Assembly (NCBI RefSeq): GCF_036924715.1
Contig: NZ_JAZHSB010000001.1
Location: 1,355,001-1,419,000 of the forward strand
From: Bradyrhizobium sp. AZCC 1721
Lineage (GTDB): Bacteria > Pseudomonadota > Alphaproteobacteria > Rhizobiales > Xanthobacteraceae
DNA: 64,000 nt
Direction of reading: 5' to 3'
Below are positions 1 through 64,000 of this stretch, one piece after another. Below the pieces are notes generated by a model, which saw nothing but the letters and a program-made list of their open reading frames with translations, had not been told where the DNA came from and ran no database searches. The position numbers and the translations under genes are program-made. Within the stretch, counting starts at the first letter, position 1. Each line of letters starts with the position of its first letter.

Positions 1-132
1 GGCATGCGCTGGTATCTGGTGTATCGCGGCTTCAGCACCGGGCAGCGCGATTTCGCCGCGTTCCGGCGCTGGATCGTTCGCGCGGCAGCGGAGCCCGCCA
101 CGCGCCGCAGGGGCCACAGACATGCCGGATGA
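1..132 (+). CDS. LysR-family transcriptional regulator, C-terminal end only
   Basis: An open frame enters from the left edge and ends at a TGA at 130-132. The 43 visible residues include a stretch like WYLVYRGFSTG and then FRRWIVRAAAE. This resembles the end of the effector-binding domain of GcvA-type LysR regulators, where a final beta strand (xYLVY) is followed by a last helix (FxxWL). The DNA-binding part lies outside the window, so the family call rests on this tail alone. The frame overlaps the start of the next gene by 11 bases, which suggests co-transcription or translational coupling with the oxidoreductase. It could instead be the tail of another regulator type. Confidence 0.5.
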   Translation, partial: GMRWYLVYRGFSTGQRDFAAFRRWIVRAAAEPATRRRGHRHAG

Positions 133-1342
133 GAAGATCGAAACGCTGGTGATTGGCGGCGGCCAGGCCGGCCTCGTGATGAGCTACCGCCTCAAGCAGC
201 GCGGACTGTCGCATCTGGTGCTCGAGCGCCACCGGATCGCCGAACGCTGGCGCAGCGAACGCTGGGACGGATTGATATTCCAGTTTCCGAACTGGTCGGT
301 GCGGCTGCCGGACTTTCCATTTCCGCACAGCGATCCCGATGGGTTCTCGGATACGGCCACCATCATCAAATTTATCGAGGCCTATGCGGATTTCGTCGCG
401 CCGCCGATCCGCTGCGGCGTCGCGGTGACGCGGCTGTCGCAGCGCGACGGCGGGCGCTTTATCGCCGAGACCACGGATGGCACGATCGAAGCTGACAATG
501 TCGTCGTCGCCACCGGACCCTATCAGCGCAGCGTCATCCCGGACCTGTTGCGCGATCATCCGGTGTTTCAGGTGCGTGCCGCCGACTACAGGAATCCCGA
601 ACAGCTTCCGCCGGGCGCGGTGCTGGTGGCCGGCGCCGGTGCGTCCGGCGCGCAGATCGCCGAGGAATTGTTGCAGGCCGGGCGGCGCGTCTATCTCTCG
701 GTCGGACGGCATCGCCGCCTGCCGCGCCGCTATCGCAGCCGCGACCTGATCTGGTGGCTCGCCGAAATGCAGCTCGACCAGATCACCCCGGAGGAGCGCG
801 GGCAAGCGCGCCTCGGCCCGGTGATTTCGGGCGCCTATGGCGGACGCAGCATCGATTTCCGCGACTTCGCCGCCCGCGGCATGATCTTGCTCGGACGTCT
901 CGACGCCGCCGATGGCGGCGTGCTCGACATTGCGTCGGGTCTCGACAAAAGCCTTGGCGACGGCGACATCGCCTTCACCACCTTCCTCGACACTGTCGAT
1001 GAATATGTGAAACGGCGCCGCCTGGAGCTGCCGGAAGAGCCCGGCGCCCGCGCGACGCTTCCCGACCCGCCTTGCGTCACCGCGCCGCTCACGCGCCTCG
1101 ACCTCGCCGCGGAGGGCATCTCTTCGATCATCTGGGCGACCGGCTACGGCGTCGATTTCGGCTGGATCGATATCCCGGTCCTCGACGCCCGCGGCGAAGC
1201 GGTTCATCGCAATGGCATCTCAGCCGTATCCGGCCTGTACTTCCTCGGTCTCCAATGGCTGTCGAAGATGAACTCCTCGTTCCTGCCAGGCGTCGGCGAC
1301 GATGCCGTGGTGCTCGCGGATCATATTTTGGCGCGGCGCTGA
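122..1342 (+). CDS. FAD/NAD(P)-dependent flavoprotein monooxygenase-like oxidoreductase
   Basis: The protein has 406 residues and begins with an FAD-binding Rossmann motif, VIGGGQAGL (about residues 10-18), followed by the glutamate-containing strand (LVLERH) that usually holds the FAD ribose. A second dinucleotide fold with GAGASGAQIAEEL lies near residues 170-183, as expected for NADPH. An ATG motif (VVATGPY) precedes it and another (IWATGY) lies near the C-terminus. This layout fits CzcO/YhlP-type flavin-containing monooxygenases, which transfer an oxygen atom to soft nucleophiles or ketones. The substrate cannot be read from the sequence. There is no signal peptide, so it should be cytoplasmic. 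The overlap with the LysR-type gene suggests that regulator controls it. Confidence 0.85.
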   Translation: MPDEKIETLVIGGGQAGLVMSYRLKQRGLSHLVLERHRIAERWRSERWDGLIFQFPNWSVRLPDFPFPHSDPDGFSDTATIIKFIEAYADFVAPPIRCGVAVTRLSQRDGGRFIAETTDGTIEADNVVVATGPYQRSVIPDLLRDHPVFQVRAADYRNPEQLPPGAVLVAGAGASGAQIAEELLQAGRRVYLSVGRHRRLPRRYRSRDLIWWLAEMQLDQITPEERGQARLGPVISGAYGGRSIDFRDFAARGMILLGRLDAADGGVLDIASGLDKSLGDGDIAFTTFLDTVDEYVKRRRLELPEEPGARATLPDPPCVTAPLTRLDLAAEGISSIIWATGYGVDFGWIDIPVLDARGEAVHRNGISAVSGLYFLGLQWLSKMNSSFLPGVGDDAVVLADHILARR

Positions 1343-1354
1343 GCACTCGCTTCC

Positions 1355-1492
1355 AACCTCGCCCCGCTTGCGGGGAGAGGTCGGATCGCCCTTGCGATCC
1401 GGGTGAGGGGGTACAGGTCTATCCATGAATCACAACTCGTGGAGCGAGCCCCTCACCCCAACCCTCTCCCCGTGAAGGGCGGGGAGAGGGAG
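1355..1492. repeat. Dispersed palindromic repeat pair (CTCTCCCC family)
   Basis: Two related hairpin-rich blocks lie in the spacer. The first (about 1355-1412) has a CCCCGC/GCGGGG stem, then GATCGC/GCGATC, then GGGTGAGG. The second (about 1450-1492) reads CCTCACCCCAACCCTCTCCC, then a CCCCGTGAAGGGCGGGG stem, then GAGAGGG. Related blocks recur at 25797-25829 and, with the same two-stem architecture, inside uvrB at 4827-4881. I recognise this as a common noncoding repeat of bradyrhizobial genomes. No protein is supported here. Confidence 0.7.
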
Positions 1493-1603
1493 CTAACTGC
1501 CGAAACGCCACCGAAAAAACCTCCGCGACATGTGAACTCCTTCACATCTCCCTCTGCCGCGTCGTGCTCTGGTCGCGCCATGCGCAATTCCGGGGGACGC
1601 GCC

Positions 1604-1816
1604 ATGATCTATGGCGGCTTTGAAATCCAGTCGTTCGAAGCAGGGAGAGGGCTATGGCACGCCAGGATTCAACGGGCCGACCAGGAGCCGGTGGTGATCG
1701 ACGGCCTGGCGTTTCCGACCCTCGAAGTCGGCTTCGCCTGGTCGGATCCGGAAGCGGCGATCGCGGATGCGAAAGCCCATATCGATCGTTTCATGCCGCG
1801 GTTCGCGATTCCGTAA
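1604..1816 (+). CDS. Conserved hypothetical protein, 70 aa
   Basis: The ATG at 1604 gives a 70-residue soluble protein beginning MIYGGFEIQSFE and ending DRFMPRFAIP. An in-frame ATG at 1580 would add eight residues. The protein has no Cys, no membrane segment and no recognisable domain. I recall near-identical small proteins of unknown function in Bradyrhizobium, which is the main reason for calling it a gene. The composition (acidic and aromatic, few arginines) is unlike the arginine-rich shadow frames around it. It is followed within about 30 bases by another small frame, so the two may share a transcript. Function unknown. Confidence 0.6.
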   Translation: MIYGGFEIQSFEAGRGLWHARIQRADQEPVVIDGLAFPTLEVGFAWSDPEAAIADAKAHIDRFMPRFAIP

Positions 1817-1848
1817 GCACGACCGGCGGAACTGCCGGCCGCATCTCT

Positions 1849-2040
1849 TTGCCCCTGCCCGAACAGACCCTGCAAGCGACGCCGGTGCTTTCGAGCTGCC
1901 CGGATTGCAGCGCATCGCTCGCGGTGCTGCGCATCATTCCCGGCCGTGCCGGCGCCGAATACTGGACCATGCGATGCACGCGCTGCGGCGGGATCCATCT
2001 GGAGATCGTCAATGCCTCGACGGCCCCGCTGACGGCGTAA
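1849..2040 (+). CDS. Small zinc-ribbon-like hypothetical protein
   Basis: This frame ends at 2040. From a TTG at 1849 it encodes 63 residues with two Cys pairs, CPDC and CTRC, about 30 residues apart and each followed by a small residue. That spacing fits a treble-clef or zinc-ribbon fold binding one metal ion. The segment between the pairs (LAVLRIIPGRAGAEYWTMR) looks like two beta strands. The start is uncertain: the frame stays open well upstream, no good ribosome-binding site precedes the TTG, and the upstream part overlaps the previous gene. A likely role is nucleic-acid or protein contact, but nothing specific can be said. Confidence 0.5.
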   Translation: MPLPEQTLQATPVLSSCPDCSASLAVLRIIPGRAGAEYWTMRCTRCGGIHLEIVNASTAPLTA

Positions 2041-2154
2041 GGCGCGGCGGTTCCGAATCGCCATTGCTGACATCTGCTGACATGACGAAGCGCAGTATCG
2101 CGCGCAAGGCCGTTTGCCCTTTTCTCGCTGGCTGACTCGTCCCATATTCGCCGG

Positions 2155-5118
2155 ATGGCGAAGAAACCTGACACCCCCAAAAAGCCCGGCAAATCCCCCG
2201 AATCGAAGGCGCATCGGCCAGACGTGCAGCCGATCGGGCCGGCACTGGCCGAGCTGCTCAATCCCGCGCTCAACCGCGGCGATGCCGGCATGGGCTCGGG
2301 CACCGGCCTGCAGCCGCCGCCGGACAATTCCTGGGACCGCCGCGCCGGCGGCGAGGCCGCCGCGCATCGCGCGCGAGCCTCGACGCGCGGAACCAGCGCG
2401 GACGTCGGCAAACGCGATGCATCCCCACAAGGCCTCGAAGAATCCCCCCAAGCCAACTACGGCACCGCGGCCACCATCCCGACCCTCGACCCCGAGCTCG
2501 CGCGCCAGCTCGGCCTGCCGACCGCGGAAGACGACGAGGAAGCCCTCGCTCGCCCGCCGCGCAACAAGATGGAAGCGCTCGGCGTCAAAGCCACCGCCGA
2601 TGCGCTGGAAAGCCTGATCCGCGATGGCCGTCCCGAATTTCGCGGCGACAACGGCCAGCTCAAGGTCTGGACGCCGCACCGGCCGCCGCGCCCGGAAAAA
2701 TCCGAAGGCGGTGTGCGCTTCGAGATCAAATCCGAATACCAGCCGAAGGGCGACCAGCCGACCGCGATCGCCGAACTGGTCGAAGGCATCAACCGCAACG
2801 ACCGCACCCAGGTGCTGCTTGGCGTCACCGGCTCCGGAAAAACCTACACCATGGCCAAGGTGATCGAGGCGACGCAGCGCCCGGCCCTGATTCTCGCGCC
2901 GAACAAGACGCTGGCCGCGCAGCTCTATGGCGAGTTCAAGAATTTTTTTCCCGACAACGCGGTCGAGTACTTCGTCTCCTACTACGACTACTACCAGCCC
3001 GAGGCTTACGTCCCGCGCACCGACACCTACATCGAAAAGGATTCGTCCATCAACGAGCAGATCGACCGTATGCGCCATTCGGCGACGCGCGCGCTGCTCG
3101 AGCGCGACGACGTCATCATCGTGGCGTCCGTGTCGTGCATCTACGGTATCGGCTCGGTCGAGACCTACACCGCGATGACCTTTGCGCTGAAGAAGGGCGA
3201 GCGCATCGACCAGCGGCAATTGATCGCCGACCTCGTCGCGCTGCAGTACAAGCGCACGCAGGCCGATTTCACCCGCGGCACGTTCCGCGTCCGCGGCGAC
3301 GTCATCGACATCTTCCCGGCGCACTATGAGGACCGCGCCTGGCGCGTGAACCTGTTCGGCGATACCGTGGAAAATATCGAGGAGTTCGATCCGCTCACCG
3401 GCCACAAGCAGGACGATCTCGAATTCATCAAGATCTACGCCAACTCGCACTATGTGACGCCGCGGCCGACGCTGGTGCAGGCGATCAAGTCGATCAAGTC
3501 CGAGCTGAAGCTGCGGCTCGACGAGCTCAACAACCAGGGGCGCCTCTTGGAAGCGCAGCGGCTGGAGCAACGCACCACCTTCGACCTCGAAATGATGGAA
3601 GCGACCGGAAGCTGCGCCGGCATCGAGAACTATTCGCGCTACCTCACCGGGCGCCGCCCCGGCGAGCCGCCGCCGACGCTGTTCGAATACGTGCCCGACA
3701 ATGCACTGGTTTTCGCCGACGAAAGCCACGTCACCGTGCCGCAGATCGGCGGCATGTTCCGCGGCGATTTCCGCCGCAAGGCGACGCTCGCCGAATACGG
3801 TTTTAGGCTGCCCTCCTGCATGGACAACCGCCCGCTGCGGTTCGAGGAATGGGACATGATGCGCCCGCAATCGGTCGCGGTGTCGGCGACGCCCGGCGGC
3901 TGGGAGCTGAACGAAAGCGGCGGCGTGTTCGTCGAGCAGGTGATCCGTCCCACAGGCTTGATCGATCCGCCGGTCGACATTCGTCCGGCGCGCACGCAGG
4001 TCGACGATCTCGTCGGCGAAGTGCGCGCGACCGCTGCCGCGGGTTATCGCTCGCTGATCACGGTACTCACGAAGCGCATGGCGGAAGACCTCACCGAGTA
4101 CCTGCACGAGCAGGGCATTCGCGTGCGCTACATGCACTCTGATATCGACACCATCGAGCGCATCGAGATCATCCGGGACTTGCGCCTCGGCGCGTTCGAC
4201 GCGCTGGTCGGCATCAATTTGTTGCGCGAGGGCCTCGACATTCCCGAATGCGCACTGGTCGCGATCCTCGACGCCGACAAGGAAGGTTTTCTGCGCAGCG
4301 AGACCTCGCTGATCCAGACCATCGGCCGCGCCGCGCGCAACGTCGACGGCAAGGTGATCCTCTACGCCGACCAGATGACCGGCTCGATGGAGCGCGCCAT
4401 CGCCGAAACCAACCGCCGCCGCGAAAAGCAGGTCGAATACAACACGGCTAACGGCATCACGCCGGAGAGCGTGAAGAAATCGATCGGCGACATCCTCAAC
4501 TCCGTCTACGAGCGCGATCACGTGCTGGTCGAGATCGGCGACGGCGGCATGGCCGACGACGTCATCTCGATCGGCCACAATTTCGAGGCCGTGCTGAACG
4601 ACCTCGAAACCCGCATGCGCGAAGCCGCCGCCGATCTGAACTTCGAGGAAGCCGCCAGACTCCGCGACGAAGTCAAACGCCTGCGCGCGACGGAAATGGC
4701 CGTGGTCGACGACCCCACCGCAAAACAGCGCGCCGTGCAGGGCAAAGCCGGCGCCTATGCCGGAACGAAGAAGTACGGCGAGGCCGCGAACCTGCCGACA
4801 TCAGCGATGAAGAAGCGCAGCGCCTCTTCACCCTCCGCTGGAGGGGGAGGGTCGACCGCTGCAGGCGGTCGGGGCGGGGTGAGCCGCAGCGGCGGTTCTT
4901 CCACCTCGAAAGTCCACAAACCCCATCTCGACGAAATGCACGGCCCGGAATCCTTGCCCTACCGCCCCAGCGGCGCCAAACCGCGCAAGCTCGAGATCGG
5001 CAGCGGCAGCAAGATCTTCCAGCCCACGGATTCGCGGCAGTCAGGCCCGGAGTTCGGGCCAGCCCCGCGATCGAGCGGCGGCGCACCGGGGCACCGGGGC
5101 GGGTGGAAGAAGAGGTAG
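2155..5118 (+). CDS. uvrB: UvrB, excinuclease ABC subunit B
   Basis: UvrB is the damage-verifying helicase-like subunit of nucleotide excision repair. It receives DNA from UvrA and positions UvrC for the dual incisions. Walker A (GVTGSGKT) is at residues 223-230. The damage-probing beta-hairpin ([12 protein letters not shown]) starts near 276. The helicase core continues to about 790, with the late motif QTIGRAARN, and a UVR domain that contacts UvrC lies near 810-845. At 987 residues it is much longer than the usual 670 or so: about 190 residues of low-complexity N-terminal extension precede the core, and about 140 residues follow the UVR motif. Part of the C-terminal tail (about residues 891-909) is encoded by a dispersed palindromic repeat. 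The ATG at 2155 is the most upstream good start. Confidence 0.97.
4827..4881. repeat. Palindromic repeat element inside the uvrB reading frame
   Basis: The block reads CACCCTCC, a short loop, GGAGGGGGAGGG, then a perfect GACCGC-TGCAG-GCGGTC stem (4854-4870), then GGGGCGGGGTGA. Its two-stem layout and flanking motifs match the intergenic copy at 1355-1412. It is translated as a Gly/Ser/Ala-rich segment of the UvrB tail and keeps the reading frame open. Confidence 0.7.
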
Positions 5119-5161
5119 GGTTTGGCCACGCATGAATGTGATGAGCGGCGGCGGGTCAGCC

Positions 5162-5240
5162 GTCATTGCGAGCGTAGCGAAGCAATCCAGCTTCTTTCCT
5201 TGACGCTGGATTGCTTCGTCGCTGCGCTCCTCGCAATGAC
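5162..5240. repeat. GTCATTGCGAG palindromic repeat, copy 1
   Basis: Long imperfect hairpin with outer arms GTCATTGCGAG and CTCGCAATGAC and inner arms GAAGCAATCCAG and CTGGATTGCTTC. Copies of the same family occur at 23547-23607, 41339-41420, 53587-53667 and 60447-60529, always between genes. A half copy is at 22465-22476. It behaves like a REP/BIME-type element of this genus. Confidence 0.85.
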
Positions 5241-5313
5241 GCAATGGTCGTCGGTGCAGTTAGTTGTATTGTGATCCTCTGGCAATTCAAAATAATTGCG
5301 ATACGCTGAGTTC

Positions 5314-6081
5314 ATGAAACTCGGCTTTGAAGAGTCCCAATTGTCCTACACAAGCGGCTCGCAAAGCGCCCGCGCCTGGACAGAAGCTTGGGTGAAGGCT
5401 TGGGCCTACTGCCCGCACTGCGGCAACGCCAAGATTTCGTCCTTTCCCAACAACTCCCCTCTCGCCGATTTCTTTTGCCAATCCTGCAAAGAGGAATTCG
5501 AACTCAAAAGTCAGAAAGGCAGATTCGGAACGCGAGTCGTCGATGGCGCGTTCAAGACCAAGTGCGAACGCCTTGCCGCCAGCAACAATCCGAATCTGCT
5601 TCTGATGAACTACGACCTCAAATCGCTTGCGGTCGTGAACCTGTTCATCGTGCCGAAGCACTTCTTCGTCCGGGAGATCATTGAGGAGCGAAAGCCGCTG
5701 GCACCCACTGCGCGACGGGCCGGCTGGATCGGCTCCAACATCCTGCTTAGTCGAATTCCAGACTCCGGCAAGATACATATCATCCAGAACAGCGTTGTTC
5801 GCGCGAAAGAACTCGTCCTCGCCGATTGGCAGAAGACACTCTTCCTCAGAAACGAATCCCCGGAAACGCGCGGCTGGTTGCTGGATGTGATGAAGTGCGT
5901 GGAGTCGCTTGGCAAGCGGGACTTCGCCCTTGACGAGGTCTATGCTTTCGAACGGCACCTCGGAGATCTCTATCCCGGCAACCAGAACGTCAGGCCAAAG
6001 ATACGGCAGCAGCTTCAATATTTGCGGGATCGCGGGTTTATTGAATTCGTTTCGCGCGGGAATTATCGTTTGCGACACTAG
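5314..6081 (+). CDS. dpnI-like: DpnI-type restriction endonuclease (cuts N6-methyladenine GATC)
   Basis: This 255-residue protein matches pneumococcal DpnI (254 aa, from memory) along its whole length. Four cysteines (C33, C36, C55, C58) form the zinc site. The PD-(D/E)xK residues are D52, E63 and K65 in LADFF...EEFELKS. The block KPLAPTARRAGWIG is nearly identical to DpnI. The C-terminal winged-helix part (about 180-255, with KIRQQLQYLRDRGFIEF) is the second methyl-sensing DNA-binding domain. DpnI cleaves GATC only when the adenine is methylated, so it needs no partner methylase. The ATG at 5314 matches the DpnI start; a TTG 18 bases upstream is less likely. Upstream DNA is AT-rich and the gene has lower GC than its neighbours, which suggests transfer. 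No methylase lies nearby. All visible catalytic and zinc residues are present. Confidence 0.93.
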   Translation: MKLGFEESQLSYTSGSQSARAWTEAWVKAWAYCPHCGNAKISSFPNNSPLADFFCQSCKEEFELKSQKGRFGTRVVDGAFKTKCERLAASNNPNLLLMNYDLKSLAVVNLFIVPKHFFVREIIEERKPLAPTARRAGWIGSNILLSRIPDSGKIHIIQNSVVRAKELVLADWQKTLFLRNESPETRGWLLDVMKCVESLGKRDFALDEVYAFERHLGDLYPGNQNVRPKIRQQLQYLRDRGFIEFVSRGNYRLRH

Positions 6082-6092
6082 GGAGCCCGGCG

Positions 6093-6368
6093 ATGGCATG
6101 GTTTCTGAATCGCTACAAGTGCGACCGCTGCAGGCGCCGATGGGCCGATGAATGGTCCTGCATGTGCGACGACACATGCCCGCATTGTGGCGCGCGGGAT
6201 ATGACACCGTATGAAAGCGAGGAACTGACCACGCTTATTGAGCAAGAGGGCAAGGTGTTCGTCGTCCTGTGGTCGCCAGAAACGGCGGAACACGATCCGG
6301 ACTATCGCGAACTCGGTCGCTTTCCGACCCGAGAGAAGGCGTTGGAGTTTCTGGCGGCGGACCAATGA
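6093..6368 (+). CDS. Small zinc-ribbon protein of unknown function
   Basis: The 91-residue protein starts 11 bases after the DpnI-type gene on the same strand, so the two are probably co-transcribed. It carries an N-terminal pair CDRC, then a CMC, then CPHC (about residues 10-36), giving five cysteines for a rubredoxin-like or zinc-ribbon fold. The C-terminal half is acidic and ends in FPTREKALEFLAADQ, a helix often seen in small accessory proteins. I recall homologues in Bradyrhizobium that are not next to dpnI, so the link to restriction is only positional. It is not recognisably similar to pneumococcal DpnD. Function unknown. Confidence 0.7.
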   Translation: MAWFLNRYKCDRCRRRWADEWSCMCDDTCPHCGARDMTPYESEELTTLIEQEGKVFVVLWSPETAEHDPDYRELGRFPTREKALEFLAADQ

Positions 6369-6374
6369 CGCATT

Positions 6375-6452
6375 GTCATTCCGGGATGGTCCGAAGGACC
6401 ATACCCGGGATCTCGAGATTCCGGGTCCGAGCTTTGATCGCCCCGCAATGAC
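6375..6452. repeat. GTCATTCCGGG repeat, copy 1
   Basis: Begins GTCATTCCGGGATGGTCCG, with a GGTCCGAAGGACC stem, followed by GGGATCTCGAGATTCC and a closing GCAATGAC. The segment AATCTCGAGATTC or its close variant recurs at 21765-21820. A short intergenic palindromic element. Confidence 0.7.
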
Positions 6453-6589
6453 GGGCGGAGAAAGCTACCGCCCGACCGCCACCGCCAGCATCATCACATT
6501 CGTTACCAATTGCAGCGGCACCATCGGCTGTACGCGGCACTAATCGACGAACCGAAGCGACGCTTACAGGAGACTACTACTACCGATTG

Positions 6590-7200
6590 CGCTGCTGGCC
6601 GGGCAAATCAGGCACGGCTTGGTCCAGTCTTGCCAGCAAAAATAAACCGCTTCGCGATTACCCCAAATCACTCCTACAACTCCGCCATCCCGCACCCGCT
6701 AGAGGGGCGTATCGCGATCGTCACGGACGTTGGGCGCGGGATGCGATGGACGCGGCAGCGTCGGGCGCGCGAGTTGGTCGCAGGGCGGGCTTTGGCCTGT
6801 GAGCGAAAACAACGGCGCGCAGACGACCGGCGCTTAAACGCTTTAACCAGAACTTCGGTTTGGCAGCATACGGGCCGATCGAAACATTCTGGTCGAGGAA
6901 GCCGCGGACGGCAAAGCCGTGTGGTCCTGGCACCCGTTGCTGGTGTCAAGCCGGCGGAGATTGCTCTGGCCCAACCGGGCTTCGATCAAATCGTTAATTC
7001 GTCAGCGACGGAGGCCAGAGGAATTCGGCTCCGAGGAGAGCGCGGTATACGCCGTAAAACCATTGCGCAGGGAAGGCCGGGTGTTCCGGCGCACCTGCAG
7101 TCCGCCGTGTGCATTCTTGCGCACGACTGCGGGTGTTTTGGGCACCCGGCTTTCCCTGCGCCCTCTTCGATTTCGAGGGCATCGCCGATCGCATGACTTC
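6590..7200 (+). repeat. Long dispersed noncoding element typical of Bradyrhizobium
   Basis: The roughly 1.1 kb between 6369 and 7484 contains no credible gene: frames in it are short, arginine-rich and unlike any family. From about 6590 it carries a series of blocks that I remember as a multicopy sequence in Bradyrhizobium assemblies. These are GGGGCGTATCGCGATCGTCA, then GACGTTGGGCGCGGGATGCG, then GCAGGGCGGGCTTTGGCCTG, then GGCAAAGCCGTGTGGTCCTG and GCACCCGTTGCTGGTGTCAA, ending in a large hairpin at 7065-7161. The boundaries are approximate and the function unknown. The plus orientation is assumed from the terminator-like end. Confidence 0.55.
7065..7161 (+). other. Large hairpin at the end of the dispersed element
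   Basis: GCGCAGGGAAGGCCGGGTG (7065-7083) pairs with CACCCGGCTTTCCCTGCGC (7143-7161) at 18 of 19 positions, enclosing a 59-base loop region that itself has complementary TGCATTCTTGCGCA-like parts. CCCTCTT follows. It could fold as the 3' end of a transcript. Confidence 0.65.
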
Positions 7201-7237
7201 GGGCGCTTCGTGCCGCGAGAGTGCGAAGGCGTGTCTT

Positions 7238-7272
7238 GTAGGATGGGTAGAGCGAAGCGAAACCCATCCTAC
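7238..7272. repeat. Short GTAGGATGGGT hairpin repeat
   Basis: GTAGGATGGGT and ACCCATCCTAC arms enclose AGAGCGAAGCGAA. It is similar in style to the longer GTGGGCA/TGCCCAC element at 58109-58198. Confidence 0.65.
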
Positions 7273-7340
7273 GGCTCTGGGTCGCCCTTCTCGGGTGGCG
7301 GCTGTTTGAAAATCGAGTTCGAGCGCGCGGCACACTCATT

Positions 7341-7457
7341 GTCGTCCCTGCGAACGCAGGGACCCATACCGCGTGATCTCTCGATAGGGCAGCTTGGCAG
7401 ACGCCATTCGTAAAACTTCTGCCGGTGGTTATGGGTCCCTGCGTTCGCAGGGACGAC
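7341..7457. repeat. GTCGTCCCTGCG inverted repeat, copy 1
   Basis: GTCGTCCCTGCGAACGCAGG at the left end and its complement, ending GCAGGGACGAC, at the right end bracket a unique centre; each arm is also a small hairpin (CCTGCGAACGCAGG). Other family members are at 11574-11697, 28224-28343 and, more diverged, 37780-37878. Confidence 0.8.
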
Positions 7458-7484
7458 ATCGAGAATGCAGCAGGGATCTGGCTC

Positions 7485-7667
7485 TCACCCCGATCGCCGG
7501 TGGCTGGTGTTCTGCGTCAGATTGCCGTGTGCGCCCTGTTCGCGGATGTTGTTCTTCTCGTCGTCGCGATGGCCTTTGGTGGTGTCGAGCGGCACGTCGG
7601 GCGCGCTGCCCGGGCCCTTGGGGCTCCGATTGTCCGGGGGAATCGGAGGCGCGGTCTTTGTCATCAT
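7485..7667 (-). CDS. Small disordered hypothetical protein, 60 aa
   Basis: The frame runs from ATGATG at 7667-7662 to 7485. A GGAG ribosome-binding site lies seven bases upstream of the first ATG. The 60 residues are hydrophilic and proline-rich at the start (APPIPPDNRSPKGPGS), then rich in D, N, Q and T, with no cysteines or hydrophobic stretch. The DNRSPKGPGS core is one I recall from many small Bradyrhizobium proteins of unknown function. It is probably intrinsically disordered. It stands alone on the minus strand between a repeat and the HAD phosphatase gene. Confidence 0.65.
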   Translation of the reverse strand: MMTKTAPPIPPDNRSPKGPGSAPDVPLDTTKGHRDDEKNNIREQGAHGNLTQNTSHRRSG

Positions 7668-7763
7668 GGTCTCCGTTATCAACGGAAAGACACAACGCTG
7701 GCCTTGGCGAAATCGTTCCGCAGGCGAACGGCAGCGCAATCCATGCGGCTTGCGGTGCTATGG

Positions 7764-8450
7764 CTAGCGGCTACGCGCTAACGCGCCACGCTCGCGCAGT
7801 ATTGCCAGCACCGCATTCAGATCCGGCACCACCGCCGCGCATCGCGCCCGCGACTCTTGGGTCGGCGTCACCATGTCGGGCACCATGATGGTAATTGCGC
7901 CCGCGGCATGCGCGGCGGTCACGCCGTGGTTTGAATCCTCCACGGCCACGCAAGCCTCCGGCTTCAGGCCGAACCGCGACGCCGCGAGCAGATAGAGGTC
8001 GGGATTGGGCTTGCCGCGGGCGACGTCGTCGCGGGTCAGCAGCGTTTCGAAACGGTGGCGGATACCCGCGAGCTTAAGATGCGCATTCGCCGTGCGCAGC
8101 GACGAGGAGGTGACGATCGCCATCGGACATTCGGCCGCCCGCAGCGCATCCAGCAGTTCGATCGCGCCGCTCTTCAGCGGCAAGCCTGCGCCGAGAATTT
8201 CATTGCGGTTGCTGACGAAGGCGCGGGAGACCTCCGCAAGCGGAAAGCCATCCCCGTAGCGCGCGAGCAGCATGGCCTCGCATTCCGGCCCGGGCAGGCC
8301 GACCATCGCCTGGCACAGCGTTACGGCGTCGTCAGTGAACCCATGCGCGGTGAGTGCCGCGACCAGGCTGTCGAAATAGACCCGTTCGGTGTCGAGCAGC
8401 GTGCCGTCCATGTCGAGCAGGACAGCGCTGACGTTCCATTTCCCGATCAC
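7764..8450 (-). CDS. HAD-superfamily phosphatase (beta-phosphoglucomutase-like)
   Basis: This is a 228-residue cytosolic hydrolase of HAD subfamily IA. Motif I is LLDMDGTLLDTE with nucleophile D13 and acid/base D15. Motif II is the serine of VTSSS, motif III the lysine of RGKPNPDLY, and motif IV EDSNHGV. The helical cap between motifs I and II is of the size seen in phosphoglycolate phosphatase, GS1-like and beta-phosphoglucomutase proteins, so the substrate is probably a small sugar phosphate but is not determined. The start is a GTG that overlaps the end of the upstream CWC gene by four bases, which points to translational coupling. Confidence 0.88.
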   Translation of the reverse strand: MIGKWNVSAVLLDMDGTLLDTERVYFDSLVAALTAHGFTDDAVTLCQAMVGLPGPECEAMLLARYGDGFPLAEVSRAFVSNRNEILGAGLPLKSGAIELLDALRAAECPMAIVTSSSLRTANAHLKLAGIRHRFETLLTRDDVARGKPNPDLYLLAASRFGLKPEACVAVEDSNHGVTAAHAAGAITIMVPDMVTPTQESRARCAAVVPDLNAVLAILRERGALARSR

Positions 8451-8650
8451 GCCGCACCCGCGCCGGCGCGCTGGCTAGCGAGTTTGCGCAGGCACTCCGG
8501 ACAGAGACAATCGCTACCGTCCAACGGCATCGGCAGGCGGAACGTCTCGTCGTTGCACCAGCAGGGGCCGGACAGGTTGCAGCCGAATTCGTTGCCGCAG
8601 CCGGCGCAGGCGAGGCGGCGCGATGGCGCATTTTCCAAACGATCTGTCAT
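8447..8650 (-). CDS. Cysteine-rich CWC family protein
   Basis: The 67-residue protein starts at the ATG at 8650. It contains CAGCG, then the signature GPCWCNDE, then CLCPECL: seven cysteines in a compact domain of the Cys-rich CWC family (PF14375 as I remember it). The spacing suggests bound metal, probably zinc. It overlaps the downstream HAD phosphatase gene by four bases, so the two are translated from one message. A longer frame opens further upstream (to 8692), but the segment before M is poorly conserved in type. The molecular role of the family is not known. Confidence 0.8.
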   Translation of the reverse strand: MTDRLENAPSRRLACAGCGNEFGCNLSGPCWCNDETFRLPMPLDGSDCLCPECLRKLASQRAGAGAA

Positions 8651-8748
8651 CAACGAGGCTGAATCCTGACGTGGAATTAATCCCGGGTTCACACTGAGGC
8701 GCGTTATACTTCGTCACTATACGCCTGGGAAATTCTAAGGGAAATCCG

Positions 8749-10314
8749 ATGGCCCGCGATTCGCAAGCAGCCCTCGTTGCGCTCAATCGCTTCGGCTTCG
8801 GCGCGCGCGGCGGGGCATCTGGCGATGTTCTCGACGCCGCATCCGATCCGCGCGGTTTCGTCAAGGCGGAACTCGGCCGTCCCAATCGCGTGCTGCTCGA
8901 AGTGCCGGGGCTGCAGTCGACGCCCGCGCTCGGCAAGGCGGTGTTCGACTATCAGTTCGAAATCCAGCAGGCCCGCGAGGCTGCCAAATCGGCCGCGCCG
9001 CCGGCTGCAGGCGAAGGCGCGTCGTCGCCACCAGATGCGAAGGCGCAGCGGCGAAACCTGTCCCTCAACGGCATCGCCATGGAGATGGCGCCCAAGGAGT
9101 CACCCAGGGAGTCACAGGCCAAGCCGGCGGAGAATCCCGGCGCGATGGCACCGGCGGAAACGATGCAGCCCAATGCGCCAAAGCCGCCGCCACAACCGCT
9201 CAACATCATCCAGAAAACCTTTCGCGCCGAGGCGCTGGCGCGGCTGCAGCGCGCCGTCATCGCCGATGGCGGATTTGCCGAGCGGCTTGTCGTGTTCTGG
9301 TCGAATCATTTCTGCATTTCCGCCAACAAGGGCGGGCCGGCGCGGATGTGGGCCGGCTCGTTCGAGCGCGAGGCGATCCGCCCGCACGTGCTCGGACGTT
9401 TCGCCGATATGCTGAAGGCGGTCGAGCAGCATCCGGCGATGCTGTTCTTCCTCGATAACCAGCAATCGCTGGGCCCGGATTCGCGCGCCGGGAAAAACCG
9501 CAACCGCGGACTGAATGAAAATCTCGCCCGCGAGATACTTGAGTTGCATACGCTCGGCGTCGGCGGCGGCTATTCGCAGGACGATGTGACGTCGCTGGCG
9601 AACGTCATCACGGGCTGGACCTATGCCGGAAGGCTGGGCCAGCTCGGCGCGCCCGGCACCTTCGTGTTCAATGCCAATGCGCACCAGCCGGGCGCGCAGC
9701 GGGTGATGGGCAAGGTCTACGATGCCGACGGCGTGGCGCAGGGCGAGGCGGTGCTGGCGGATATCGCGCGGCATCCCTCGACGGCGAAATTCATCGCGAC
9801 CAAATTCGCGCGCCATTTCGTGGCCGACGATCCGCCGGCCGCGCTGGTGGCGCGGCTCGCCGATGTCTTCATGAAAACCGACGGCGATCTCAAGGCGCTG
9901 GCGCTGGCGCTGGTCGATTCCGACGAGGCCTGGAGCGCGCCGCTCACCAAGATCCGCTCGCCTTACGAATTTCTCGTCGCGGCCGGCCGGCTGCTGGCGC
10001 AGATTCCGAACAATCCCAACCTCTATCTCGCCGGCCTGAGGGCGCTCGGTCAGCCATTATGGTCGCCGGCCGGGCCAAACGGATTTCCCGACAGCAACGC
10101 CGCATGGCTGGCGCCGGAGGGCATGAAACTGCGCCTCGATATTTCAACGCAGATAGCATCGAGGCTCGCCGAGGGCGTCGATCCGCGCGACCTGCTCGAG
10201 CTCGCGGCCGCCGATACTGCGTCAGTGGAGACGCGGCGGACCGTCGAGCGCGCGGAATCGCGGCAGCAGGCGCTGGCACTGTTGTTGATGTCGCCGGAAT
10301 TCCAGAGGAGATGA
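8749..10314 (+). CDS. DUF1800 family protein
   Basis: The protein has 521 residues. It opens with ALNRFGFGARGG, the characteristic start of DUF1800 proteins. An Ala/Pro-rich low-complexity insert lies around residues 80-145. The conserved core follows, with VVFWSNHFCIS, then NENLAREILELHTLGV, and a C-terminal LLMSPEFQRR that is also typical. DUF1800 genes are almost always paired with a downstream DUF1501 gene, as here (5-base gap). The pair is thought to act on or around exported proteins, but no reaction is established. No signal peptide is visible, so this partner may be exported with the other or stay in the cytoplasm. Confidence 0.92.
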   Translation: MARDSQAALVALNRFGFGARGGASGDVLDAASDPRGFVKAELGRPNRVLLEVPGLQSTPALGKAVFDYQFEIQQAREAAKSAAPPAAGEGASSPPDAKAQRRNLSLNGIAMEMAPKESPRESQAKPAENPGAMAPAETMQPNAPKPPPQPLNIIQKTFRAEALARLQRAVIADGGFAERLVVFWSNHFCISANKGGPARMWAGSFEREAIRPHVLGRFADMLKAVEQHPAMLFFLDNQQSLGPDSRAGKNRNRGLNENLAREILELHTLGVGGGYSQDDVTSLANVITGWTYAGRLGQLGAPGTFVFNANAHQPGAQRVMGKVYDADGVAQGEAVLADIARHPSTAKFIATKFARHFVADDPPAALVARLADVFMKTDGDLKALALALVDSDEAWSAPLTKIRSPYEFLVAAGRLLAQIPNNPNLYLAGLRALGQPLWSPAGPNGFPDSNAAWLAPEGMKLRLDISTQIASRLAEGVDPRDLLELAAADTASVETRRTVERAESRQQALALLLMSPEFQRR

Positions 10315-10319
10315 CGTCC

Positions 10320-11555
10320 ATGGAAACGACAATGGGTTGCTGCGAGGACCTGCGATCATCGCCGACAACGCGGCGGGCCGTGCTGCTCGGCGGCGCGTCC
10401 TTTGCGGCGTGGGCCTACCTGCCGAAGTTCGCGCGCGCGGCCGACGGCCGCGATCCGCGTCTGGTGCTCGTGATCCTGCGCGGCGCACTCGACGGGCTCG
10501 CCACCGTCGCTCCAACAGGCGACCCCGACTACGCCGGCCTGCACGGCGCGATCGCGTTGTCATCGAGCGGATCGAACGCGGCGCTGCCGCTCGACAATTT
10601 CTTCTCACTGCATCCGGCGATGCCGGAATTTTCGCGGATGTATCGTGAGAAGAAGGCCGCGGTGATCCACGCGGTGGCGACGCCCTACCGCGACCGTTCG
10701 CATTTCGACGGGCAGGACGTGCTCGAAAGCGGCTTTTCCGGCCCCGGCCGGGTGCAGTCCGGCTGGCTCAACCGCGCGCTGGAAGGTCTGCCGAAGGGCG
10801 AGCGGGTGACGAGCGGGCTCGCAGTCGGCCCGATCACGCCGCTGGTGCTGCGCGGCGCGGCGCCGACCGTCGGCTGGGCGCCGCTCGCGTTGCCGCAGGC
10901 CAGCGAGGACACCGCGATGCGGCTGCTCGACCTCTATTCTCACCGCGATGCCGCGCTGGGCTCGGCGCTGAAGCAGGGCCTCGCGCTCGACAAGGCCGCG
11001 CAGGGCGACGACATGAAACCAAAGCCCGGCACCGGCGGCGTGGCCGCGATGCGGCTGGCGGCGCGCGGCGCGGCCCGATTGATGGCGGCCGACAATGGTC
11101 CGCGGATCGGCGCACTCGCCTTCGACGGCTGGGACACGCATGCCAATGAAGGCGGCCCGGTCGGCCGTCTGGCGCAACTGCTCGGCGGCCTCGACGGCGC
11201 ACTCGCCGAATTCGAAGCCGCGCTGGGACTGCGCTGGCGCGACACGGTGATCGTGGTCGCCACCGAGTTCGGCCGCACCGCGCGCATCAACGGCACGCAA
11301 GGCACGGATCACGGCACCGGTACCGTCGCGCTACTCGCCGGCGGCGCGGTGAACGGCGGGCGGGTGATCGCGGACTGGCCGGGGCTGAAGCCGGCGAGCC
11401 TCCATCAGGGCCGCGACCTCGCGCCGACCACCGATCTGCGCGCGGTGATGAAAGGCGTGCTGAAGGATCAGTTCGGGCTGGCTGAGCAGGTGTTGGCGGA
11501 CAGCGTGTTCCCGGAGAGCGCCAAGGTGAAGCCGATGCAGGGATTGGTGGGGTAG
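10320..11555 (+). CDS. DUF1501 family Tat-exported protein
   Basis: The 411-residue protein belongs to the DUF1501 family, which is related to sulfatase/alkaline-phosphatase-like folds. A twin-arginine signal (TTRRAVLLGGASFAAWAYL, about residues 13-31) ends near ARAADG, predicting export in folded form to the periplasm. Conserved elements include SHFDGQDVLESG, FDGWDTHANEG and VVATEFGRT, then DHGTG near the end, which are candidate metal ligands. The start chosen is the ATG at 10320, nine bases after AGGAG; an ATG at 10311 overlaps the DUF1800 stop as ATGA but sits on the ribosome-binding site. It is co-transcribed with the DUF1800 gene. Confidence 0.92.
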   Translation: METTMGCCEDLRSSPTTRRAVLLGGASFAAWAYLPKFARAADGRDPRLVLVILRGALDGLATVAPTGDPDYAGLHGAIALSSSGSNAALPLDNFFSLHPAMPEFSRMYREKKAAVIHAVATPYRDRSHFDGQDVLESGFSGPGRVQSGWLNRALEGLPKGERVTSGLAVGPITPLVLRGAAPTVGWAPLALPQASEDTAMRLLDLYSHRDAALGSALKQGLALDKAAQGDDMKPKPGTGGVAAMRLAARGAARLMAADNGPRIGALAFDGWDTHANEGGPVGRLAQLLGGLDGALAEFEAALGLRWRDTVIVVATEFGRTARINGTQGTDHGTGTVALLAGGAVNGGRVIADWPGLKPASLHQGRDLAPTTDLRAVMKGVLKDQFGLAEQVLADSVFPESAKVKPMQGLVG

Positions 11556-11573
11556 GAGGCTAGCCCCACCCAC

Positions 11574-11697
11574 GGTGTCGGGCCTTGAGCCGGGACCCAT
11601 AACCACCGCTGGCATTGTTGGAGCACGCTGGGGAGCCAGCACGGCATAACCACGTACACTTGTGGTTATGGGTCCCTGCGTTCGCAGGGACGACACC
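11574..11697. repeat. GTCGTCCCTGCG-family inverted repeat, copy 2
   Basis: GGTGTCG at the left end and CGACACC at the right, with GGGACCCATAACCAC opposite GTGGTTATGGGTCCC. It lies between the convergent DUF1501 and aldo/keto reductase genes. Confidence 0.75.
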
Positions 11698-11706
11698 GAA
11701 CCAGAC

Positions 11707-12645
11707 CTAATTCGTAATCCGATCGACCTCCGCCATCTCCGCCGCGCTCAGCGTCCAGCCGATCGCCTTCACGTTCTGCTCGACCTGTTCGACGCGGGTG
11801 GCGCCGGCGATGACGCTTGCGACTTGCGGGCGCTGGGCCAGCCAGGAGAAGGCGAGTTCGAGCATGGTGTGGCCGCGCTCCATCGCGAACGTCTGGAGCT
11901 TTTCGACGATATCCTCGTTGCGCGCGGTGACGTAGCGGTCCTTCAGCGCCGGCGCCTTGGCGAAGCGCGTGTCGGCGGGGGCATCAGTGCCGCGCTTGTA
12001 CTTGCCGGTGAGAAGGCCGCTCGCCAGCGGGAAGAACGGCAGCAGGCCGAGCTTGTATTCCTGCGCCGCCGGCAGCAAATCGTTCTCGATGCCGCGCACC
12101 ACGAGGCTGTATTCATCCTGGCAGGAGACGAAGCGGTTGACGTTCATCTGCCGCGCCATCATTTCGGCCTCCGCGATGCGCCAGGCCGGAAAGTTCGAAT
12201 TGCCGATGTAGCGGACCTTGCCTTGGCGCACGAGATCGTCGAGCGCGCGCAGCGTCTCTTCCATCGGCGTCAGGGGATCGTATTCATGCTGCTGATAGAG
12301 ATCGATGTAATCGGTCTTCAGCCGATTCAGGCTGGCCTCGACCGCGGACATGATGTAGCGGCGCGAGGCGCCCTGCTTGGTGCCGTCGGTCGCCATCGGT
12401 TTCGCGTACTTCGTCGCCAGCACGATATCCTTGCGGCGGTCGCCGAGCACGGTGCCGAGCACGGTCTCGGAGCCGCCCATGCCTGCATAGATGTCGGCGG
12501 TGTCGAATAGGGTGATGCCGAGGTCGATCGCCTTGTGGATGACCTTGCGCGAGGTCTCCAGATCGGTGCGCTGGCCGAAATTGTTGCAGCCGAGGCCGAC
12601 GGCGGAAACACGCAGGCCGGAGCCGCCGAGGTTGCGAATTTGCAT
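11707..12645 (-). CDS. Aldo/keto reductase
   Basis: This 312-residue cytosolic NADPH-dependent oxidoreductase has the (beta/alpha)8 aldo/keto reductase fold. The catalytic tetrad is visible: Asp in FDTADIY, Tyr in DIYAG, Lys in ATKYAKP, and His in YQQHEYDP. Near the C-terminus VIAGATRVEQVEQN is the usual NADPH-phosphate binding segment. It is closest in style to the YajO/Kv-beta-like group (AKR families 9 to 12). The ATG at 12645 is preceded by AGGA; a frame extends 35 codons further upstream, but that part is arginine-rich and lacks family similarity. The physiological substrate is unknown. Confidence 0.92.
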   Translation of the reverse strand: MQIRNLGGSGLRVSAVGLGCNNFGQRTDLETSRKVIHKAIDLGITLFDTADIYAGMGGSETVLGTVLGDRRKDIVLATKYAKPMATDGTKQGASRRYIMSAVEASLNRLKTDYIDLYQQHEYDPLTPMEETLRALDDLVRQGKVRYIGNSNFPAWRIAEAEMMARQMNVNRFVSCQDEYSLVVRGIENDLLPAAQEYKLGLLPFFPLASGLLTGKYKRGTDAPADTRFAKAPALKDRYVTARNEDIVEKLQTFAMERGHTMLELAFSWLAQRPQVASVIAGATRVEQVEQNVKAIGWTLSAAEMAEVDRITN

Positions 12646-12909
12646 GGATCGATCCTGTGGGAAGAGCGGGAGGAGGGCGCATTGTGGCGCGCGTGGCTTC
12701 GGCCCGCAAGAAAAGCGGGCCAGCGCCCGCGCTTGGCAGCCATGCGGCACAAAAAGATGCGGCCCCGGTCAGACGCGGCGACTGACGGGGACCGCTGGGG
12801 CGCGTGATCTGAGACGGGGGGCCTGATCAGACGCAGGGGCAGGCTAGCTGCGCTTTGTTACGCGCGCGTGACGGCAGAACTTATCCACAGGCCGGCCGAA
12901 AGCCGTGCC

Positions 12910-13371
12910 TCAGAGCATCTTCCGGTACACGACGAAGCCGGAGCGGTCCGCCACCTTGTCGTAGAGCTGCATCGCAGTGTGGTTGGTCTCGTGCGTTTGC
13001 CAATAGACGCGGGAACATCCTGCGCGTCTGGCCTGATCGTATACGCCATCGATGAGCGCACGGCCGACGCCCTTGCCGCGCACTGTTGCGCTGGTGAAGA
13101 GGTCCTGCAGGTAGCAGTTCGGCTCGATCATGGTCGTAGAACGGTGAAACAGATAATGCGTCAGCCCGAGCAGTTCGCCGCCGCTCTCGGCCACCAGCGC
13201 ATGCACCGGCTCATAAGCATCGAAAAAGCGCGCCCATGTCATCGCCGTGATCTCGGACGCCAGCGCGGTCGCGTTCGAACGGCCATAGAAGGCGTTGTAG
13301 CCGTCCCATAGCGGTAGCCATTGCGCGTAGTCCTGGCAGGTGACGAAGCGGATGGTGAGGTCGCCGGGCAT
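12910..13371 (-). CDS. GNAT family N-acetyltransferase
   Basis: The 153-residue protein follows the GCN5-related acetyltransferase plan. Strands beta1-beta4 come first (ITIRFVT-like start, ALVAESGGELLGLTHYLFH). Motif A is LFTSATVRGKGVGRALID, whose R-G-K-G-V-G loop binds the pyrophosphate of acetyl-CoA. A final ...YWQTHETNHTAMQLYDKV carries the Asn and Tyr typical of motif B and the general acid. The ATG at 13371 begins MPGDLTIRF; the open frame upstream is unrelated in character. The acceptor substrate is unknown. The 263-base spacer to the aldo/keto reductase gene holds no gene, only a single TTATCCACA at 12881-12889. Confidence 0.88.
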   Translation of the reverse strand: MPGDLTIRFVTCQDYAQWLPLWDGYNAFYGRSNATALASEITAMTWARFFDAYEPVHALVAESGGELLGLTHYLFHRSTTMIEPNCYLQDLFTSATVRGKGVGRALIDGVYDQARRAGCSRVYWQTHETNHTAMQLYDKVADRSGFVVYRKML

Positions 13372-13476
13372 GCGCGATTCCGTTTTGGTTAAGAGATGGC
13401 GCGTCAGGGACACGGGAAGGAGGGATGTCTGTTGATTAATACAGATGTGGCAGCAGACGATCAACTTATCGCTTCG

Positions 13477-14328
13477 CTACTCCGCGGCGCCGAGGTGCTT
13501 CGCGAGACTGCGATGGCTGCCGCGCAGCGCGCGATAATACTCCGCGCTGCCGGGATCGTCGGTGTGGCGAACGAGGTCGGTGACCGGCGTGTAGCTCAGC
13601 ATGCGTCCGCCGTCGGGAAGCGCCGTGCAGGTGAAGCGCAGCACCTGTCCATCCGCGAGATCGAGGTTGATCGGCGTGGAATCGCCTGTTCGTATCATCT
13701 CGGTGCGCTTGGCAATGAAGGCGCTCAACTCGTCCTCCGGCAGTTGCCAGGCGCCGGTGTCGCGGCCGTGATACATCAGCGCAATGAAGGGCGGCTTGCT
13801 GTCGGCCTGCTCGTCGGACAGCTTGAAATAATCGCGGAACGCGCGGTTGATGAATTCGGCGCGGGTGGCGGAATCGAGCAGCACGATGCCGATATCGACC
13901 TGATCGAGCGCGGCCGACAGGCGCTCCGCGGTAGCGTGATGCTTCTTCTCCCACGCGAACGCATCGACCCATGTTTTCCGCAACAAGCCGGTGATCAACG
14001 CGGTGCCGCCGGCAGTCGCCGCCAGCAGCAGCATGCGCGCCAGGTCGGACATGTCGTAACCGGGCGTAGCGCGGTGGTTGAGGAAGAACAGCGCTGATGA
14101 CGCCACCGCTATGATGGCGCTGGCTATGCCGGAGACGATGCCGCTGATGGAAGCGGCAAAGGCGACGATGCAGACGAACAGCGGCGCGGGATTGGGGACT
14201 GCAACGAAGTGTCGGTCGACAACGAAGGCGATCATCGCCGTCGCTGTCGTGAGAGCCGGACCGGAGATTGCGCGCCAGTCTAACTGCATGCCCGTTCTCG
14301 CTACTTGCCGGGAATAAGACGCGAGCAT
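13477..14328 (-). CDS. Membrane-anchored PAS-domain protein
   Basis: The 283-residue protein begins with several hydrophobic helices (about residues 22-45, 47-75 and 88-112) resembling the DUF4118 sensor membrane module of KdpD-like kinases. A linker and a PAS domain of the PAS-7 type follow (about 130-250, ALDQVDIGIVLLDSATRAEFINRAFRDYF). There is no histidine-kinase, GGDEF or HTH module after it, so it may be a signal-sensing stub that works with another protein. Two starts are possible: the ATG at 14328, used here, or the ATG at 14289 (MQLDWRAIS), which has a somewhat better purine stretch upstream. Confidence 0.7.
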   Translation of the reverse strand: MLASYSRQVARTGMQLDWRAISGPALTTATAMIAFVVDRHFVAVPNPAPLFVCIVAFAASISGIVSGIASAIIAVASSALFFLNHRATPGYDMSDLARMLLLAATAGGTALITGLLRKTWVDAFAWEKKHHATAERLSAALDQVDIGIVLLDSATRAEFINRAFRDYFKLSDEQADSKPPFIALMYHGRDTGAWQLPEDELSAFIAKRTEMIRTGDSTPINLDLADGQVLRFTCTALPDGGRMLSYTPVTDLVRHTDDPGSAEYYRALRGSHRSLAKHLGAAE

Positions 14329-14492
14329 GCCTGATTGTTGCGATTGTGCACGCCTTTCTGCCGCCAGTCCTAAGAGAGCGTTGCTCGCATGCGCAAGACT
14401 TTCGCATTTTTGAAATCAAATGATATCGAGTTAAGGAACGTGGTACCGCACCCGACCATTGAGCTGCTCGACATTTTTGCAAGAGGACATCG

Positions 14493-14843
14493 ATGCCCAC
14501 TGTTTCGCCGACGCTGCTGCCGATCCTGATGCTGTTTGCTTCCAACATCTTCATGACCTTTGCCTGGTACGGCCATCTGAAATTCAAGGAAAGCCCATTG
14601 CCAATGGTGGTGCTGGCGAGCTGGGGGATCGCCTTCATCGAGTACTGGCTGGCGGTGCCGGCCAACCGCTGGGGCAGCGCGGTGTACTCGGCGGCGCAGC
14701 TCAAGACCATGCAGGAAGTGATCACGCTGGTGGTGTTCGCCTGCTTCTCGGTGCTCTATCTGAAGGAGCCGCTGGGGTGGAATCACGCACTCGGCTTTCT
14801 CTTCATCGCGATCGGCGCGTTTTTGATCTTTCACAAATGGTGA
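14493..14843 (+). CDS. DUF486 family small membrane protein
   Basis: The 116-residue protein has four predicted transmembrane helices (about 8-25, 35-52, 72-90 and 95-113), and the conserved blocks FMTFAWYGHLK, SWGIAFIEYWLAVPANR and TLVVFACFSVLYLKE. These identify DUF486, a family in the drug/metabolite transporter superfamily. The small size implies function as a dimer, like other four-helix DMT proteins. GAGGACATCG lies just before the ATG. The gene stands alone; the substrate is unknown. Confidence 0.92.
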   Translation: MPTVSPTLLPILMLFASNIFMTFAWYGHLKFKESPLPMVVLASWGIAFIEYWLAVPANRWGSAVYSAAQLKTMQEVITLVVFACFSVLYLKEPLGWNHALGFLFIAIGAFLIFHKW

Positions 14844-14864
14844 GCGCTTTTGTGCAGATCGTCG

Positions 14865-16025
14865 TCATTTCACCGCCGGCGCCACCCGCAATACCCGTCC
14901 GTTCGAGCTATCTGTGAGCAGCCACAGCGCGCCGTCCGGCCCCTGACGGACGTCCCTGATACGCTCGTGCAGGTTCTGCAGCAGGCGTTCCTCCGACGTC
15001 ACCGCGTTGCCGTTTAGCGTCAGCCGCACCAACATTGCGCCGCGCAGCGCGCCGGTAAACAGGCTGCCGTTCCATTTCGGAAACAGCTTTCCGGTGTAGA
15101 AGGCCATGCCTGACGGCGCGATAGAAGGCACCCAATATTTGAGCGGCTGCTCCATGCCGTCCTTGGCCGTGCTCTCGTGGATTTTCGCGCCGGAATAATC
15201 GATGCCGTAGCCGATCACCGGCCAGCCGTAATTCTTGCCCTTGCCGACGACATTGACCTCGTCGCCGCCGCGCGGTCCGTGCTCGATTTCCCAGGGCTCG
15301 CCGCTCGCCGGATTGATTGCGAGCGCCTGCACGTTGCGGTGCCCGTAACTCCAGATTTCCGGCTTGGCATCAGTGCGGCCGGCGAACGGATTGCCTGGGG
15401 GTACCGATCCGTCGGGCGCGATGCGGATCAGCTTGCCGAGATGATTGCCGAGATTCTGCGCCTGGTCGCGATAGGTGAAGTGATCGCCGAGCGCCACGAA
15501 CAGATTGCCGTCGTCGGCCTGCGCGATGCGGCAGCCATAATGATTGCCTGACGATAGCGGGCCCTGCTGGCGGAAGATGATCTTGACCTCGTCGAGACGG
15601 CCATTGTCGTCGCTCAGTTTCGCGCGCGCAGCCGTGGTGCGGCCGCCACCCGCGGTCCGTTCGGCGTAACAGAAATAGATGGTCCGGTTCTGCGCAAAGG
15701 ATTTGTCGGTGACGACATCGTGCAGGCCGCCCTGGCCTGAGGCCCACACGTCAGGCACGCCCTTGAGCGGCGGCGAAACCTGGCCCTCCGCGCTGACGAG
15801 GCGCATGCGGCCGGGACGCTCGGTCACCAGCATCGTTCCATTGGGCAGGAATGCCAGCGCCCACGGATTGACGAGGCCCCTCGCAATGGTGCGCACCTCG
15901 AGTTCGCCCGCCGACGAGTCAAACGCCGGCTCTTCGCCGCGAGTGCCGGTGGCGATCAGGAAGGAGACGGCGAGCAGGATCGCTACCGTCAAGGCGACGG
16001 TCACAAGGCCGACGGGTGTCTTCAT
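14865..16025 (-). CDS. PQQ-dependent sugar dehydrogenase (soluble GDH-like, YliI type)
   Basis: This is a 386-residue periplasmic six-bladed beta-propeller. A hydrophobic N-terminus (about residues 5-28) serves as signal peptide or anchor. The propeller starts with GLVNPWALAFLPNGTMLVTERPG, the hallmark of soluble glucose/aldose sugar dehydrogenases that use pyrroloquinoline quinone. The later blocks GQGGLHDVV, YGCRIAQ, WSYGHRNVQAL and EHGPRGGDEVNVV carry the catalytic His and the PQQ and calcium ligands. The C-terminus has GPDGALWLLTD. It would oxidise an aldose and pass electrons to a periplasmic acceptor, but whether PQQ is bound cannot be shown here. Its 3' end is convergent with the DUF486 gene, 21 bases away. 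Confidence 0.9.
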   Translation of the reverse strand: MKTPVGLVTVALTVAILLAVSFLIATGTRGEEPAFDSSAGELEVRTIARGLVNPWALAFLPNGTMLVTERPGRMRLVSAEGQVSPPLKGVPDVWASGQGGLHDVVTDKSFAQNRTIYFCYAERTAGGGRTTAARAKLSDDNGRLDEVKIIFRQQGPLSSGNHYGCRIAQADDGNLFVALGDHFTYRDQAQNLGNHLGKLIRIAPDGSVPPGNPFAGRTDAKPEIWSYGHRNVQALAINPASGEPWEIEHGPRGGDEVNVVGKGKNYGWPVIGYGIDYSGAKIHESTAKDGMEQPLKYWVPSIAPSGMAFYTGKLFPKWNGSLFTGALRGAMLVRLTLNGNAVTSEERLLQNLHERIRDVRQGPDGALWLLTDSSNGRVLRVAPAVK

Positions 16026-16095
16026 TTTGGTCTACATCGCGATGCTGATCATCGCGCTTCGCTAGTCCAATGATGCAAACAAAAGGCTGGACCTG

Positions 16096-16269
16096 TCACG
16101 GAATGGGCATCGCGACGGTGGCCTTGATCGATAGCACCGTCAGGGTGACCACGAGGCAAAGCGATAGCGTGCCGATCGCAAGCGAGGTGGCGATGGCACC
16201 AAGCAACCGGGAAGAAGCGACGGGCGCGCGGCTGCTCTCGAAGCCGACCGCACCGGGTGACCGCATCAT
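16096..16269 (-). CDS. Small single-span membrane protein, 57 aa
   Basis: On the minus strand an ATGATG at 16269-16264 is preceded by AAGGA with eight-base spacing and opens a 57-residue frame ending at 16096. It has a hydrophilic head with several Ser and Arg (ESSRAPVASSRLLGA), then one strong transmembrane segment (about residues 29-50, SLAIGTLSLCLVVTLTVLSI) and a short tail. Length, good initiation site and clean hydrophobicity pattern argue for a real gene. It lies upstream of the PQQ dehydrogenase on the same strand (70-base gap) and could be co-expressed. Function unknown. Confidence 0.6.
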   Translation of the reverse strand: MMRSPGAVGFESSRAPVASSRLLGAIATSLAIGTLSLCLVVTLTVLSIKATVAMPIP

Positions 16270-16460
16270 AGGCTAAATCCTTGTAACGCGGGACGAATCA
16301 CCCGCGACTCACGACGTCGGGAAAATCTTGCAGCGATCACCGGCAACATTGCGGCGACCAATCGCTTAAAATGGCAGAATCACGGCAAAGGTTAACATTA
16401 TGCCCGCTATTGTTAACTTTTGGCGGGGTGCTCGCGCGAAAGTGAGAAGAGCGAGGGTGG

Positions 16461-17105
16461 CTATGCGCCGGCGGCGACGTCGGCCTGGTCGTCGACCGGC
16501 TGCCAGTCCATCGTTACGAAGCCGGGCGTCTGTTCGACCCGCCGCAGCCAGGCGCGGATGGCGGGGAAGGTCGCGAGGTCGTAGTCGCAGCGGTCGGCGA
16601 CATGGGTGTAGCCGTACAGTGCGATATCGGCGACCGTGAGTTGACCGGCCGCGAAATAGGCGCGGGTCTTGAGATGGTTTTCCATCACCTGAAGCGCGGC
16701 ATAGCCGCGCTCCATCCAGTCCTCCAGCGCATGGGTCTGCAGGTCGCGGCCGCCCTTGACCAGCGACAGCCAGAAATAAGCGGCGCCGATATTGGGCTCC
16801 AGCGCGTGCTGTTCGAAGAACATCCATTGCAGCGCTTCGGCGCGCTCGACGCGCGACTCGGGGGCCAGTGACGTGCCGCCGCAAACATACCAGAGAATGG
16901 CGTTGGACTCGGCGAGGTAGCGTCCTTCGGCGACTTCCAACAGCGGCACCTGCCCGCTCGGGTTCTTCTCCAGAAATTCCGGCGTGCGGCTTTCGCCGCG
17001 GAGAATGTCGACCTCGATTGCCTCATAGGGCGCGTTGAGCAGCGCCAGCGCAAGGCGGACCTTGTAGCTGTTGCCGGAGCGCTGCATCGAGTAGAGCTTG
17101 TACAT
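16461..17105 (-). CDS. Glutathione S-transferase family protein
   Basis: The protein has 214 residues. A thioredoxin-like N-terminal domain (1-80) begins MYKLYSMQRSGNSYKVRLAL; the serine in RSGNS is the likely glutathione-activating residue. SGQVPLLE gives the cis-proline, and ESNAIL binds the gamma-glutamyl group. The C-terminal all-helical domain contains LTVADIALYGYTHVAD, the N-capping box of GSTs. It is cytosolic; the substrate is not known. The ATG at 17105 fits the family start. A frame stays open for 65 codons upstream but has no family similarity. Confidence 0.9.
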   Translation of the reverse strand: MYKLYSMQRSGNSYKVRLALALLNAPYEAIEVDILRGESRTPEFLEKNPSGQVPLLEVAEGRYLAESNAILWYVCGGTSLAPESRVERAEALQWMFFEQHALEPNIGAAYFWLSLVKGGRDLQTHALEDWMERGYAALQVMENHLKTRAYFAAGQLTVADIALYGYTHVADRCDYDLATFPAIRAWLRRVEQTPGFVTMDWQPVDDQADVAAGA

Positions 17106-19108
<2,003 letters not shown>

Positions 19109-19327
19109 GCGTTTCGCCGCGCAAGCCCGCTCCGCAGTTGATGCGGGGACGGGCCCGCGGTTCGCGACCAGCAATCGCGTCAAAGGGACGGCCGTCAAAT
19201 CACATCGCGGGTGAACAAACACGCAATGTTTTGACGGCTTCTTGATGAAGCGCCATGTTTTCGACACGGCACTTCCATCCTGTCCGCTCCGCTAAATTTG
19301 TTCATCAACATGCGGAGACTGGGATAC

Positions 19328-19840
19328 ATGCGACTCCTGACATTGACACTCGCCGCGGCGGCACTGATCGCGCCGATCGCAAGCGCCGACGCGGCGCCGC
19401 CGGTTCGCGCCGGCATCCTGCAATGTCAGGGCGGCCAGAATGTGGGCTTCGTGGTCGGTTCGGTGACGAGCCTCGAATGCGTGTTCCGCAGCGAAGGCCG
19501 CCGGCCTGAACCCTACATCGCCAAGGTGCAGCGCATCGGTCTCGATCTCGGCGTCACCGAGCAGACCCAGTTGTCGTGGGCGGTCAGTGCGCCGAACAGC
19601 CGGCTCGGGCGCGGCGAACTCGCCGGCAGCTATGGTGGCGTCGGCGCCAATGCATCGATCGGCGTCGGCGGCGGCGGCAACTTCCTGGTGGGTGGTCCGG
19701 CGAATGCCTACGCGCTGCAGCCGATCAGCCTGCAAGGCCAGACCGGATTGAACGTCGCCGCCGGCATCGCCGGCCTCGAGCTGCAACCGGTGCAGTTCGG
19801 CCCGCGCCGGCACCATCGCCGACATCACCGCCGCGGTTGA
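19328..19840 (+). CDS. DUF992 family exported protein, paralogue 1
   Basis: The 170-residue protein begins with a clear signal peptide (MRLLTLTLAAAALIAPIASADA, cleavage near residue 22). The DUF992 domain follows: VRAGILQCQGGQNVGFVVGS, then CVFRSEGRRPEPY, a glycine-rich stretch and SLQGQTGLNVAAGIAGLEL. A basic tail, HHRRHHRRG, follows the domain. It is expected in the periplasm or outer membrane; the function of DUF992 is unknown. Two further copies are near: an intact one at 21967 and a dead fragment at 23407. The ATG at 19328 was chosen for the signal peptide; in-frame ATGs at 19298 and 19310 would spoil it. A strong terminator follows. Confidence 0.88.
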   Translation: MRLLTLTLAAAALIAPIASADAAPPVRAGILQCQGGQNVGFVVGSVTSLECVFRSEGRRPEPYIAKVQRIGLDLGVTEQTQLSWAVSAPNSRLGRGELAGSYGGVGANASIGVGGGGNFLVGGPANAYALQPISLQGQTGLNVAAGIAGLELQPVQFGPRRHHRRHHRRG

Positions 19841-19854
19841 GGATGACGTTAAGG

Positions 19855-19882
19855 AAAAGGCCCGCGTAAGCGGGCCTTTTTT
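19855..19882 (+). terminator. Rho-independent terminator of the DUF992 gene
   Basis: Perfect stem AAAAGGCCCGC / GCGGGCCTTTT with a GTAA loop and a run of six T. It starts 14 bases after the stop codon of the first DUF992 gene. The group II intron begins directly behind it. Confidence 0.93.
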
Positions 19883-19884
19883 GT

Positions 19885-21760
19885 GTGTGCCGAGTATGAG
19901 CGACAGCTTGGAGGTGAAAGTCCTCTATCCAGCCTGATGGCGGCGAAGGATTAGCGAAGCGCAAGGGTGCCACCGCGAGGTGGGGTCTGAAGAAAGCGTG
20001 GAGCAAAGCCGCGGCCCGATGGACAAATACCGGATAACGAGGCCTACCCGGCCGGACGAGCGAGCACATGATCGCGAAGTCCACGGTCATCAAGGACCGG
20101 GGTGGTAAATCCGGCGGGCGTGCGGCGAAGGCGGTCGGTCTTACCTCGGGAGGTCTGCGCTGTGTCCCGACTTCGGGACTGAGGCCGTCGCAAGGCGGCC
20201 TGACCGCCGTGCAGAAGTCAGCCGAGGGCATAGTAGGCGGCAGCGCGCCGCCGAAGGCCTGAACGGTGGAAGAGGCCAGTAGAGCGGCGATCTCGTGCGA
20301 GCCATGCGGCAGAAGAATCAGGTCGAGCTAGACTTGGGCACCGGAGCGGAGGGTGAAACCCGAAGCGCTGCCGCCCGAGAGCCCGAAGCGCGCACGGCGA
20401 GAGCCTGTCTCGAACGCCCGGCGGTCGCAGGACCGTCGATGGAAGACATTGTCGAGCGTGAGAATCTGAGGAAGGCGTTGGCGCAAGTGAAGCGCAACAA
20501 GGGCGCGGCAGGCATCGACGGCATGAGCGTCGATGGTCTGTCGGCCTACCTGAAGGAGCACTGGCCCACGATCCGGGCTCAGCTACTTGATGGCACCTAC
20601 CAGCCACAGCCGGTGCGGCGGGTGGAGATACCGAAGGCGTCGGGCGGTCTGCGGCTGCTCGGCATCCCGACGGCGCTCGACCGCTTCATCCAGCAGGCGG
20701 TGATGCAGGTGCTGCAAGTTGACTGGGACCCGACGTTCTCCGAGACGAGCTTCGGCTTCCGGCCGAAGCACTCGGCGCACCAGGCGGTGGAACGGGCGCA
20801 GGCGTATATCGCGTTCGGGCATGCCATCGTCGTGGACATCGACCTGGAGAAGTTCTTCGACCGGGTCAACCACGACATCCTGATGGGGCTCGTTGCCAAG
20901 CGGGTTGCTGACAAACGCATCCTGAAGCTCATCCGCGGCTTTCTGACCGCGGGCGCGCTGGAGGGAGGCTTGGTCAGTCCGACGGAGGAGGGCACGCCGC
21001 AGGGCGGTCCGCTCTCGCCGCTGTTGTCGAACCTGATGCTGGATGTGCTGGACAAGGAACTGGAGAAGCGCGGTCACCGCTTCGTGCGCTACGCCGACGA
21101 CTGCAACATCTATGTGCGCAGTCAAAAGGCGGGCGAGCGGGTGATGGCCGGCATCGAACGGTTCCTTGCCAAGCGCCTCAGGCTGAGGGTCAACACGGTC
21201 AAGAGTGCGGTCGCCAAACCGGGTGTTCGCAAGTTCCTGGGCTTCAGCTTCACCGCTGGGCGACAGCCGCGACGGCGCATCGCGCCGCAGGCCATCGCCC
21301 GCTTCAAGGCGAGAGTTCGGGGATTGACGCGGCGCTCGTGCGGACGAAGCCTCGCGCAGATCGTCAAGGAGTTGTCCGTCTATCTGAAAGGATGGCGCGG
21401 CTACTTCGGCTTCTGCCAAACCTCCTCGGTGCTGCGCGCGCTTAATGAGTGGCTCAGGCGGCGGTTGCGCGCCATCGCCTGGAAACAATGGAAACGGGGT
21501 GACACTCGCTTCACCGAGCTGCGACGCCGCGGCGTCGGCCGGGATCTGGCGGCGAAAACCGCCGGAAGCCCACATGGCCCTTGGCGGCTCGCGAACAGCC
21601 CCGCACTCACCATGGCCCTGCCAAACAGCTTCTTCAGTTCACTCGGCCTGGCTTCCATCGCGGCACAGCGATCCGCATAATCTGCCGAACCGCCGGATAC
21701 GGACCCGTATGTCCGGTGGTGTGGGAGGGGCGGAGCCGCGAGGCTCCCCCCTATCCCGAT
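19885..21760 (+). mobile_element. Complete group II intron inserted behind a terminator
   Basis: A 5' boundary of the GTGTG type lies at 19883-19885, immediately after the terminator T-run. About 420 bases of structured ribozyme (domains I-III) precede the reverse transcriptase frame in domain IV. Domain V is recognisable at about 21684-21723 (GAACCGCCGG stem closing with CCGGTGGTGTG). A domain VI hairpin follows, GGAGGGGCGGAGCC / GGCTCCCCCC, with the end CTATCCCGAT at 21760. Position behind a terminator stem-loop and the absence of an endonuclease domain fit bacterial class C (IIC) introns. Exact ends need an empty-site comparison. Confidence 0.85.
20304..21680 (+). CDS. ltrA: Group II intron reverse transcriptase/maturase
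   Basis: This is the intron-encoded protein of 458 residues that splices the intron RNA and copies it into DNA at the target. The reverse-transcriptase domain carries NKGAAGIDGMSVDGL (motif 0/1 region), IPKASGGLRLLGIPT (2), DIDLEKFFDRVNHD (3), GTPQGGPLSPLLSN (4), RYADD at 262-266 (5, catalytic aspartates) and KFLGFSF (7). The maturase X domain follows (about 310-430, with LKGWRGYFGFCQT). No Cys/His zinc-finger endonuclease domain is present, as in class C proteins. The ATG at 20304 follows a GTG at 20295 that is equally possible. The catalytic motifs are intact, so the element may be active. Confidence 0.95.
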   Translation: MRQKNQVELDLGTGAEGETRSAAAREPEARTARACLERPAVAGPSMEDIVERENLRKALAQVKRNKGAAGIDGMSVDGLSAYLKEHWPTIRAQLLDGTYQPQPVRRVEIPKASGGLRLLGIPTALDRFIQQAVMQVLQVDWDPTFSETSFGFRPKHSAHQAVERAQAYIAFGHAIVVDIDLEKFFDRVNHDILMGLVAKRVADKRILKLIRGFLTAGALEGGLVSPTEEGTPQGGPLSPLLSNLMLDVLDKELEKRGHRFVRYADDCNIYVRSQKAGERVMAGIERFLAKRLRLRVNTVKSAVAKPGVRKFLGFSFTAGRQPRRRIAPQAIARFKARVRGLTRRSCGRSLAQIVKELSVYLKGWRGYFGFCQTSSVLRALNEWLRRRLRAIAWKQWKRGDTRFTELRRRGVGRDLAAKTAGSPHGPWRLANSPALTMALPNSFFSSLGLASIAAQRSA

Positions 21761-21764
21761 TGAT

Positions 21765-21820
21765 GTCATTCCGGGCCGATGCGCAGCATCGAACCCGGAA
21801 TCTCGAGATTCTCAGGTGCG
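21765..21820. repeat. GTCATTCCGGG repeat, copy 2
   Basis: Starts four bases after the intron end with GTCATTCCGGGCCGATGCGC and contains ACCCGGAATCTCGAGATTC, shared with the copy at 6375-6452. The intron therefore sits exactly between a terminator and this element. Confidence 0.7.
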
Positions 21821-21966
21821 TAATTTGCGCACCATAGTTCGTCGCTTCGCGCTTCCGCCATTCTGGTACTACCTGTGATGTTGTGGCATAGAACGGCAAG
21901 CGCCGCGGGCACGGCGCTCCGATTTGCATTCTTTGCTCGCATCGCTTTCTTTCCGGAGCTTACTTC

Positions 21967-22446
21967 ATGCGTCGTTCCTTCATCCTCGCCGCTGCCGTTC
22001 TCGCTACGCTGGCTTCATCCATCGGCGCCAATGCGCAGCAGGGGCAGCGCGTGCAGGTCGGCGTGCTGGAGTGTCGCGGCGGCGCCAGTGTCGGTTTCGT
22101 CGTCGGTTCCGTCACTCACCTCGGTTGCGTGCTGCGCGCAGAAGGGATGCCGGAAGATCGCTATGTGGCCACCATCCGCAAAGTCGGACTCGATCTCGGC
22201 ATCACCCAGGAATCGGCGCTGGCCTGGGGCGTGTTCGCACCTGTCGCGCGGCTCGGGCCGGGCGGCCTTTCCGGCGATTATGTCGGCGCGCAAGGCAGCG
22301 CGACGCTTGGCGTCGGTGTCGGCGGCAACGTACTGGTCGGCGGCTCGGCGAACTCGATCGCGCTGCAGCCGCTCAGCCTGCAGGGCCAGGTAGGGGTCAG
22401 CATCGCCGCCGGATTGGAAAGTCTGGAGCTGCGGCCGGGGCGCTGA
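21967..22446 (+). CDS. DUF992 family exported protein, paralogue 2
   Basis: The 159-residue protein has a signal peptide (MRRSFILAAAVLATLASSIGANAQ) and then the DUF992 domain: VGVLECRGGASVGFVVGS, HLGCVLRAEGMPEDRY, a Gly-rich centre, and SLQGQVGVSIAAGLESLEL. It shares most conserved positions with the copy at 19328 but lacks the basic tail. It is probably periplasmic or outer-membrane-attached, of unknown function. It lies downstream of the intron and a repeat, so it needs its own promoter; TTTCCGGAGCTTACTTC before the ATG gives a GGAG ribosome-binding site. Its last third is nearly duplicated in the fragment at 23407-23523. Confidence 0.88.
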   Translation: MRRSFILAAAVLATLASSIGANAQQGQRVQVGVLECRGGASVGFVVGSVTHLGCVLRAEGMPEDRYVATIRKVGLDLGITQESALAWGVFAPVARLGPGGLSGDYVGAQGSATLGVGVGGNVLVGGSANSIALQPLSLQGQVGVSIAAGLESLELRPGR

Positions 22447-22496
22447 TCGGAGCGGCCTATCTCCGTCATTGCGAGCCAACGGGGCTAGCATCAATC

Positions 22497-23330
22497 ATGA
22501 TTTCCAATCATCAGATTGCGTCCGGCCAGGCCAGGCTCGCCGCGACAGTCGTCGGCCACGGCGACCCTGTCGTCTTTCTGCATGCAGCGGTCTGCGATAG
22601 TCGCATGTGGCGCGCGCAACTCGATGCACTCGGCGCAAGCAACAAGGCGATCGCGTACGATCGGCGGGGCTTTGGCGAGACTCGCGCGGAAAAGGAGGAC
22701 TTTTCTGCAGTCGCGGATTTGTTGGCGGTGATTGACGCCGTCGGGAACGGCGCGCCGACGATCCTTGTTGGATGCTCTCAGGGTGGACGGGTCGCACTCG
22801 ACACTGCTCTTCTGCATCCATCCTATGTCCGCGCGCTCGTTCTCATTGCGCCCGCCGTGAGCGGCGCGCCAGAGCCGATCTATCCGTCTGAGATCGAGGG
22901 CCTGATGGCCAAGCTCAAGGACGCCGAACGAGCTGGCGATTTGGATCGCGTGAACGCAATCAAGGCTCATCTTTGGCTGGACGGTCCACTGCAGCCCGAG
23001 GAGCGTGTCACAGGTGAGGCGCGCCGGCTGTTCCTCGACATGAACGCCATTGCGCTGCGGTCGCCGTCGGCCGGGTCGAATCTCGATGTCGTGCCCACCT
23101 TCCATCGTTTGCGCGAGATATCAGCACCATCGCTTGTGATCTGGGGTGACCTCGATTTTCCGCACATTCAGGAACGAAGCCGCCACATTGCAACGACGAT
23201 GTTGAAGGGGGCAGGCCATATGTTGACCGGCACTGCCCATCTACCGAGCCTGGAGCGGCCAACTGAGATCACCGGCCTCGTTGCGGAGTTCATCGATTGC
23301 GGCTCCGGCCCATCGAACGTAGCCGGATGA
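22497..23330 (+). CDS. Alpha/beta hydrolase
   Basis: The 277-residue protein has the alpha/beta-hydrolase fold. GDPVVFLHAAVCDSRMW gives the oxyanion-hole region (usually HG, here HA). YDRRGFGET follows strand 4. The nucleophile elbow is VGCSQGG with the catalytic Ser. LVIWGDLDFP holds the acid residue. A His in GHMLTGTAHLPSLERP, the usual histidine position of this family, completes the triad. It is closest in style to soluble esterase or meta-cleavage-product hydrolases, substrate unknown. It is bracketed by the intact DUF992 gene and the DUF992 fragment, so it may have been carried in the same duplication. Confidence 0.88.
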   Translation: MISNHQIASGQARLAATVVGHGDPVVFLHAAVCDSRMWRAQLDALGASNKAIAYDRRGFGETRAEKEDFSAVADLLAVIDAVGNGAPTILVGCSQGGRVALDTALLHPSYVRALVLIAPAVSGAPEPIYPSEIEGLMAKLKDAERAGDLDRVNAIKAHLWLDGPLQPEERVTGEARRLFLDMNAIALRSPSAGSNLDVVPTFHRLREISAPSLVIWGDLDFPHIQERSRHIATTMLKGAGHMLTGTAHLPSLERPTEITGLVAEFIDCGSGPSNVAG

Positions 23331-23406
23331 GCATCGCGACATCCGGGGCTCCTTGGTTGGTTCTTGTCCCGCATTTCGCTGCGCTCCTGCGGGTGCTGAG
23401 CGCCGT

Positions 23407-23523
23407 GGCAACGTCGGCGGCTCCGCCAATTCGATCGCGCTGTAGCCCTTGAGCGTGCAGGGCCAGGTAGGCGTCAGCATTGCTGCCGGATTGGAAAGTT
23501 TGGAACTCAGGCCGGGGCGTTAA
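23407..23523 (+). pseudogene. Remnant of a third DUF992 copy
   Basis: The 39-codon fragment translates as GNVGGSANSIAL, then a TAG, then PLSVQGQVGVSIAAGLESLE and LRPGR followed by TAA. This equals the C-terminal end of the DUF992 gene at 21967, with a six-base deletion (VLV reduced to V) and a CAG-to-TAG change at the Gln before PLS. No signal peptide or N-terminal domain part remains upstream. Confidence 0.85.
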
Positions 23524-23546
23524 TTGTTAATCACGCCTTTCTCCCC

Positions 23547-23607
23547 GTCATTGCGAAGCAATTTCCCGAGTGGGAAGGTGGATTTGCTTCGCTTCACTCG
23601 CAATGAC
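23547..23607. repeat. GTCATTGCGAG palindromic repeat, copy 2
   Basis: A shortened copy: GTCATTGCGAAGCAA at the left and GCTTCACTCGCAATGAC at the right, with TTCCCGAGTGGGAA as a central stem. With the DUF992 remnant it fills the 409-base gap before the EF-G-like gene. Confidence 0.75.
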
Positions 23608-23739
23608 GGCGGCTGGCGCCCCGAACACCCCGCCTCGCACCGCAGCGATGTTTTCCCGCTTGCCAAATCGTTGCGACAGGCGGAGCATCAGAGGTCGCCG
23701 ACCCAATCACGGGCCGAGCTCCAAAACAGGGAGGCGGCA

Positions 23740-25788
23740 ATGGGACAAGACGTCAGAAGTCCCCAAGGTCCACGGTGCATTGCACTGGTGGGCCCTTTCC
23801 AGAGCGGTAAAACCACACTTCTAGAAGCAATACTGGCGCGAACGGGCGCCATTAAAAGTGCCGGCAGCGTCGATGCGGGAACTTCCGTCGGCGATGCCAG
23901 CCCCGAAGCGCGCCATCACAAGATGGGCGTGGCCTTGAGCGCCGCCACCACCACCTTCATGGGCGACAGTTACACCTTTATCGATTGTCCCGGCTCGGTC
24001 GAGTTCGCGCATGACATGCGCGCCGCGTTGCCCGCGGTCGATGCCGCGGTCGTGGTCTGCGAGGCGGACGAGAAGAAGCTGCCGCAACTGCAGATCATCC
24101 TGCGCGAGCTGGAAGATCTCGGCATTCCGCGTTTTCTGTTTTTGAACAAGATCGACCGCGCCAACAAGCGCATCCGCGAAACGCTGGCAACCCTGCAGCC
24201 GGCCTCGCGCGTGCCGCTGGTGCTGCGGCAGATTCCGATCTGGAACGGCGACTTGATCGAAGGCTTTGTCGACCTCGCACTGGAGCGCGCCTTTGTTTAT
24301 CGCGAGCACAAGCCTTCCGAGGTGATCGCGCTGCAAGGCGGCGATCTCGACCGAGAGAAGGAAGCGCGCTTCTCGATGCTTGAAAAGCTCGCCGATCATG
24401 ACGACGCGTTGATGGAGCAGTTGCTGGAAGACATCCAGCCGCCGCGCGACGCGGTGTTCGACGATCTCGCCCGCGAATTGCGCGAAGGGCTGATCTGTCC
24501 GGTTCTGCTGGGCGCCGCGAGCCGCGAGAACGGCGTGCTGCGGCTGATGAAGGCGCTGCGGCATGAATCGCCCGGCGTTGTTGAAACGGCGAAACGCCTC
24601 GGCGCATCGTCGCAAAAGGAGGCGCTGGTCTATGTGTTCAAGACGCTGCATCTGCAGCACGGCGGCAAGCTGTCGCTGACGCGGCTGCTCGCCGGCCATC
24701 TCGATGACGGCGCGACGCTGCAATCGTCCTCCGGCGAAGCCGGACGGGTGTCCGGCATTCTCGCGGTCAACGGCGCGCACGATACCAAGCGCTCCGCGGC
24801 GGAAGCCGGCGAGACGATCGCGCTCGGCAAGCTCGACGCGATCAAGACCGGCGATACGCTGTCCAGCGGCAAGGCCGCGCCGGCGGCACTGGTGCAGATC
24901 GCGCCGACACCGCCGGTGCTTGCCATGTCGCTATCGGCGGCCGATCGCAAGGACGACGTCAAGCTGGGCCAGGCGCTGCTGCGGCTGAACGAGGAAGATC
25001 CGTCGCTGACGATGATCCAGAACCAGCGCACCCACGATATCGTGCTGTGGGGGCAGGGCGAGATGCATCTGCGCGTCGCGCTCGAGCGTCTGCGCGACCG
25101 CTTCGGCGTCAACGTCAAATCGCAGCCGCCGGCGATCGGCTATCAGGAGACCATCCGCAAGCCGATCACCCAGCGCGGCCGCCACAAGAAGCAATCCGGC
25201 GGCCACGGCCAGTTCGGCGACGTGGTGCTGGAAATCAAACCGATGCCGCGCGGCTCGGGCTTCGAGTTCCACGAAAAGGTGGTCGGCGGCGCGGTGCCGA
25301 AAAATTATATCGGCGCGGTGCAAGAGGGCGTGGTCGACGGCCTCGCCAAGGGTCCGCTCGGTTTTCCCGTCATCGACGTCGAGGTCACGCTCATCGATGG
25401 CTCCTATCACAGCGTCGATTCGTCCGATCTCGCGTTCCGCACCGCGGCCCGTGTCGGCATGACCGAGGCGCTGCCGCAGTGTCAACCGGTGCTGCTGGAG
25501 CCGATCCACATGGTGGAGATCGTCTGCCCGACGGAGGCGACGGCGAAGATCAACGCGATCCTGTCGGCGCGACGCGGCCAGATTCTCGGCTTCGACACCC
25601 GCGAGGGCTGGCCGGCATGGGACTGCGTCCGCGCCACCATGCCGGAGGCGGAGATCGGCGATCTGATCGTGGAGTTGCGCTCGGCCACCGCCGGCGCCGG
25701 CGGTTTCACCCGCCAGTTCGACCGCATGGCCGAGGTCACCGGCCGCGCCGCCGACCAGATCATCGCCGCGCATCGCGTCGCGGCGTAG
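23740..25788 (+). CDS. Elongation factor G-like GTPase (FusA paralogue)
   Basis: The 682-residue translational-type GTPase has P-loop GPFQSGKT (18-25), G3 DCPGSVEF and G4 NKID (FLNKIDRAN), then EF-G domains II-V: ALVYVFKTLH (II), DPSLTMIQNQRTHDIVLWGQGEMHL split over domain III, the domain IV core GGHGQFGDVVLEI and the domain V end. Canonical G2 and effector residues are weak: the switch I region (GVALSAATTTF) is unusual for EF-G. These features match the group of EF-G-like proteins (FusA2/TetM-like relatives) that do not replace EF-G and whose role is unclear. The start ATG at 23740 has GGGAGG upstream. It is cytosolic and not in a ribosomal operon. Confidence 0.9.
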   Translation: MGQDVRSPQGPRCIALVGPFQSGKTTLLEAILARTGAIKSAGSVDAGTSVGDASPEARHHKMGVALSAATTTFMGDSYTFIDCPGSVEFAHDMRAALPAVDAAVVVCEADEKKLPQLQIILRELEDLGIPRFLFLNKIDRANKRIRETLATLQPASRVPLVLRQIPIWNGDLIEGFVDLALERAFVYREHKPSEVIALQGGDLDREKEARFSMLEKLADHDDALMEQLLEDIQPPRDAVFDDLARELREGLICPVLLGAASRENGVLRLMKALRHESPGVVETAKRLGASSQKEALVYVFKTLHLQHGGKLSLTRLLAGHLDDGATLQSSSGEAGRVSGILAVNGAHDTKRSAAEAGETIALGKLDAIKTGDTLSSGKAAPAALVQIAPTPPVLAMSLSAADRKDDVKLGQALLRLNEEDPSLTMIQNQRTHDIVLWGQGEMHLRVALERLRDRFGVNVKSQPPAIGYQETIRKPITQRGRHKKQSGGHGQFGDVVLEIKPMPRGSGFEFHEKVVGGAVPKNYIGAVQEGVVDGLAKGPLGFPVIDVEVTLIDGSYHSVDSSDLAFRTAARVGMTEALPQCQPVLLEPIHMVEIVCPTEATAKINAILSARRGQILGFDTREGWPAWDCVRATMPEAEIGDLIVELRSATAGAGGFTRQFDRMAEVTGRAADQIIAAHRVAA

Positions 25789-25796
25789 CTGTGCGT

Positions 25797-25829
25797 CTCC
25801 CTCCCCCCGTGAAGGACGGGGAGAGGGAG
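25797..25829. repeat. CTCTCCCC-family repeat, short copy
   Basis: CTCCCTCCCCCCGTGAAGGA followed by CGGGGAGAGGGAG: one hairpin of the family seen at 1450-1492, directly after the stop of the EF-G-like gene. Confidence 0.65.
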
Positions 25830-25884
25830 AGGGAGAGCACCGGCCCGCGTGCTTGACACGGCTGGCGGGACACGAAATGGATCG

Positions 25885-25916
25885 CCTTCCAAGAATTTTG
25901 CAAGAATTTTGGAAGG
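25885..25916. promoter_or_regulatory. Nested inverted/direct repeat before aroE
   Basis: CCTTCCAA and TTGGAAGG form perfect 8-base outer arms around two direct copies of CAAGAATTTT (25890-25899 and 25901-25910). A TTGACA hexamer lies upstream at 25853-25858. The right arm overlaps the ribosome-binding site GGAAGG of the ATG at 25922, so the structure could act as an operator or as an RNA hairpin hiding that site. Confidence 0.5.
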
Positions 25917-25921
25917 AAACC

Positions 25922-25957
25922 ATGCCTGTCCGCGCCGCCGAGAACGATCGTGCCTAA
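25922..25957 (+). other. Possible 11-codon leader frame overlapping the aroE start
   Basis: An ATG at 25922 with a strong GGAAGG site five bases upstream encodes MPVRAAENDRA and stops at TAA 25955-25957, overlapping the aroE GTG at 25950 by eight bases. It may be a coupling leader, or the true aroE start now separated by a single-base frameshift. Confidence 0.4.
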
Positions 25958-26783
25958 ACCCCCCGCCGCGTGCCTGATCGGATGGCCGGCCGCGCATTCG
26001 CGCTCGCCGCTGATCCATCATTACTGGCTGCGCACGCTCGGCATCGAGGGCGGCTACGTCATCGAGGCGGTGCCGCCCGACGAGTTCAAGGATTTCATCT
26101 TCCGCCTGTCGCACCGCGGCTTCGTCGGCGCCAACGTCACCATTCCGCACAAGGAGCGCGCGCTTGCGCTGTCGAAGCCGGACGAGCGCGCCCGCGCAGT
26201 CGGCGCCGCCAACACGCTGTGGTTCGCAGACGGCGAATTGTGCTCGACCAATACCGACGTCGAAGGCTTTATCAACAATCTCGACGCCTGCGCCGGCGGC
26301 TGGGACCAAGCAGAGGATGCACTGGTGCTGGGCGCCGGCGGTTCGTCACGCGCTGTCGTGTTTGGCCTGCGCGAACGCGGCATCAAGCGCATTCATCTCG
26401 TCAATCGCACCATGGCGCGCGCGAGCGCGTTGGCGGATCAGTTCGGCGTGAACGTGTTGCCCGTGGCGTGGGATGCGCTCGGCGATCTCCTGCCGCGCGC
26501 CGGACTTCTGGTGAATACGACCTCGCTCGGCATGAAGGGGCAGCCGCCGCTCGAACTCGATGTCGGCCGGCTGCCGTCACGCGCCGTCGTCGCCGATCTC
26601 GTTTATGTGCCGCTCGACACGCCGCTGCTGACCGCTGCACGCGCGCGCGGGCTGAAGACCGCCGATGGGCTCGGCATGCTCTTGCATCAGGCGGTGCGGG
26701 GATTCGAACTGTGGTTCGGACGGCGCCCCGAGGTGACGCCGGAGCTTCGTGCGCTCGTCGAAGCCGATCTCACGAATACATGA
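25950..26783 (+). CDS. aroE: Shikimate dehydrogenase
   Basis: This 277-residue cytosolic enzyme reduces 3-dehydroshikimate to shikimate with NADPH, step four of the chorismate pathway. The N-terminal substrate domain has GWPAAHSRSPLIHHYWL (Ser binding), the catalytic lysine in NVTIPHKE, NTLW and the catalytic Asp in NTDVEGF. The C-terminal Rossmann domain has VLGAGGSSRAVV and VNRTMARA, the NADP-selecting NR(T) motif; TADGLGMLLHQAVRGFELW ends it. GTG at 25950 is the only usable in-frame start, with a poor ribosome-binding site of its own, so coupling to the short leader frame is plausible. The length is normal for the family. Confidence 0.95.
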   Translation: MPKPPAACLIGWPAAHSRSPLIHHYWLRTLGIEGGYVIEAVPPDEFKDFIFRLSHRGFVGANVTIPHKERALALSKPDERARAVGAANTLWFADGELCSTNTDVEGFINNLDACAGGWDQAEDALVLGAGGSSRAVVFGLRERGIKRIHLVNRTMARASALADQFGVNVLPVAWDALGDLLPRAGLLVNTTSLGMKGQPPLELDVGRLPSRAVVADLVYVPLDTPLLTAARARGLKTADGLGMLLHQAVRGFELWFGRRPEVTPELRALVEADLTNT

Positions 26784-26869
26784 TCGGCTGATCGCGGAAT
26801 CTTGAGCCGGAATTTTTTTGAAAGGCCGGGGTCAATGGCTACGTCAGTGCCACTATTGGAGACCCTAGC

Positions 26870-27496
26870 ATGCCCGTCCGTCATTTTCAGCTCGTTCGCC
26901 CGCTTGTCGCCGTCGCGATGGTGGCGGGCTCCACGCTTTACGCGATCGCCCAGCAGCCACCGACGCCGACGCGCGTCCGCGGCACCATCGAAGCCGTCGA
27001 TGGTGACGTGCTCGCGGTGAAGTCCCGCGGCGGCGACGACGTCAGGCTGCACATGACCGGCGATGTCAACGTCATCGGGATCAGTAAGATCTCGCTGTCC
27101 GACATCAAGGTCGGATCCTTCATTGGCACCACCACAGTGCCGGGACCAGACGGCAGCCAGAACGCGGTGGAAGTGCATGTGTTTCCGGAAGCGATGCGCG
27201 GCACCGGCGAGGGCTCGCGGCCCTATGATCTACGTCCGAACTCCACGATGACCAACGCGACGGTCGCGGATTCCGTGGTCGGCAATGACGGCCACGCCCT
27301 GACGATCAAATACAAAGGCGGCGAGAAGAAAGTCGTGGTCTCTCCAGAGACGCCGGTCGTGACCTACGTTCCCGCCGACAAATCGGACCTCAAGCCCGGC
27401 GCCAAGGTGATCGCCTTCATGAAGAAGCTGCCGGACGGCTCACTCGAGACCAGCCGCGTCAGCGTCGGCCGCGACGGCCTGACCCCGCCGATGTGA
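26870..27496 (+). CDS. Exported hypothetical protein, tandem paralogue A
   Basis: The 208-residue protein has a signal peptide (about residues 1-28, ending in YAIAQ). Beta-rich repeats of the type RVRGTIEAVDGDVLAVKS and KVGSFIGTTTVPGPDGSQNA follow, an OB-like or DUF5666-like pattern. Conserved blocks VEVHVFPEAMRG, RPNSTMTNATVAD, YKGGEKKVVV and VGRDGLTPPM are shared with the next gene. There are no cysteines or catalytic signature. It is probably a periplasmic protein, function unknown. TTGGAGACCC precedes the ATG. It lies 86 bases after aroE but carries its own AT-richer leader. Confidence 0.82.
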   Translation: MPVRHFQLVRPLVAVAMVAGSTLYAIAQQPPTPTRVRGTIEAVDGDVLAVKSRGGDDVRLHMTGDVNVIGISKISLSDIKVGSFIGTTTVPGPDGSQNAVEVHVFPEAMRGTGEGSRPYDLRPNSTMTNATVADSVVGNDGHALTIKYKGGEKKVVVSPETPVVTYVPADKSDLKPGAKVIAFMKKLPDGSLETSRVSVGRDGLTPPM

Positions 27497-27574
27497 GAAG
27501 CCGCATGCTGGAATAGCTACCTCCGTGCGGTGTTTGCATTGAGTTGGGCGCCAATATATCTCGGGAGGAACACC

Positions 27575-28201
27575 ATGCTGAAATCTTCTTCATGGCCGCG
27601 CGGGTTTGCGGCCTCGCTGGGCCTTGTCGCGCTGTTTGCCGCGGAGGCCTGGGCACAGCAGCCACCGACGGTGCGCATTCGCGGCACCATCGAGGCCATC
27701 GACGGGTCCATGCTATCGGTCAAGTCGCGCGAGGGCGCCGACATGAAGGTCCGTCTCACCGACAATGTCGCCGTGTTCGGCGTGGCCAAGACCGCGCTGT
27801 CCGAGATCAAGGAAGGCTCCTACATCGGCGTCACCGGCATGCCGGAGCCGGACGGCACCCAGAAAGCGGTCGCGGTGCATATTTTTCCGGAGAACCAGCG
27901 CGGCGCGGCCGAAGGTTTTCGGCCGTGGGATCAACGCCCGAACTCGACCATGACCAACGCCACCGTCGCCCAGACGGTGAAGGGCACCGATGGTCAGAAT
28001 ATCTTGGTCAAATACAAAGACGGCGAAAAGAAAGTCGTGGTGCCGCCGGATACGCCGATCGTCACCTTCGTCGCCGGCGACAAGTCCGAGCTGAAGCCGG
28101 GCGCCAAGATCATCATCTTCGGCGCGGTGAAGAAGGACGACGGCACGCTGGAAGCCGCGCGCGTCAATGTCGGCCGCGACGGGATCACACCGCCGATGTG
28201 A
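27575..28201 (+). CDS. Exported hypothetical protein, tandem paralogue B
   Basis: The 208-residue protein has the same length and layout as the preceding gene, from which it probably arose by duplication. The signal peptide (about 1-28, ending in EAWAQ) is followed by RIRGTIEAIDGSMLSVKS, EIKEGSYIGVTGMPEPDGTQ, VHIFPENQRG, RPNSTMTNATVAQ, YKDGEKKVVVPP and VGRDGITPPM. By eye roughly half the mature residues are identical to paralogue A. A strong GGGAGGA site is placed six bases before the ATG. The two genes are 78 bases apart and may form one unit. Function unknown. Confidence 0.82.
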   Translation: MLKSSSWPRGFAASLGLVALFAAEAWAQQPPTVRIRGTIEAIDGSMLSVKSREGADMKVRLTDNVAVFGVAKTALSEIKEGSYIGVTGMPEPDGTQKAVAVHIFPENQRGAAEGFRPWDQRPNSTMTNATVAQTVKGTDGQNILVKYKDGEKKVVVPPDTPIVTFVAGDKSELKPGAKIIIFGAVKKDDGTLEAARVNVGRDGITPPM

Positions 28202-28223
28202 TCGCCCGCAAATCTCTCAACGG

Positions 28224-28343
28224 GTCGTCCCCGCGAACGCGGGGACCCATAACCACTAATGTTAGTTGTTAGAGAAAGCTGGGCTCCAGCGCTGCGCATC
28301 ACAAACATCGGTGGTTATGGGTCCCTGCGTTCGCAGGGACGAC
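28224..28343. repeat. GTCGTCCC inverted repeat, copy 3
   Basis: GTCGTCCCCGCGAACGCGGG and GGACCCATAACCAC at the left face GTGGTTATGGGTCCCTGCG and GCAGGGACGAC at the right. It lies between convergent genes. Confidence 0.8.
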
Positions 28344-28371
28344 GTATGGAGGCACTCGCACGAACAGCGTC

Positions 28372-29508
28372 TCACACCGCCAGTACGCGATCGTCGATCT
28401 CGGCAATCGTATTGACGCCGCACAGCCCCATCGTGGTGAGCATTTCCTTAGCCAGGATGTCGAGCGCCTTGGCGACGCCGGCTTCGCCGCCGGCCCCTAG
28501 GCCATAGGCATAGGCGCGGCCGATCATGCATGATTTGGCGCCGAGCGCGAGCGCGCGCACCACGTCCTGGCCGGAGCGGATGCCGCCGTCGAACATGATT
28601 TCCATCTTCGAGCCGATGGTATCGACGATTTCGGGCAGCACCTCGATCGAGGACGGCGCGCCGTCGAGCTGGCGGCCGCCATGGTTGGAAACCACAATCG
28701 CCTGCGCGCCGGTCTTGGCCGCGATTTCGGCGTCCTCGACGTCGAGAATGCCTTTGAGGATCAGCTTGCCCGGCCAGATCGAGCGAATCCAGTCGATGTC
28801 CTTCCAGTTCAGCGAGGTATCGAATTGCGACGCGGTCCACTCCGAGAGTTTGGTGAGATCCTCGGTGCCTTTGACGTGGCCGACAATGTTGCCGAAGGTG
28901 CGGCGCTTGCCGCGCAGCACGCCCGCGACCCATGACGGCTTGCTGGCGAAATCGATCAGCTTCGACAGCGACCATTCCGGCGGCACCGTCATGCCGTTCT
29001 TGATATCCTGATGGCGCTGGCCGATCACCTGCAAATCGACGGTCAGCACCAGCGCCGAGCATTTCGCCGCAATGGCGCGCTCGATCAGCGATTTGATGAA
29101 GCCGCGGTCCTTCATCACGTAGAGTTGGAACCAGAACGGCTTGTCGACGCTAGCTGCGATATCCTCGATCGAGCAGATCGACATTGTGCTTTGGGTGAAG
29201 GGAATGCCGGCGGCCTGCGCGGCGCGGCAGGCATGAATCTCGCCGTCGCCATGCTGCATGCCGAGCAGGCCGACCGGGGCAAGAATCAAGGGCATCGCGG
29301 CCGGCTCGCCGAGGATCGTCGTGGAGAGATCGCGCTTGGAGACATCGACCAGGATGCGCTGGCGGAACTTGATCTGCTGCAGATCCTCCGAATTGGCCCG
29401 CAGCGTGTCCTCGGTGTAGGAGCCGCGGTCGACGTAGTCGAAAAACGCCTTGGGAACCCTGCGCTTGTGCAACTGGCGCAGATCCTCAATGCAGGTGATA
29501 TGCTTCAT
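28372..29508 (-). CDS. lldD: FMN-dependent alpha-hydroxy-acid dehydrogenase (L-lactate dehydrogenase type)
   Basis: The 378-residue flavoenzyme folds as a TIM barrel binding FMN. Visible motifs are FDYVDRGSYTE at the N-terminus, APVGLLGMQHGDGE (FMN contact), WFQLYVMKDR, LVLTVDLQV with the substrate-proximal Asp/Tyr region, and the signature SNHGGRQLDG containing the catalytic His and Arg. IMFDGGIRSGQD binds the FMN phosphate. It oxidises L-lactate or a related 2-hydroxy acid and passes electrons to the quinone pool. A mandelate- or glycolate-type substrate cannot be excluded. There is no lactate permease or regulator next to it. The ATG at 29508 matches the family start (MKHITCIEDL). Confidence 0.92.
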   Translation of the reverse strand: MKHITCIEDLRQLHKRRVPKAFFDYVDRGSYTEDTLRANSEDLQQIKFRQRILVDVSKRDLSTTILGEPAAMPLILAPVGLLGMQHGDGEIHACRAAQAAGIPFTQSTMSICSIEDIAASVDKPFWFQLYVMKDRGFIKSLIERAIAAKCSALVLTVDLQVIGQRHQDIKNGMTVPPEWSLSKLIDFASKPSWVAGVLRGKRRTFGNIVGHVKGTEDLTKLSEWTASQFDTSLNWKDIDWIRSIWPGKLILKGILDVEDAEIAAKTGAQAIVVSNHGGRQLDGAPSSIEVLPEIVDTIGSKMEIMFDGGIRSGQDVVRALALGAKSCMIGRAYAYGLGAGGEAGVAKALDILAKEMLTTMGLCGVNTIAEIDDRVLAV

Positions 29509-29529
29509 GGACGTCCCGGCCCTTCTTGA

Positions 29530-29790
<261 letters not shown>

Positions 29791-29827
29791 GCCGGTAGGC
29801 CGATCGCTGCCTGGCGTGAATATCCAG

Positions 29828-29846
29828 ATATAACAAATAGTTATAT
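29828..29846. promoter_or_regulatory. AT-rich inverted repeat upstream of glmM
   Basis: ATATAAC and GTTATAT form perfect 7-base arms around AAATA in a strongly AT-rich stretch (29820-29905), unusual in this GC-rich region. It is a candidate operator or promoter zone for glmM, which starts 155 bases downstream. Confidence 0.4.
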
Positions 29847-30000
29847 TGCCTTTTGGCCGCTAATGGCCGTAATGATTCATCATATTTTTTGAAGCCATTT
29901 TAGCGGGCGAAGGATTATAACCCCCTGCACGCTACGATGGAGGCGTTCGGGATTCGTGGCCGCAAGGCCTTGAAGAAGTCCCGGAAAGGCTGGGGGTCAC

Positions 30001-31347
30001 ATGAGCCGCAAATATTTCGGTACCGACGGAATTCGGGGCCGCGCCAATGGTTTGATCACGCCGGAGCTCGCGCTCAAGGTGGGGCAGGCGGCCGGCCTGG
30101 TGTTTCAGCGTGGCGATCACCGCCACCGCGTCGTCATCGGCAAGGATACGCGGCTCTCCGGCTATATGATCGAATACGCCATGGTGGCCGGATTTACCTC
30201 GGTCGGCATGGACGTGCTGCTGCTCGGCCCAATGCCGACGCCGGCGGTCGCGATGCTGACCAAGTCGATGCGCGCCGATCTCGGCGTGATGATTTCAGCG
30301 TCGCACAATCTGTTCGAGGACAACGGCATCAAGCTGTTCGGTCCGCAAGGCTTCAAACTGTCCGACGACGTCGAAAGGCAGATCGAGCAATTGCTCGACG
30401 AGCCGATCGACCGCCGCTTGGCGCAGAGCGCGAGTCTCGGGCGCGCCCGCCGTATCGACGGCGTCCACGACCGCTATATCGAATTCGCCAAGCGCACGTT
30501 GCCGCGCGAGCTCTCGCTCGACGGCCTGCGCGTCGTGATCGATTGCGCGCACGGCGCGGCCTACAAGGTGGTGCCGGAAGCGCTGTGGGAATTGGGCGCC
30601 GACGTCATCGCGATCGGCGTCGAACCCGATGGCTTCAACATCAACAAGGAGTGCGGCTCGACCTCACCGGAGGCGCTCGCCAAGAAGGTGCGCGAGATGC
30701 GCGCCGATATCGGCATTGCGCTCGATGGCGACGCCGACCGCGTCATCCTGGTCGACGAGCGCGGCCACGTCGTCGACGGCGACCAGTTGCTCGCCGTGAT
30801 CGCGCAAAGCTGGAAGGAAGACGGCCGTCTCGCCAAGCCCGGCATCGTCGCTACCGTGATGTCGAATCTCGGGCTTGAGCGCTTCCTCGAGGGGCAGGGC
30901 CTCGGCATGGTGCGCACGCCGGTCGGCGACCGCTACGTGCTCGAGCAGATGCTGTCGCAGGGCTACAATCTCGGCGGCGAGCCATCGGGCCATATCATCC
31001 TCTCCGACTACGCCACGACAGGCGACGGCTTCGTCGCAGCGCTGCAGGTGCTGGCCGTGGTGCAAAAGCTTCGCCGCCCGGTGTCGGAGGTCTGCCATCG
31101 CTTCGATCCGCTGCCGCAGATCCTGAAGAACGTACGCTACCGATCCGGCAAGCCGCTCGACCACGCCGAGGTGAAATCGGCGATCATGGACGGCGAGAAT
31201 CGCCTCAACGGCCACGGCCGGCTGCTGGTGCGTTCGTCCGGCACCGAGCCTGTCATCCGCGTGATGGGCGAGGGCGACGACCGGCTCCTGGTCGAGGAAG
31301 TCGTCGACCAGATCGTCAACGCGCTCGGCCACGCCGCCGCGGCATAA
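30001..31347 (+). CDS. glmM: Phosphoglucosamine mutase
   Basis: This 448-residue cytosolic enzyme converts glucosamine-6-phosphate to glucosamine-1-phosphate for UDP-GlcNAc, peptidoglycan and lipopolysaccharide synthesis. It starts [13 protein letters not shown]. The phosphorylated serine is S101 in MISASHN. The metal-binding loop is DGDADR (242-247). The sugar-binding loop GGEPSGHI and the phosphate-binding [12 protein letters not shown] complete the four-domain alpha-D-phosphohexomutase plan. The residue after SASHN is Leu, where Pro is usual in the superfamily. Its length matches the family. In many alphaproteobacteria ftsH lies directly upstream, but not here. Confidence 0.97.
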
Positions 31348-31492
31348 GCACGCTTTATCCAAAGGACGCGCGATTGCTGATCGGCGGTGCGCAGGAGCGC
31401 ATCGCAGCTATCGGCTATTGCTGCTGGTCGCAACCGGGCGGGCGACGTAAAACGCGGCATTGCGTCAGCGAATCCTTTTCGGGAATGCGCCG

Positions 31493-32752
31493 TTGAACAA
31501 GCCCGTCATCGTAACTGAGGAAACCGCGACCGCGCCGGTGGTCGTGCCGGACGCGGCGCCGGGGCTCGCTGCGAAAGCGGCCGTGGCGGGGCCGGCGTAT
31601 GTCGTGCTGGCCGGCATCAGCTTCTCGCATTTCCTCAACGACACCATGCAGTCGTTGATCGCCTCGGTCTATCCGATCCTGAAGGATGCTTACGCGCTCG
31701 ACTACGCGCAGATCGGCATGATCACGCTGGCGTTCCAGTTCACCGCGTCGCTGCTGCAGCCCGTCGTCGGGCACTTCACCGACAAGAAGGCGCAGCCGTT
31801 CTCGCTTGCGATCGGCATGGGCTTTACGTTTTTCGGCTTGCTGTTGCTCAGCGTCGCGCATCTCTATCCGATCATCCTGATCGCGGCGGCGCTGGTCGGA
31901 CTGGGGTCTGCGGTGTTTCACCCGGAGTCGGCACGGATTGCGCGCCTGGCGTCCGGCGGGCGCTACGGCTTCGCGCAATCGGTGTTTCAGCTTGGCGGCA
32001 GTTTCGGCACGTCGATGGGACCGGTGCTGGCGGCGCTGATCGTGGTACCGTTCGGCCAGCCCTCGATCGCCTGGTTCTCGTCGATCGCGTTTCTGGCGAT
32101 CGTGATCCTTTGGCGGATCGGCGTCTGGTACAAGCCGCAGATCACGACGAAGAAAACGGCGGAGGTAGAACGTCATCCGGACCTGCCGGATTCCCGGCGC
32201 GTCAGAATCGCGCTCGCAGTGCTGGTTGCGCTGTTGTTCTCGAAGCAGCTCTATGTGTCGAGCCTGTCGAGCTATTACATCTTCTATCTGATCGAAAAGT
32301 TTCAGGTGTCGACGCAGGCAGCCCAGCTCTACCTGTTCCTGTTTCTTGCCGCCAATGCGGTGGGCGCATTTTTCGGCGGGCCGCTCGGAGATCGCTTCGG
32401 GCGCAAATACGTGATCTGGTTCTCGATCCTCGGCGCGCTGCCGTTCACGCTGGCGCTGCCCTATGCCGGCCTCGTCGGCAGCGCGGTGCTGACGGTGATC
32501 ATCGGCTTGATCATTTCGTCAGCGACGTCGTCGATCATCGTGTTCGCGCAAGAACTGATGCCGCATCGCTTCGGGATGATCTCCGGCGTGTTCTTCGGCG
32601 TCGCCTTCGGCATCGGCGGACTTGGCGCGGCGGTGCTCGGCAAGCTTGCCGACCACACCGGCATCGCCTTCGTCTATCACCTCTGCGCATTCCTGCCCGC
32701 GCTCGGCCTGCTCGCAGTGTTCTTGCCTAAGATGCCGAAGCACGCGCGCTGA
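31493..32752 (+). CDS. MFS transporter, fosmidomycin-resistance (Fsr) type
   Basis: The 419-residue inner-membrane protein has twelve predicted transmembrane segments in two halves of six, with a basic central loop (KPQITTKKTAEVERH). The first helix carries SFSHFLNDTMQSLIASVYP, the block that marks the Fsr family of drug exporters. LGSAVFHPESARIARLASGG and GPLGDRFGRKYVI are the later conserved loops; the second is an MFS motif A. It probably exports a small toxic compound. The start is unclear: the TTG at 31493 (MNKPVIV) is used, with GGGAA upstream; another TTG lies at 31460 and no ATG is available before the first helix. Confidence 0.88.
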   Translation: MNKPVIVTEETATAPVVVPDAAPGLAAKAAVAGPAYVVLAGISFSHFLNDTMQSLIASVYPILKDAYALDYAQIGMITLAFQFTASLLQPVVGHFTDKKAQPFSLAIGMGFTFFGLLLLSVAHLYPIILIAAALVGLGSAVFHPESARIARLASGGRYGFAQSVFQLGGSFGTSMGPVLAALIVVPFGQPSIAWFSSIAFLAIVILWRIGVWYKPQITTKKTAEVERHPDLPDSRRVRIALAVLVALLFSKQLYVSSLSSYYIFYLIEKFQVSTQAAQLYLFLFLAANAVGAFFGGPLGDRFGRKYVIWFSILGALPFTLALPYAGLVGSAVLTVIIGLIISSATSSIIVFAQELMPHRFGMISGVFFGVAFGIGGLGAAVLGKLADHTGIAFVYHLCAFLPALGLLAVFLPKMPKHAR

Positions 32753-33045
32753 CGCGTTTGCGCGAGGCGAGGGCGGAAGCTCGCTACATCAACAAATTCT
32801 TAACGGTGCGGTGGCGCGGATTCTTCTCAATACATCGTTAGGACGTATGGCGGTTTCGCCCATTATTATTCGTGTTGCAAACGTATCGAGACTCGTGTCG
32901 CAAACAGCGCGGGGAAAAAGTCAGAGATTGTCAACCTTAAAAATTAGGGTTAAGCGCCGTTTAAGCATTTAATGCCATCGTCCGTCCGTGGATTTTTGAA
33001 GTGGGGCCTTTTGCAGTCAGCCTCACCGGACAAAAGGACGAGCCC

Positions 33046-33876
33046 ATGCGTAGCGTTAAGTCTTTCATTGCCGCCGGTGCGGCCACTTTGTTGTCCCAGG
33101 CGGCGTTTGCCGCCGACATGGCGATTGCGCCGCCTCCTTATGCTCCGGCCCCGGTGGTCGAGGATTTCGGCGGCTGGTATCTGCGCGGCGACATCGGCAT
33201 GACCAATCAGAGCGCGAAGAGAATTGACAGCTTGACTGCGCAGACCTTTCCAACGACGACCGTGGGTCTAGGCTTCGACAGCTCGATGCTATTCGACCTC
33301 GGTGTCGGCTATCGCTTCAACAACTGGTTCCGTGCGGACGTGATCGGCCAATACCGCGGTCGCGCCAACCTCCACGGCTCGGACACGGTCGTCCTCGGGC
33401 CCGACGACATCGGAGTCAATAACTACACCGGCAGCAAATCCGAGTGGGTTGTCATGGCGAATGCCTATGTCGACCTCGGAACCTGGTGGTGCATCACGCC
33501 GTTCATCGGCGCCGGTGTCGGTGGGTCGTACAACAAGCTCAGCGGCTTCCGCGACGACGGCGTTCGCTACACCGCAGGCGCCCTGTCGAACAGCGTTACC
33601 TACTTCGCCGACAATGGGAAGTGGAATTTGGCCTGGGCGGCCCATGCCGGTCTAGCCTACAAGGTCAGTCCAGCGTTTACCGTCGAACTCGCCTACAGCT
33701 ACATGAATCTCGGCGATGCAGCCCCCGGCAACTACCGCGCGTTCGACAACAGCATCTCAGGTGCATCGTCGATCAAGATCAAGGACATCACATCGCATGA
33801 CGTCAAGCTCGGCGTGCGTTGGGATCTGACCAGCCCGGAGGTCTACGCGCCGCCGCCGTTGATCCGCAAAGGTTAA
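33046..33876 (+). CDS. Outer-membrane beta-barrel protein (Omp25/Omp31-like)
   Basis: The 276-residue protein has a signal peptide ending AAFAADM, then a Pro-rich spacer APPPYAPAPV. An eight-strand OmpA-like barrel follows: GWYLRGDIG, FDLGVGYRFNNWFRADVIGQYRG, WVVMANAYVDLG, TPFIGAGVGG, AWAAHAGLAYKVSPAFTVELAYSY and a last strand DVKLGVRWDL. Many alternating aromatic residues support the barrel. Such proteins are abundant surface proteins in rhizobia and brucellae. It continues past the last strand with YAPPPLIRKG, so the barrel does not end in the usual terminal Phe. A 290-base AT-richer leader with no other gene precedes it, and a terminator follows. Confidence 0.88.
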   Translation: MRSVKSFIAAGAATLLSQAAFAADMAIAPPPYAPAPVVEDFGGWYLRGDIGMTNQSAKRIDSLTAQTFPTTTVGLGFDSSMLFDLGVGYRFNNWFRADVIGQYRGRANLHGSDTVVLGPDDIGVNNYTGSKSEWVVMANAYVDLGTWWCITPFIGAGVGGSYNKLSGFRDDGVRYTAGALSNSVTYFADNGKWNLAWAAHAGLAYKVSPAFTVELAYSYMNLGDAAPGNYRAFDNSISGASSIKIKDITSHDVKLGVRWDLTSPEVYAPPPLIRKG

Positions 33877-33904
33877 TCGCGACCTTCATTCGTTAACGTT
33901 TGCA

Positions 33905-33940
33905 GACGGCGCGGGAGCTCTTCCCGCGCCGTTTGCTTTT
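33905..33940 (+). terminator. Rho-independent terminator after the first barrel gene
   Basis: ACGGCGCGGGA / TCCCGCGCCGT stem with a short AGCTCT-type loop, followed by TTGCTTTT. It lies 28 bases after the stop codon. Confidence 0.88.
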
Positions 33941-34088
33941 GACGGATCGCGATGCAGAGCTGCGACCGCGAAAAATGTTTGCCTGCTTTCCGGCGAGATT
34001 GCGCCAATCGGAAGGCGCAACAACCATTGGTTAAGGTTAACAGGCGATGATCAGCGCCAAGTTCAGAGTTTTCCGATGGAGCGTTGCG

Positions 34089-34904
34089 ATGCGTCGTTTT
34101 TTGTTGATGGCGGGGATGTGTGGAGCGGTAAGCGGTGCGCAGGCGGCTGACCTGCCGTTTCTCCGCGGTGGTTTCACCGACGGGCTGAGCACCAGCACAG
34201 TGAACTGGCAAGGCGGCTACATCGGTGGACACGCCGCCTATGGCACCTCAGACATGAATTTCGCAGGTTCGACGAGGACCATCGCGGCGCGCCTCATGGA
34301 CGGCCTTGAGATGGAGCAGGTCCAGCAAATATCCCAGTGGCCGGTCATGGGAAAGGTTTCCGCCCACGGAGAGGGGTTTGGCGGATTCGTCGGTTACAAT
34401 TTCCAGTGGACCGACGTCGTCGTGGGCGTTGAATTGAATTACACGCACGGCAAGTTCGGCGGTTCGCAGACCGGCAGCATGTCGCGGTTCTTTACGCTTC
34501 CTTCCGGGTACACGGTTGGCGCGACCTATCAAGGGACTGCGCAGATGAATATTTCCGACATGGGAACGCTTCGGGTCCGCGGCGGCTACGCGTGCGGTTC
34601 GTTTCTCCCTTATATGTTTGCCGGCATAGCGCTAGGGCAGGCCGATATCATTCGCACCGCCCGTGTTTTCGGAACTCAGGTCAATCCGGCTGCCGCGCCA
34701 GGCTTTCAGAACGTGCCGTTCGATATCAGCGCAACCGACGCCCAGTATAGCCACTTGATCTACGGCTATTCGTTCGGTCTCGGCACCGAAATAATGCTGA
34801 TATCGAATCTGTTCATGCGCGCGGAATGGGAATACGTGCGCTTTGCCACTTCGGTTGACACCAGCATCAACACGGTGCGGGCCGGCCTCGGCTATAAATT
34901 CTGA
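34089..34904 (+). CDS. Porin-family outer-membrane beta-barrel protein
   Basis: The 271-residue protein has a signal peptide (MRRFLLMAGMCGAVSGAQAA) and a mature start DLPFLRGG, the usual beginning of Omp25/31-like proteins. NWQGGYIGGHAAYG opens the barrel, FGGFVGYNFQWTDVVVGVELNYTHG and LRVRGGYACGSFLPYMFAGIALG follow, and the protein ends VRAGLGYKF with the terminal Phe required for outer-membrane insertion. A helical or loop insertion lies between strands 1 and 2 (about 55-90). It is a paralogue in fold, not in close sequence, of the preceding gene. TGGAG lies before the ATG at 34089; an ATG at 34047 would precede the signal peptide. Confidence 0.88.
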   Translation: MRRFLLMAGMCGAVSGAQAADLPFLRGGFTDGLSTSTVNWQGGYIGGHAAYGTSDMNFAGSTRTIAARLMDGLEMEQVQQISQWPVMGKVSAHGEGFGGFVGYNFQWTDVVVGVELNYTHGKFGGSQTGSMSRFFTLPSGYTVGATYQGTAQMNISDMGTLRVRGGYACGSFLPYMFAGIALGQADIIRTARVFGTQVNPAAAPGFQNVPFDISATDAQYSHLIYGYSFGLGTEIMLISNLFMRAEWEYVRFATSVDTSINTVRAGLGYKF

Positions 34905-34978
34905 CTTGCGGCGCCGGTCAGGCGCCGTTGACAGAATTGCCGCCGCCTGTTGCACTATCGCCCTAACGAGGGCGGCGC

Positions 34979-35569
34979 ATGAAGGTCTACGGCGATACCA
35001 ATTCCGGCAATTGCCTGAAGGTGAAGTGGGTATGCGACCATCTCGCGCTGCCCTACGCCTGGATGGCGGTCGATACGCTCAAGGGCGAGACGCGGACGGC
35101 GGAATTTCTCAAGCGCAATGGCGCCGGCCAGGTGCCGACGATCGAACTCGACGACGGCCGCACGCTGGCGCAATCCAACGCCATCATCCGCTATCTCGCC
35201 CGCGGTTCTCGTCTCATTCCGCAGGATGCGTTCGCGGAAGCGAAGATGGACGAGTGGCTGTTCTGGGAACAATACAGTCACGAGCCCTACATCGCCGTCT
35301 GCCGCTTCCAGATGTTCTACCTGAAGAAGCCGGCCTCCGATCTCGATCCTGAAAAGGTCAAGCGCGGCTATGCGGCGCTGGCGCGGATGGAGCACCAGCT
35401 TGCGCTGACGCCGTTCCTGGTCGGCGACACCATCACGCTCGCCGACGTATCGCTACTGGCCTATACCCGCGTGGCGCACGAAGGCGGCTTCCATCTCGAC
35501 GGCTACGCCGCAGTGCGCCGCTGGATCGGCGAGACCGAAAAACTCCTCGCCCTTGCGCCGGCGCGGTGA
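34979..35569 (+). CDS. Glutathione S-transferase family protein
   Basis: The 196-residue cytosolic protein has the N-terminal thioredoxin fold MKVYGDTNSGNCLKVKWVCDH, with Ser/Asn-Cys at the active-site turn. AGQVPTIE gives the cis-Pro and QSNAIIRYLA the glutathione contact. The C-terminal helical domain contains ITLADVSLLAYTRVA. It differs clearly from the GST at 16461, so the two are separate subfamilies. CGAGGGCGGCGC just before the ATG provides a ribosome-binding site. It overlaps (GTGA) or nearly touches the next gene and is probably transcribed with it. Substrate unknown. Confidence 0.9.
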   Translation: MKVYGDTNSGNCLKVKWVCDHLALPYAWMAVDTLKGETRTAEFLKRNGAGQVPTIELDDGRTLAQSNAIIRYLARGSRLIPQDAFAEAKMDEWLFWEQYSHEPYIAVCRFQMFYLKKPASDLDPEKVKRGYAALARMEHQLALTPFLVGDTITLADVSLLAYTRVAHEGGFHLDGYAAVRRWIGETEKLLALAPAR

Positions 35570-35586
35570 CTTCACCGGAACGCATC

Positions 35587-36057
35587 ATGACTGAGATTGC
35601 GAAGGTCACCATCCGCCCCGCGCGCCGCGAGGACGTCGGCACCATCATCGCCATGCTGGCGGACGATCCGCTGGGCGGCGCGCGCGAGCGGATCGAAGAC
35701 CCACTGCCGCAATCCTATTTCACGGCCTTTGAACGGCTGCAGCACGACCCGAACATCTTTCTCGTCGTCGCCGAGGACGGCGAGGGCGCCGTGGTCGGTT
35801 GCCTGCAGCTATGCATTCTGCCGGGGCTGAGCTCGCAGGGCGCCTCGCGCGGCCTGATCGAGGATGTCCGCGTCGCCAGCCGCTGCCGCAACCGCGGCAT
35901 CGGCGAGCAGATGGTGCAGTGGGCGGTTGTGGAAGCGCGCGCCAGGGAATGCAGACTGGTCGAATTGCTGACGCATCACACCCGCGTCGATGCGCAGCGG
36001 TTTTACGAGCGGCTCGGCTTTGCGCGCAGCCATGTCGGCATGACCTTGCGATTTTGA
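35587..36057 (+). CDS. GNAT family N-acetyltransferase
   Basis: The 156-residue protein starts ITIRPARREDVGTI-like (KVTIRPARRED), the usual first strand and helix. LVVAEDGEGAVVGCLQL follows, and then motif A, IEDVRVASRCRNRGIGEQMVQWA, whose RCRNRGIG loop binds acetyl-CoA pyrophosphate. The end, RFYERLGFARSHVGM, carries the general-acid Tyr. It is close to the group of acetyltransferases that modify amino acids or antibiotics, substrate unknown. A GTG at 35566 overlapping the GST stop is an alternative start; the ATG at 35587 fits the family better. Confidence 0.88.
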   Translation: MTEIAKVTIRPARREDVGTIIAMLADDPLGGARERIEDPLPQSYFTAFERLQHDPNIFLVVAEDGEGAVVGCLQLCILPGLSSQGASRGLIEDVRVASRCRNRGIGEQMVQWAVVEARARECRLVELLTHHTRVDAQRFYERLGFARSHVGMTLRF

Positions 36058-36064
36058 TAGCCAT

Positions 36065-36140
36065 AGCGTTTTCGAGCGAAGCATGCCCTCGGACTTGATC
36101 AGGGGGTGGAATCCGGTTCGCGTAAAGAAAACGCGTCAGA
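36065..36140. repeat. GCGTTTTC...GAAAACGC dispersed repeat
   Basis: AGCGTTTTCGAGCGAAGC at the left and GTAAAGAAAACGCGTCAGA at the right, with GGAATCCGGTTCGC between. I recognise this as a common intergenic element in Bradyrhizobium and Rhodopseudomonas. It is the only structure in the 259-base gap before the next gene. Confidence 0.7.
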
Positions 36141-36316
36141 ATAAAGGTCAGCCAACCGCGGTTGAAGCGCGCTTGCGACGAATGCCTGAGGTAGTCGTCA
36201 CTGTGCGATCCGGTTAACAAGCGATAAACTACGCATGCGTCCGTGATTTTACGGACCGGGACGTCTCCGCTATGCCGGGCTCTCCCATGGGGCTGTGGGC
36301 AGCTTGGGGATTTCCA

Positions 36317-36511
36317 ATGAAAAAATATTCGATTGTCCGGATCGGAAGCGAATATGTCGTGCAGGCAGGGGACACCAGCATTTTGAAGGTCTCGAGCCGG
36401 CAAGAGGCCGCCAAACTGGTCACCGATGCCGCCGAACTTCTGCAGCAGGAGCCGGCTCCCTGCGCGAACGAGGAGCCATCAATCGAGCGTGAAGCGCCCG
36501 AAGCTTCTTGA
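36317..36511 (+). CDS. Small conserved hypothetical protein, 64 aa
   Basis: The ATG at 36317 has GGGGA eight bases upstream. The 64-residue product begins [19 protein letters not shown], two beta strands, and continues [19 protein letters not shown], an amphipathic helix, with a Glu/Pro-rich tail. This beta-beta-alpha layout, with the Arg-Gln-Glu-Ala-Ala helix, resembles small DUF2188-like proteins, but I cannot assign a family. It sits 80 bases before serC in the same direction; the serC leader RNA lies between them. Confidence 0.7.
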
Positions 36512-36536
36512 CGATCGGGCCCGATTCCCCTAATGA

Positions 36537-36586
36537 CCGCGGCGGGACACCTCCCCCCAACGGGAGGCTTACTATCTGGAAGGGTA
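36537..36586 (+). ncRNA. Probable serC-motif leader RNA
   Basis: Between the small gene and serC lies GACCGCGGCGGGACACCTCC, then CCCCAACGGGAGG and CTTACTATCTGGAAGGG. CCTCCC pairs with GGGAGG around CCCAA, and GGAAGGG is the serC ribosome-binding site. This matches my memory of the serC RNA motif described upstream of serC in Rhizobiales. Its ligand, if any, is not known. Confidence 0.6.
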
Positions 36587-36591
36587 GATTC

Positions 36592-37764
36592 ATGACCGTA
36601 GCGAAGCCCGCTTCGCGGCCCAACGTGCCGCATTTTTCCTCCGGCCCTTGTGCCAAGCGCCCCGGCTGGAATCCCCAAAATCTCAAGGACGCAGCCCTCG
36701 GTCGCTCGCACCGCGCGAAGATCGGTAAAGCGCGGCTCAAGCTCGCGATCGATTTGACGCGCGAAGTGCTGGAAGTGCCGGCCGACTACAAGATCGGCAT
36801 CGTGCCGGCGTCCGATACTGGCGCGGTCGAAATGGCGTTGTGGTCGCTGCTCGGCGCGCGCCCCGTCACCACGATCGCCTGGGAATCCTTCGGCGAGGGC
36901 TGGGTCAGCGACATCGTCAAGGAATTGAAGCTCAAGGACGTCACCAAGCTGCACGCCGGCTATGGCGATCTTCCCGATTTGAGCAAGGCCGATCCGGCTT
37001 CCGACATCGTCTTCACCTGGAACGGCACGACCTCAGGCGTGCGCGTGCCGAACGCCGACTGGATCAGCGCGGACCGCCAAGGCCTCACGATTTGCGACGC
37101 GACGTCGGCTGCGTTCGCGCAAGCACTCGATTTCGCAAAGCTCGATGTGGTGACGTTCTCCTGGCAGAAGGCGCTGGGCGGCGAGGCCGCGCACGGCATG
37201 CTGATCCTCTCACCGCGCGCGGTGGAGCGGCTCGAGACCTACAAGCCGGCCTGGCCGCTGCCGAAGATTTTCCGCCTCACCAAAGGCGGCAAGCTCAACC
37301 AGGGCATCTTCGAGGGCGAGACCATCAACACGCCGTCGATGCTGTGCGTCGAGGACTATCTCGATGCCCTGAACTGGGCGAAATCGATCGGCGGCCTGAA
37401 AGCCCTGATCGCGCGCGCCGACGCCAACACCAAGGTGCTGTCGGAGTGGAAGGCGAAAACGCCGTGGATCGACTTCCTGGCCAAGGATGCGTCGATCCGC
37501 TCCAACACCTCGGTGTGCCTGAAGTTCATCGATCCCGCGATCACCTCGCTGACCGCCGACGCGCAGGCCGAGTTCTCCAAGAAGCTGGTTGCGCTGGTGG
37601 AGAAGGAAGCCGCCGGTTACGACTTCGCCTATTACCGCGATGCGCCCGCGGGCCTGCGGATCTGGTGCGGTGCCACGGTGGAGGCCTCCGACGTGGCGCT
37701 GCTGACGCAGTGGATCGACTGGGCGTTTGCCGAGACCAAGGCCGCGCTGCCGAAGGCGGCTTAA
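36592..37764 (+). CDS. serC: Phosphoserine aminotransferase
   Basis: This 390-residue PLP enzyme converts 3-phosphohydroxypyruvate and glutamate to phosphoserine, step two of serine synthesis; in many bacteria it also acts in pyridoxal synthesis. It starts [14 protein letters not shown], the alphaproteobacterial long form. The Schiff-base lysine is K193 in [29 protein letters not shown] contacts substrate, and [15 protein letters not shown] is the conserved dimer segment. A normal-length member of the class V fold. Its start has GGAAGGG within the leader RNA. serA follows after a 141-base gap filled by a repeat. Confidence 0.96.
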
Positions 37765-37779
37765 CTCGTCTCCTTAGCC

Positions 37780-37878
37780 GTCGTCCCGGCCAAGCGAAGC
37801 GCGAGCCGGGACCCACAACCACAGCATGGAGTATGGGTCCCGGGTCTACGCGCCAAGAGGCGCTTCGGCCGGGACGAC
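37780..37878. repeat. GTCGTCCCGGCC inverted repeat, copy 4 (diverged)
   Basis: GTCGTCCCGGCCAAGCG at the left and CGCTTCGGCCGGGACGAC at the right, with GGGACCCACAACCAC in between. It separates serC from serA and could influence the ratio of their expression. Confidence 0.75.
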
Positions 37879-37905
37879 GATCGATTTCCTGAAGGAAACA
37901 TTCAG

Positions 37906-39495
37906 ATGTCCAAACCCAAAGTTCTCATTTCCGACGCGCTATCTCCCGCCGCCGTCCAGATCTTCAAAGATCGCGGCATCGAGGTCGACTTTCAGCCCAA
38001 TCTCGGCAAGGACAAGGACAAGCTCGCCGAGATCATCGGCAATTACGACGGCCTGGCGATCCGCTCCGCGACGAAGGCGACCGCGAAGATCATCGACAAG
38101 GCGAAGAAGCTCAAGGTGATCGGCCGCGCCGGCATCGGCGTCGACAACGTCGAGATTCCCGCGGCGACCGCCAAGGGCATCATCGTGATGAACACGCCGT
38201 TCGGCAATTCGATCACGACCGCTGAACACGCGATCACCTTGATGCTGGCGCTGGCGCGTGAAATTCCGCAGGCCGACGCCTCGACCCAGGCCGGCAAGTG
38301 GGAGAAGAACCGCTTCATGGGCGTCGAGATCACCGGCAAGACGTTAGGGGTGGTCGGCTGCGGCAACATCGGCTCGATCGCTGCCGACCGCGCGCTCGGC
38401 CTGAAAATGAAGGTGGTCGCGTTCGATCCGTTCCTGTCGCCGGAGCGCGCCAAGGATATCGGCGTCGAGAAGGTCGAGCTCGACGAACTGTTCAGGCGCG
38501 CCGACTTCATCACGCTGCACACGCCGCTGACCGAGAAGACCAGGAACATCATCGACGCGGCGGCGCTCGCGAAGATGAAGAAGGGCGTGCGCATCATCAA
38601 CTGCGCGCGCGGCGGTTTGGTCGACGAGCAGGCGTTGCTCGATGCGCTGAATTCCAAGCATGTCGCTGGCGCCGCCTTCGACGTCTTCGTCGAGGAGCCC
38701 GCCACCAAGAACGTGCTGTTCGGCCATCCCAACGTGATCTGTACGCCGCATCTCGGCGCCTCCACCACCGAAGCGCAGGAGAACGTCGCGCTGCAGGTCG
38801 CCGAGCAGATGTCGGACTATCTTCTCACCGGGGCGATCTCGAACGCGGTGAACTTCCCATCGATCACGGCGGAGGAAGCGCCGAAGCTGAAGCCGTTCAT
38901 CGAGCTCGCCGAAAAGCTCGGCTCGTTCGCGGGCCAGCTCACCGAGAGCGGCATCCTGAAGACGGAGATCACCTATGAGGGACACGTCGCCGAGATGAAG
39001 ATCAAGGCGATCACCTCGGCGGTGCTGTCGGGTCTGCTGCGCCCGATGCTGGGCGAGGTCAACGTGGTCTCCGCGCCGGTCGTCGCGAAGGAGCGCGGCA
39101 TGGTGGTCGACGAGATCGTACGGGCGGCGCAGAGCGATTACGAAAGCCTGATCACGGTGACCGTCACCACCGAACGGCAGGAGCGTTCCGTTTCCGGCAC
39201 CGTCTATCACGACGGCAAGCCGCGGCTGGTCGACATCAAGGGCATCCGGGTCGATGCCGAGTTCGGCAAGTCGATGATCTATGTCACCAACGAGGACAAG
39301 CCCGGCTTCATCGGCAGCTTCGCCAGCCTGCTCGGCGACGCCAAGATCAACATCGCCACCTTCCATCTCGGCCGCGTCAAGCAGGGCGGCGACGCCATCG
39401 CGCTGGTCGAGATCGACGGCCCCGTGCCGGCCGACGTGCTTGCCAAGGTGCAAGCGCTGCCGCAGGTGAAGCAGGCCAAGGCGCTGGCGTTTTAA
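37906..39495 (+). CDS. serA: D-3-phosphoglycerate dehydrogenase
   Basis: This 529-residue enzyme oxidises 3-phosphoglycerate to 3-phosphohydroxypyruvate with NAD, the committed step of serine synthesis. The substrate domain (1-100 and 280-320) surrounds the NAD Rossmann domain with GVVGCGNIG at 148-156. Catalytic residues are the Arg in NCARGGLVDE, the Glu in VFVEEP and the His in CTPHLGAST. An allosteric substrate-binding domain (about 330-450) and a C-terminal ACT domain (about 455-529, VTNEDKPGFIGSFASLLG) make it a long type I enzyme, likely to be feedback-inhibited by serine. AAGGAAA precedes the ATG. A GC hairpin follows at 39531-39555. Confidence 0.97.
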   Translation: MSKPKVLISDALSPAAVQIFKDRGIEVDFQPNLGKDKDKLAEIIGNYDGLAIRSATKATAKIIDKAKKLKVIGRAGIGVDNVEIPAATAKGIIVMNTPFGNSITTAEHAITLMLALAREIPQADASTQAGKWEKNRFMGVEITGKTLGVVGCGNIGSIAADRALGLKMKVVAFDPFLSPERAKDIGVEKVELDELFRRADFITLHTPLTEKTRNIIDAAALAKMKKGVRIINCARGGLVDEQALLDALNSKHVAGAAFDVFVEEPATKNVLFGHPNVICTPHLGASTTEAQENVALQVAEQMSDYLLTGAISNAVNFPSITAEEAPKLKPFIELAEKLGSFAGQLTESGILKTEITYEGHVAEMKIKAITSAVLSGLLRPMLGEVNVVSAPVVAKERGMVVDEIVRAAQSDYESLITVTVTTERQERSVSGTVYHDGKPRLVDIKGIRVDAEFGKSMIYVTNEDKPGFIGSFASLLGDAKINIATFHLGRVKQGGDAIALVEIDGPVPADVLAKVQALPQVKQAKALAF

Positions 39496-39530
39496 AGCGC
39501 GCATCCCCTTCCTTCTTCCGGGGAAGGTGC

Positions 39531-39555
39531 TTCGCCGCGGTGCTGCCGCGGCGAA
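39531..39555 (+). other. Perfect GC hairpin after serA
   Basis: TTCGCCGCGG and CCGCGGCGAA pair perfectly around TGCTG. There is no T-run, so it may be a transcript-stabilising end rather than a classical terminator. TTCCTTCTTCCGGGGAAGG just upstream forms a second small stem. Confidence 0.5.
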
Positions 39556-39655
39556 ATCCCGATCGAACCGATTGCTTCCTCGCCGCGTCTCATGACTGGG
39601 AGTGGTGGGCGTCGTTTGTCCGTCGCCATCCGGCGGGCGGTTCAGGAGGGTATCC

Positions 39656-41314
39656 ATGCGATTGATTGCGAACAGCTTTTTGACGACGAGCCTCGTCGTT
39701 CTGACGGCGCTTGCCGCCGGTGAGGCGCAGGCCGCCGACATCGCCGCGAGCTCGGCGGTCGACGCTGTCACCGTCTATCCCGACGGCGCCAGCGTAACGC
39801 GCCTCGTCACGCTCGATCTGCCGGCCGGCGAAAATTCCGCTGTTCTCAAGGATTTTCCGCTCACGCTCGACCCCACGTCGCTGCGGGTCGAGGGTGAGGC
39901 CGGCGCAAAGCTCACGATCGGCGCGATCGACGCCAGGCCGCCGCGCGCGGCGCCGCCGGTCAACTTGCCCGAACTCGACAAGCGCATCGAGGCGCTGAAG
40001 GACGAGCGCGTCAACCTGCAGGGCGCGATCGATGCGGCGAGAGCGCGGCGCAAATTCGCCGAGCGATTTGCGGATATCGCGCCGGTCGGGATCGGCGACA
40101 AGGGCGAGGCGCGGCCGGTATCTGAATGGCGCGCGGCCTTTGCCGCGGTCGGCGAGGAAGTTGCGAGCACTGAGGCCGCGATCCGCGATGCCGAACGCAA
40201 GCAGCGCGACCTCGACCGCGAAATCGCGCGCCTCGAGCAGGACAAGGCCCAGAAGCCGCCGAGCAAGCTGGAAGTGCGGATCGAGCTCGCGGCGGCTGCA
40301 GCGACCAAGGCGACGCTGCGGGTGACCTATGCGGTGCGCAGTGCGCGCTGGACGCCGCTCTATGATGCCCGTCTCGATACCGGCGCAAAAGACCGCAAGC
40401 CCGCGCTCGAACTGGTGCGCCGCGCCGAAATCACGCAGGCCACCGGCGAGGACTGGTCCAATGTCGCGCTCAGTGTCTCCACCGTGCGAACCGCGCGCGG
40501 CGGCAGCGCGCCCGAACTCAATCCGCTGATCGTGCAGTATCCGCAACCGCCGCGGCCTCAGGCGTCCGTCAGCGGTGCGATAGATAATAGGTTCCGCTCG
40601 GCGCAGGCGCCTGCCGCTAAGGTGGCGGAATCCCTCGCCGAACGTGCCGACGAACAGCAGGCCACGGCTGATGTCAGCGGCTTCCAGGTGGTGTTCAAAA
40701 TTCCCGGCCGCGTCAGCCTCGGTGCCAGCGAAGGCGCCAAGAGCCTGCGCGTCTCTAGCGTAACGCTCGCGCCCGATCTCGCGGTCCGCGCTGCACCGGT
40801 GAAGGACCCGACCGCGTTCCTCGAAGCGAACTTCAAGCAGAACGAGGACGCGCCGCTATTGCCGGGACGCGTCTCGATCTACCGCGACGGCGTCTTTGTC
40901 GGCCGCGGGCAGATGGCCGCCGCGGCCAAGGACGAGACCGTGCAGCTCGGCTTCGGCGCCGACGACAAGATCAAGATCGAACGCGCGGTTCTCAAGCGCA
41001 ACGAGGGATCGGCCGGCCTGATCGTGACGACCTCGAAGACCGATGAGCGCGCGTTCAAGACCGCCGTGCGCAACGGCCATGATTTCCCGATCCGGATTGC
41101 GATCGTGGACCAGTTGCCGGTCAGCGAGAATGAGGAGATCCAGGTCGAAATGCTGCCGTCCACGACGCCGCCGACCGCAAGCAACATCCGCGACAGACGC
41201 GGCGTGCTGGAATGGGCGTTCGAGGCCAAGCCGGGCGAGGTGAGGGATATCAACTTCGCGTGGCGCATACGCTGGCCCAAGGACAAGGGCGTGGTGATGG
41301 TGCCGGCGGGCTGA
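39656..41314 (+). CDS. Mucoidy inhibitor MuiA-family protein (DUF4139)
   Basis: The 552-residue protein has a signal peptide ending EAQAAD (about residue 23). An N-terminal DUF4140 domain begins AVTVYPDGASVTRL. A charged coiled-coil segment (about 100-205, ELDKRIEALKDERVNLQ onward) joins it to a C-terminal DUF4139 domain starting near 215 (LRVTYAVRSARWTPLYDARLD) and ending WRIRWPKDKGVVMVP. It is expected in the periplasm or attached to the envelope. The name comes from a mucoidy phenotype in enterics, and the biochemical role is unknown. GGAGGG with ideal spacing precedes the ATG. The gene is monocistronic, with repeats on both sides. Confidence 0.9.
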   Translation: MRLIANSFLTTSLVVLTALAAGEAQAADIAASSAVDAVTVYPDGASVTRLVTLDLPAGENSAVLKDFPLTLDPTSLRVEGEAGAKLTIGAIDARPPRAAPPVNLPELDKRIEALKDERVNLQGAIDAARARRKFAERFADIAPVGIGDKGEARPVSEWRAAFAAVGEEVASTEAAIRDAERKQRDLDREIARLEQDKAQKPPSKLEVRIELAAAAATKATLRVTYAVRSARWTPLYDARLDTGAKDRKPALELVRRAEITQATGEDWSNVALSVSTVRTARGGSAPELNPLIVQYPQPPRPQASVSGAIDNRFRSAQAPAAKVAESLAERADEQQATADVSGFQVVFKIPGRVSLGASEGAKSLRVSSVTLAPDLAVRAAPVKDPTAFLEANFKQNEDAPLLPGRVSIYRDGVFVGRGQMAAAAKDETVQLGFGADDKIKIERAVLKRNEGSAGLIVTTSKTDERAFKTAVRNGHDFPIRIAIVDQLPVSENEEIQVEMLPSTTPPTASNIRDRRGVLEWAFEAKPGEVRDINFAWRIRWPKDKGVVMVPAG

Positions 41315-41338
41315 GGCTGTCTGGCCGCGAAAGGGGCC

Positions 41339-41420
41339 GTCATTGCGAGCGAAGCGAAGCAATCCATATCTCCGCGCGGGGATAGATGGATTGCTTCGTC
41401 GCTTTTGCTCCTCGCAATGA
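41339..41420. repeat. GTCATTGCGAG palindromic repeat, copy 3
   Basis: GTCATTGCGAGCGAAGCGAA and GCAATCCAT face ATGGATTGCTTCGTCGC and CTCGCAATGA. It lies between convergent genes. Confidence 0.85.
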
Positions 41421-41435
41421 AGGGGAGGCTTCGTC

Positions 41436-42788
41436 TTACTTCGCCTTCAAGAATTCCGCCACCTCCAGCAGCACGAACTCGTTGTCGTCGGCCTTGTTGG
41501 GATCGCGGCTCGACGAGAATGGCAGATTGTTGTCGTTGCCAACGATGATGTGCGTCTCGTCGACGCGCTCGACGTTCTCGATGGTGAAGAACGGAAAGGT
41601 CAGCACGCCATCATTGAGCGGTTTGCGCGCCTTCTTGTCGGGATCCTTGATCTTCATCAGGTCGACATAGGCGACCTTGCGCACCGGCTTGCCGACATTG
41701 GCGTCGGAGAGCTCGATCTTGTAGACGCGCTTGAATTTGGCGAGGTCCGCAAAGCAGTTCTCGCCGCGCTGACCGGCCGGGCAGGCCTTGTCGGCGGTGC
41801 CTTCGCCATTGTCGCGCTCGATGATCAGGCCGTTTGAGGCGTTGATCATGTTGAAATCGCCGATGGCGTGGCCGTTCTGCTCGAACACATAGTGCCAATA
41901 GCGGCCGGTGAATTTCTCGGTCGCGACGTCGAATTCGAGGATCCGCGCGGCCTCCTTGCCGTCGACCTTTTCAAAGTCCTTCTTCTCGGCATCCCACAGC
42001 GGGCCCTCCAGCAGGCCATAGAGGAACTTGCCGTCCTTCGAGCCGGCAAAACCTTCATAGCCCTTGGAACGGCGGAGGTTGACGGTGGTGTAGCTCGCGC
42101 CTGGAGCGGCAGGCGACTGCACCGACCAATGATCGGGCGAGCGCACCGGCTTGCCGTCGGCGGTTGTTTCGAACACCGCCAGGACCTTGCCGGTCTTGTC
42201 GGCCTTCAGCACATAGGGCCCGAACTCGTCGCCGATCCAGAAGGTGTCGCCGATGATCTGAAAACCTTCGGTGTCGAAATCGGCGCCGGTAAGATAGCGC
42301 TTGGCGGTGTCCTCATGGAGGATGCGGAACGACACCTTCTTGTCGGGATCGTGCAGGAAGACGGTTTCCTGTCGCTCGATCTTGCCGCTCGCCCAGTCGA
42401 TCTTGTGCCGGTTCAGATACAGCATGGAGTCGGCCGAGTTGTAGCGCGAGCCCATGCCGTTGTCGGTGAGCACCCAGAACGAGCCGTCCGGCATCACCTT
42501 GATGCCGGAATGGCCCTGCAGCGGCTGGCCCTTGAACGGCAGCGAAACGCCGGTCGGGCGTTCGTAGGACTTGCCCATCACGGTGCCCGCGGCGTCGACG
42601 CGGCGGCCGGTGGTGTATTTGCCTGATGTCTTGAGATCGTCTGGCGCATCAGCGGGCGCGTCGATAAAGGTCTGCGCCGGCAGCACGGCGTGGCCCTTCA
42701 GCGTGGCGGGAAACTCGCCTTCACCTTGAGCGAAGGCGGCGCCGGCCAGAAACATGGACGCGACGGAGCAGAGCAATGACACGCGCAT
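41436..42788 (-). CDS. Exported esterase-like phytase-domain protein
   Basis: The 450-residue protein has a signal peptide (MRVSLLCSVASMFLAGAAFAQ). Its body matches the esterase-like-activity-of-phytase domain (PF13449 as I recall), a beta-propeller-like fold. Marks include GHSGIKVMPDGSFWVLTDNG, GADFDTEGFQIIGDTFWIGDEFGPYVL, GYEGFAGSKDGKFLYGLLEGPL and FPFFTIENVERVDETHIIVGNDNNLPFS. These acid-rich loops probably bind calcium. It is secreted to the periplasm or beyond and may hydrolyse phosphate esters, substrate unproven. The gene has its own leader; the downstream side is a repeat. Confidence 0.88.
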   Translation of the reverse strand: MRVSLLCSVASMFLAGAAFAQGEGEFPATLKGHAVLPAQTFIDAPADAPDDLKTSGKYTTGRRVDAAGTVMGKSYERPTGVSLPFKGQPLQGHSGIKVMPDGSFWVLTDNGMGSRYNSADSMLYLNRHKIDWASGKIERQETVFLHDPDKKVSFRILHEDTAKRYLTGADFDTEGFQIIGDTFWIGDEFGPYVLKADKTGKVLAVFETTADGKPVRSPDHWSVQSPAAPGASYTTVNLRRSKGYEGFAGSKDGKFLYGLLEGPLWDAEKKDFEKVDGKEAARILEFDVATEKFTGRYWHYVFEQNGHAIGDFNMINASNGLIIERDNGEGTADKACPAGQRGENCFADLAKFKRVYKIELSDANVGKPVRKVAYVDLMKIKDPDKKARKPLNDGVLTFPFFTIENVERVDETHIIVGNDNNLPFSSSRDPNKADDNEFVLLEVAEFLKAK

Positions 42789-42902
42789 GGCGGATCTCCT
42801 GTTGAATGGCGATGCGGTGTGTCTTGCGCAGCGGCTGTTACAACCGGCTGACAGTTTTGTGAAAGCCGCGTAACGGCGTTGGATAAGGCTGCGGTTTCGG
42901 TG

Positions 42903-43703
42903 TTACTGCGCCGCAGCCGGCCGCATGGTTTGCGGCAGCAGGAACGGCACGCCGGCGTCGGTATAGTCGATCTTCACGTCGACCTCAAAAATCCGGCGGA
43001 TGGTCTCGGCCGTGATCGCATCGCTGCGGCCGCCATCGACGGCGAGCTTACCCCGATGCAACAGCACGATGCGGTCGGCGAACCGCATGGCGAGATTGAG
43101 GTCATGCAGCACGGCGATAACGGCCGTGCCGTTCTGCGCGCGCCGCTTCGCCGTCTCCACCAGGTCGATCTGGTGGCGCATGTCGAGGCTCGAGGTCGGC
43201 TCGTCCAGCAGCAAGAGCCCCGGCCCATGCTGCGTCTCGCCGCAGGCGAGCTGCACCAGCACGCGGGCGAAATGCGCGCGCTGCTGTTCGCCGCCCGAGA
43301 GCGTCGGTAATTGCCGTTGGCTGAAATGCGCCAGATCGACCTCGCCGAGTGCCGCATCGACCAGCCGCTGCGCGGCGGCGCGGCCGGCGTCACCCGCGCC
43401 CATATGGACGATCTCCTCGACCGTGAACGGGAAGGTGACGTTGACATGCTGCGACAGCATCGCGCGGTGGAAGGCGAGAAGGCGCGGCGGATAGCTTTGG
43501 ATGTCGCGCTGCTTCAGGCTGATCTGGCCGCGCGTCGGGCGGAGATCGCCTGACAGCATCCGCAGCAGCGTCGATTTGCCGGCGCCGTTGGGGCCGACAA
43601 TCGCGACCATCTCGCCGGGGGCAACGCAAAGATCGATGCCATCGACCAGCGTGGCGCCGCCAACGACCATTGAAACCGACTGCGCTTCGAGAACGGCGGT
43701 CAT
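42903..43703 (-). CDS. hmuV: Heme ABC transporter ATPase HmuV
   Basis: The 266-residue ATP-binding subunit of the inner-membrane heme importer has Walker A GPNGAGKST (37-45), a Q-loop, signature LSGGEQQRAHFARVL, Walker B LLLLDEPTSSLD and the switch His in AVLHDLNLAMRFAD. It belongs to the FecE/BtuD group that pairs with FecCD-type permeases. Its ATG overlaps the hmuU stop as ATGA, so translation is coupled. The operon order hemP-hmuT-hmuU-hmuV and the family fit leave little doubt about function. Confidence 0.95.
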   Translation of the reverse strand: MTAVLEAQSVSMVVGGATLVDGIDLCVAPGEMVAIVGPNGAGKSTLLRMLSGDLRPTRGQISLKQRDIQSYPPRLLAFHRAMLSQHVNVTFPFTVEEIVHMGAGDAGRAAAQRLVDAALGEVDLAHFSQRQLPTLSGGEQQRAHFARVLVQLACGETQHGPGLLLLDEPTSSLDMRHQIDLVETAKRRAQNGTAVIAVLHDLNLAMRFADRIVLLHRGKLAVDGGRSDAITAETIRRIFEVDVKIDYTDAGVPFLLPQTMRPAAAQ

Positions 43704-44791
43704 AGCGAAACCAGCCCGCGCTGGCGGAGCAGCATCGCCAGAAAGAACGGCGCACCGATTGCTGCGGTCAGGATGCCGATCGGCATTTCCGCGGGCGCCA
43801 CGATGGTGCGGGCCAGCGTATCGGCGCCCACCAGCAGCACCGCGCCCAGCAGCATGGAAGCGGGTAACAGCAACCGGTGCGCCGGCCCGATCACCAGCCG
43901 CAACAGATGCGGCACCACGATGCCGATAAAGCCGACGACGCCGCAGACCGAAACGGCCACGCCCGTCATCGCCGACACCAGCACGATCGAAATCCGCTTC
44001 AGTCGTTCGACATCGACACCGCTATGGAACGCCTCGGCCTCGCCCAGCACCAGCACGTCGAGTCCACGCGCGATCGAGAGGCAGGCGATCGCGGCACATC
44101 CCAGCACCGGCGCCAGCGTGGCGAGCTTGGGCCAGGTCGCGCCACTCAGCGAGCCCAATAGCCAGAACGTGATGTCGCGCAACTGGCGATCGTCGGCGAT
44201 GAACACGAGAAGGCCGATGCCGGCATTGGCGATCGCGGCAATGGCAATGCCGGCCAGCAGGAAAATCGCGATCGACGTCCGCCCGGAGCGGCTCGCGATC
44301 GAATAAAGGATGACGGTGGTCGCGAGCGAACCGGCGAACGCCGCGATCGGCAGCAACTGATGCTGCATGAAGCGGAAGTTCTGGCCGATCTGGCTGTCGG
44401 TGAAGACGATCGCAGCCGCCGCCGCCAGCGCGCCGCCGGAAGAAACGCCGACCAGTGCGGGGTCGGCGAGGGGGTTGCGGAACAGCCCCTGCATGATGGC
44501 GCCCGATGCCGCGAGCAGCGCGCCGATCATCGCGGCCGCGCCGATCCGTGGAATCCGGATCGACCACAGCACGAGCTGGTCGCGCGCGAGGCTTGGACCC
44601 GCCCCAGCGTCACCCCACAGGCCGAGTGCGGCCGGCAGCCGCGCCAGCGGAATGCCGGCAGCGCCTACCGTCAGCGCGATCAGCGCCGCACCGGCCAGCG
44701 CGGCGAACAGGCAGATGAGAGTCAGCGAGGCGGGAGGGCGCAACGCGTATCCGCTGCGGCGCTTGGCGCTACCCTCGGTCAGAACGGTCAT
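43700..44791 (-). CDS. hmuU: Heme ABC transporter permease HmuU
   Basis: The 363-residue FecCD-family permease has about ten transmembrane helices. Typical marks are LWSIRIPRIGAAAMIGALLAASGAIMQGLFRNPLADPALVGVSSGGALAA, here split over helix 2-3 and its loop, the cytoplasmic coupling region ALAHSGVD-like (EAEAFHSGVDVERLKR), and GFIGIVVPHLLRLVIGPAHR. It forms a homodimer that carries heme from HmuT across the inner membrane. The ATG at 44791 overlaps the stop of hmuT by four bases; an open frame continues far upstream but only as a shadow of hmuT. Confidence 0.95.
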   Translation of the reverse strand: MTVLTEGSAKRRSGYALRPPASLTLICLFAALAGAALIALTVGAAGIPLARLPAALGLWGDAGAGPSLARDQLVLWSIRIPRIGAAAMIGALLAASGAIMQGLFRNPLADPALVGVSSGGALAAAAAIVFTDSQIGQNFRFMQHQLLPIAAFAGSLATTVILYSIASRSGRTSIAIFLLAGIAIAAIANAGIGLLVFIADDRQLRDITFWLLGSLSGATWPKLATLAPVLGCAAIACLSIARGLDVLVLGEAEAFHSGVDVERLKRISIVLVSAMTGVAVSVCGVVGFIGIVVPHLLRLVIGPAHRLLLPASMLLGAVLLVGADTLARTIVAPAEMPIGILTAAIGAPFFLAMLLRQRGLVSL

Positions 44792-45738
44792 TTCCGGCAA
44801 TCGGCGGTGAGTGCCGCAGGCTTGAATTTCTCGGCCTGCGGCGCCAGCGCCGGATAGAGCTTGATCGAGAGATCGCGGGCGGCGGCCGCCGTGCGCGGCC
44901 CGAAGCCGAGCAGATAGAGGCCTTCCATCGAGATGAAGGCCTTGTTGGCCGCAGCCGGCGTCAGCGCGAAGGCCGGATGGACGTACACGGCTTCGGCGTC
45001 CAGCGAGTCCTTGCCGCGCTGGATCGAGAGCACGACGTCGGGCTTCGCCGCGACGATCGCCTCGTCGTTGATGGGTTTGTAACCTTCGTAGCCGTCGATG
45101 GCGTTGATGCCGCCGGCAAGCGCGATGATCTCGTTCGCTGCGGTGTTCTTTCCGGCGGCCATCGCCCGGCCATTCAACAGCGACATCACGAACATCACGC
45201 GCACCGGCTTCGTCACTTTGGCGCGTAGCTCGCGCAATTGCGTCAGGTCGTCCGACACCGCCGCAGTCAGGCATTCGGCGCGCTTGTCCGCGTCCATGGC
45301 GTGGCCGACCAGCTTAATCTTGTCGAGCAGGCCGGCTTCCGAAAACGTGTCCGGCACCAGCACCAGCGGCACCTTGGCGGCTTCCAGCACGTCGATGGTT
45401 TCCTTCGGCCCGGAGCCTTGCGCTGCCAGCACCAGGGAGGGGTTGAGCCCGAGCACGCCCTCGGCCGAAAGCTGGCGCATGTAGCCGACATCCGGCTTCT
45501 CGCGCGCCGCGGCCGGATAGAGGCTGGTCGAGTCGACGCCGACGAGACGGTCCTCGAAACCGAGCGCATAAAGAATTTCCGTGATCGCGCCGCCGATCGA
45601 GACGATCCGCGCGGGGTCTGCGATGGTGACGTCGCGATCACGGGCATCATGCACCGTAACGCCCGCAGCGAGCGCGACGCCGCCGAGCAGGAAACAGCCC
45701 GCGGCGGCCGACACTGCGAGCGTGCGACAAACTGTCAT
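44788..45738 (-). CDS. hmuT: Periplasmic heme-binding protein HmuT
   Basis: The 316-residue protein has a signal peptide (about 1-25, ending ALAAG). The type III substrate-binding fold of the FecB/BtuF kind has two lobes joined by one long helix: IVSIGGAITEILYALGFEDRLVGVDSTSLYP, then RQLSAEGVLGLNPSLVLAAQGSG. PDTFSEAGLLDKIKLVGHAM begins the second part. The conserved Tyr near YPAA is a probable heme ligand, as in ShuT and PhuT. It hands heme to HmuU. It starts 19 bases after hemP and overlaps hmuU by four bases. Confidence 0.94.
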   Translation of the reverse strand: MTVCRTLAVSAAAGCFLLGGVALAAGVTVHDARDRDVTIADPARIVSIGGAITEILYALGFEDRLVGVDSTSLYPAAAREKPDVGYMRQLSAEGVLGLNPSLVLAAQGSGPKETIDVLEAAKVPLVLVPDTFSEAGLLDKIKLVGHAMDADKRAECLTAAVSDDLTQLRELRAKVTKPVRVMFVMSLLNGRAMAAGKNTAANEIIALAGGINAIDGYEGYKPINDEAIVAAKPDVVLSIQRGKDSLDAEAVYVHPAFALTPAAANKAFISMEGLYLLGFGPRTAAAARDLSIKLYPALAPQAEKFKPAALTADCRK

Positions 45739-45757
45739 TTCCGGTTCACCAGGTAAG

Positions 45758-45961
45758 TCACTTCGTCAGGATCAGCTTGTTCTGCGACGTCAGCCGCAGA
45801 CGGTAATGCTCCTCGCCATGCGCGATGATGATTTCGCGCTCGGTGGCGAACAGTTCGCGGCTGTCGATCCGGTTGCCGCTGATGGCAAGCGATCTGGTGG
45901 AGGCGGGATTGCCGGCTTGCGTCCGGGCGGCTCCGAGCTTGTCTCCTGTTGTCGCGGACAT
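45758..45961 (-). CDS. hmuP: HemP/HmuP family hemin uptake protein
   Basis: The 67-residue protein ends in the family core SRELFATEREIIIAHGEEHY followed by RLRLTSQNKLILTK. The HemP family is small and lies at the head of heme-uptake operons. In Bradyrhizobium japonicum the relative HmuP has been described as a co-activator that works with Irr on heme-uptake genes; I infer the same role here. The ATG at 45961 is followed by a variable 35-residue head. A plausible minus-strand promoter lies 42-69 bases upstream and hmuT starts 19 bases downstream. Confidence 0.9.
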   Translation of the reverse strand: MSATTGDKLGAARTQAGNPASTRSLAISGNRIDSRELFATEREIIIAHGEEHYRLRLTSQNKLILTK

Positions 45962-46002
45962 TTTGTGCTTTGGTGCCCCGAAAAATTCAATCGATCCACG
46001 CT

Positions 46003-46060
46003 TGTATAGTTGGGCGCGCCCGCAATCCAACCGCTGCACTTTACAATTGATATAAAGTGC
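46003..46060 (-). promoter_or_regulatory. hemP promoter with an adjacent 25-bp inverted repeat
   Basis: Read on the minus strand, TTGGAT (46030-46025) and TATACA (46008-46003), 16 bases apart, form a fair -35/-10 pair. Five bases beyond the -35 lies GCACTTTA-CAATTGATA-TAAAGTGC (46036-46060), perfect 8-base arms. The site is in the shared spacer of the divergent hemP and hmuR genes, where an iron-responsive regulator (Irr, RirA or Fur type) would bind. A position just upstream of -35 suits an activator. Confidence 0.6.
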
Positions 46061-46223
46061 CTGATGCGGTTCTTGACCGCCCGGGAACCGCCACGTAACC
46101 AAGCATGATGCGATGTTGGCACAATGCCTGCATCCTGAATGTGGCAGCCAGCAAGCAGCTCGCAAGTTACGCGTAGCGCCCGCCAGCCAGACCCAAAAGA
46201 ACAGATATCGGGGCTGGGGTTGT

Positions 46224-48590
46224 ATGGCTGACGGGGCTAGGATTTCGCGCGCCCTCTTGTTGGGCGCGTCGGTGTTTTCAATTGCATTGCTGGTCGGGGA
46301 AGCCGGCAACGCGCAGACGGCGGGTACGCAGGCTGCAAGCGGCGCGTCCGAGCGGCAGAAGCAGTCGCGGCGCAAGCCGGCGAAGCCGCCGCAGGAGCAG
46401 CAGGCAACGGCGCCGGCGATGAATGCGCGGGCGCAGATTGGAGCCGCGCCGGTGCAGTCGCTCGATACGATTACGGCGGTAGCGACCAAGACCGAGGAGC
46501 GCGCCATCGACGCATTGGCTCCTGTCAGCGTGGTGACGCTGGAGCAGATCCAGGGGCGCCAAGCCAGCACGCTCGGCGGTCTCCTCTACAACATTCCCGG
46601 TGTCTGGGTGCAGGATCGCGGCGACGAGCCGTCGACCTCGATCAACATTCGCGGCCTGCAGGATTTCGGTCGCGTCGCCGTCGTCGTCGATGGTGCGCGG
46701 CAGAACTATCAGCGCACCGGCCACTTCGCGAACGGCTCTTTCTTCCTCAACCCGGAACTGGTCAGCAGCATCGACATCGTGCGCGGTCCGACGGCCAACA
46801 TCTACGGTTCGGGCGCGATCGGTGGCGTGGCGTCGTTCCGCACCAAGGACATCGAAGACGTCGTGCGTCCGGGCGAGCGTTGGGGTGTGGACGCCAAAAC
46901 CATTCTCGGAACGAACTATGGCCGTGCCTTGGGCTCGGTCTTTGGCGGTGTTCACGTCAATCCGAATGTCGATGTGTTCGCCGGCGGCACCTACAGCACG
47001 CAGGAAAGCTACAAGGACGGCACTGGTTTTGAAGTCGCCAATACCGGAAACCGGCTTACCGCCGGCCTCGCCAAGGTGACGGTACGTCCTGCTGACGGAC
47101 ACGAAGTCAAGCTGGGCACGATATTCCAAGAAGACCTTTACAACGTGGGGCAGCCGCCGCGGCGCGCCGGCGATCCCAACTCCACCAATCCGAACGGGAC
47201 CAATAACCTCGACGGCACGTCGATCTATCATACCGACGTGAAGAACTACACGACGACGCTCGGCTGGAAGTATTCGCAACCGGACGACAAGGTCTTCGAC
47301 TGGGATGCGAAGGTCTATTGGAATCGCACGGAAAACGATCAGATCAAGACGTTCCACACCAGCACGACTCCCACCGCCTTTTGCGGCGGCGTGCCGGGCA
47401 ATCCGGTCTCCGGCTGCATCGGCGACAACCGCGGTTACCTGCTCGATACGGTCGGTTTCGACGCGCACAACACCTCGCGCTTCGAGTATGCGGATTGGCA
47501 CCATGCGGTCACCTACGGCGCCGATGCGTTCCAGGACAACGTGAAGACTGCCGACCGGCGCGGTACATCGGATGTCACGACTCCAGGCGGAAGGCGTACG
47601 GTGTCCGGCGGGTTTGTGCAGTGGAAGGCAACATACAGCGACCTGCTGGAGACGATCAGCGCCCTTCGCTACGACAACTACAGCCTGGAGTCGGGGGCGA
47701 CATCATCAGGGGGCGATCGGCTGTCGCCGAAGATCACGGTCGCCTTGATGCCGGTGGCGGTGGTGACGCCCTATGCCAGTTATGCAGAAGGCTACCGCGC
47801 GCCGTCGATCACGGAGACGCTGGTCAACGGTCCGCATGCCGGCGCTACGGCCTCTAGTTCATTCTTCCGTTGTCCGTCAGGTACGCCGGGCCCGGGAGCC
47901 GACTCGACCTTCTGTTTCCTGCCTAATCCGAACCTGCGTCCCGAGGTCGGCAAGAACAAGGAAATCGGATTCAATATCCGAAAGAACGATCTGTTCATCG
48001 CCGGCGACAGCTTCCGCGGCAAGATCAACTTCTTCCGAAACGATATCACCGATTTCATCGACCAGGTTGCCTTCGGTACGCCGCACCCGATCTTCCGCGC
48101 GCTGCCCTTCCTTCAGTATCAGAACGTCGCCTCGGCGCGAATCCAGGGCTTCGAGGCCGAGACGATGTATGACGCCGGCCTCTGGTACGCAGGCATCTCC
48201 GGCTCCTTCCAGGACGGCAAGAACCTGCAGACCGGGTTTGGACTGTACACAGTGCCGCCGCAGAAGATCACGACGACGGCCGGTGTTCGGCTGCTCGACA
48301 GGACGCTCATTCTTTCCATGCTGTGGACGTCGGCGATCGCAAACAGGAACCTTCCTCCGACCTACACGCCGGCAACGTCGTACGACCTCGTCAACCTGTA
48401 TCTGCAGTACCAGCCCACGCGGGACCTCACGTTTAATTTCTCAGTCGAGAACCTTCTCAACCAGTACTATCGTCCGTATGCCATTCCGGTCGGGAGCACG
48501 GGCGACACGCAGAACGACGTTAAATGGGCCAGCGCCGGTGCTGGAATCGTCTTCAAGGGCGGCCTCAGATATCATTTCGGAGGAACCTGA
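46224..48590 (+). CDS. hmuR: TonB-dependent heme receptor HmuR
   Basis: The 788-residue outer-membrane receptor has a signal peptide (about 1-33, ending GNAQ), then a Lys/Gln/Ala-rich spacer. A TonB box region (LDTITAVATK) is followed by the plug domain (about 85-195, VSVVTLEQIQGRQASTLGG, NIRGLQDFGR, IDIVRGPTANIYGSGAIGGV) and a 22-strand barrel. The heme-receptor boxes YRAPSI (a FRAP variant) and NPNLRPE are present, with a His between them in GPHAGA. The last residues are RYHFGGT, so the final Phe is not terminal. It is divergent from hemP. The ATG at 46224 is the only start that gives a signal peptide. Confidence 0.94.
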   Translation: MADGARISRALLLGASVFSIALLVGEAGNAQTAGTQAASGASERQKQSRRKPAKPPQEQQATAPAMNARAQIGAAPVQSLDTITAVATKTEERAIDALAPVSVVTLEQIQGRQASTLGGLLYNIPGVWVQDRGDEPSTSINIRGLQDFGRVAVVVDGARQNYQRTGHFANGSFFLNPELVSSIDIVRGPTANIYGSGAIGGVASFRTKDIEDVVRPGERWGVDAKTILGTNYGRALGSVFGGVHVNPNVDVFAGGTYSTQESYKDGTGFEVANTGNRLTAGLAKVTVRPADGHEVKLGTIFQEDLYNVGQPPRRAGDPNSTNPNGTNNLDGTSIYHTDVKNYTTTLGWKYSQPDDKVFDWDAKVYWNRTENDQIKTFHTSTTPTAFCGGVPGNPVSGCIGDNRGYLLDTVGFDAHNTSRFEYADWHHAVTYGADAFQDNVKTADRRGTSDVTTPGGRRTVSGGFVQWKATYSDLLETISALRYDNYSLESGATSSGGDRLSPKITVALMPVAVVTPYASYAEGYRAPSITETLVNGPHAGATASSSFFRCPSGTPGPGADSTFCFLPNPNLRPEVGKNKEIGFNIRKNDLFIAGDSFRGKINFFRNDITDFIDQVAFGTPHPIFRALPFLQYQNVASARIQGFEAETMYDAGLWYAGISGSFQDGKNLQTGFGLYTVPPQKITTTAGVRLLDRTLILSMLWTSAIANRNLPPTYTPATSYDLVNLYLQYQPTRDLTFNFSVENLLNQYYRPYAIPVGSTGDTQNDVKWASAGAGIVFKGGLRYHFGGT

Positions 48591-48605
48591 CACGAAGAAT
48601 CCAAG

Positions 48606-48665
48606 GGTCTCGCGTGAGACCATCACCTCCAAACGCACCGGGCCGCGCTGATGCTCCAGCGCGGC
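48606..48665 (+). other. Two hairpins between hmuR and the heme monooxygenase gene
   Basis: GGTCTC-GCGT-GAGACC (48606-48621) and GCCGCGCT-GATGCTCC-AGCGCGGC (48642-48665) are perfect stems without T-runs. They may adjust the amount of message passing from hmuR into the downstream genes. Confidence 0.5.
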
Positions 48666-48742
48666 TTCGGTGCATCCATGTTTCCAACAAACCCAAACGG
48701 TACGCTAGGCGCACCCCAGCAACTAAGCCAAGGAGATTTCAA

Positions 48743-49078
48743 ATGTTTATCGCGATGAACCGGTTCCAGGTGAAGATTGGCTCTGAAGCGGCCTTCGAGA
48801 ATGTCTGGCGCTCGCGCGAGTCCTATCTCAGCAACATGGCCGGCTTCGTCGAGTTTCACCTGCTCAAGGGACCCGTCGCCGAGGATCACACGCTGTATTC
48901 GTCGCACACGGTCTGGGTCGACAAGGCGGCCTTCGAAGCCTGGACCCGTTCGGAAGAGTTCCGCCGCGCGCATGCCCGCGCCGACAATCAGACCGGCGAA
49001 AGCCTCTACCTCGGCCACCCCAAGTTCGAAGGGTTCGAGGTGATCCTGAGCGAGCGCAAATCCAGCGCCGCCGCGTAA
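48743..49078 (+). CDS. hmuQ: IsdG-family heme-degrading monooxygenase (HmuQ type)
   Basis: The 111-residue protein has the dimeric alpha+beta barrel fold of antibiotic-biosynthesis monooxygenases. Three residues that define IsdG-type heme oxygenases are in place: N6 in MNRFQV, W67 in FEAWTRS and H77 in RRAHARAD; H77 is the heme ligand. It opens the porphyrin ring and frees iron in the cytosol. Bradyrhizobium japonicum has two such enzymes, HmuQ and HmuD; the position inside the hmu locus suggests HmuQ. AGGAG seven bases before the ATG gives strong initiation. The gene follows hmuR and is 11 bases from hutX. Confidence 0.9.
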   Translation: MFIAMNRFQVKIGSEAAFENVWRSRESYLSNMAGFVEFHLLKGPVAEDHTLYSSHTVWVDKAAFEAWTRSEEFRRAHARADNQTGESLYLGHPKFEGFEVILSERKSSAAA

Positions 49079-49089
49079 GGGAGGCTGCG

Positions 49090-49605
49090 ATGCTGAGCAC
49101 GGACCTTGCCGACCTCAAGGCCTATATGGCGGAGAATCCGGGTGCGGTGATCGAGGACGTGGCGCGGGAGCGCAAGGTCACGCCGCGCGCCGTGCTTGAG
49201 GCACTCCCTGGCACGATGATGCGCCTCGGCCCCGGCGGTGAGTTCGCCGCCGCGATGAAAGACGTCGCGCAATGGGGCGAGGTGACGCTGATCGTTCACA
49301 CCGACGATGCGATCTTCGAGTTCACCGGCGCCATCCCGGCAGGCGAGATCGGCCGCGGTTACTTCAACCTGATGCAGCCGAAGGGACTGCACGGCCACCT
49401 CCGGCACGAGCGCTGCGGAGCCATCGCTTTTGTCGAGCGGTTCTTCATGGGCAAGTCGTCGGCCTTCATCGCGTTCATCAATGTCGACGGCGGCATCATG
49501 TTCAAGGTGTTCGTCGGCCGCGACGAGCAGCGCGCGCTGCGCAGCGACCAGTTGCAGCGCTTTCATGCGTTGGCGGAAAGGATCGCGCCTGCCCGCGCGG
49601 CATAA
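49090..49605 (+). CDS. hutX: Heme utilization carrier protein HutX
   Basis: The 171-residue cytosolic protein belongs to the HutX/HugX family, which binds incoming heme and passes it to degrading enzymes. A short N-terminal helix-turn region (IEDVARERKVTPRAVLEALPG) is followed by the HutX core: WGEVTLIVHTDDAIFEFTG, GYFNLMQPKGLHGHLRHERCGAIAFVERFFMGKSS split over two strands, and MFKVFVGRDEQR. GGAGG nine bases before the ATG is the ribosome-binding site. Its place between the monooxygenase and exbB fits a heme relay. Confidence 0.9.
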   Translation: MLSTDLADLKAYMAENPGAVIEDVARERKVTPRAVLEALPGTMMRLGPGGEFAAAMKDVAQWGEVTLIVHTDDAIFEFTGAIPAGEIGRGYFNLMQPKGLHGHLRHERCGAIAFVERFFMGKSSAFIAFINVDGGIMFKVFVGRDEQRALRSDQLQRFHALAERIAPARAA

Positions 49606-49636
49606 CCGATCCGCATTGTCAGCCTGGGAGACGATG

Positions 49637-50422
<786 letters not shown>

Positions 50423-50425
50423 CCA

Positions 50426-50869
50426 ATGGGCGCGAAGCTTGGACATGTTGTCGGCGGACGGGCGCGCGGCGGCAGCGACGATCTTGCCGAGAATCACGAG
50501 ATCAACGTCACGCCGTTCATCGACGTAATGCTGGTGCTGCTGATCATCTTCATGGTCGCAGCCCCGCTCGCAACTGTCGATCTCGGCGTCGATCTCCCGG
50601 CCAGCGCGGTCGAGCCGTCGCCGCGCCCGGACAAGCCGGTGTTCGTCACCGTGAAGCCGGACCTGTCGGTTGCGGTCGGCGAGGACGTCATTGCGCGCGA
50701 TGCGCTGACCTCTACGCTCGATAGCGCCACGCAGGGGAAAAAGGACGAGCGGATCTTTCTGCGCGCCGACAAGGCGGTCAGCTATGGCGACCTGATGGAG
50801 GTGATGAACCTCTTGCGCAACGCCGGCTATCTCAAGATCGCGCTGGTCGGCCTCGACGGCCGCACTTGA
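50426..50869 (+). CDS. exbD: ExbD, TonB energising proton channel subunit
   Basis: The 147-residue inner-membrane protein has a short cytoplasmic head (1-27, HEINVTPF). One transmembrane helix follows (about 32-52, DVMLVLLIIFMVAAPL), whose D33 in FIDVMLV carries protons. A periplasmic domain ends in YGDLMEVMNLLRNAGYLKIALVG. It is the partner of ExbB and TonB. It starts three bases after exbB and is followed by tonB within six bases; an upstream TTG of tonB overlaps its stop. Confidence 0.95.
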   Translation: MGAKLGHVVGGRARGGSDDLAENHEINVTPFIDVMLVLLIIFMVAAPLATVDLGVDLPASAVEPSPRPDKPVFVTVKPDLSVAVGEDVIARDALTSTLDSATQGKKDERIFLRADKAVSYGDLMEVMNLLRNAGYLKIALVGLDGRT

Positions 50870-50874
50870 CCGCC

Positions 50875-51699
50875 ATGAACGCGTTCGCCCTGCATGATGT
50901 CTCCGATCAGGCCGTCGTCCGGCGCTGGGGAGTTTCGGCGATGGCAATCGTTGCCGCGCATGCCGCGCTAATCGCATTGACCATGAACTGGTACACCCAG
51001 CGGCCGGCGCCGGGCGTGGCGATGCCCGCCATCATGGTCGATCTGGCGCCCATCACGTCGTCGCCAGAGGCGGCACCGATGGACATGATGCCGGGACCTG
51101 AGATGCAGCAGGCGGACGCGTCGCCGCCCGAGCCAGCGGCCGCAGAGGCCGTGCCGGAGCAGATCGCGCCGACACCGCCGCAGGAGGAGCCGGAAGTCGT
51201 TGCGCCGCCGGAGCAGAAGCAGCAGCTGACGCCGGAAAAGCCCGAGCCAGCGAAGATGGTCCCCGAGCAGAAGCCGGTACCGGTGAAGCCGAAAATCGTC
51301 CGGCCAGACGCCAAGAAGCCTTCGGAGGCACCACCGGCGCCGCGTACCAGCGCGCCGCCGCGCGCCGAGCGTCAGGCGCCTGCCGCATCGGCGATCAGCG
51401 CGGGTGCCTCTGCCTCAGCGATGGCGACCTACACGCAGCGGGTCCGCGCGCATCTTTTGCGCTTCCATAAATATCCATCCGGCGGCAACGGCCAGCGCGG
51501 CGTCGTCAGGCTGTCCTTCACGCTGGGCCGCGGCGGTCAGGTACTATCGAGCCGCGTCGGCGGCTCTTCGGGAGTTCCTGCGTTCGATGCGCTGGCCATG
51601 GCCTTGGTTCGCCAGGCTCAGCCATTCCCTGCATTTCCGCCCGAGATTGCTTACGGGTCGATGCCCATTAACGTGCCGGTGGAGTTCAGACCCAACTAG
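50875..51699 (+). CDS. tonB: TonB energy transducer
   Basis: The 274-residue protein has one N-terminal transmembrane helix (about 22-40, AMAIVAAHAALIALTM). A long Pro/Glu/Lys-rich rigid linker (about 50-165) spans the periplasm. The C-terminal TonB domain (about 190-274) starts YTQRVRAHLLRFHKYPSGG, continues with GVVRLSFTLGRGGQVLSSRVGGSSG and ends PINVPVEFRPN. It transmits ExbBD energy to HmuR. The ATG at 50875 is used; the TTG at 50866 overlaps the exbD stop. It is the last gene of the plus-strand heme cluster and is convergent with an ABC operon 22 bases away. Confidence 0.93.
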   Translation: MNAFALHDVSDQAVVRRWGVSAMAIVAAHAALIALTMNWYTQRPAPGVAMPAIMVDLAPITSSPEAAPMDMMPGPEMQQADASPPEPAAAEAVPEQIAPTPPQEEPEVVAPPEQKQQLTPEKPEPAKMVPEQKPVPVKPKIVRPDAKKPSEAPPAPRTSAPPRAERQAPAASAISAGASASAMATYTQRVRAHLLRFHKYPSGGNGQRGVVRLSFTLGRGGQVLSSRVGGSSGVPAFDALAMALVRQAQPFPAFPPEIAYGSMPINVPVEFRPN

Positions 51700-51721
51700 G
51701 GTGGGACCGCACGCGGCGATG

Positions 51722-52618
51722 TTACTCCTTCACCGCGCCCGTCAGCGACGACACGTAATAATCCACGAACAGCGAATAGAACAGCGCGACCGGCAGCGAG
51801 CCGAGCAGCGAGCCCGCCATCAGCGCGCCCCACTGGTAGACGTCGCCGGTGACGAGCTCGGTCAGGATCGCGACCGGCACCGTCTTGTTGGCGCCGCTCT
51901 GGATGAAGGCGAGTGCGTAGATGAATTCGTTCCACGACAGCGTGAAGGAGAAGATGCCGGCCGAGATCAGGCCGGGCACGGCGAGCGGCAGCGTGATCCG
52001 GCGCAGGATTTGCAGCCTGGTGGCGCCATCGACCAGTGCGCATTCCTCGAGCTCATAGGGGATCGACTTGAAATAGCCGATCAATAGCCAGGTGCAGAAC
52101 GGCACCAGGAAGGTCGGATACACCAGGATCAGCGCCATCGGTGAGTCGAACAGGCCGAACTGCACGATCACGGTAGCTAGCGGAATGAACAGGATCGAGG
52201 GCGGCACCAGATAGGCGAGATAGATGCCGAGGCCCACATAGGGGCTGCCGCGGAAGCGCAAGCGCTCGATCGCGTAAGCCGCGAGCGTCGAAGCGAACAG
52301 CGACAGGAAGGTGGAGCCGATCGCCACGAACATCGTGGTCTTGAGCCAGGTCGGATAGGCGGTGTCGAACAGCAGATGCTTGATATGCGCCAGCGTCGGC
52401 GAGGAGATCCAGAACGGATTGTGCTGCTTGTAGTTCAACAGCTCCGCGTTCGGCTTGAACGAGGTGATCGCCATCCAGTAGAACGGAAACAGCAGGATCA
52501 GCACGAAGCAGGCCAGCGGCAGGTAGATCATCATCGCCCGCCGCGCGCGGGAATCCCACGCCATGGTGTCCGGCGTGGCGCTGGCGGCGTTGGTGGATTG
52601 GGCAGCTACGTCAGTCAT
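51722..52618 (-). CDS. Sugar-type ABC transporter permease (MalG family)
   Basis: The 298-residue inner-membrane protein has six transmembrane helices and the EAA-type coupling loop EECALVDGATRLQILRRITLPLAVPG, which docks the ATPase. It is of the CUT1 carbohydrate class: PSILFIPLATVIVQFGLFDS, LIYTFLVPFCTWLL-like, and FTLSWNEFIYALAFI near the end. It is the second permease of the importer; its start overlaps the end of the MalF-type gene by eight bases. No ATPase gene follows: the next gene is tonB on the other strand. Substrate unknown, probably a sugar or polyol. Confidence 0.92.
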   Translation of the reverse strand: MTDVAAQSTNAASATPDTMAWDSRARRAMMIYLPLACFVLILLFPFYWMAITSFKPNAELLNYKQHNPFWISSPTLAHIKHLLFDTAYPTWLKTTMFVAIGSTFLSLFASTLAAYAIERLRFRGSPYVGLGIYLAYLVPPSILFIPLATVIVQFGLFDSPMALILVYPTFLVPFCTWLLIGYFKSIPYELEECALVDGATRLQILRRITLPLAVPGLISAGIFSFTLSWNEFIYALAFIQSGANKTVPVAILTELVTGDVYQWGALMAGSLLGSLPVALFYSLFVDYYVSSLTGAVKE

Positions 52619-53567
52619 TGGCTTCTCCCTGCTGCCATTTGCGGCGCGCCAGGCCGAAGTAGCTGAACAACGTCGCGAACACGAGGAACGGGATCATCGA
52701 GACCGCGATCGCTGCACCCTCGCCAAGCTCGCCGCCGGCGATGCCGCGCTGGAACGCCAGCGTCGCCAGCAGGTGCGTGGAATTGACCGGACCGCCGCGC
52801 GTGATGGCATAGACGAGCTGGAAGTCGGTAAAAGTGAAGATGATCGAGAACGTCATCACGATCGCCAGAATCGGCATCATCATCGGGAGGGTGATGTAGC
52901 GGAAGCGCTGCCAGGCGGTGGCGCCGTCCAGCATCGCGGCTTCATAGAGCGAGGGTGAGATGGTCTGCAGGCCCGCCAGGAGCGAGATCGCCACGAACGG
53001 AATGCCGCGCCAGATGTTGGCGGCGATTAGCGAGAAGCGCGCCGGCCAGGGCGTGCCGAGGAAGTCGATGTTGGTCGAGCGGATGTGCAGCACATCGACC
53101 AGCAGATAGGAGATGATCGAGAACTGCGGATCGTAGATCCACCAGAACGCCAGCGCCGACAGCACCGTCGGCACGATCCACGGCAACAGCACGATGGCGC
53201 GCAACAGGCTCTTGAGCGGGAAGTGGTTGTTGAGCAGGAGCGCCAGCCAGAAGCCGAGCGCGAATTTCCCGAAGGTCGCGATCGCCGTGTAGAACACACT
53301 GTAGAACACCGCGCCCCACCACAAGGGATCGGTCCACAGATACTGGAAATTCTCCAGGCCGATAAAGATACCGCGCTGGCCGATCGTGGTGTCGGTGAAG
53401 GCGAGCCAGACGCCGAGGCCGAGCGGGTAGGTGAGGAATACCGTCAACAGCCCGATTGCCGGCGCAAGGCACATCACGATCAGGAACGGCTTGTAGTCGA
53501 ACAGGCGCGCGATCCAGCCCGGTTGCCGGAGCGCGATGCCGCGCGATGGTAGAGTGGTTACGGACAT
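52611..53567 (-). CDS. Sugar-type ABC transporter permease (MalF family)
   Basis: The 318-residue inner-membrane permease has six to seven helices. CLAPAIGLLTVFLTYPLGLGVWLAF starts the first, LLPWIVPTVLSALAFWWIYDP is typical of CUT1 permeases, and EAAMLDGATAWQRFRYITLPMMMP is the ATPase-coupling loop. FTFTDFQLVYAITRGGPVN is the conserved late segment. It forms the heterodimeric channel with the downstream MalG-type protein. The ATG at 53567 begins MSVTTLPSRG. A repeat separates it from the binding-protein gene upstream. Confidence 0.92.
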   Translation of the reverse strand: MSVTTLPSRGIALRQPGWIARLFDYKPFLIVMCLAPAIGLLTVFLTYPLGLGVWLAFTDTTIGQRGIFIGLENFQYLWTDPLWWGAVFYSVFYTAIATFGKFALGFWLALLLNNHFPLKSLLRAIVLLPWIVPTVLSALAFWWIYDPQFSIISYLLVDVLHIRSTNIDFLGTPWPARFSLIAANIWRGIPFVAISLLAGLQTISPSLYEAAMLDGATAWQRFRYITLPMMMPILAIVMTFSIIFTFTDFQLVYAITRGGPVNSTHLLATLAFQRGIAGGELGEGAAIAVSMIPFLVFATLFSYFGLARRKWQQGEAND

Positions 53568-53586
53568 TGAATGTTTATCCACCGTC

Positions 53587-53667
53587 GTCATTGCGAGGAG
53601 CGAAGCGACGAAGCAATCCATTCTTCCTTTGTGGCGCTATGGATTGCGTCGCTTCGCTCGCAATGAC
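53587..53667. repeat. GTCATTGCGAG palindromic repeat, copy 4
   Basis: GTCATTGCGAGGAGCGAAGC and GAAGCAATCCAT face ATGGATTGCGTCGCTTCG and CTCGCAATGAC. It lies inside the ABC operon, between the binding-protein gene and the first permease gene, where such elements often lower downstream expression. Confidence 0.85.
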
Positions 53668-53695
53668 GGTTAATCAGGATCTACGGTTCTGCGGC

Positions 53696-55042
53696 TTACC
53701 GCCCCTGGCGCCGGAAGTACCGCTTCGCACGCTGCTCCGCCTCCGCGGCGGCGGCCTCCGGCGTCTGGGCACCTGTCGCGACCGCGGCGCACATCTGGAT
53801 CAGTACGTAGTCGGCGCTGACCGCACCGGTTGCGGTCGAAATCGGCCCCTTGTAGCCATCGTAATAGGTGCTCTGCATGGTGTTCTTGAAGATCGAGACC
53901 TTGGGGTCGCTGGACCAGACCGCGGCATCGGCATAGGCGGCAAGCGGCTGCGACCAGTAGCCGGAGTTGGCGTTGAGCCACGGCTCGTACTGTTCCTTTT
54001 CCATCATGAATTGCAGGAACGCCTTTGCGGCATTGGGATAGGGGCTGTGCTTGAACAGCATCGCGTTCAGCGTCAGGCCGGCCATCGGCGATACCTTGGC
54101 GAGGCCCTTCGGCAGCAGTTGATGCTCGCTGTCCTCGGCAATCGCCTTGGTCGCCGGATCGTTCTTCAGCGAGAAGTACAGCGAGACGCCGTTGGCGGTC
54201 AGCGAGATTTCCTGCGAGGAGTAGGCGCGGTTGTTGCTGACGTCGTTCCACGATGACGTGCCGGCGATGAAGGTCGGGTACAGTGCCTTGACCCACTTCA
54301 GCGCTTCGATGGTCTCCTTGCTGTTGATGATGATATTACCCTCTTCATCGAGCAGCGAAGCGTTGTGCGACCACAGCGCCCAGTTGGCAAAACCGTTGCC
54401 GTCGCCCTTGGCATTGCCCAACGCGAAGCCGGCCGGCTTGCCGGCCTTGTGCAGCTTCTGGCAAAGGTCCACAAATCCGGCACTGTCTTCCGGGACCTTG
54501 TCGTAGCCGATCGATTGCAGCACCGATTTTCGGTAGATCAGCGGGCCGGCAGTAGCGCCGAACGGCAATCCGATCCATTTGTCGCTCTTGCTGCGCTTGC
54601 CGTACGTCTGCGCCAGCGGCAGCCAGCCGCCATAGCGCTTGCCGAGATAGTCGGTGACGTCGTTCAGTTCGACCAGCTTGTCGACATAGATGTGCGGCGC
54701 ATCGGAGAAGCCGATGATGATATCCGGGCCGGCGCCGGAATTCGAGGTCACCGCGGTCTGCTGGCTGATGTCTTCCCAGCCGACGAAGTCGACCTTGACC
54801 TCGATGCCGGTTTCCTTGGAGAATTTGGCCGCGTTGGCGCGGAACACGTCCTCGTCGGCTTGCACGAAGCGCACCGGGCGCAGCATGCGCAAGGATGCGC
54901 CTTTTTCGATTGCGAACTTGGGGGGCGGGACGTCGGCAGCTTTGATTGGCGATGTGGTCTGCGCCGAAGCTCCGGTCACGGCCAGCGCCGCTGCCGAGGC
55001 GCCCAAAGCCAACGCATCGCGACGGGTGATGTCGTTCCTCAT
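53696..55042 (-). CDS. ABC transporter substrate-binding protein, family 1
   Basis: The 448-residue periplasmic protein has a Tat-like signal (ITRRDALALGASAAALAVTG, about 5-24) ending GASAQ. The mature part is a CUT1-type two-lobe binding protein: LRMLRPVRFVQADEDVFRANAAKFSKETGIEV-type start, then GPDIIIGFSDAPHIYVDKLVEL, WIGLPFGATAGPLIYRKSVL, and AKAFLQFMMEKEQYEPWL near the end. It catches a sugar or polyol for the two permeases downstream. GGGAGAG seven bases before the ATG gives good initiation. The Tat signal suggests export in folded form. Ligand unknown. Confidence 0.92.
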   Translation of the reverse strand: MRNDITRRDALALGASAAALAVTGASAQTTSPIKAADVPPPKFAIEKGASLRMLRPVRFVQADEDVFRANAAKFSKETGIEVKVDFVGWEDISQQTAVTSNSGAGPDIIIGFSDAPHIYVDKLVELNDVTDYLGKRYGGWLPLAQTYGKRSKSDKWIGLPFGATAGPLIYRKSVLQSIGYDKVPEDSAGFVDLCQKLHKAGKPAGFALGNAKGDGNGFANWALWSHNASLLDEEGNIIINSKETIEALKWVKALYPTFIAGTSSWNDVSNNRAYSSQEISLTANGVSLYFSLKNDPATKAIAEDSEHQLLPKGLAKVSPMAGLTLNAMLFKHSPYPNAAKAFLQFMMEKEQYEPWLNANSGYWSQPLAAYADAAVWSSDPKVSIFKNTMQSTYYDGYKGPISTATGAVSADYVLIQMCAAVATGAQTPEAAAAEAEQRAKRYFRRQGR

Positions 55043-55113
55043 GGTGCTCTCCCTGTATCGGTTCCCGGCGTTGAATCGCCGGTGAACCCTGTCGTTCGAA
55101 ACATTTCGCCGTG

Positions 55114-56157
55114 TTAGCTGTTCGGGCCGCGATCCATGCTGACAGGCTGCCAGCGGCGGAGCGAGGTGTTTTGCAGCACCGACGGATTGACGCAGCTTAC
55201 CGGCCACATCCCCTGCAGGACCAGTGACAATTCGTAGCCCACGCGGCGCTTGCGCGCCTCGTCAAAACGTGCCGATGCCGAGGCGACATGGGCAGTCAGG
55301 GTGACGTTTTCCATCGAAAGTATCGGATTGTTGTGCGACGGCGGCTCCTTTTCCAGCACGTCGAGGGCGGCGTGCGCAATCCAGCCCTCCTGCAGCGCCT
55401 TGATCAGCGCTTCCTCCTCCACCGTGGCGCCGCGGCCGGTATTGATGAAGATGGCGGAATTTTTCATCTGGCGGAAATGCTTCTCGGTCAGCATGTGGTG
55501 CACCTCCGGCCGGGCCGGCGCGTGCATCGAGACGAAGTCCGACTGCGACAGCACCTCCGACAGCGTCGCCGGCATCACGCCGTGGTCGTACATCAGCGTT
55601 TCCTGGATGAACGGGTCATAGGCCATCATGCGCAGGCCGAAGGGCGCGGCGCGCTTGGCAACGGCGCGGGCCACCCGGCCGAACGAGATGAAGCCGAGCG
55701 TCTGGCCCATCAGCCGCGGGATCTTCAACAGCGCAGGCCGGCCCTCGGACCAGCGGCCGGTGCGCGCCATCTTGTCCTGCTCGACCAGCCGCCGAAAGCC
55801 CGCCAGCAGCAGCATCATGGCGTGGTCGGCGACCTCTTCAATGAAGGTGTCAGGAATGTTGGTGACGGGAATGCCGCGGGCGGTGGCGGCCTTCACGTCG
55901 ACACTGTCGACGCCGACGCTGCCGAGCGTGATCACCTTGCAATTTTCGAGCGCGTCGATGACGGCTTTGGTAATCGGCATGCCCTTGGCGTAGATCGCGT
56001 CTGCGGTTCTTGCGGCGGCGATGAATTCCGCCTCGTTGGCCGGCGCCTCGATGATTTCGGCCCCAATCGGATCGAGCGCTTCCATCTCATAGTCATAGCC
56101 GCCGCCGGCGACCGTGAAGCTCGCGCCCTTCGGCGTCACCACCCTGAATTTCGGCAT
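55114..56157 (-). CDS. D-2-hydroxyacid dehydrogenase family protein
   Basis: This 347-residue NAD-dependent enzyme of the D-isomer 2-hydroxyacid dehydrogenase family (phosphoglycerate dehydrogenase/CtBP-like) has TLGSVGVDSVDVKAATARGI, the nucleotide-binding GQTLGFISFGRVARAVA, and catalytic Arg in INTGRGATV, Glu in LDVLEKEPP and His in TAHVASAS. Two details are unusual: the glycine motif reads GFISFG, with Ser for the second Gly, and the Arg motif is TGRG rather than ARGG. The substrate is likely a 2-keto acid, possibly linked to the adjacent sugar importer, with which it shares orientation (71-base gap). Cytosolic. Confidence 0.9.
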   Translation of the reverse strand: MPKFRVVTPKGASFTVAGGGYDYEMEALDPIGAEIIEAPANEAEFIAAARTADAIYAKGMPITKAVIDALENCKVITLGSVGVDSVDVKAATARGIPVTNIPDTFIEEVADHAMMLLLAGFRRLVEQDKMARTGRWSEGRPALLKIPRLMGQTLGFISFGRVARAVAKRAAPFGLRMMAYDPFIQETLMYDHGVMPATLSEVLSQSDFVSMHAPARPEVHHMLTEKHFRQMKNSAIFINTGRGATVEEEALIKALQEGWIAHAALDVLEKEPPSHNNPILSMENVTLTAHVASASARFDEARKRRVGYELSLVLQGMWPVSCVNPSVLQNTSLRRWQPVSMDRGPNS

Positions 56158-56410
56158 TTCCTGCTCCCGATTTCATTTTTCGGTGTTGGTTTGAGGCGGC
56201 GGGCGCCGCCACTTTCATCGTTGACGTACTTTCACCTTTTACGCGACTTGACTTGCTTCCGCTACAATCGCCAGTTGCCGCTTGATCGGCTGCACCGCGT
56301 TCTGCCGGATTTCCGCTGGCCTTCGTAACAAAGCGCTAAAGGGTCTCACGATATTGTGCGCCGAATCAATCGGCCAATCGCGTGCCACGCGCCTATTTCC
56401 GGAGATCCCC

Positions 56411-58096
56411 GTGAAGCTGACCAATCTCAAGATCACCCCCAAACTCGGCATTCTGGTGGGCGTGACCCTGCTTGGCCTCTGCGCCGCCGGTGCGCTCGCG
56501 GGCTATTTGATGCAGCGTGAGATGCTCAATGCGCGGATCGAGCAGACCAAGGCGATTGTCGACATGGCGCGCAACATGGCGCTCGGCCTGCAGAAGCAGG
56601 TTGCCGCCGGCCAGATGACCAAGGAGGCGGCGATTGCCGAGTTCAGCAAGCGCGGCAATACGCTGACCTTCGACAATGGCAACGGCTACGTGTTTGCCTA
56701 CACGATGGATGGCGTCGCCGTGCTGGCCCCGGTTCCCAGCCAGATCGGCCAGAACCGCATGGACATCGACACCGGTGGCCGAAAGCTGGTGCGTGAGCTG
56801 CGCGATGGCGTCGCGGCGAACGGCGAAATCATGCTGCGCTATGAATTCCGCAAACCCGGACAAGACGAGTTGATCCGCAAATTCTCCTACGCGGTTCCGA
56901 TCCCCGGCTGGAACATGTTCGTCGGCACCGGCGCTTATCTCGACGACCTCGACGCCAAAATGAAGCCGATCGCGGCAGTGCTCGGGTTTGCCATTCTCGG
57001 CATCGCGCTGGTTGCCGGCAGCATCGCCTGGATGATCGGCCGCAGTATCTCGAAGCCGCTCGGTCAGCTTGGCGCCCGCATGCAGGACCTCGCCGAGGGC
57101 CGGCTCGACGGTGAAATTCCTGGCATCGGCCGCGGCGACGAGATCGGCGCGATGGCTGCGACCGTGCAGATCTTCAAGGACAACGCGGTTCGCATCCGCG
57201 GGCTCGAGCAGAAGGAAGCCGAGGTGCAGGCGCGCGCCGAGGCCGAACGGCGGGCGGCGATGGAAAGCATCGCCAGCGACTTCGAACGCAGCGTGACCGG
57301 CATCGTCCGCTCGGTTTCGACGGCGGCCGCCGGCATGCAGAGCACGGCGCAATCCATGACCACGACCGCCAGCGACGCCAGCGCACGCGCGGCGACCGTC
57401 GGCGCGGCGTCGCAGCGTTCGTCTGACAATGTCGGCACGGTGGCATCCGCGGCCGAAGAGCTCTCCAGTTCGGTTACTGAAATTTCCCGGCAGGTGACGC
57501 GCTCCAGCGAGATCGCCGCCAAGGCGGTCAGCGACGCCGAGCGTACCAACGCCACCGTCGGCGCGCTCTCGACCGGCGCCGAGAAGATCGGCGAAGTGGT
57601 CAAGCTGATCCACTCGATCGCTGCCCAAACCAACCTGCTTGCGCTGAATGCCACCATCGAAGCGGCGCGCGCCGGCGATTCCGGGCGCGGCTTTGCGGTG
57701 GTGGCGTCGGAAGTGAAGGCGCTTGCCAACCAGACTGCGAAAGCGACCGAGGAAATCTCCGCGCAGGTCGCGGCCATGCAGGCGTCCACCAGCGAAGCCG
57801 TGGCCTCGATCGGCGGCATCTCAGAGACCATCGCGCAGATGAGCGAGATCACCGTCTCGATCTCGACCGCCGTCGAGCAGCAGGGCGGCGCCACCCGCGA
57901 AATCGCCCGCAACATTCAGTCGGTGGCGGCCGGATCGAACGAGATCTCGGCCCATATCGGCGGCGTCAGTACAGCGGCAGCCGCAACCGGCAAGGCAGCC
58001 TCCGAAGTGCTGGCGAGCGCCCGTGAGCTCGACACCCAGTCCGGCATGCTGCGCAGCGCAGTGGACGAGTTCCTGGGTAAGGTGCGCGTGGCGTAA
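56411..58096 (+). CDS. Methyl-accepting chemotaxis protein with Cache domain
   Basis: This 561-residue chemoreceptor has a first transmembrane helix at about 12-33. A periplasmic single-Cache domain (sCache_2 type, about 36-185) carries [17 protein letters not shown] and the late block [21 protein letters not shown], which usually sense small organic acids. A second helix (about 188-212) leads to a HAMP domain (about 212-265). The cytoplasmic signalling domain has the hairpin tip [20 protein letters not shown] and [15 protein letters not shown] near 405-440, which contact CheA and CheW. The start is a GTG at 56411 with GGAGAT six bases upstream; no ATG fits before the first helix. Ligand unknown. 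Confidence 0.94.
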
Positions 58097-58108
58097 GGCA
58101 GAATTGCA

Positions 58109-58198
58109 GGGTGGGCAAAGGCGCACTTGCGCCGTGCCCACCATCTATCCACGAGTCATTAAGTGAATGGTGGGCACGCTTCGCTTTGCCCACCCTAC
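58109..58198. repeat. GTGGGCA/TGCCCAC repeat
   Basis: GGGTGGGCAAAGGCGCACTT opposite GCGCCGTGCCCACC, followed by a second hairpin GGTGGGCACGC / TTTGCCCACCC. It lies between the chemoreceptor gene and the convergent Bug gene. Confidence 0.75.
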
Positions 58199-58218
58199 GA
58201 CGCTACGCAGCGCGGCAG

Positions 58219-59196
58219 CTACTGCTTCTCGATCCCCGCGGCCGTGATCAGCTTCTCCCACACCAGGAGCTGCTCCTTCACGAAGGCATCGAACTCTTCC
58301 GGCGTTCCGGAGAACGCCTCCATGCCGCGCTCGGCGAGTTGGCTCTTGATGTCGGGCCGCTCGACCACTTTGCGGATCTCCGCGTTCAGCCTGGTCACGA
58401 TATCCTTCGGCAGGTTGGCCGGACCGAAATAGCCCTGCCACGAGGTGATATCAAAACCCTTCACCGTGTCGTCCATGGTCGGCAGATCGGGCAGCAGCGC
58501 CGAGCGCTTCTTGGTTGTCACCGCCAGCGCCTTCAGCGCCTTGGCGTTGACGTGCGGCAGGCCGGTCGGCACGTCGATGAACATCATGGAGACGCGGCCG
58601 GCGATCAGGTCGGTCAGCGCCGGCGGCGAGCTCTTGTAGGGAACGTGCAGCAAGTCGATGCCGGCGAGGCGGGCGAAGGTCGCGCCGGCGACGATCGCCG
58701 CCGAGCTGCCGCTGGCATAGGTGTATTTGCCCGGCTCCTTCTTGGCGAGCGCGATCAGCTCGGCCACGGAGTTGGCCGGAACGTCTGGATTGATCACCAG
58801 CATGAAGGGCAGGTCGCCGGTGCGCGCGATCGGCGTGAAATCCTTGATCGGATCGTAGGTCATGTTCTTGAGCAGATACGGATTGGCCGAATGCGACGTG
58901 TTGGTCGTCACGAACAGCGTGTAGCCGTCGGGCGCGGAACGCGCGACATAGCTCGCCGCGATCGAGCCGTTGGCACCCGCCTTGTTCTCGATCACCATGC
59001 CGGCGCCGAGCGCGGTGCCGAGCTCCTTCGAAATGATGCGCGTGGTGGTATCGGTGCCGCTGCCGGCCGCGAACGGCAGCACCAGCGTGATGTTGCGGTT
59101 CGGATAGGGCGCCTGCGCGGCAGCCGTGGCGATCATCGCCAGCATCAGGGGAGCCGCTGCGGCGACAGGCCGATACCGCTTCAATAACGCGAACAT
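58219..59196 (-). CDS. Bug/TctC-family tripartite tricarboxylate-type binding protein
   Basis: The 325-residue periplasmic binding protein has a signal peptide ending TAAAQ (about residue 28). The Bug-family motifs are YPNRNITLVLPFAAGSGTDT, the first substrate loop, GANGSIAASYVARSAPDGYTLF, the second loop with Asp, and GPANLPKDIVTRLNAEI later. Bug proteins bind carboxylates, amino acids or aromatics and often have no dedicated permease nearby, as here. GAGGAAA precedes the ATG. The ligand cannot be inferred. A second Bug protein is at 60551. Confidence 0.92.
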   Translation of the reverse strand: MFALLKRYRPVAAAAPLMLAMIATAAAQAPYPNRNITLVLPFAAGSGTDTTTRIISKELGTALGAGMVIENKAGANGSIAASYVARSAPDGYTLFVTTNTSHSANPYLLKNMTYDPIKDFTPIARTGDLPFMLVINPDVPANSVAELIALAKKEPGKYTYASGSSAAIVAGATFARLAGIDLLHVPYKSSPPALTDLIAGRVSMMFIDVPTGLPHVNAKALKALAVTTKKRSALLPDLPTMDDTVKGFDITSWQGYFGPANLPKDIVTRLNAEIRKVVERPDIKSQLAERGMEAFSGTPEEFDAFVKEQLLVWEKLITAAGIEKQ

Positions 59197-59295
59197 ATAG
59201 TTGTTTCCTCGTTTGTTCTTATGTTGAATTGGCAGGCAAGCTAGCCTGCCGAGGGACAAAGTGGAAGCCGGTAAGACGCCAAGCCGCAGGCGCTG

Positions 59296-60234
59296 CTAAG
59301 CTTTCTTCGCTGAGGCCCGCCTTGACGCGATCACGACGCCGGCCAGCACCAGCGCATAGCCCACCAGATGGAATAACCGCAACTGCTCGCCGAGCAGCAG
59401 GATCGCCATCGCCGAGCCGAACACCGGCACTAGGTGGAAGAACGGCGCGGCACGATTGGGCCCGATCAGCGCCAGTCCGCGGTTGAAGAACAGGTACGCC
59501 AGCGTCGAGGGAAAGACCACGGCATAGCCCAGCGTCGCCATCGAGATCATGTCGAACTTCAGCGTCGCGCCGGTCGAGAATTCCCAGATCGAGAACGGCA
59601 CCAGCATCAGCGCGCCGCAGCAGGTGGTGAATGAAATCAGCGATAGCGCGTGCGTCACCGGGCGGCGCGGGATCAGCGCCGAATACAATCCGAACGACAC
59701 CAGGGAGCTCGCAAACATCAGGTCGCCGCGGTTGAAGCTGATGCCGGCGAGCGCGCCGAAATCGCCGCGCAGGATGATGGTCAAGACGCCGGCAAGCGAG
59801 ATGGTGATGCCGGCAAGCTGCGCACCGGTCAGGCGGACGCCGAACAGCGCCAGCGACCACAGCGCAACAAACAACGGCCCCGCCGACTGGATCAATAGCG
59901 CGTTCAGCGCCTCGGTATATTGCAGCGCCCAGTAGGAGATCGCATTGTTGTAGGCAAAACCGACCAGCGACAGGAACAGCATCATCGGCAGGTGCGCGCG
60001 CAGCACCGGCCAGTCCTGCTTCAGATGCGGCCAGGCGAACGGCAGCAGGATCAGAAAGGTGCCGATCCAGCGGACGCAGGACAGCGTCAACGGCGGTACA
60101 TGCCCGGCGACATGGCGCGCCAGCACGATGTTGCCGGCCCAGAACAGCGAGGTCAGGCTCAGCAGCAGGTAAGGCTGGTTGGTCAGCCACCGGACCGGAT
60201 GGAAGGCAGGTGGCACTGGTGCGGGCTTGGTCAT
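59296..60234 (-). CDS. EamA-type DMT family transporter
   Basis: This 312-residue inner-membrane protein has ten predicted helices built from two EamA repeats (about 22-150 and 165-305). FWAGNIVLARHVAGHVPPLTLSCVRW starts repeat one and VVFPSTLAYLFFNRGLALIGPNRAAPFFHLVPVF is the marker of repeat two. Such proteins (RhaT/YdcZ/PecM relatives) export amino acids or other small metabolites. The ATG at 60234 begins MTKPAPVPP; the open frame upstream is Arg-rich. The gene lies between two Bug genes on the same strand but with its own spacer. Substrate unknown. Confidence 0.92.
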   Translation of the reverse strand: MTKPAPVPPAFHPVRWLTNQPYLLLSLTSLFWAGNIVLARHVAGHVPPLTLSCVRWIGTFLILLPFAWPHLKQDWPVLRAHLPMMLFLSLVGFAYNNAISYWALQYTEALNALLIQSAGPLFVALWSLALFGVRLTGAQLAGITISLAGVLTIILRGDFGALAGISFNRGDLMFASSLVSFGLYSALIPRRPVTHALSLISFTTCCGALMLVPFSIWEFSTGATLKFDMISMATLGYAVVFPSTLAYLFFNRGLALIGPNRAAPFFHLVPVFGSAMAILLLGEQLRLFHLVGYALVLAGVVIASRRASAKKA

Positions 60235-60376
60235 GGTCGCGAGGCGAGTAGGGCGAAAATTCCGCCGCACGACAAGTCCTGCGCGCGCAATGCTACAATG
60301 TCTTGCGTATCAGCTTGCGCTTTTCCTTTATGCCGTTGCGGAACAGGACGGCTCCGCGCGAAGCACCCCCGCTGTC

Positions 60377-60398
60377 ATACCCCGCGAAAGCGGGGTAT
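60377..60398. repeat. ATACCCCGC hairpin repeat
   Basis: ATACCCCGC-GAAA-GCGGGGTAT, perfect 9-base arms, followed by CCAGTATGCCGCG. A short intergenic palindrome common in this genus. Confidence 0.6.
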
Positions 60399-60446
60399 CC
60401 AGTATGCCGCGGCTTCTCGATTGATCGCGAAGGTCAGCTACTGTTC

Positions 60447-60529
60447 GTCATTGCGAGCGAAGCGAAGCAATCCATCGTGCGGCATAACGGATAGGTGGAT
60501 TGCTTCGTCGCTTTGCTCCTCGCAATGAC
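60447..60529. repeat. GTCATTGCGAG palindromic repeat, copy 5
   Basis: GTCATTGCGAGCGAAGCGAA and GCAATCCA face TGGATTGCTTCGTCGC and CTCGCAATGAC; almost the same arms as the copy at 41339. Confidence 0.85.
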
Positions 60530-60550
60530 GTGGTGAGATACTGCAACCCC

Positions 60551-61561
60551 TCAAATGCGCGGGATACCTGCGTCGTTGATCACCTTCGACCACTTGTCGA
60601 TCTCCGACGTGATCAGCGCGCGCATTTGCTCCGGCGTGCTGCCGCGGACCTCGCCGCCGGTTGCCGTCTCCAGCGCCGTCTTCGTTGCGGGGTCGGCCAG
60701 CATCGACTGGATCTCCGTGTTCAGCCGCTTCACGATATCGGGCGGCGTGCCCTTCGGAGCCACCAGCCCGGCCCAGGTGCGAACGTCGAAACCCGCAACG
60801 CCGGCTTCCTGTACGGAAGGCACGTTCGGTAGCAGCTTGGTGCGCGCGGGCGAGGTGACGGCGAGGCCGCGAATGGCGCCGCTCTCGATCTGGCCTGCGA
60901 GCAGCACGGTGGTCCCGACGATCACGGGAACGTCTCCGGCGAGCAGGGAGGTGACGGTTAGTGAATCGCCGCGATAGGGGACGTGCACCATCTTGGTGCC
61001 GGCGGTGACGTTCAACAACTCGCCCGCGAGATGATGCGTGCTGCCGAAACCGACCGAGCCGTAGCTCAGGGCATCGGGCTTGGCTTTCGCCATCGCAATC
61101 AGGTCCGCCAGTGTCTTCGCCTGATGGTCGGCGCGAACCGCAATCACCAGCGCGTAGTAGACCATCGTTGACAACATATCGAAACTGTCGATCGGGCTAT
61201 AGGCGAGCTGCTTGTACAGCGCGCCCGAGATGGCATGTGCGCCCGTGACGAGACCGATCGTGTAGCCATCCGGTGCGGATTTGGCGACGGCGTCCGCAGC
61301 GAGATTGCCGCCGGCGCCCGGCTTGGCTTCGACCACCACCGCCTGCCCCAGGCGCTTGGAAAGCCCGTCCGAGACGATGCGCGCCTGGGCGTCGGCGGCG
61401 CCGCCCGCCGCAAAGCCGTGCAGCAGCCGGATCGGCCGGTTGGGATACGTCTGCGCGGCGGCGATGGAAGGCGCCAGGCAGGTGAGGCTAAGCGCTGCGG
61501 CAACGATGCAGCAGCGCAGGGCAAGCAATCGTCCGCGCAGGACGTTCAACGATCGAGCCAT
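60551..61561 (-). CDS. Bug/TctC-family periplasmic binding protein
   Basis: The 336-residue protein has a signal peptide ending IAAAQ (about residue 36). Bug motifs are TYPNRPIRLLHGFAAGGAAD, GAGGNLAADAVAKSAPDGYT and GLVAPKGTPPDIVKRLNTEI. It is the last gene of a minus-strand series (oxidoreductase, dioxygenase, this gene) with 64 bases to the dioxygenase gene, so it may deliver the aromatic or carboxylate compound that those enzymes handle. GGGGTGA before the ATG serves as ribosome-binding site. It is only distantly similar to the Bug protein at 58219. Confidence 0.92.
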   Translation of the reverse strand: MARSLNVLRGRLLALRCCIVAAALSLTCLAPSIAAAQTYPNRPIRLLHGFAAGGAADAQARIVSDGLSKRLGQAVVVEAKPGAGGNLAADAVAKSAPDGYTIGLVTGAHAISGALYKQLAYSPIDSFDMLSTMVYYALVIAVRADHQAKTLADLIAMAKAKPDALSYGSVGFGSTHHLAGELLNVTAGTKMVHVPYRGDSLTVTSLLAGDVPVIVGTTVLLAGQIESGAIRGLAVTSPARTKLLPNVPSVQEAGVAGFDVRTWAGLVAPKGTPPDIVKRLNTEIQSMLADPATKTALETATGGEVRGSTPEQMRALITSEIDKWSKVINDAGIPRI

Positions 61562-61625
61562 TTGTGTTTCACCCCTGGTGTTTTGTTTTTTGAACGTCAG
61601 TTCCGGCTGATGGTGGCGTGCGCGA

Positions 61626-62534
61626 TTACTTCACGCCGCGCATCGCCGGAGAAAATTCGCTCGCCTCCTTGGCTGGCCCGACACCCCAGACGTCGCGCGG
61701 CAACCCGATCCAGGTCTTCGGCCGCTGCGGACGATCGTGGTGCCAGGGACGCGGCTCGAAATAGCCGAGCTCTTCGTCGAGCATCAGATCCATGCTGTAA
61801 TAGAGCTCGATCAGGTAACCATCGGGGTTGTAATGGTAGACCGCCACGTTGTGGCCGGGTCCATGCCGCACCGGTCCCCAGAGAATCTGAAACTTGTTGC
61901 GGCCGAGCAGGTCGCAGGCCTGATGCATGTGTGAGGCGTCGCGCAGCTCGAAGGCGAGATGATGCAGGCGGCCGTCGGTACCGCGGGCAAAATTCATCGC
62001 ATGATGTTCGGGGCCGCAGCGCATGAAGACGAAATTTTCCTCGATACGGTCGGAGATGCGGAAGCCGAGAACGTCGCCGAAGAATTTGGCGGTTCGCTCG
62101 GGATCGAGCGTATGGAGCGCGACGTGGCCAAGCTTCGCGACGGCAAGGCCACGGATCGGCTCGACGGCCTTGCAGAACTCCCATCTGGAAAACAATTCGA
62201 TCCGGTGTCCGTCCGGATCGTCGAAGACGAGTGCCTTCGCTATTCCCGGCGCGGTGTCGCTCCTGATCTCCGATGTGATGCCGAGGCTTGCCAGCGATTT
62301 CTGCAGGTCGGCCGGATCGAGGTTGGGCGCAACTTCATAGGCGATGGAAGTCAATTGCGAGGCCGCGCCGCGTTCGAGAACCAGTGTCAGCTCCTCGGAC
62401 TCGGTGCCGAGCAGGATCCGACCGTCACTGCGTTGGATGACGCCGAGCCCGATGATGGACTGGTAGTAGTCGAGCTGCGCCTCGATGTTCGGACTGGTGA
62501 AAGTGACGTGTCGCAGCCGCTTGACCTTGATCAT
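61626..62534 (-). CDS. VOC-family extradiol ring-cleavage dioxygenase-like protein
   Basis: The 302-residue protein has two vicinal-oxygen-chelate domains (about 5-120 and 132-265). The second contains the metal site of type I extradiol dioxygenases: H137 in GHVALHT, the His pair 191-192 in LHHLAFEL and E243 in YLIELYY. NFARGTDGRLHHLAF and RHGPGHNVAVYHYNPDG are the usual catechol-dioxygenase blocks. It likely cleaves a catechol-type ring next to its hydroxyl groups with Fe(II) and oxygen; the substrate is unknown. GAGGT seven bases before the ATG, and 52 bases to the upstream oxidoreductase gene, support an operon. Confidence 0.9.
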   Translation of the reverse strand: MIKVKRLRHVTFTSPNIEAQLDYYQSIIGLGVIQRSDGRILLGTESEELTLVLERGAASQLTSIAYEVAPNLDPADLQKSLASLGITSEIRSDTAPGIAKALVFDDPDGHRIELFSRWEFCKAVEPIRGLAVAKLGHVALHTLDPERTAKFFGDVLGFRISDRIEENFVFMRCGPEHHAMNFARGTDGRLHHLAFELRDASHMHQACDLLGRNKFQILWGPVRHGPGHNVAVYHYNPDGYLIELYYSMDLMLDEELGYFEPRPWHHDRPQRPKTWIGLPRDVWGVGPAKEASEFSPAMRGVK

Positions 62535-62586
62535 CTCGTGACCTCTTGAATTCAGGCAGAATGTTTGGGCTGTGCGGGCATCCAGC

Positions 62587-63582
62587 TCAATCCGGGGTCA
62601 TCACGATCTTGCCGAACGCCGCACCGGAATCGAGCAGTTCATGCGCGGCGCGAACTTCGGAGAGCTTGAAGCGCTTGAAGATCGACGGGCGAATGCCGCC
62701 ATCGGCGAGATAGCCGATCACCTTTCGCATGATGTCGCGCCGGCCTCCGCGGTCGTTATCGTAGACGTGAAAGGAGAAGCAGCGGATCGCCGGGCAGATG
62801 TCGAGATATTTCCGCATCTCGCCCATCAGGTTTTCCGTCGGCAGTCCGGCAAACGCGTTGTAGGAGACGATGGTGCCCCATTTATCGAGCGCGCCGAGAT
62901 AGGAATAGAATTCGGAGCCGCAGACGTGATCGAGGACGAGACTGACGCCGCGCCCGCCGGTCAGCGCACGGGTGCGGGCGACCACGTCCTCATCGCGATA
63001 ATGGACAATCTCGTCCGCCCCCATCTTTCGCGCGAAGGCGGCCTTCTCCGGCGTGGAGACGGTGCCGATCACCTTCATCCCGGCGAGTTTTGCGAGTTGC
63101 ACCAGCGACGTCCCGACCCCGCCGGCCGCACCGATGACGAGGGCCGAGTGGGGCGGCGTAGCGGAGCCGCAATTGTGCAGCAGCGCCCAGGCGACCTGGT
63201 AGTTCGGCAGGCACACCGCGTCCTCGAACGCCACGTTGTCCGGCAACACGTGCACCGCGTCCGCAGGCGCTGCGACATATTCGGCGTAGCAGCCGCCGCG
63301 CTGGGTAAGGTCGCGCGCGCTCAGGAGTACCCGCTGGCCGACGGCCAGCCCGCTCACGTGTGCACCCACGGCTTCGAGGATCCCGGCGACGTCATTGCCG
63401 GGATTGGCTGGCAGCGGCGGCATCCATTTGTAGACGCCGCTGCGGATCAGCTTGTCAGGCTGGCCGACGCCGAAGGCCTGGGCGCGGATCAGAACGTCCC
63501 GCTCGCCCAGCGCCGGCATCGGCACCTCGACATAGTCAAGCGCCTCCGGGCCTCCAGGGCGATGCACCAATACAGCCTTCAT
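62587..63582 (-). CDS. NADPH:quinone oxidoreductase-like MDR protein
   Basis: The 331-residue protein belongs to the zinc-free quinone oxidoreductase branch of the medium-chain dehydrogenases. An N-terminal GroES-like domain (MKAVLVHRPGGPEALDYVEV) is followed by a Rossmann domain with VIGAAGGVGTSLVQLAKLAG, the AAGGVG motif of this group. It lacks the zinc-ligand Cys/His set of alcohol dehydrogenases. FGKIVMTPD ends it. It reduces quinones or enones with NADPH, in keeping with aromatic breakdown next to the dioxygenase. GGGAGGT precedes the ATG. It is the first gene of the operon and divergent from the GntR gene. Confidence 0.92.
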   Translation of the reverse strand: MKAVLVHRPGGPEALDYVEVPMPALGERDVLIRAQAFGVGQPDKLIRSGVYKWMPPLPANPGNDVAGILEAVGAHVSGLAVGQRVLLSARDLTQRGGCYAEYVAAPADAVHVLPDNVAFEDAVCLPNYQVAWALLHNCGSATPPHSALVIGAAGGVGTSLVQLAKLAGMKVIGTVSTPEKAAFARKMGADEIVHYRDEDVVARTRALTGGRGVSLVLDHVCGSEFYSYLGALDKWGTIVSYNAFAGLPTENLMGEMRKYLDICPAIRCFSFHVYDNDRGGRRDIMRKVIGYLADGGIRPSIFKRFKLSEVRAAHELLDSGAAFGKIVMTPD

Positions 63583-63604
63583 TCGAGCACCTCCCTGATT
63601 TCTG

Positions 63605-63622
63605 CATATTTTCGAAAATATG
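63605..63622. promoter_or_regulatory. Perfect 18-bp palindrome between the catabolic operon and gntR
   Basis: CATATTTTCGAAAATATG is its own reverse complement. It lies 23 bases upstream of the quinone oxidoreductase ATG and 73 bases upstream of the GntR ATG. A further TACGAAAATCA half-site follows at 63629-63639. It is the likely operator of the divergent GntR-type regulator. Confidence 0.65.
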
Positions 63623-63694
63623 TCCCATTACGAAAATCATTGCAACGGGATTCTTTTGGGCTAGGATCGCGGCCTTCGGGTCGCGAGAGAATCA

Positions 63695-64000
63695 ATGACA
63701 ACGACAGCCCTCAAGGCGCGCAAGGAATTCGGCAAGACGCTCGCCTCCGACATCGCACACCGACTGCGAAACGAGATCGTCACCTGCCAACTCAAGCCGA
63801 ATGAATCGCTGAAGTTCGATGCGTTGCGCCTGTCGTTCGGCGCCAGCTTCACGACGCTGCGCGAGGCCTTGACGTTGCTGGCGGCGGAGGGGCTTGTCGT
63901 CGCCGAGGAGCAGCGTGGCTACAAGGTCGCGCCGGTGACGCTCGAGGACCTGCACGACCTGGCGCATGCCCGCATCCTGATCGAGGTCGATCTGATGCGA
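63695..64000 (+). CDS. GntR-family transcriptional regulator, N-terminal part
   Basis: The ATG at 63695 opens a frame that runs off the right edge after 102 residues. It contains a winged helix-turn-helix of the GntR type (about 14-80: ASDIAHRLRNEIVTCQLKPNE, then LRLSFGASFTTLREALTLLAAEGLV, and the wing EEQRGYKVAPVT). The beginning of an FCD effector domain follows (LEDLHDLAHARILIEVDLMR). FadR/VanR-like members respond to carboxylic acids or aromatics. It is divergent from the oxidoreductase-dioxygenase operon, which it probably controls. GAGAGAATCA precedes the ATG. Confidence 0.92.
   Translation, partial: MTTTALKARKEFGKTLASDIAHRLRNEIVTCQLKPNESLKFDALRLSFGASFTTLREALTLLAAEGLVVAEEQRGYKVAPVTLEDLHDLAHARILIEVDLMR

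Follow-up and report, generated by a model that had tools for sequence, protein, structure and literature searches.

A putative DpnI-type methyl-directed restriction enzyme and its small cysteine-rich partner at a fixed uvrB-linked locus of Bradyrhizobium

The host genome consists of a single 7.15-Mb contig, of which positions 1355001–1419000 were analysed; this whole stretch of 64,000 nucleotides is referred to as the window. The gene uvrB occupies positions 2155–5118 on the forward strand of the window and is the constant upstream neighbour of dpnI in all 39 carriers of the genus. It is followed on the same strand by the dpnI homologue (5314–6081), which is open from its ATG and encodes a protein of 255 aa, and by zr91 (6093–6368), the conserved partner of dpnI, which encodes a cysteine-rich protein of 91 aa and is a probable zinc-ribbon gene. 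The zr91 gene starts 11 nt after the dpnI stop codon, which is overlapped by the RBS-like sequence GGGAG, and the two genes are probably co-transcribed. An AT-rich leader of 58 bases with a GC content of 39.7% lies directly upstream of dpnI (5256–5313, forward strand). The weak sigma-70-like site TTGTGA-16-AATAAT at 5269–5296 provides no evidence for a promoter, since 0.6 such sites are expected in the shuffled region and one was found. Between uvrB and dpnI lie nested inverted repeats (5161–5241) with arms at 5178–5194/5202–5218 (94% identity) and 5161–5172/5230–5241 (100%), which look like a dispersed palindromic element.

The identification of dpnI is based on profile matches, a match to the DpnI of the PDB, a residue alignment and a structure model. 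In the original prediction the gene was claimed to encode a complete DpnI-type enzyme, and this is borne out by matches over its full length. The protein matches the Pfam families DpnI (3.4e-68) and DpnI_C (1.4e-29), both above their cut-offs, and the PADLOC model mREase_II at 8e-97. A phmmer comparison with the PDB DpnI (4esj, 4kyw) yields 1.1e-74 over residues 10–252 with a single one-residue gap. On sequence comparison, the resemblance to DpnI is far beyond chance. The protein is predicted to comprise an N-terminal PD-(D/E)xK nuclease domain with a Cys4 zinc site (approximately residues 1–182 in DpnI numbering) and a C-terminal winged-helix methyl-reader domain, the boundary lying at 182/183 (PMC4117772).

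The DpnI residue numbering was transferred to the window protein through the phmmer alignment with the PDB DpnI. The PD-(D/E)xK residues D52, E63 and K65, the zinc cysteines C33, C36, C55 and C58 and the winged-helix end had all been named earlier, and they are confirmed by the alignment and by the DpnI_C match. The catalytic residues correspond to what we take to be D53, E64 and K66 in DpnI. The catalytic and zinc positions are unchanged in every covering row of the alignment of 46 open relatives, two rows of which (G053 and L061, a contig-edge copy from a Rhizobium MAG) are short of part of the N-terminal region. The window protein also has the methyl pocket L129, R135 and W138 with G140, and the base contacts S16, Q17, N47 and R126 (S17, Q18, N48 and R126 in DpnI), the roles of which are known from work on DpnI (PMC4117772). 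R126, L129, R135, W138 and G140 are kept in 46 of the 46 rows. Structure prediction and alignment with DpnI had been proposed as a check, and the AlphaFold2 model (pLDDT 87.9) superimposes on 4esj_A with TM scores of 0.85 (query) and 0.88 (target), an rmsd of 2.2 and 42% identity. When the model was used in a structure search, three DpnI chains alone passed an E-value of 0.001, the next chain scoring 6e-3.

The closest named copy, from B. murdochi WSM 1741, is 98% identical to the window protein. Compared with the window copy, dpnI has a dN/dS of 0.03–0.12 across 11 loci, several of which are saturated with dS above 1, and 0.03 against B. murdochi. All parts predicted to read and cut Gm6ATC are in place and under purifying selection. 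The product of dpnI is, as far as residues and fold allow it to be judged, a complete DpnI-type enzyme and a further member of the known DpnI family. The R.DpnI of Streptococcus pneumoniae (4esj, 4kyw) shares with it the two domains, the PD-(D/E)xK and zinc residues, the fold, the methyl pocket positions L129/R135/W138 and the winged-helix positions K229/R231, at 41–46% identity. The pneumococcal cassette (dpnC–dpnD) differs in its surroundings, since the partner gene in the window is zr91, without a DpnD-type Pfam match, and the neighbour is uvrB. Winged-helix fusion type IV endonucleases also use a winged-helix m6A reader, but they cut outside their site and have other architectures (PMC11037411). 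The main text of PMC11037411 contains no mention of Bradyrhizobium, rhizobi- or Alphaproteobacteria. In a literature search, neither a DpnI enzyme of Bradyrhizobium nor a zinc-ribbon partner appears in the titles and abstract beginnings among the matches listed (for example the best 15 of 31,792); subscription papers and REBASE lay outside this search, and we make no claim that such an enzyme is unreported.

Of 265 genomes of the genus, 42 have a PF06044 match. G040, G061 and G175, which have partial or divergent PF06044 matches and no uvrB match in the approximately 12 kb around them, were left out, giving 39 carriers. In all 39, dpnI is preceded by uvrB and followed by zr91, with the three genes on one strand. 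The distance from the end of uvrB to the start of dpnI is 41–3274 nt in 38 carriers, that is, within 3.3 kb; in G053 the dpnI start is lost and the extrapolated start falls inside uvrB. The zr91 gene starts 7–12 nt past the dpnI stop in 37 of the 39, 61 nt past it in G233, where dpnI is truncated, and 155 nt in G042. A clean full-length dpnI is present in 35 carriers and a broken one in G010, G053, G203 and G233. At the level of the class sample, DpnI is found in five of 357 genomes, namely the genome of the window and four with weak or partial matches. The zr91 gene also adjoins dpnI in Tardiphaga, a Rhizobium MAG and Mesorhizobium; in the last, the zinc half is matched and the contig ends just beyond. 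No uvrB match was obtained across 6 kb upstream of the Tardiphaga and Mesorhizobium loci, so the pairing of zr91 with dpnI persists without a nearby uvrB and is not just the result of shared linkage to uvrB. Neither uvrB nor zr91 was matched at the dpnI loci of Akkermansia, Marinicaulis and Firestonebacteria. In an alphaproteobacterial MAG (L059, DpnI 53% identical), uvrB lies 2.6 kb upstream of dpnI and zr91 is not matched; this reflects either a shared old linkage or chance.

The least explained part of the locus is zr91, which went unmentioned in the original prediction. Seventeen columns are invariant in 24 sequences, including C10, C13, C23, C25, C29, C32, W3, W17 and W21, and the dN/dS is 0.02–0.14 for the 10 loci for which it could be computed, so that zr91 too evolves under purifying selection. 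Matches of at least 100 bits are found in 42 of the 265 genus genomes, comprising the 39 carriers and G124, G166 and G230, where zr91 is a relic behind uvrB; in the class sample, zr91 is found in one of 357 genomes, the window's own. The AlphaFold2 model (pLDDT 90.9) has a cysteine-rich beta part and a C-terminal part of three strands plus a helix. The window zr91 matches nothing above cut-off in Pfam or NCBIfam and nothing in PADLOC at 0.01, and its sole PHROG match is weak (E 0.2). For some members there are matches to generic zinc-ribbon models, of which a TFIIS-type one scores best (6e-5), and the best PDB profile match is the archaeal RNA polymerase subunit Rpo12 (E 0.0055). The fold matches lie mostly in the zinc part (best Foldseek E 0.25; best Z 4.3 for human Shiftless, followed by MCM zinc parts), and they are too weak for the function to be read from them. 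DpnD-PcfM, which we take to be the Pfam family of the dpnD-type second gene, is not one of the 25 families listed when zr91 and 23 relatives were compared with Pfam (E up to 1) and is not matched by the C-terminal half of zr91 (E up to 5). Relatives of the N-terminal half occur on four Methylomonas plasmids and, weakly, elsewhere in the genus. A 76-aa gene behind the Firestonebacteria dpnI has a similar layout and was considered as a counterpart of zr91, but it was rejected with an hhalign probability of 0.1% and no Pfam match. In the Rhizobium MAG locus (L061:1962–2237), a second zr91-like cysteine-rich ORF of 92 aa lies about 1 kb past the dpnI–zr91 pair.

An antidote role of zr91 is unlikely. 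Two genomes, G093 and G066, carry a full-length dpnI with a broken zr91, which indicates that zr91 is not needed to tolerate dpnI. We take zr91 as an accessory or passenger gene. It is possible, though rather doubtful, that dpnI and zr91 constitute a two-gene methyl-directed restriction module of Bradyrhizobium and some other Rhizobiales in which zr91 tunes, delivers or restrains the nuclease. Its product might bind DpnI or the cut ends, or might link DpnI to damage handled by UvrB. An IMG/VR viral contig encodes a full-length zr91 relative (L176:3001–3249, 42% identity) with no DpnI within its 6.2 kb; if such a module exists, this relative could be a phage-side decoy or antagonist. As a small, conserved and uncharacterised gene, zr91 is open to deletion testing.

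A nuclease that cuts Gm6ATC has to be compatible with the methylation of its host. Profile searches of the host genome gave no match to PF02086 (D12/Dam), PF05869 (phage-Dam), PF02384 (HsdM) or TIGR00571 (dam), and the absence of methylases applies to these families. One PF01555 methylase of 377 aa was found, which appears CcrM-like on reading its sequence, together with one PF07669 (Eco57I-family) piece below cut-off (22.8 bits versus 25.3). CcrM is conserved in most Alphaproteobacteria (PMC3973325), and the published motif table of the related B. diazoefficiens (PMC4840208) comprises GANTC and four other motifs, with no GATC. With no match to a Dam-type family and a single CcrM-like methylase, a partnerless Gm6ATC nuclease is plausibly self-compatible, so the earlier suggestion that the enzyme needs no protective partner is plausible. 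The accompanying statement that Alphaproteobacteria usually lack Dam agrees with the class sample, in which dam is above cut-off in 23 of 357 genomes. GATC is not avoided in the window, where 569 sites were observed and 562 expected under a Markov model based on trinucleotides, and no avoidance was anticipated either; scaled from this count, about 63,600 sites are present genome-wide. Within the genus, dam (TIGR00571) is above cut-off in seven of the 265 genomes and in none of the 42 DpnI-positive ones. Since only about 1.1 overlaps are expected by chance, this is merely consistent with exclusion of dam and dpnI and is not significant; in the class sample, DpnI (five of 357 genomes) is too rare for such a test. 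In two dpnI carriers, G092 and G093, D12-type methylases that score under the dam cut-off are also present (L103:1462–2286 and L104:1465–2319). Should these be specific for GATC, they would contradict self-compatibility in those genomes.

We propose that the dpnI product is a type IIM enzyme that would cut GATC when the adenines are methylated, with both the nuclease and the winged-helix domain reading Gm6ATC. Confidence in this predicted specificity is raised by the gonococcal Drg, which cut dam+ but not dam− plasmid DNA (PMC4269198). In a host with a CcrM-like enzyme and no detected Dam, the many GATC sites of its own genome would be unmethylated and safe, and double-stranded DNA from a Dam-positive cell, either phage or plasmid, would be cut. 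An entering and expressed Dam gene would turn the GATC sites of the host chromosome into targets, and for this reason elements that bear Dam are also expected to be kept out by the locus. DpnI favours doubly methylated sites and cuts hemimethylated sites less well (PMC4117772). We infer that DNA delivered by conjugation enters as a single strand and is then hemimethylated. The main expected targets would therefore be double-stranded phage DNA and electroporated plasmid DNA from Dam-positive cells. The original prediction that DNA of Dam-positive donors could be destroyed fits double-stranded entry, but conjugation less well. The dpnI and zr91 genes would form a two-gene unit at the fixed site behind uvrB, and it is very probable that this unit is a defence locus of the genus whose DpnI orthologue is active and methyl-directed and which is not newly arrived. 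The broken dpnI in four of the 39 carriers and the absence of the locus from the nearest relative by uvrB also weigh against this reading. If active, the enzyme would explain why some Bradyrhizobium may refuse DNA from dam+ E. coli, the predicted remedy being dam− donors. With CcrM, no detected Dam and a fixed but variable defence site, the locus also offers a natural setting in which to test the exclusion of Dam-bearing phages and elements.

Drg of Neisseria, the dam-replacing gene product, belongs to the same family; a gonococcal record contains an unannotated DpnI homologue, presumably drg, with 39.8% identity across 97% of the query. Like the window locus, drg has a Dam-negative host, a fixed chromosomal site and a GC content below that of the genome, but it sits at the leuS/dam locus, whereas the window dpnI lies behind uvrB with zr91 (PMC4269198). 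The same paper connects drg with viability, biofilm and expression changes, proposing that it may act on transcription. That the window DpnI is likewise now chiefly a methyl-sensing regulator would agree with the constant place of the locus. It is nevertheless improbable: the nuclease residues are kept in every covering row, many genomes lack dpnI or carry a broken copy, which would not be expected of a needed regulator, and the host appears to be without an enzyme that writes Gm6ATC.

The lower GC content of the gene and the AT-rich upstream region were described correctly in the original prediction: dpnI has 55.2% GC, the window 63.7% and the leader far less. Their attribution to acquisition by the host is not supported. 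The dpnI GC averages 55.5% (48.3–61.2) over 43 loci, being low in all of them, and that of uvrB 66.1% (64.1–72.5) over 41 loci. Since the low GC is common to the carriers and the uvrB–zr91 site is constant in 39 of 39, recent acquisition is unsupported. A recent transfer from a distant donor could be read from the difference between 55% and 64% GC and from G162, the nearest relative by uvrB, whose uvrB core is 100% identical and is followed by no match to dpnI or zr91; taken alone, this absence would also fit a recent gain. The scattered presence of dpnI on the uvrB tree and the window catalytic domain, which does not group with those of B. retamae and LMTR 3, its relatives by uvrB, point in the same direction. 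This origin is nonetheless very unlikely, as the site and partner are the same in every genus carrier, the dpnI GC is similarly low across the carriers measured, and none of 72,556 plasmid and 50,697 phage records gave a tblastn match of at least 60% identity. At this site, exchange among members of the genus is likely, and a foreign donor is unnecessary.

Remnants were found behind uvrB in six of 25 fetched DpnI-less loci, which were partly picked for zr91 matches. G118 retains zr91 residues 40–90 at +50, G230 residues 30–90 at +11, and G124 the last 22 DpnI residues with zr91 after them, at +3.2 kb; in G041, G166 and G063 the zr91 pieces are shorter or farther away. In G115, the 12.2 kb examined contain a zr91 piece and no uvrB. 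Across 63 loci placed on a uvrB tree, dpnI switches between presence and absence 18 times, and starred branches force at least 13 of these changes. Shuffled labels give a mean of 20.2 changes, with 107 of 500 shuffles as low as the observed count, so the presence of dpnI shows no clustering beyond theirs. Near-full-length dpnI was labelled intact in this tree (37 rows), including L046, which has a stop, and G233, in which the match ends at residue 197; the DpnI-less rows are non-random, consisting mostly of the loci closest to the window in uvrB and of those with a zr91 match. The uvrB and domain trees were built quickly and without bootstrap, and because uvrB adjoins the locus, it does not serve as an independent marker of the species. 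The counts of presence changes do not separate gain from loss, but the remnants show that some of the changes are losses.

The alleles are mosaic. In comparison with B. retamae and Bradyrhizobium sp. LMTR 3, the window dpnI is about 77% identical at the DNA level in the catalytic part and 93–96% in the winged-helix part. The breakpoint lies at codon 169–176, near the domain boundary 182/183, with likelihood ratios of 61.7 and 32.5 versus null maxima of 23.4 and 15.2 in 300 shuffles; against B. murdochi there is no such breakpoint (3.6 versus a null maximum of 16.4). The winged-helix tree unites the window, B. murdochi, B. retamae and LMTR 3 (SH-aLRT 98.7), and the catalytic-domain tree rejects this clade (p-AU 2e-7). 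The clade was picked after the sliding identities were seen, and it agrees with a starred uvrB clade that also holds the DpnI-less G162. The breakpoint and the conflicting domain trees indicate that DpnI domains were exchanged between lineages while the specificity residues remained fixed. Plain homologous recombination at the shared site suffices to account for this mosaicism. The locus is old and fast-turning in the genus through loss and allele replacement and, probably, exchange between its members, and it is not newly arrived from a distant donor. That it is decaying, the window copy being intact by chance and no longer expressed or active, is hardly credible despite the broken copies in G010, G053, G203 and G233, the stops in L046 and L051 (L051 probably being the same genome as G203; the other 46 of 48 DpnI rows read open) and the remnants elsewhere, because the window copy is open, has all the checked residues and evolves under the low dN/dS found against B. 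murdochi.

Carriage of dpnI on plasmids or phages was considered and rejected, as tblastn matches occur on six of the 72,556 plasmid records and one of the 50,697 phage records, only two of them covering at least 80%. These two are 2.17-Mb gonococcal records filed as plasmids (NZ_CP119142.1 and NZ_CP119140.1), and both PLSDB entries are chromosome-sized. Five loci on viral contigs (L171–L175), one of them at a contig edge, match DpnI in the winged-helix part alone. Four Lactiplantibacillus plasmids likewise match the winged-helix part alone, under a feature named sigma factor. The isolated winged-helix matches on the five viral contigs and four plasmids are possibly m6A-reader domains in other settings.
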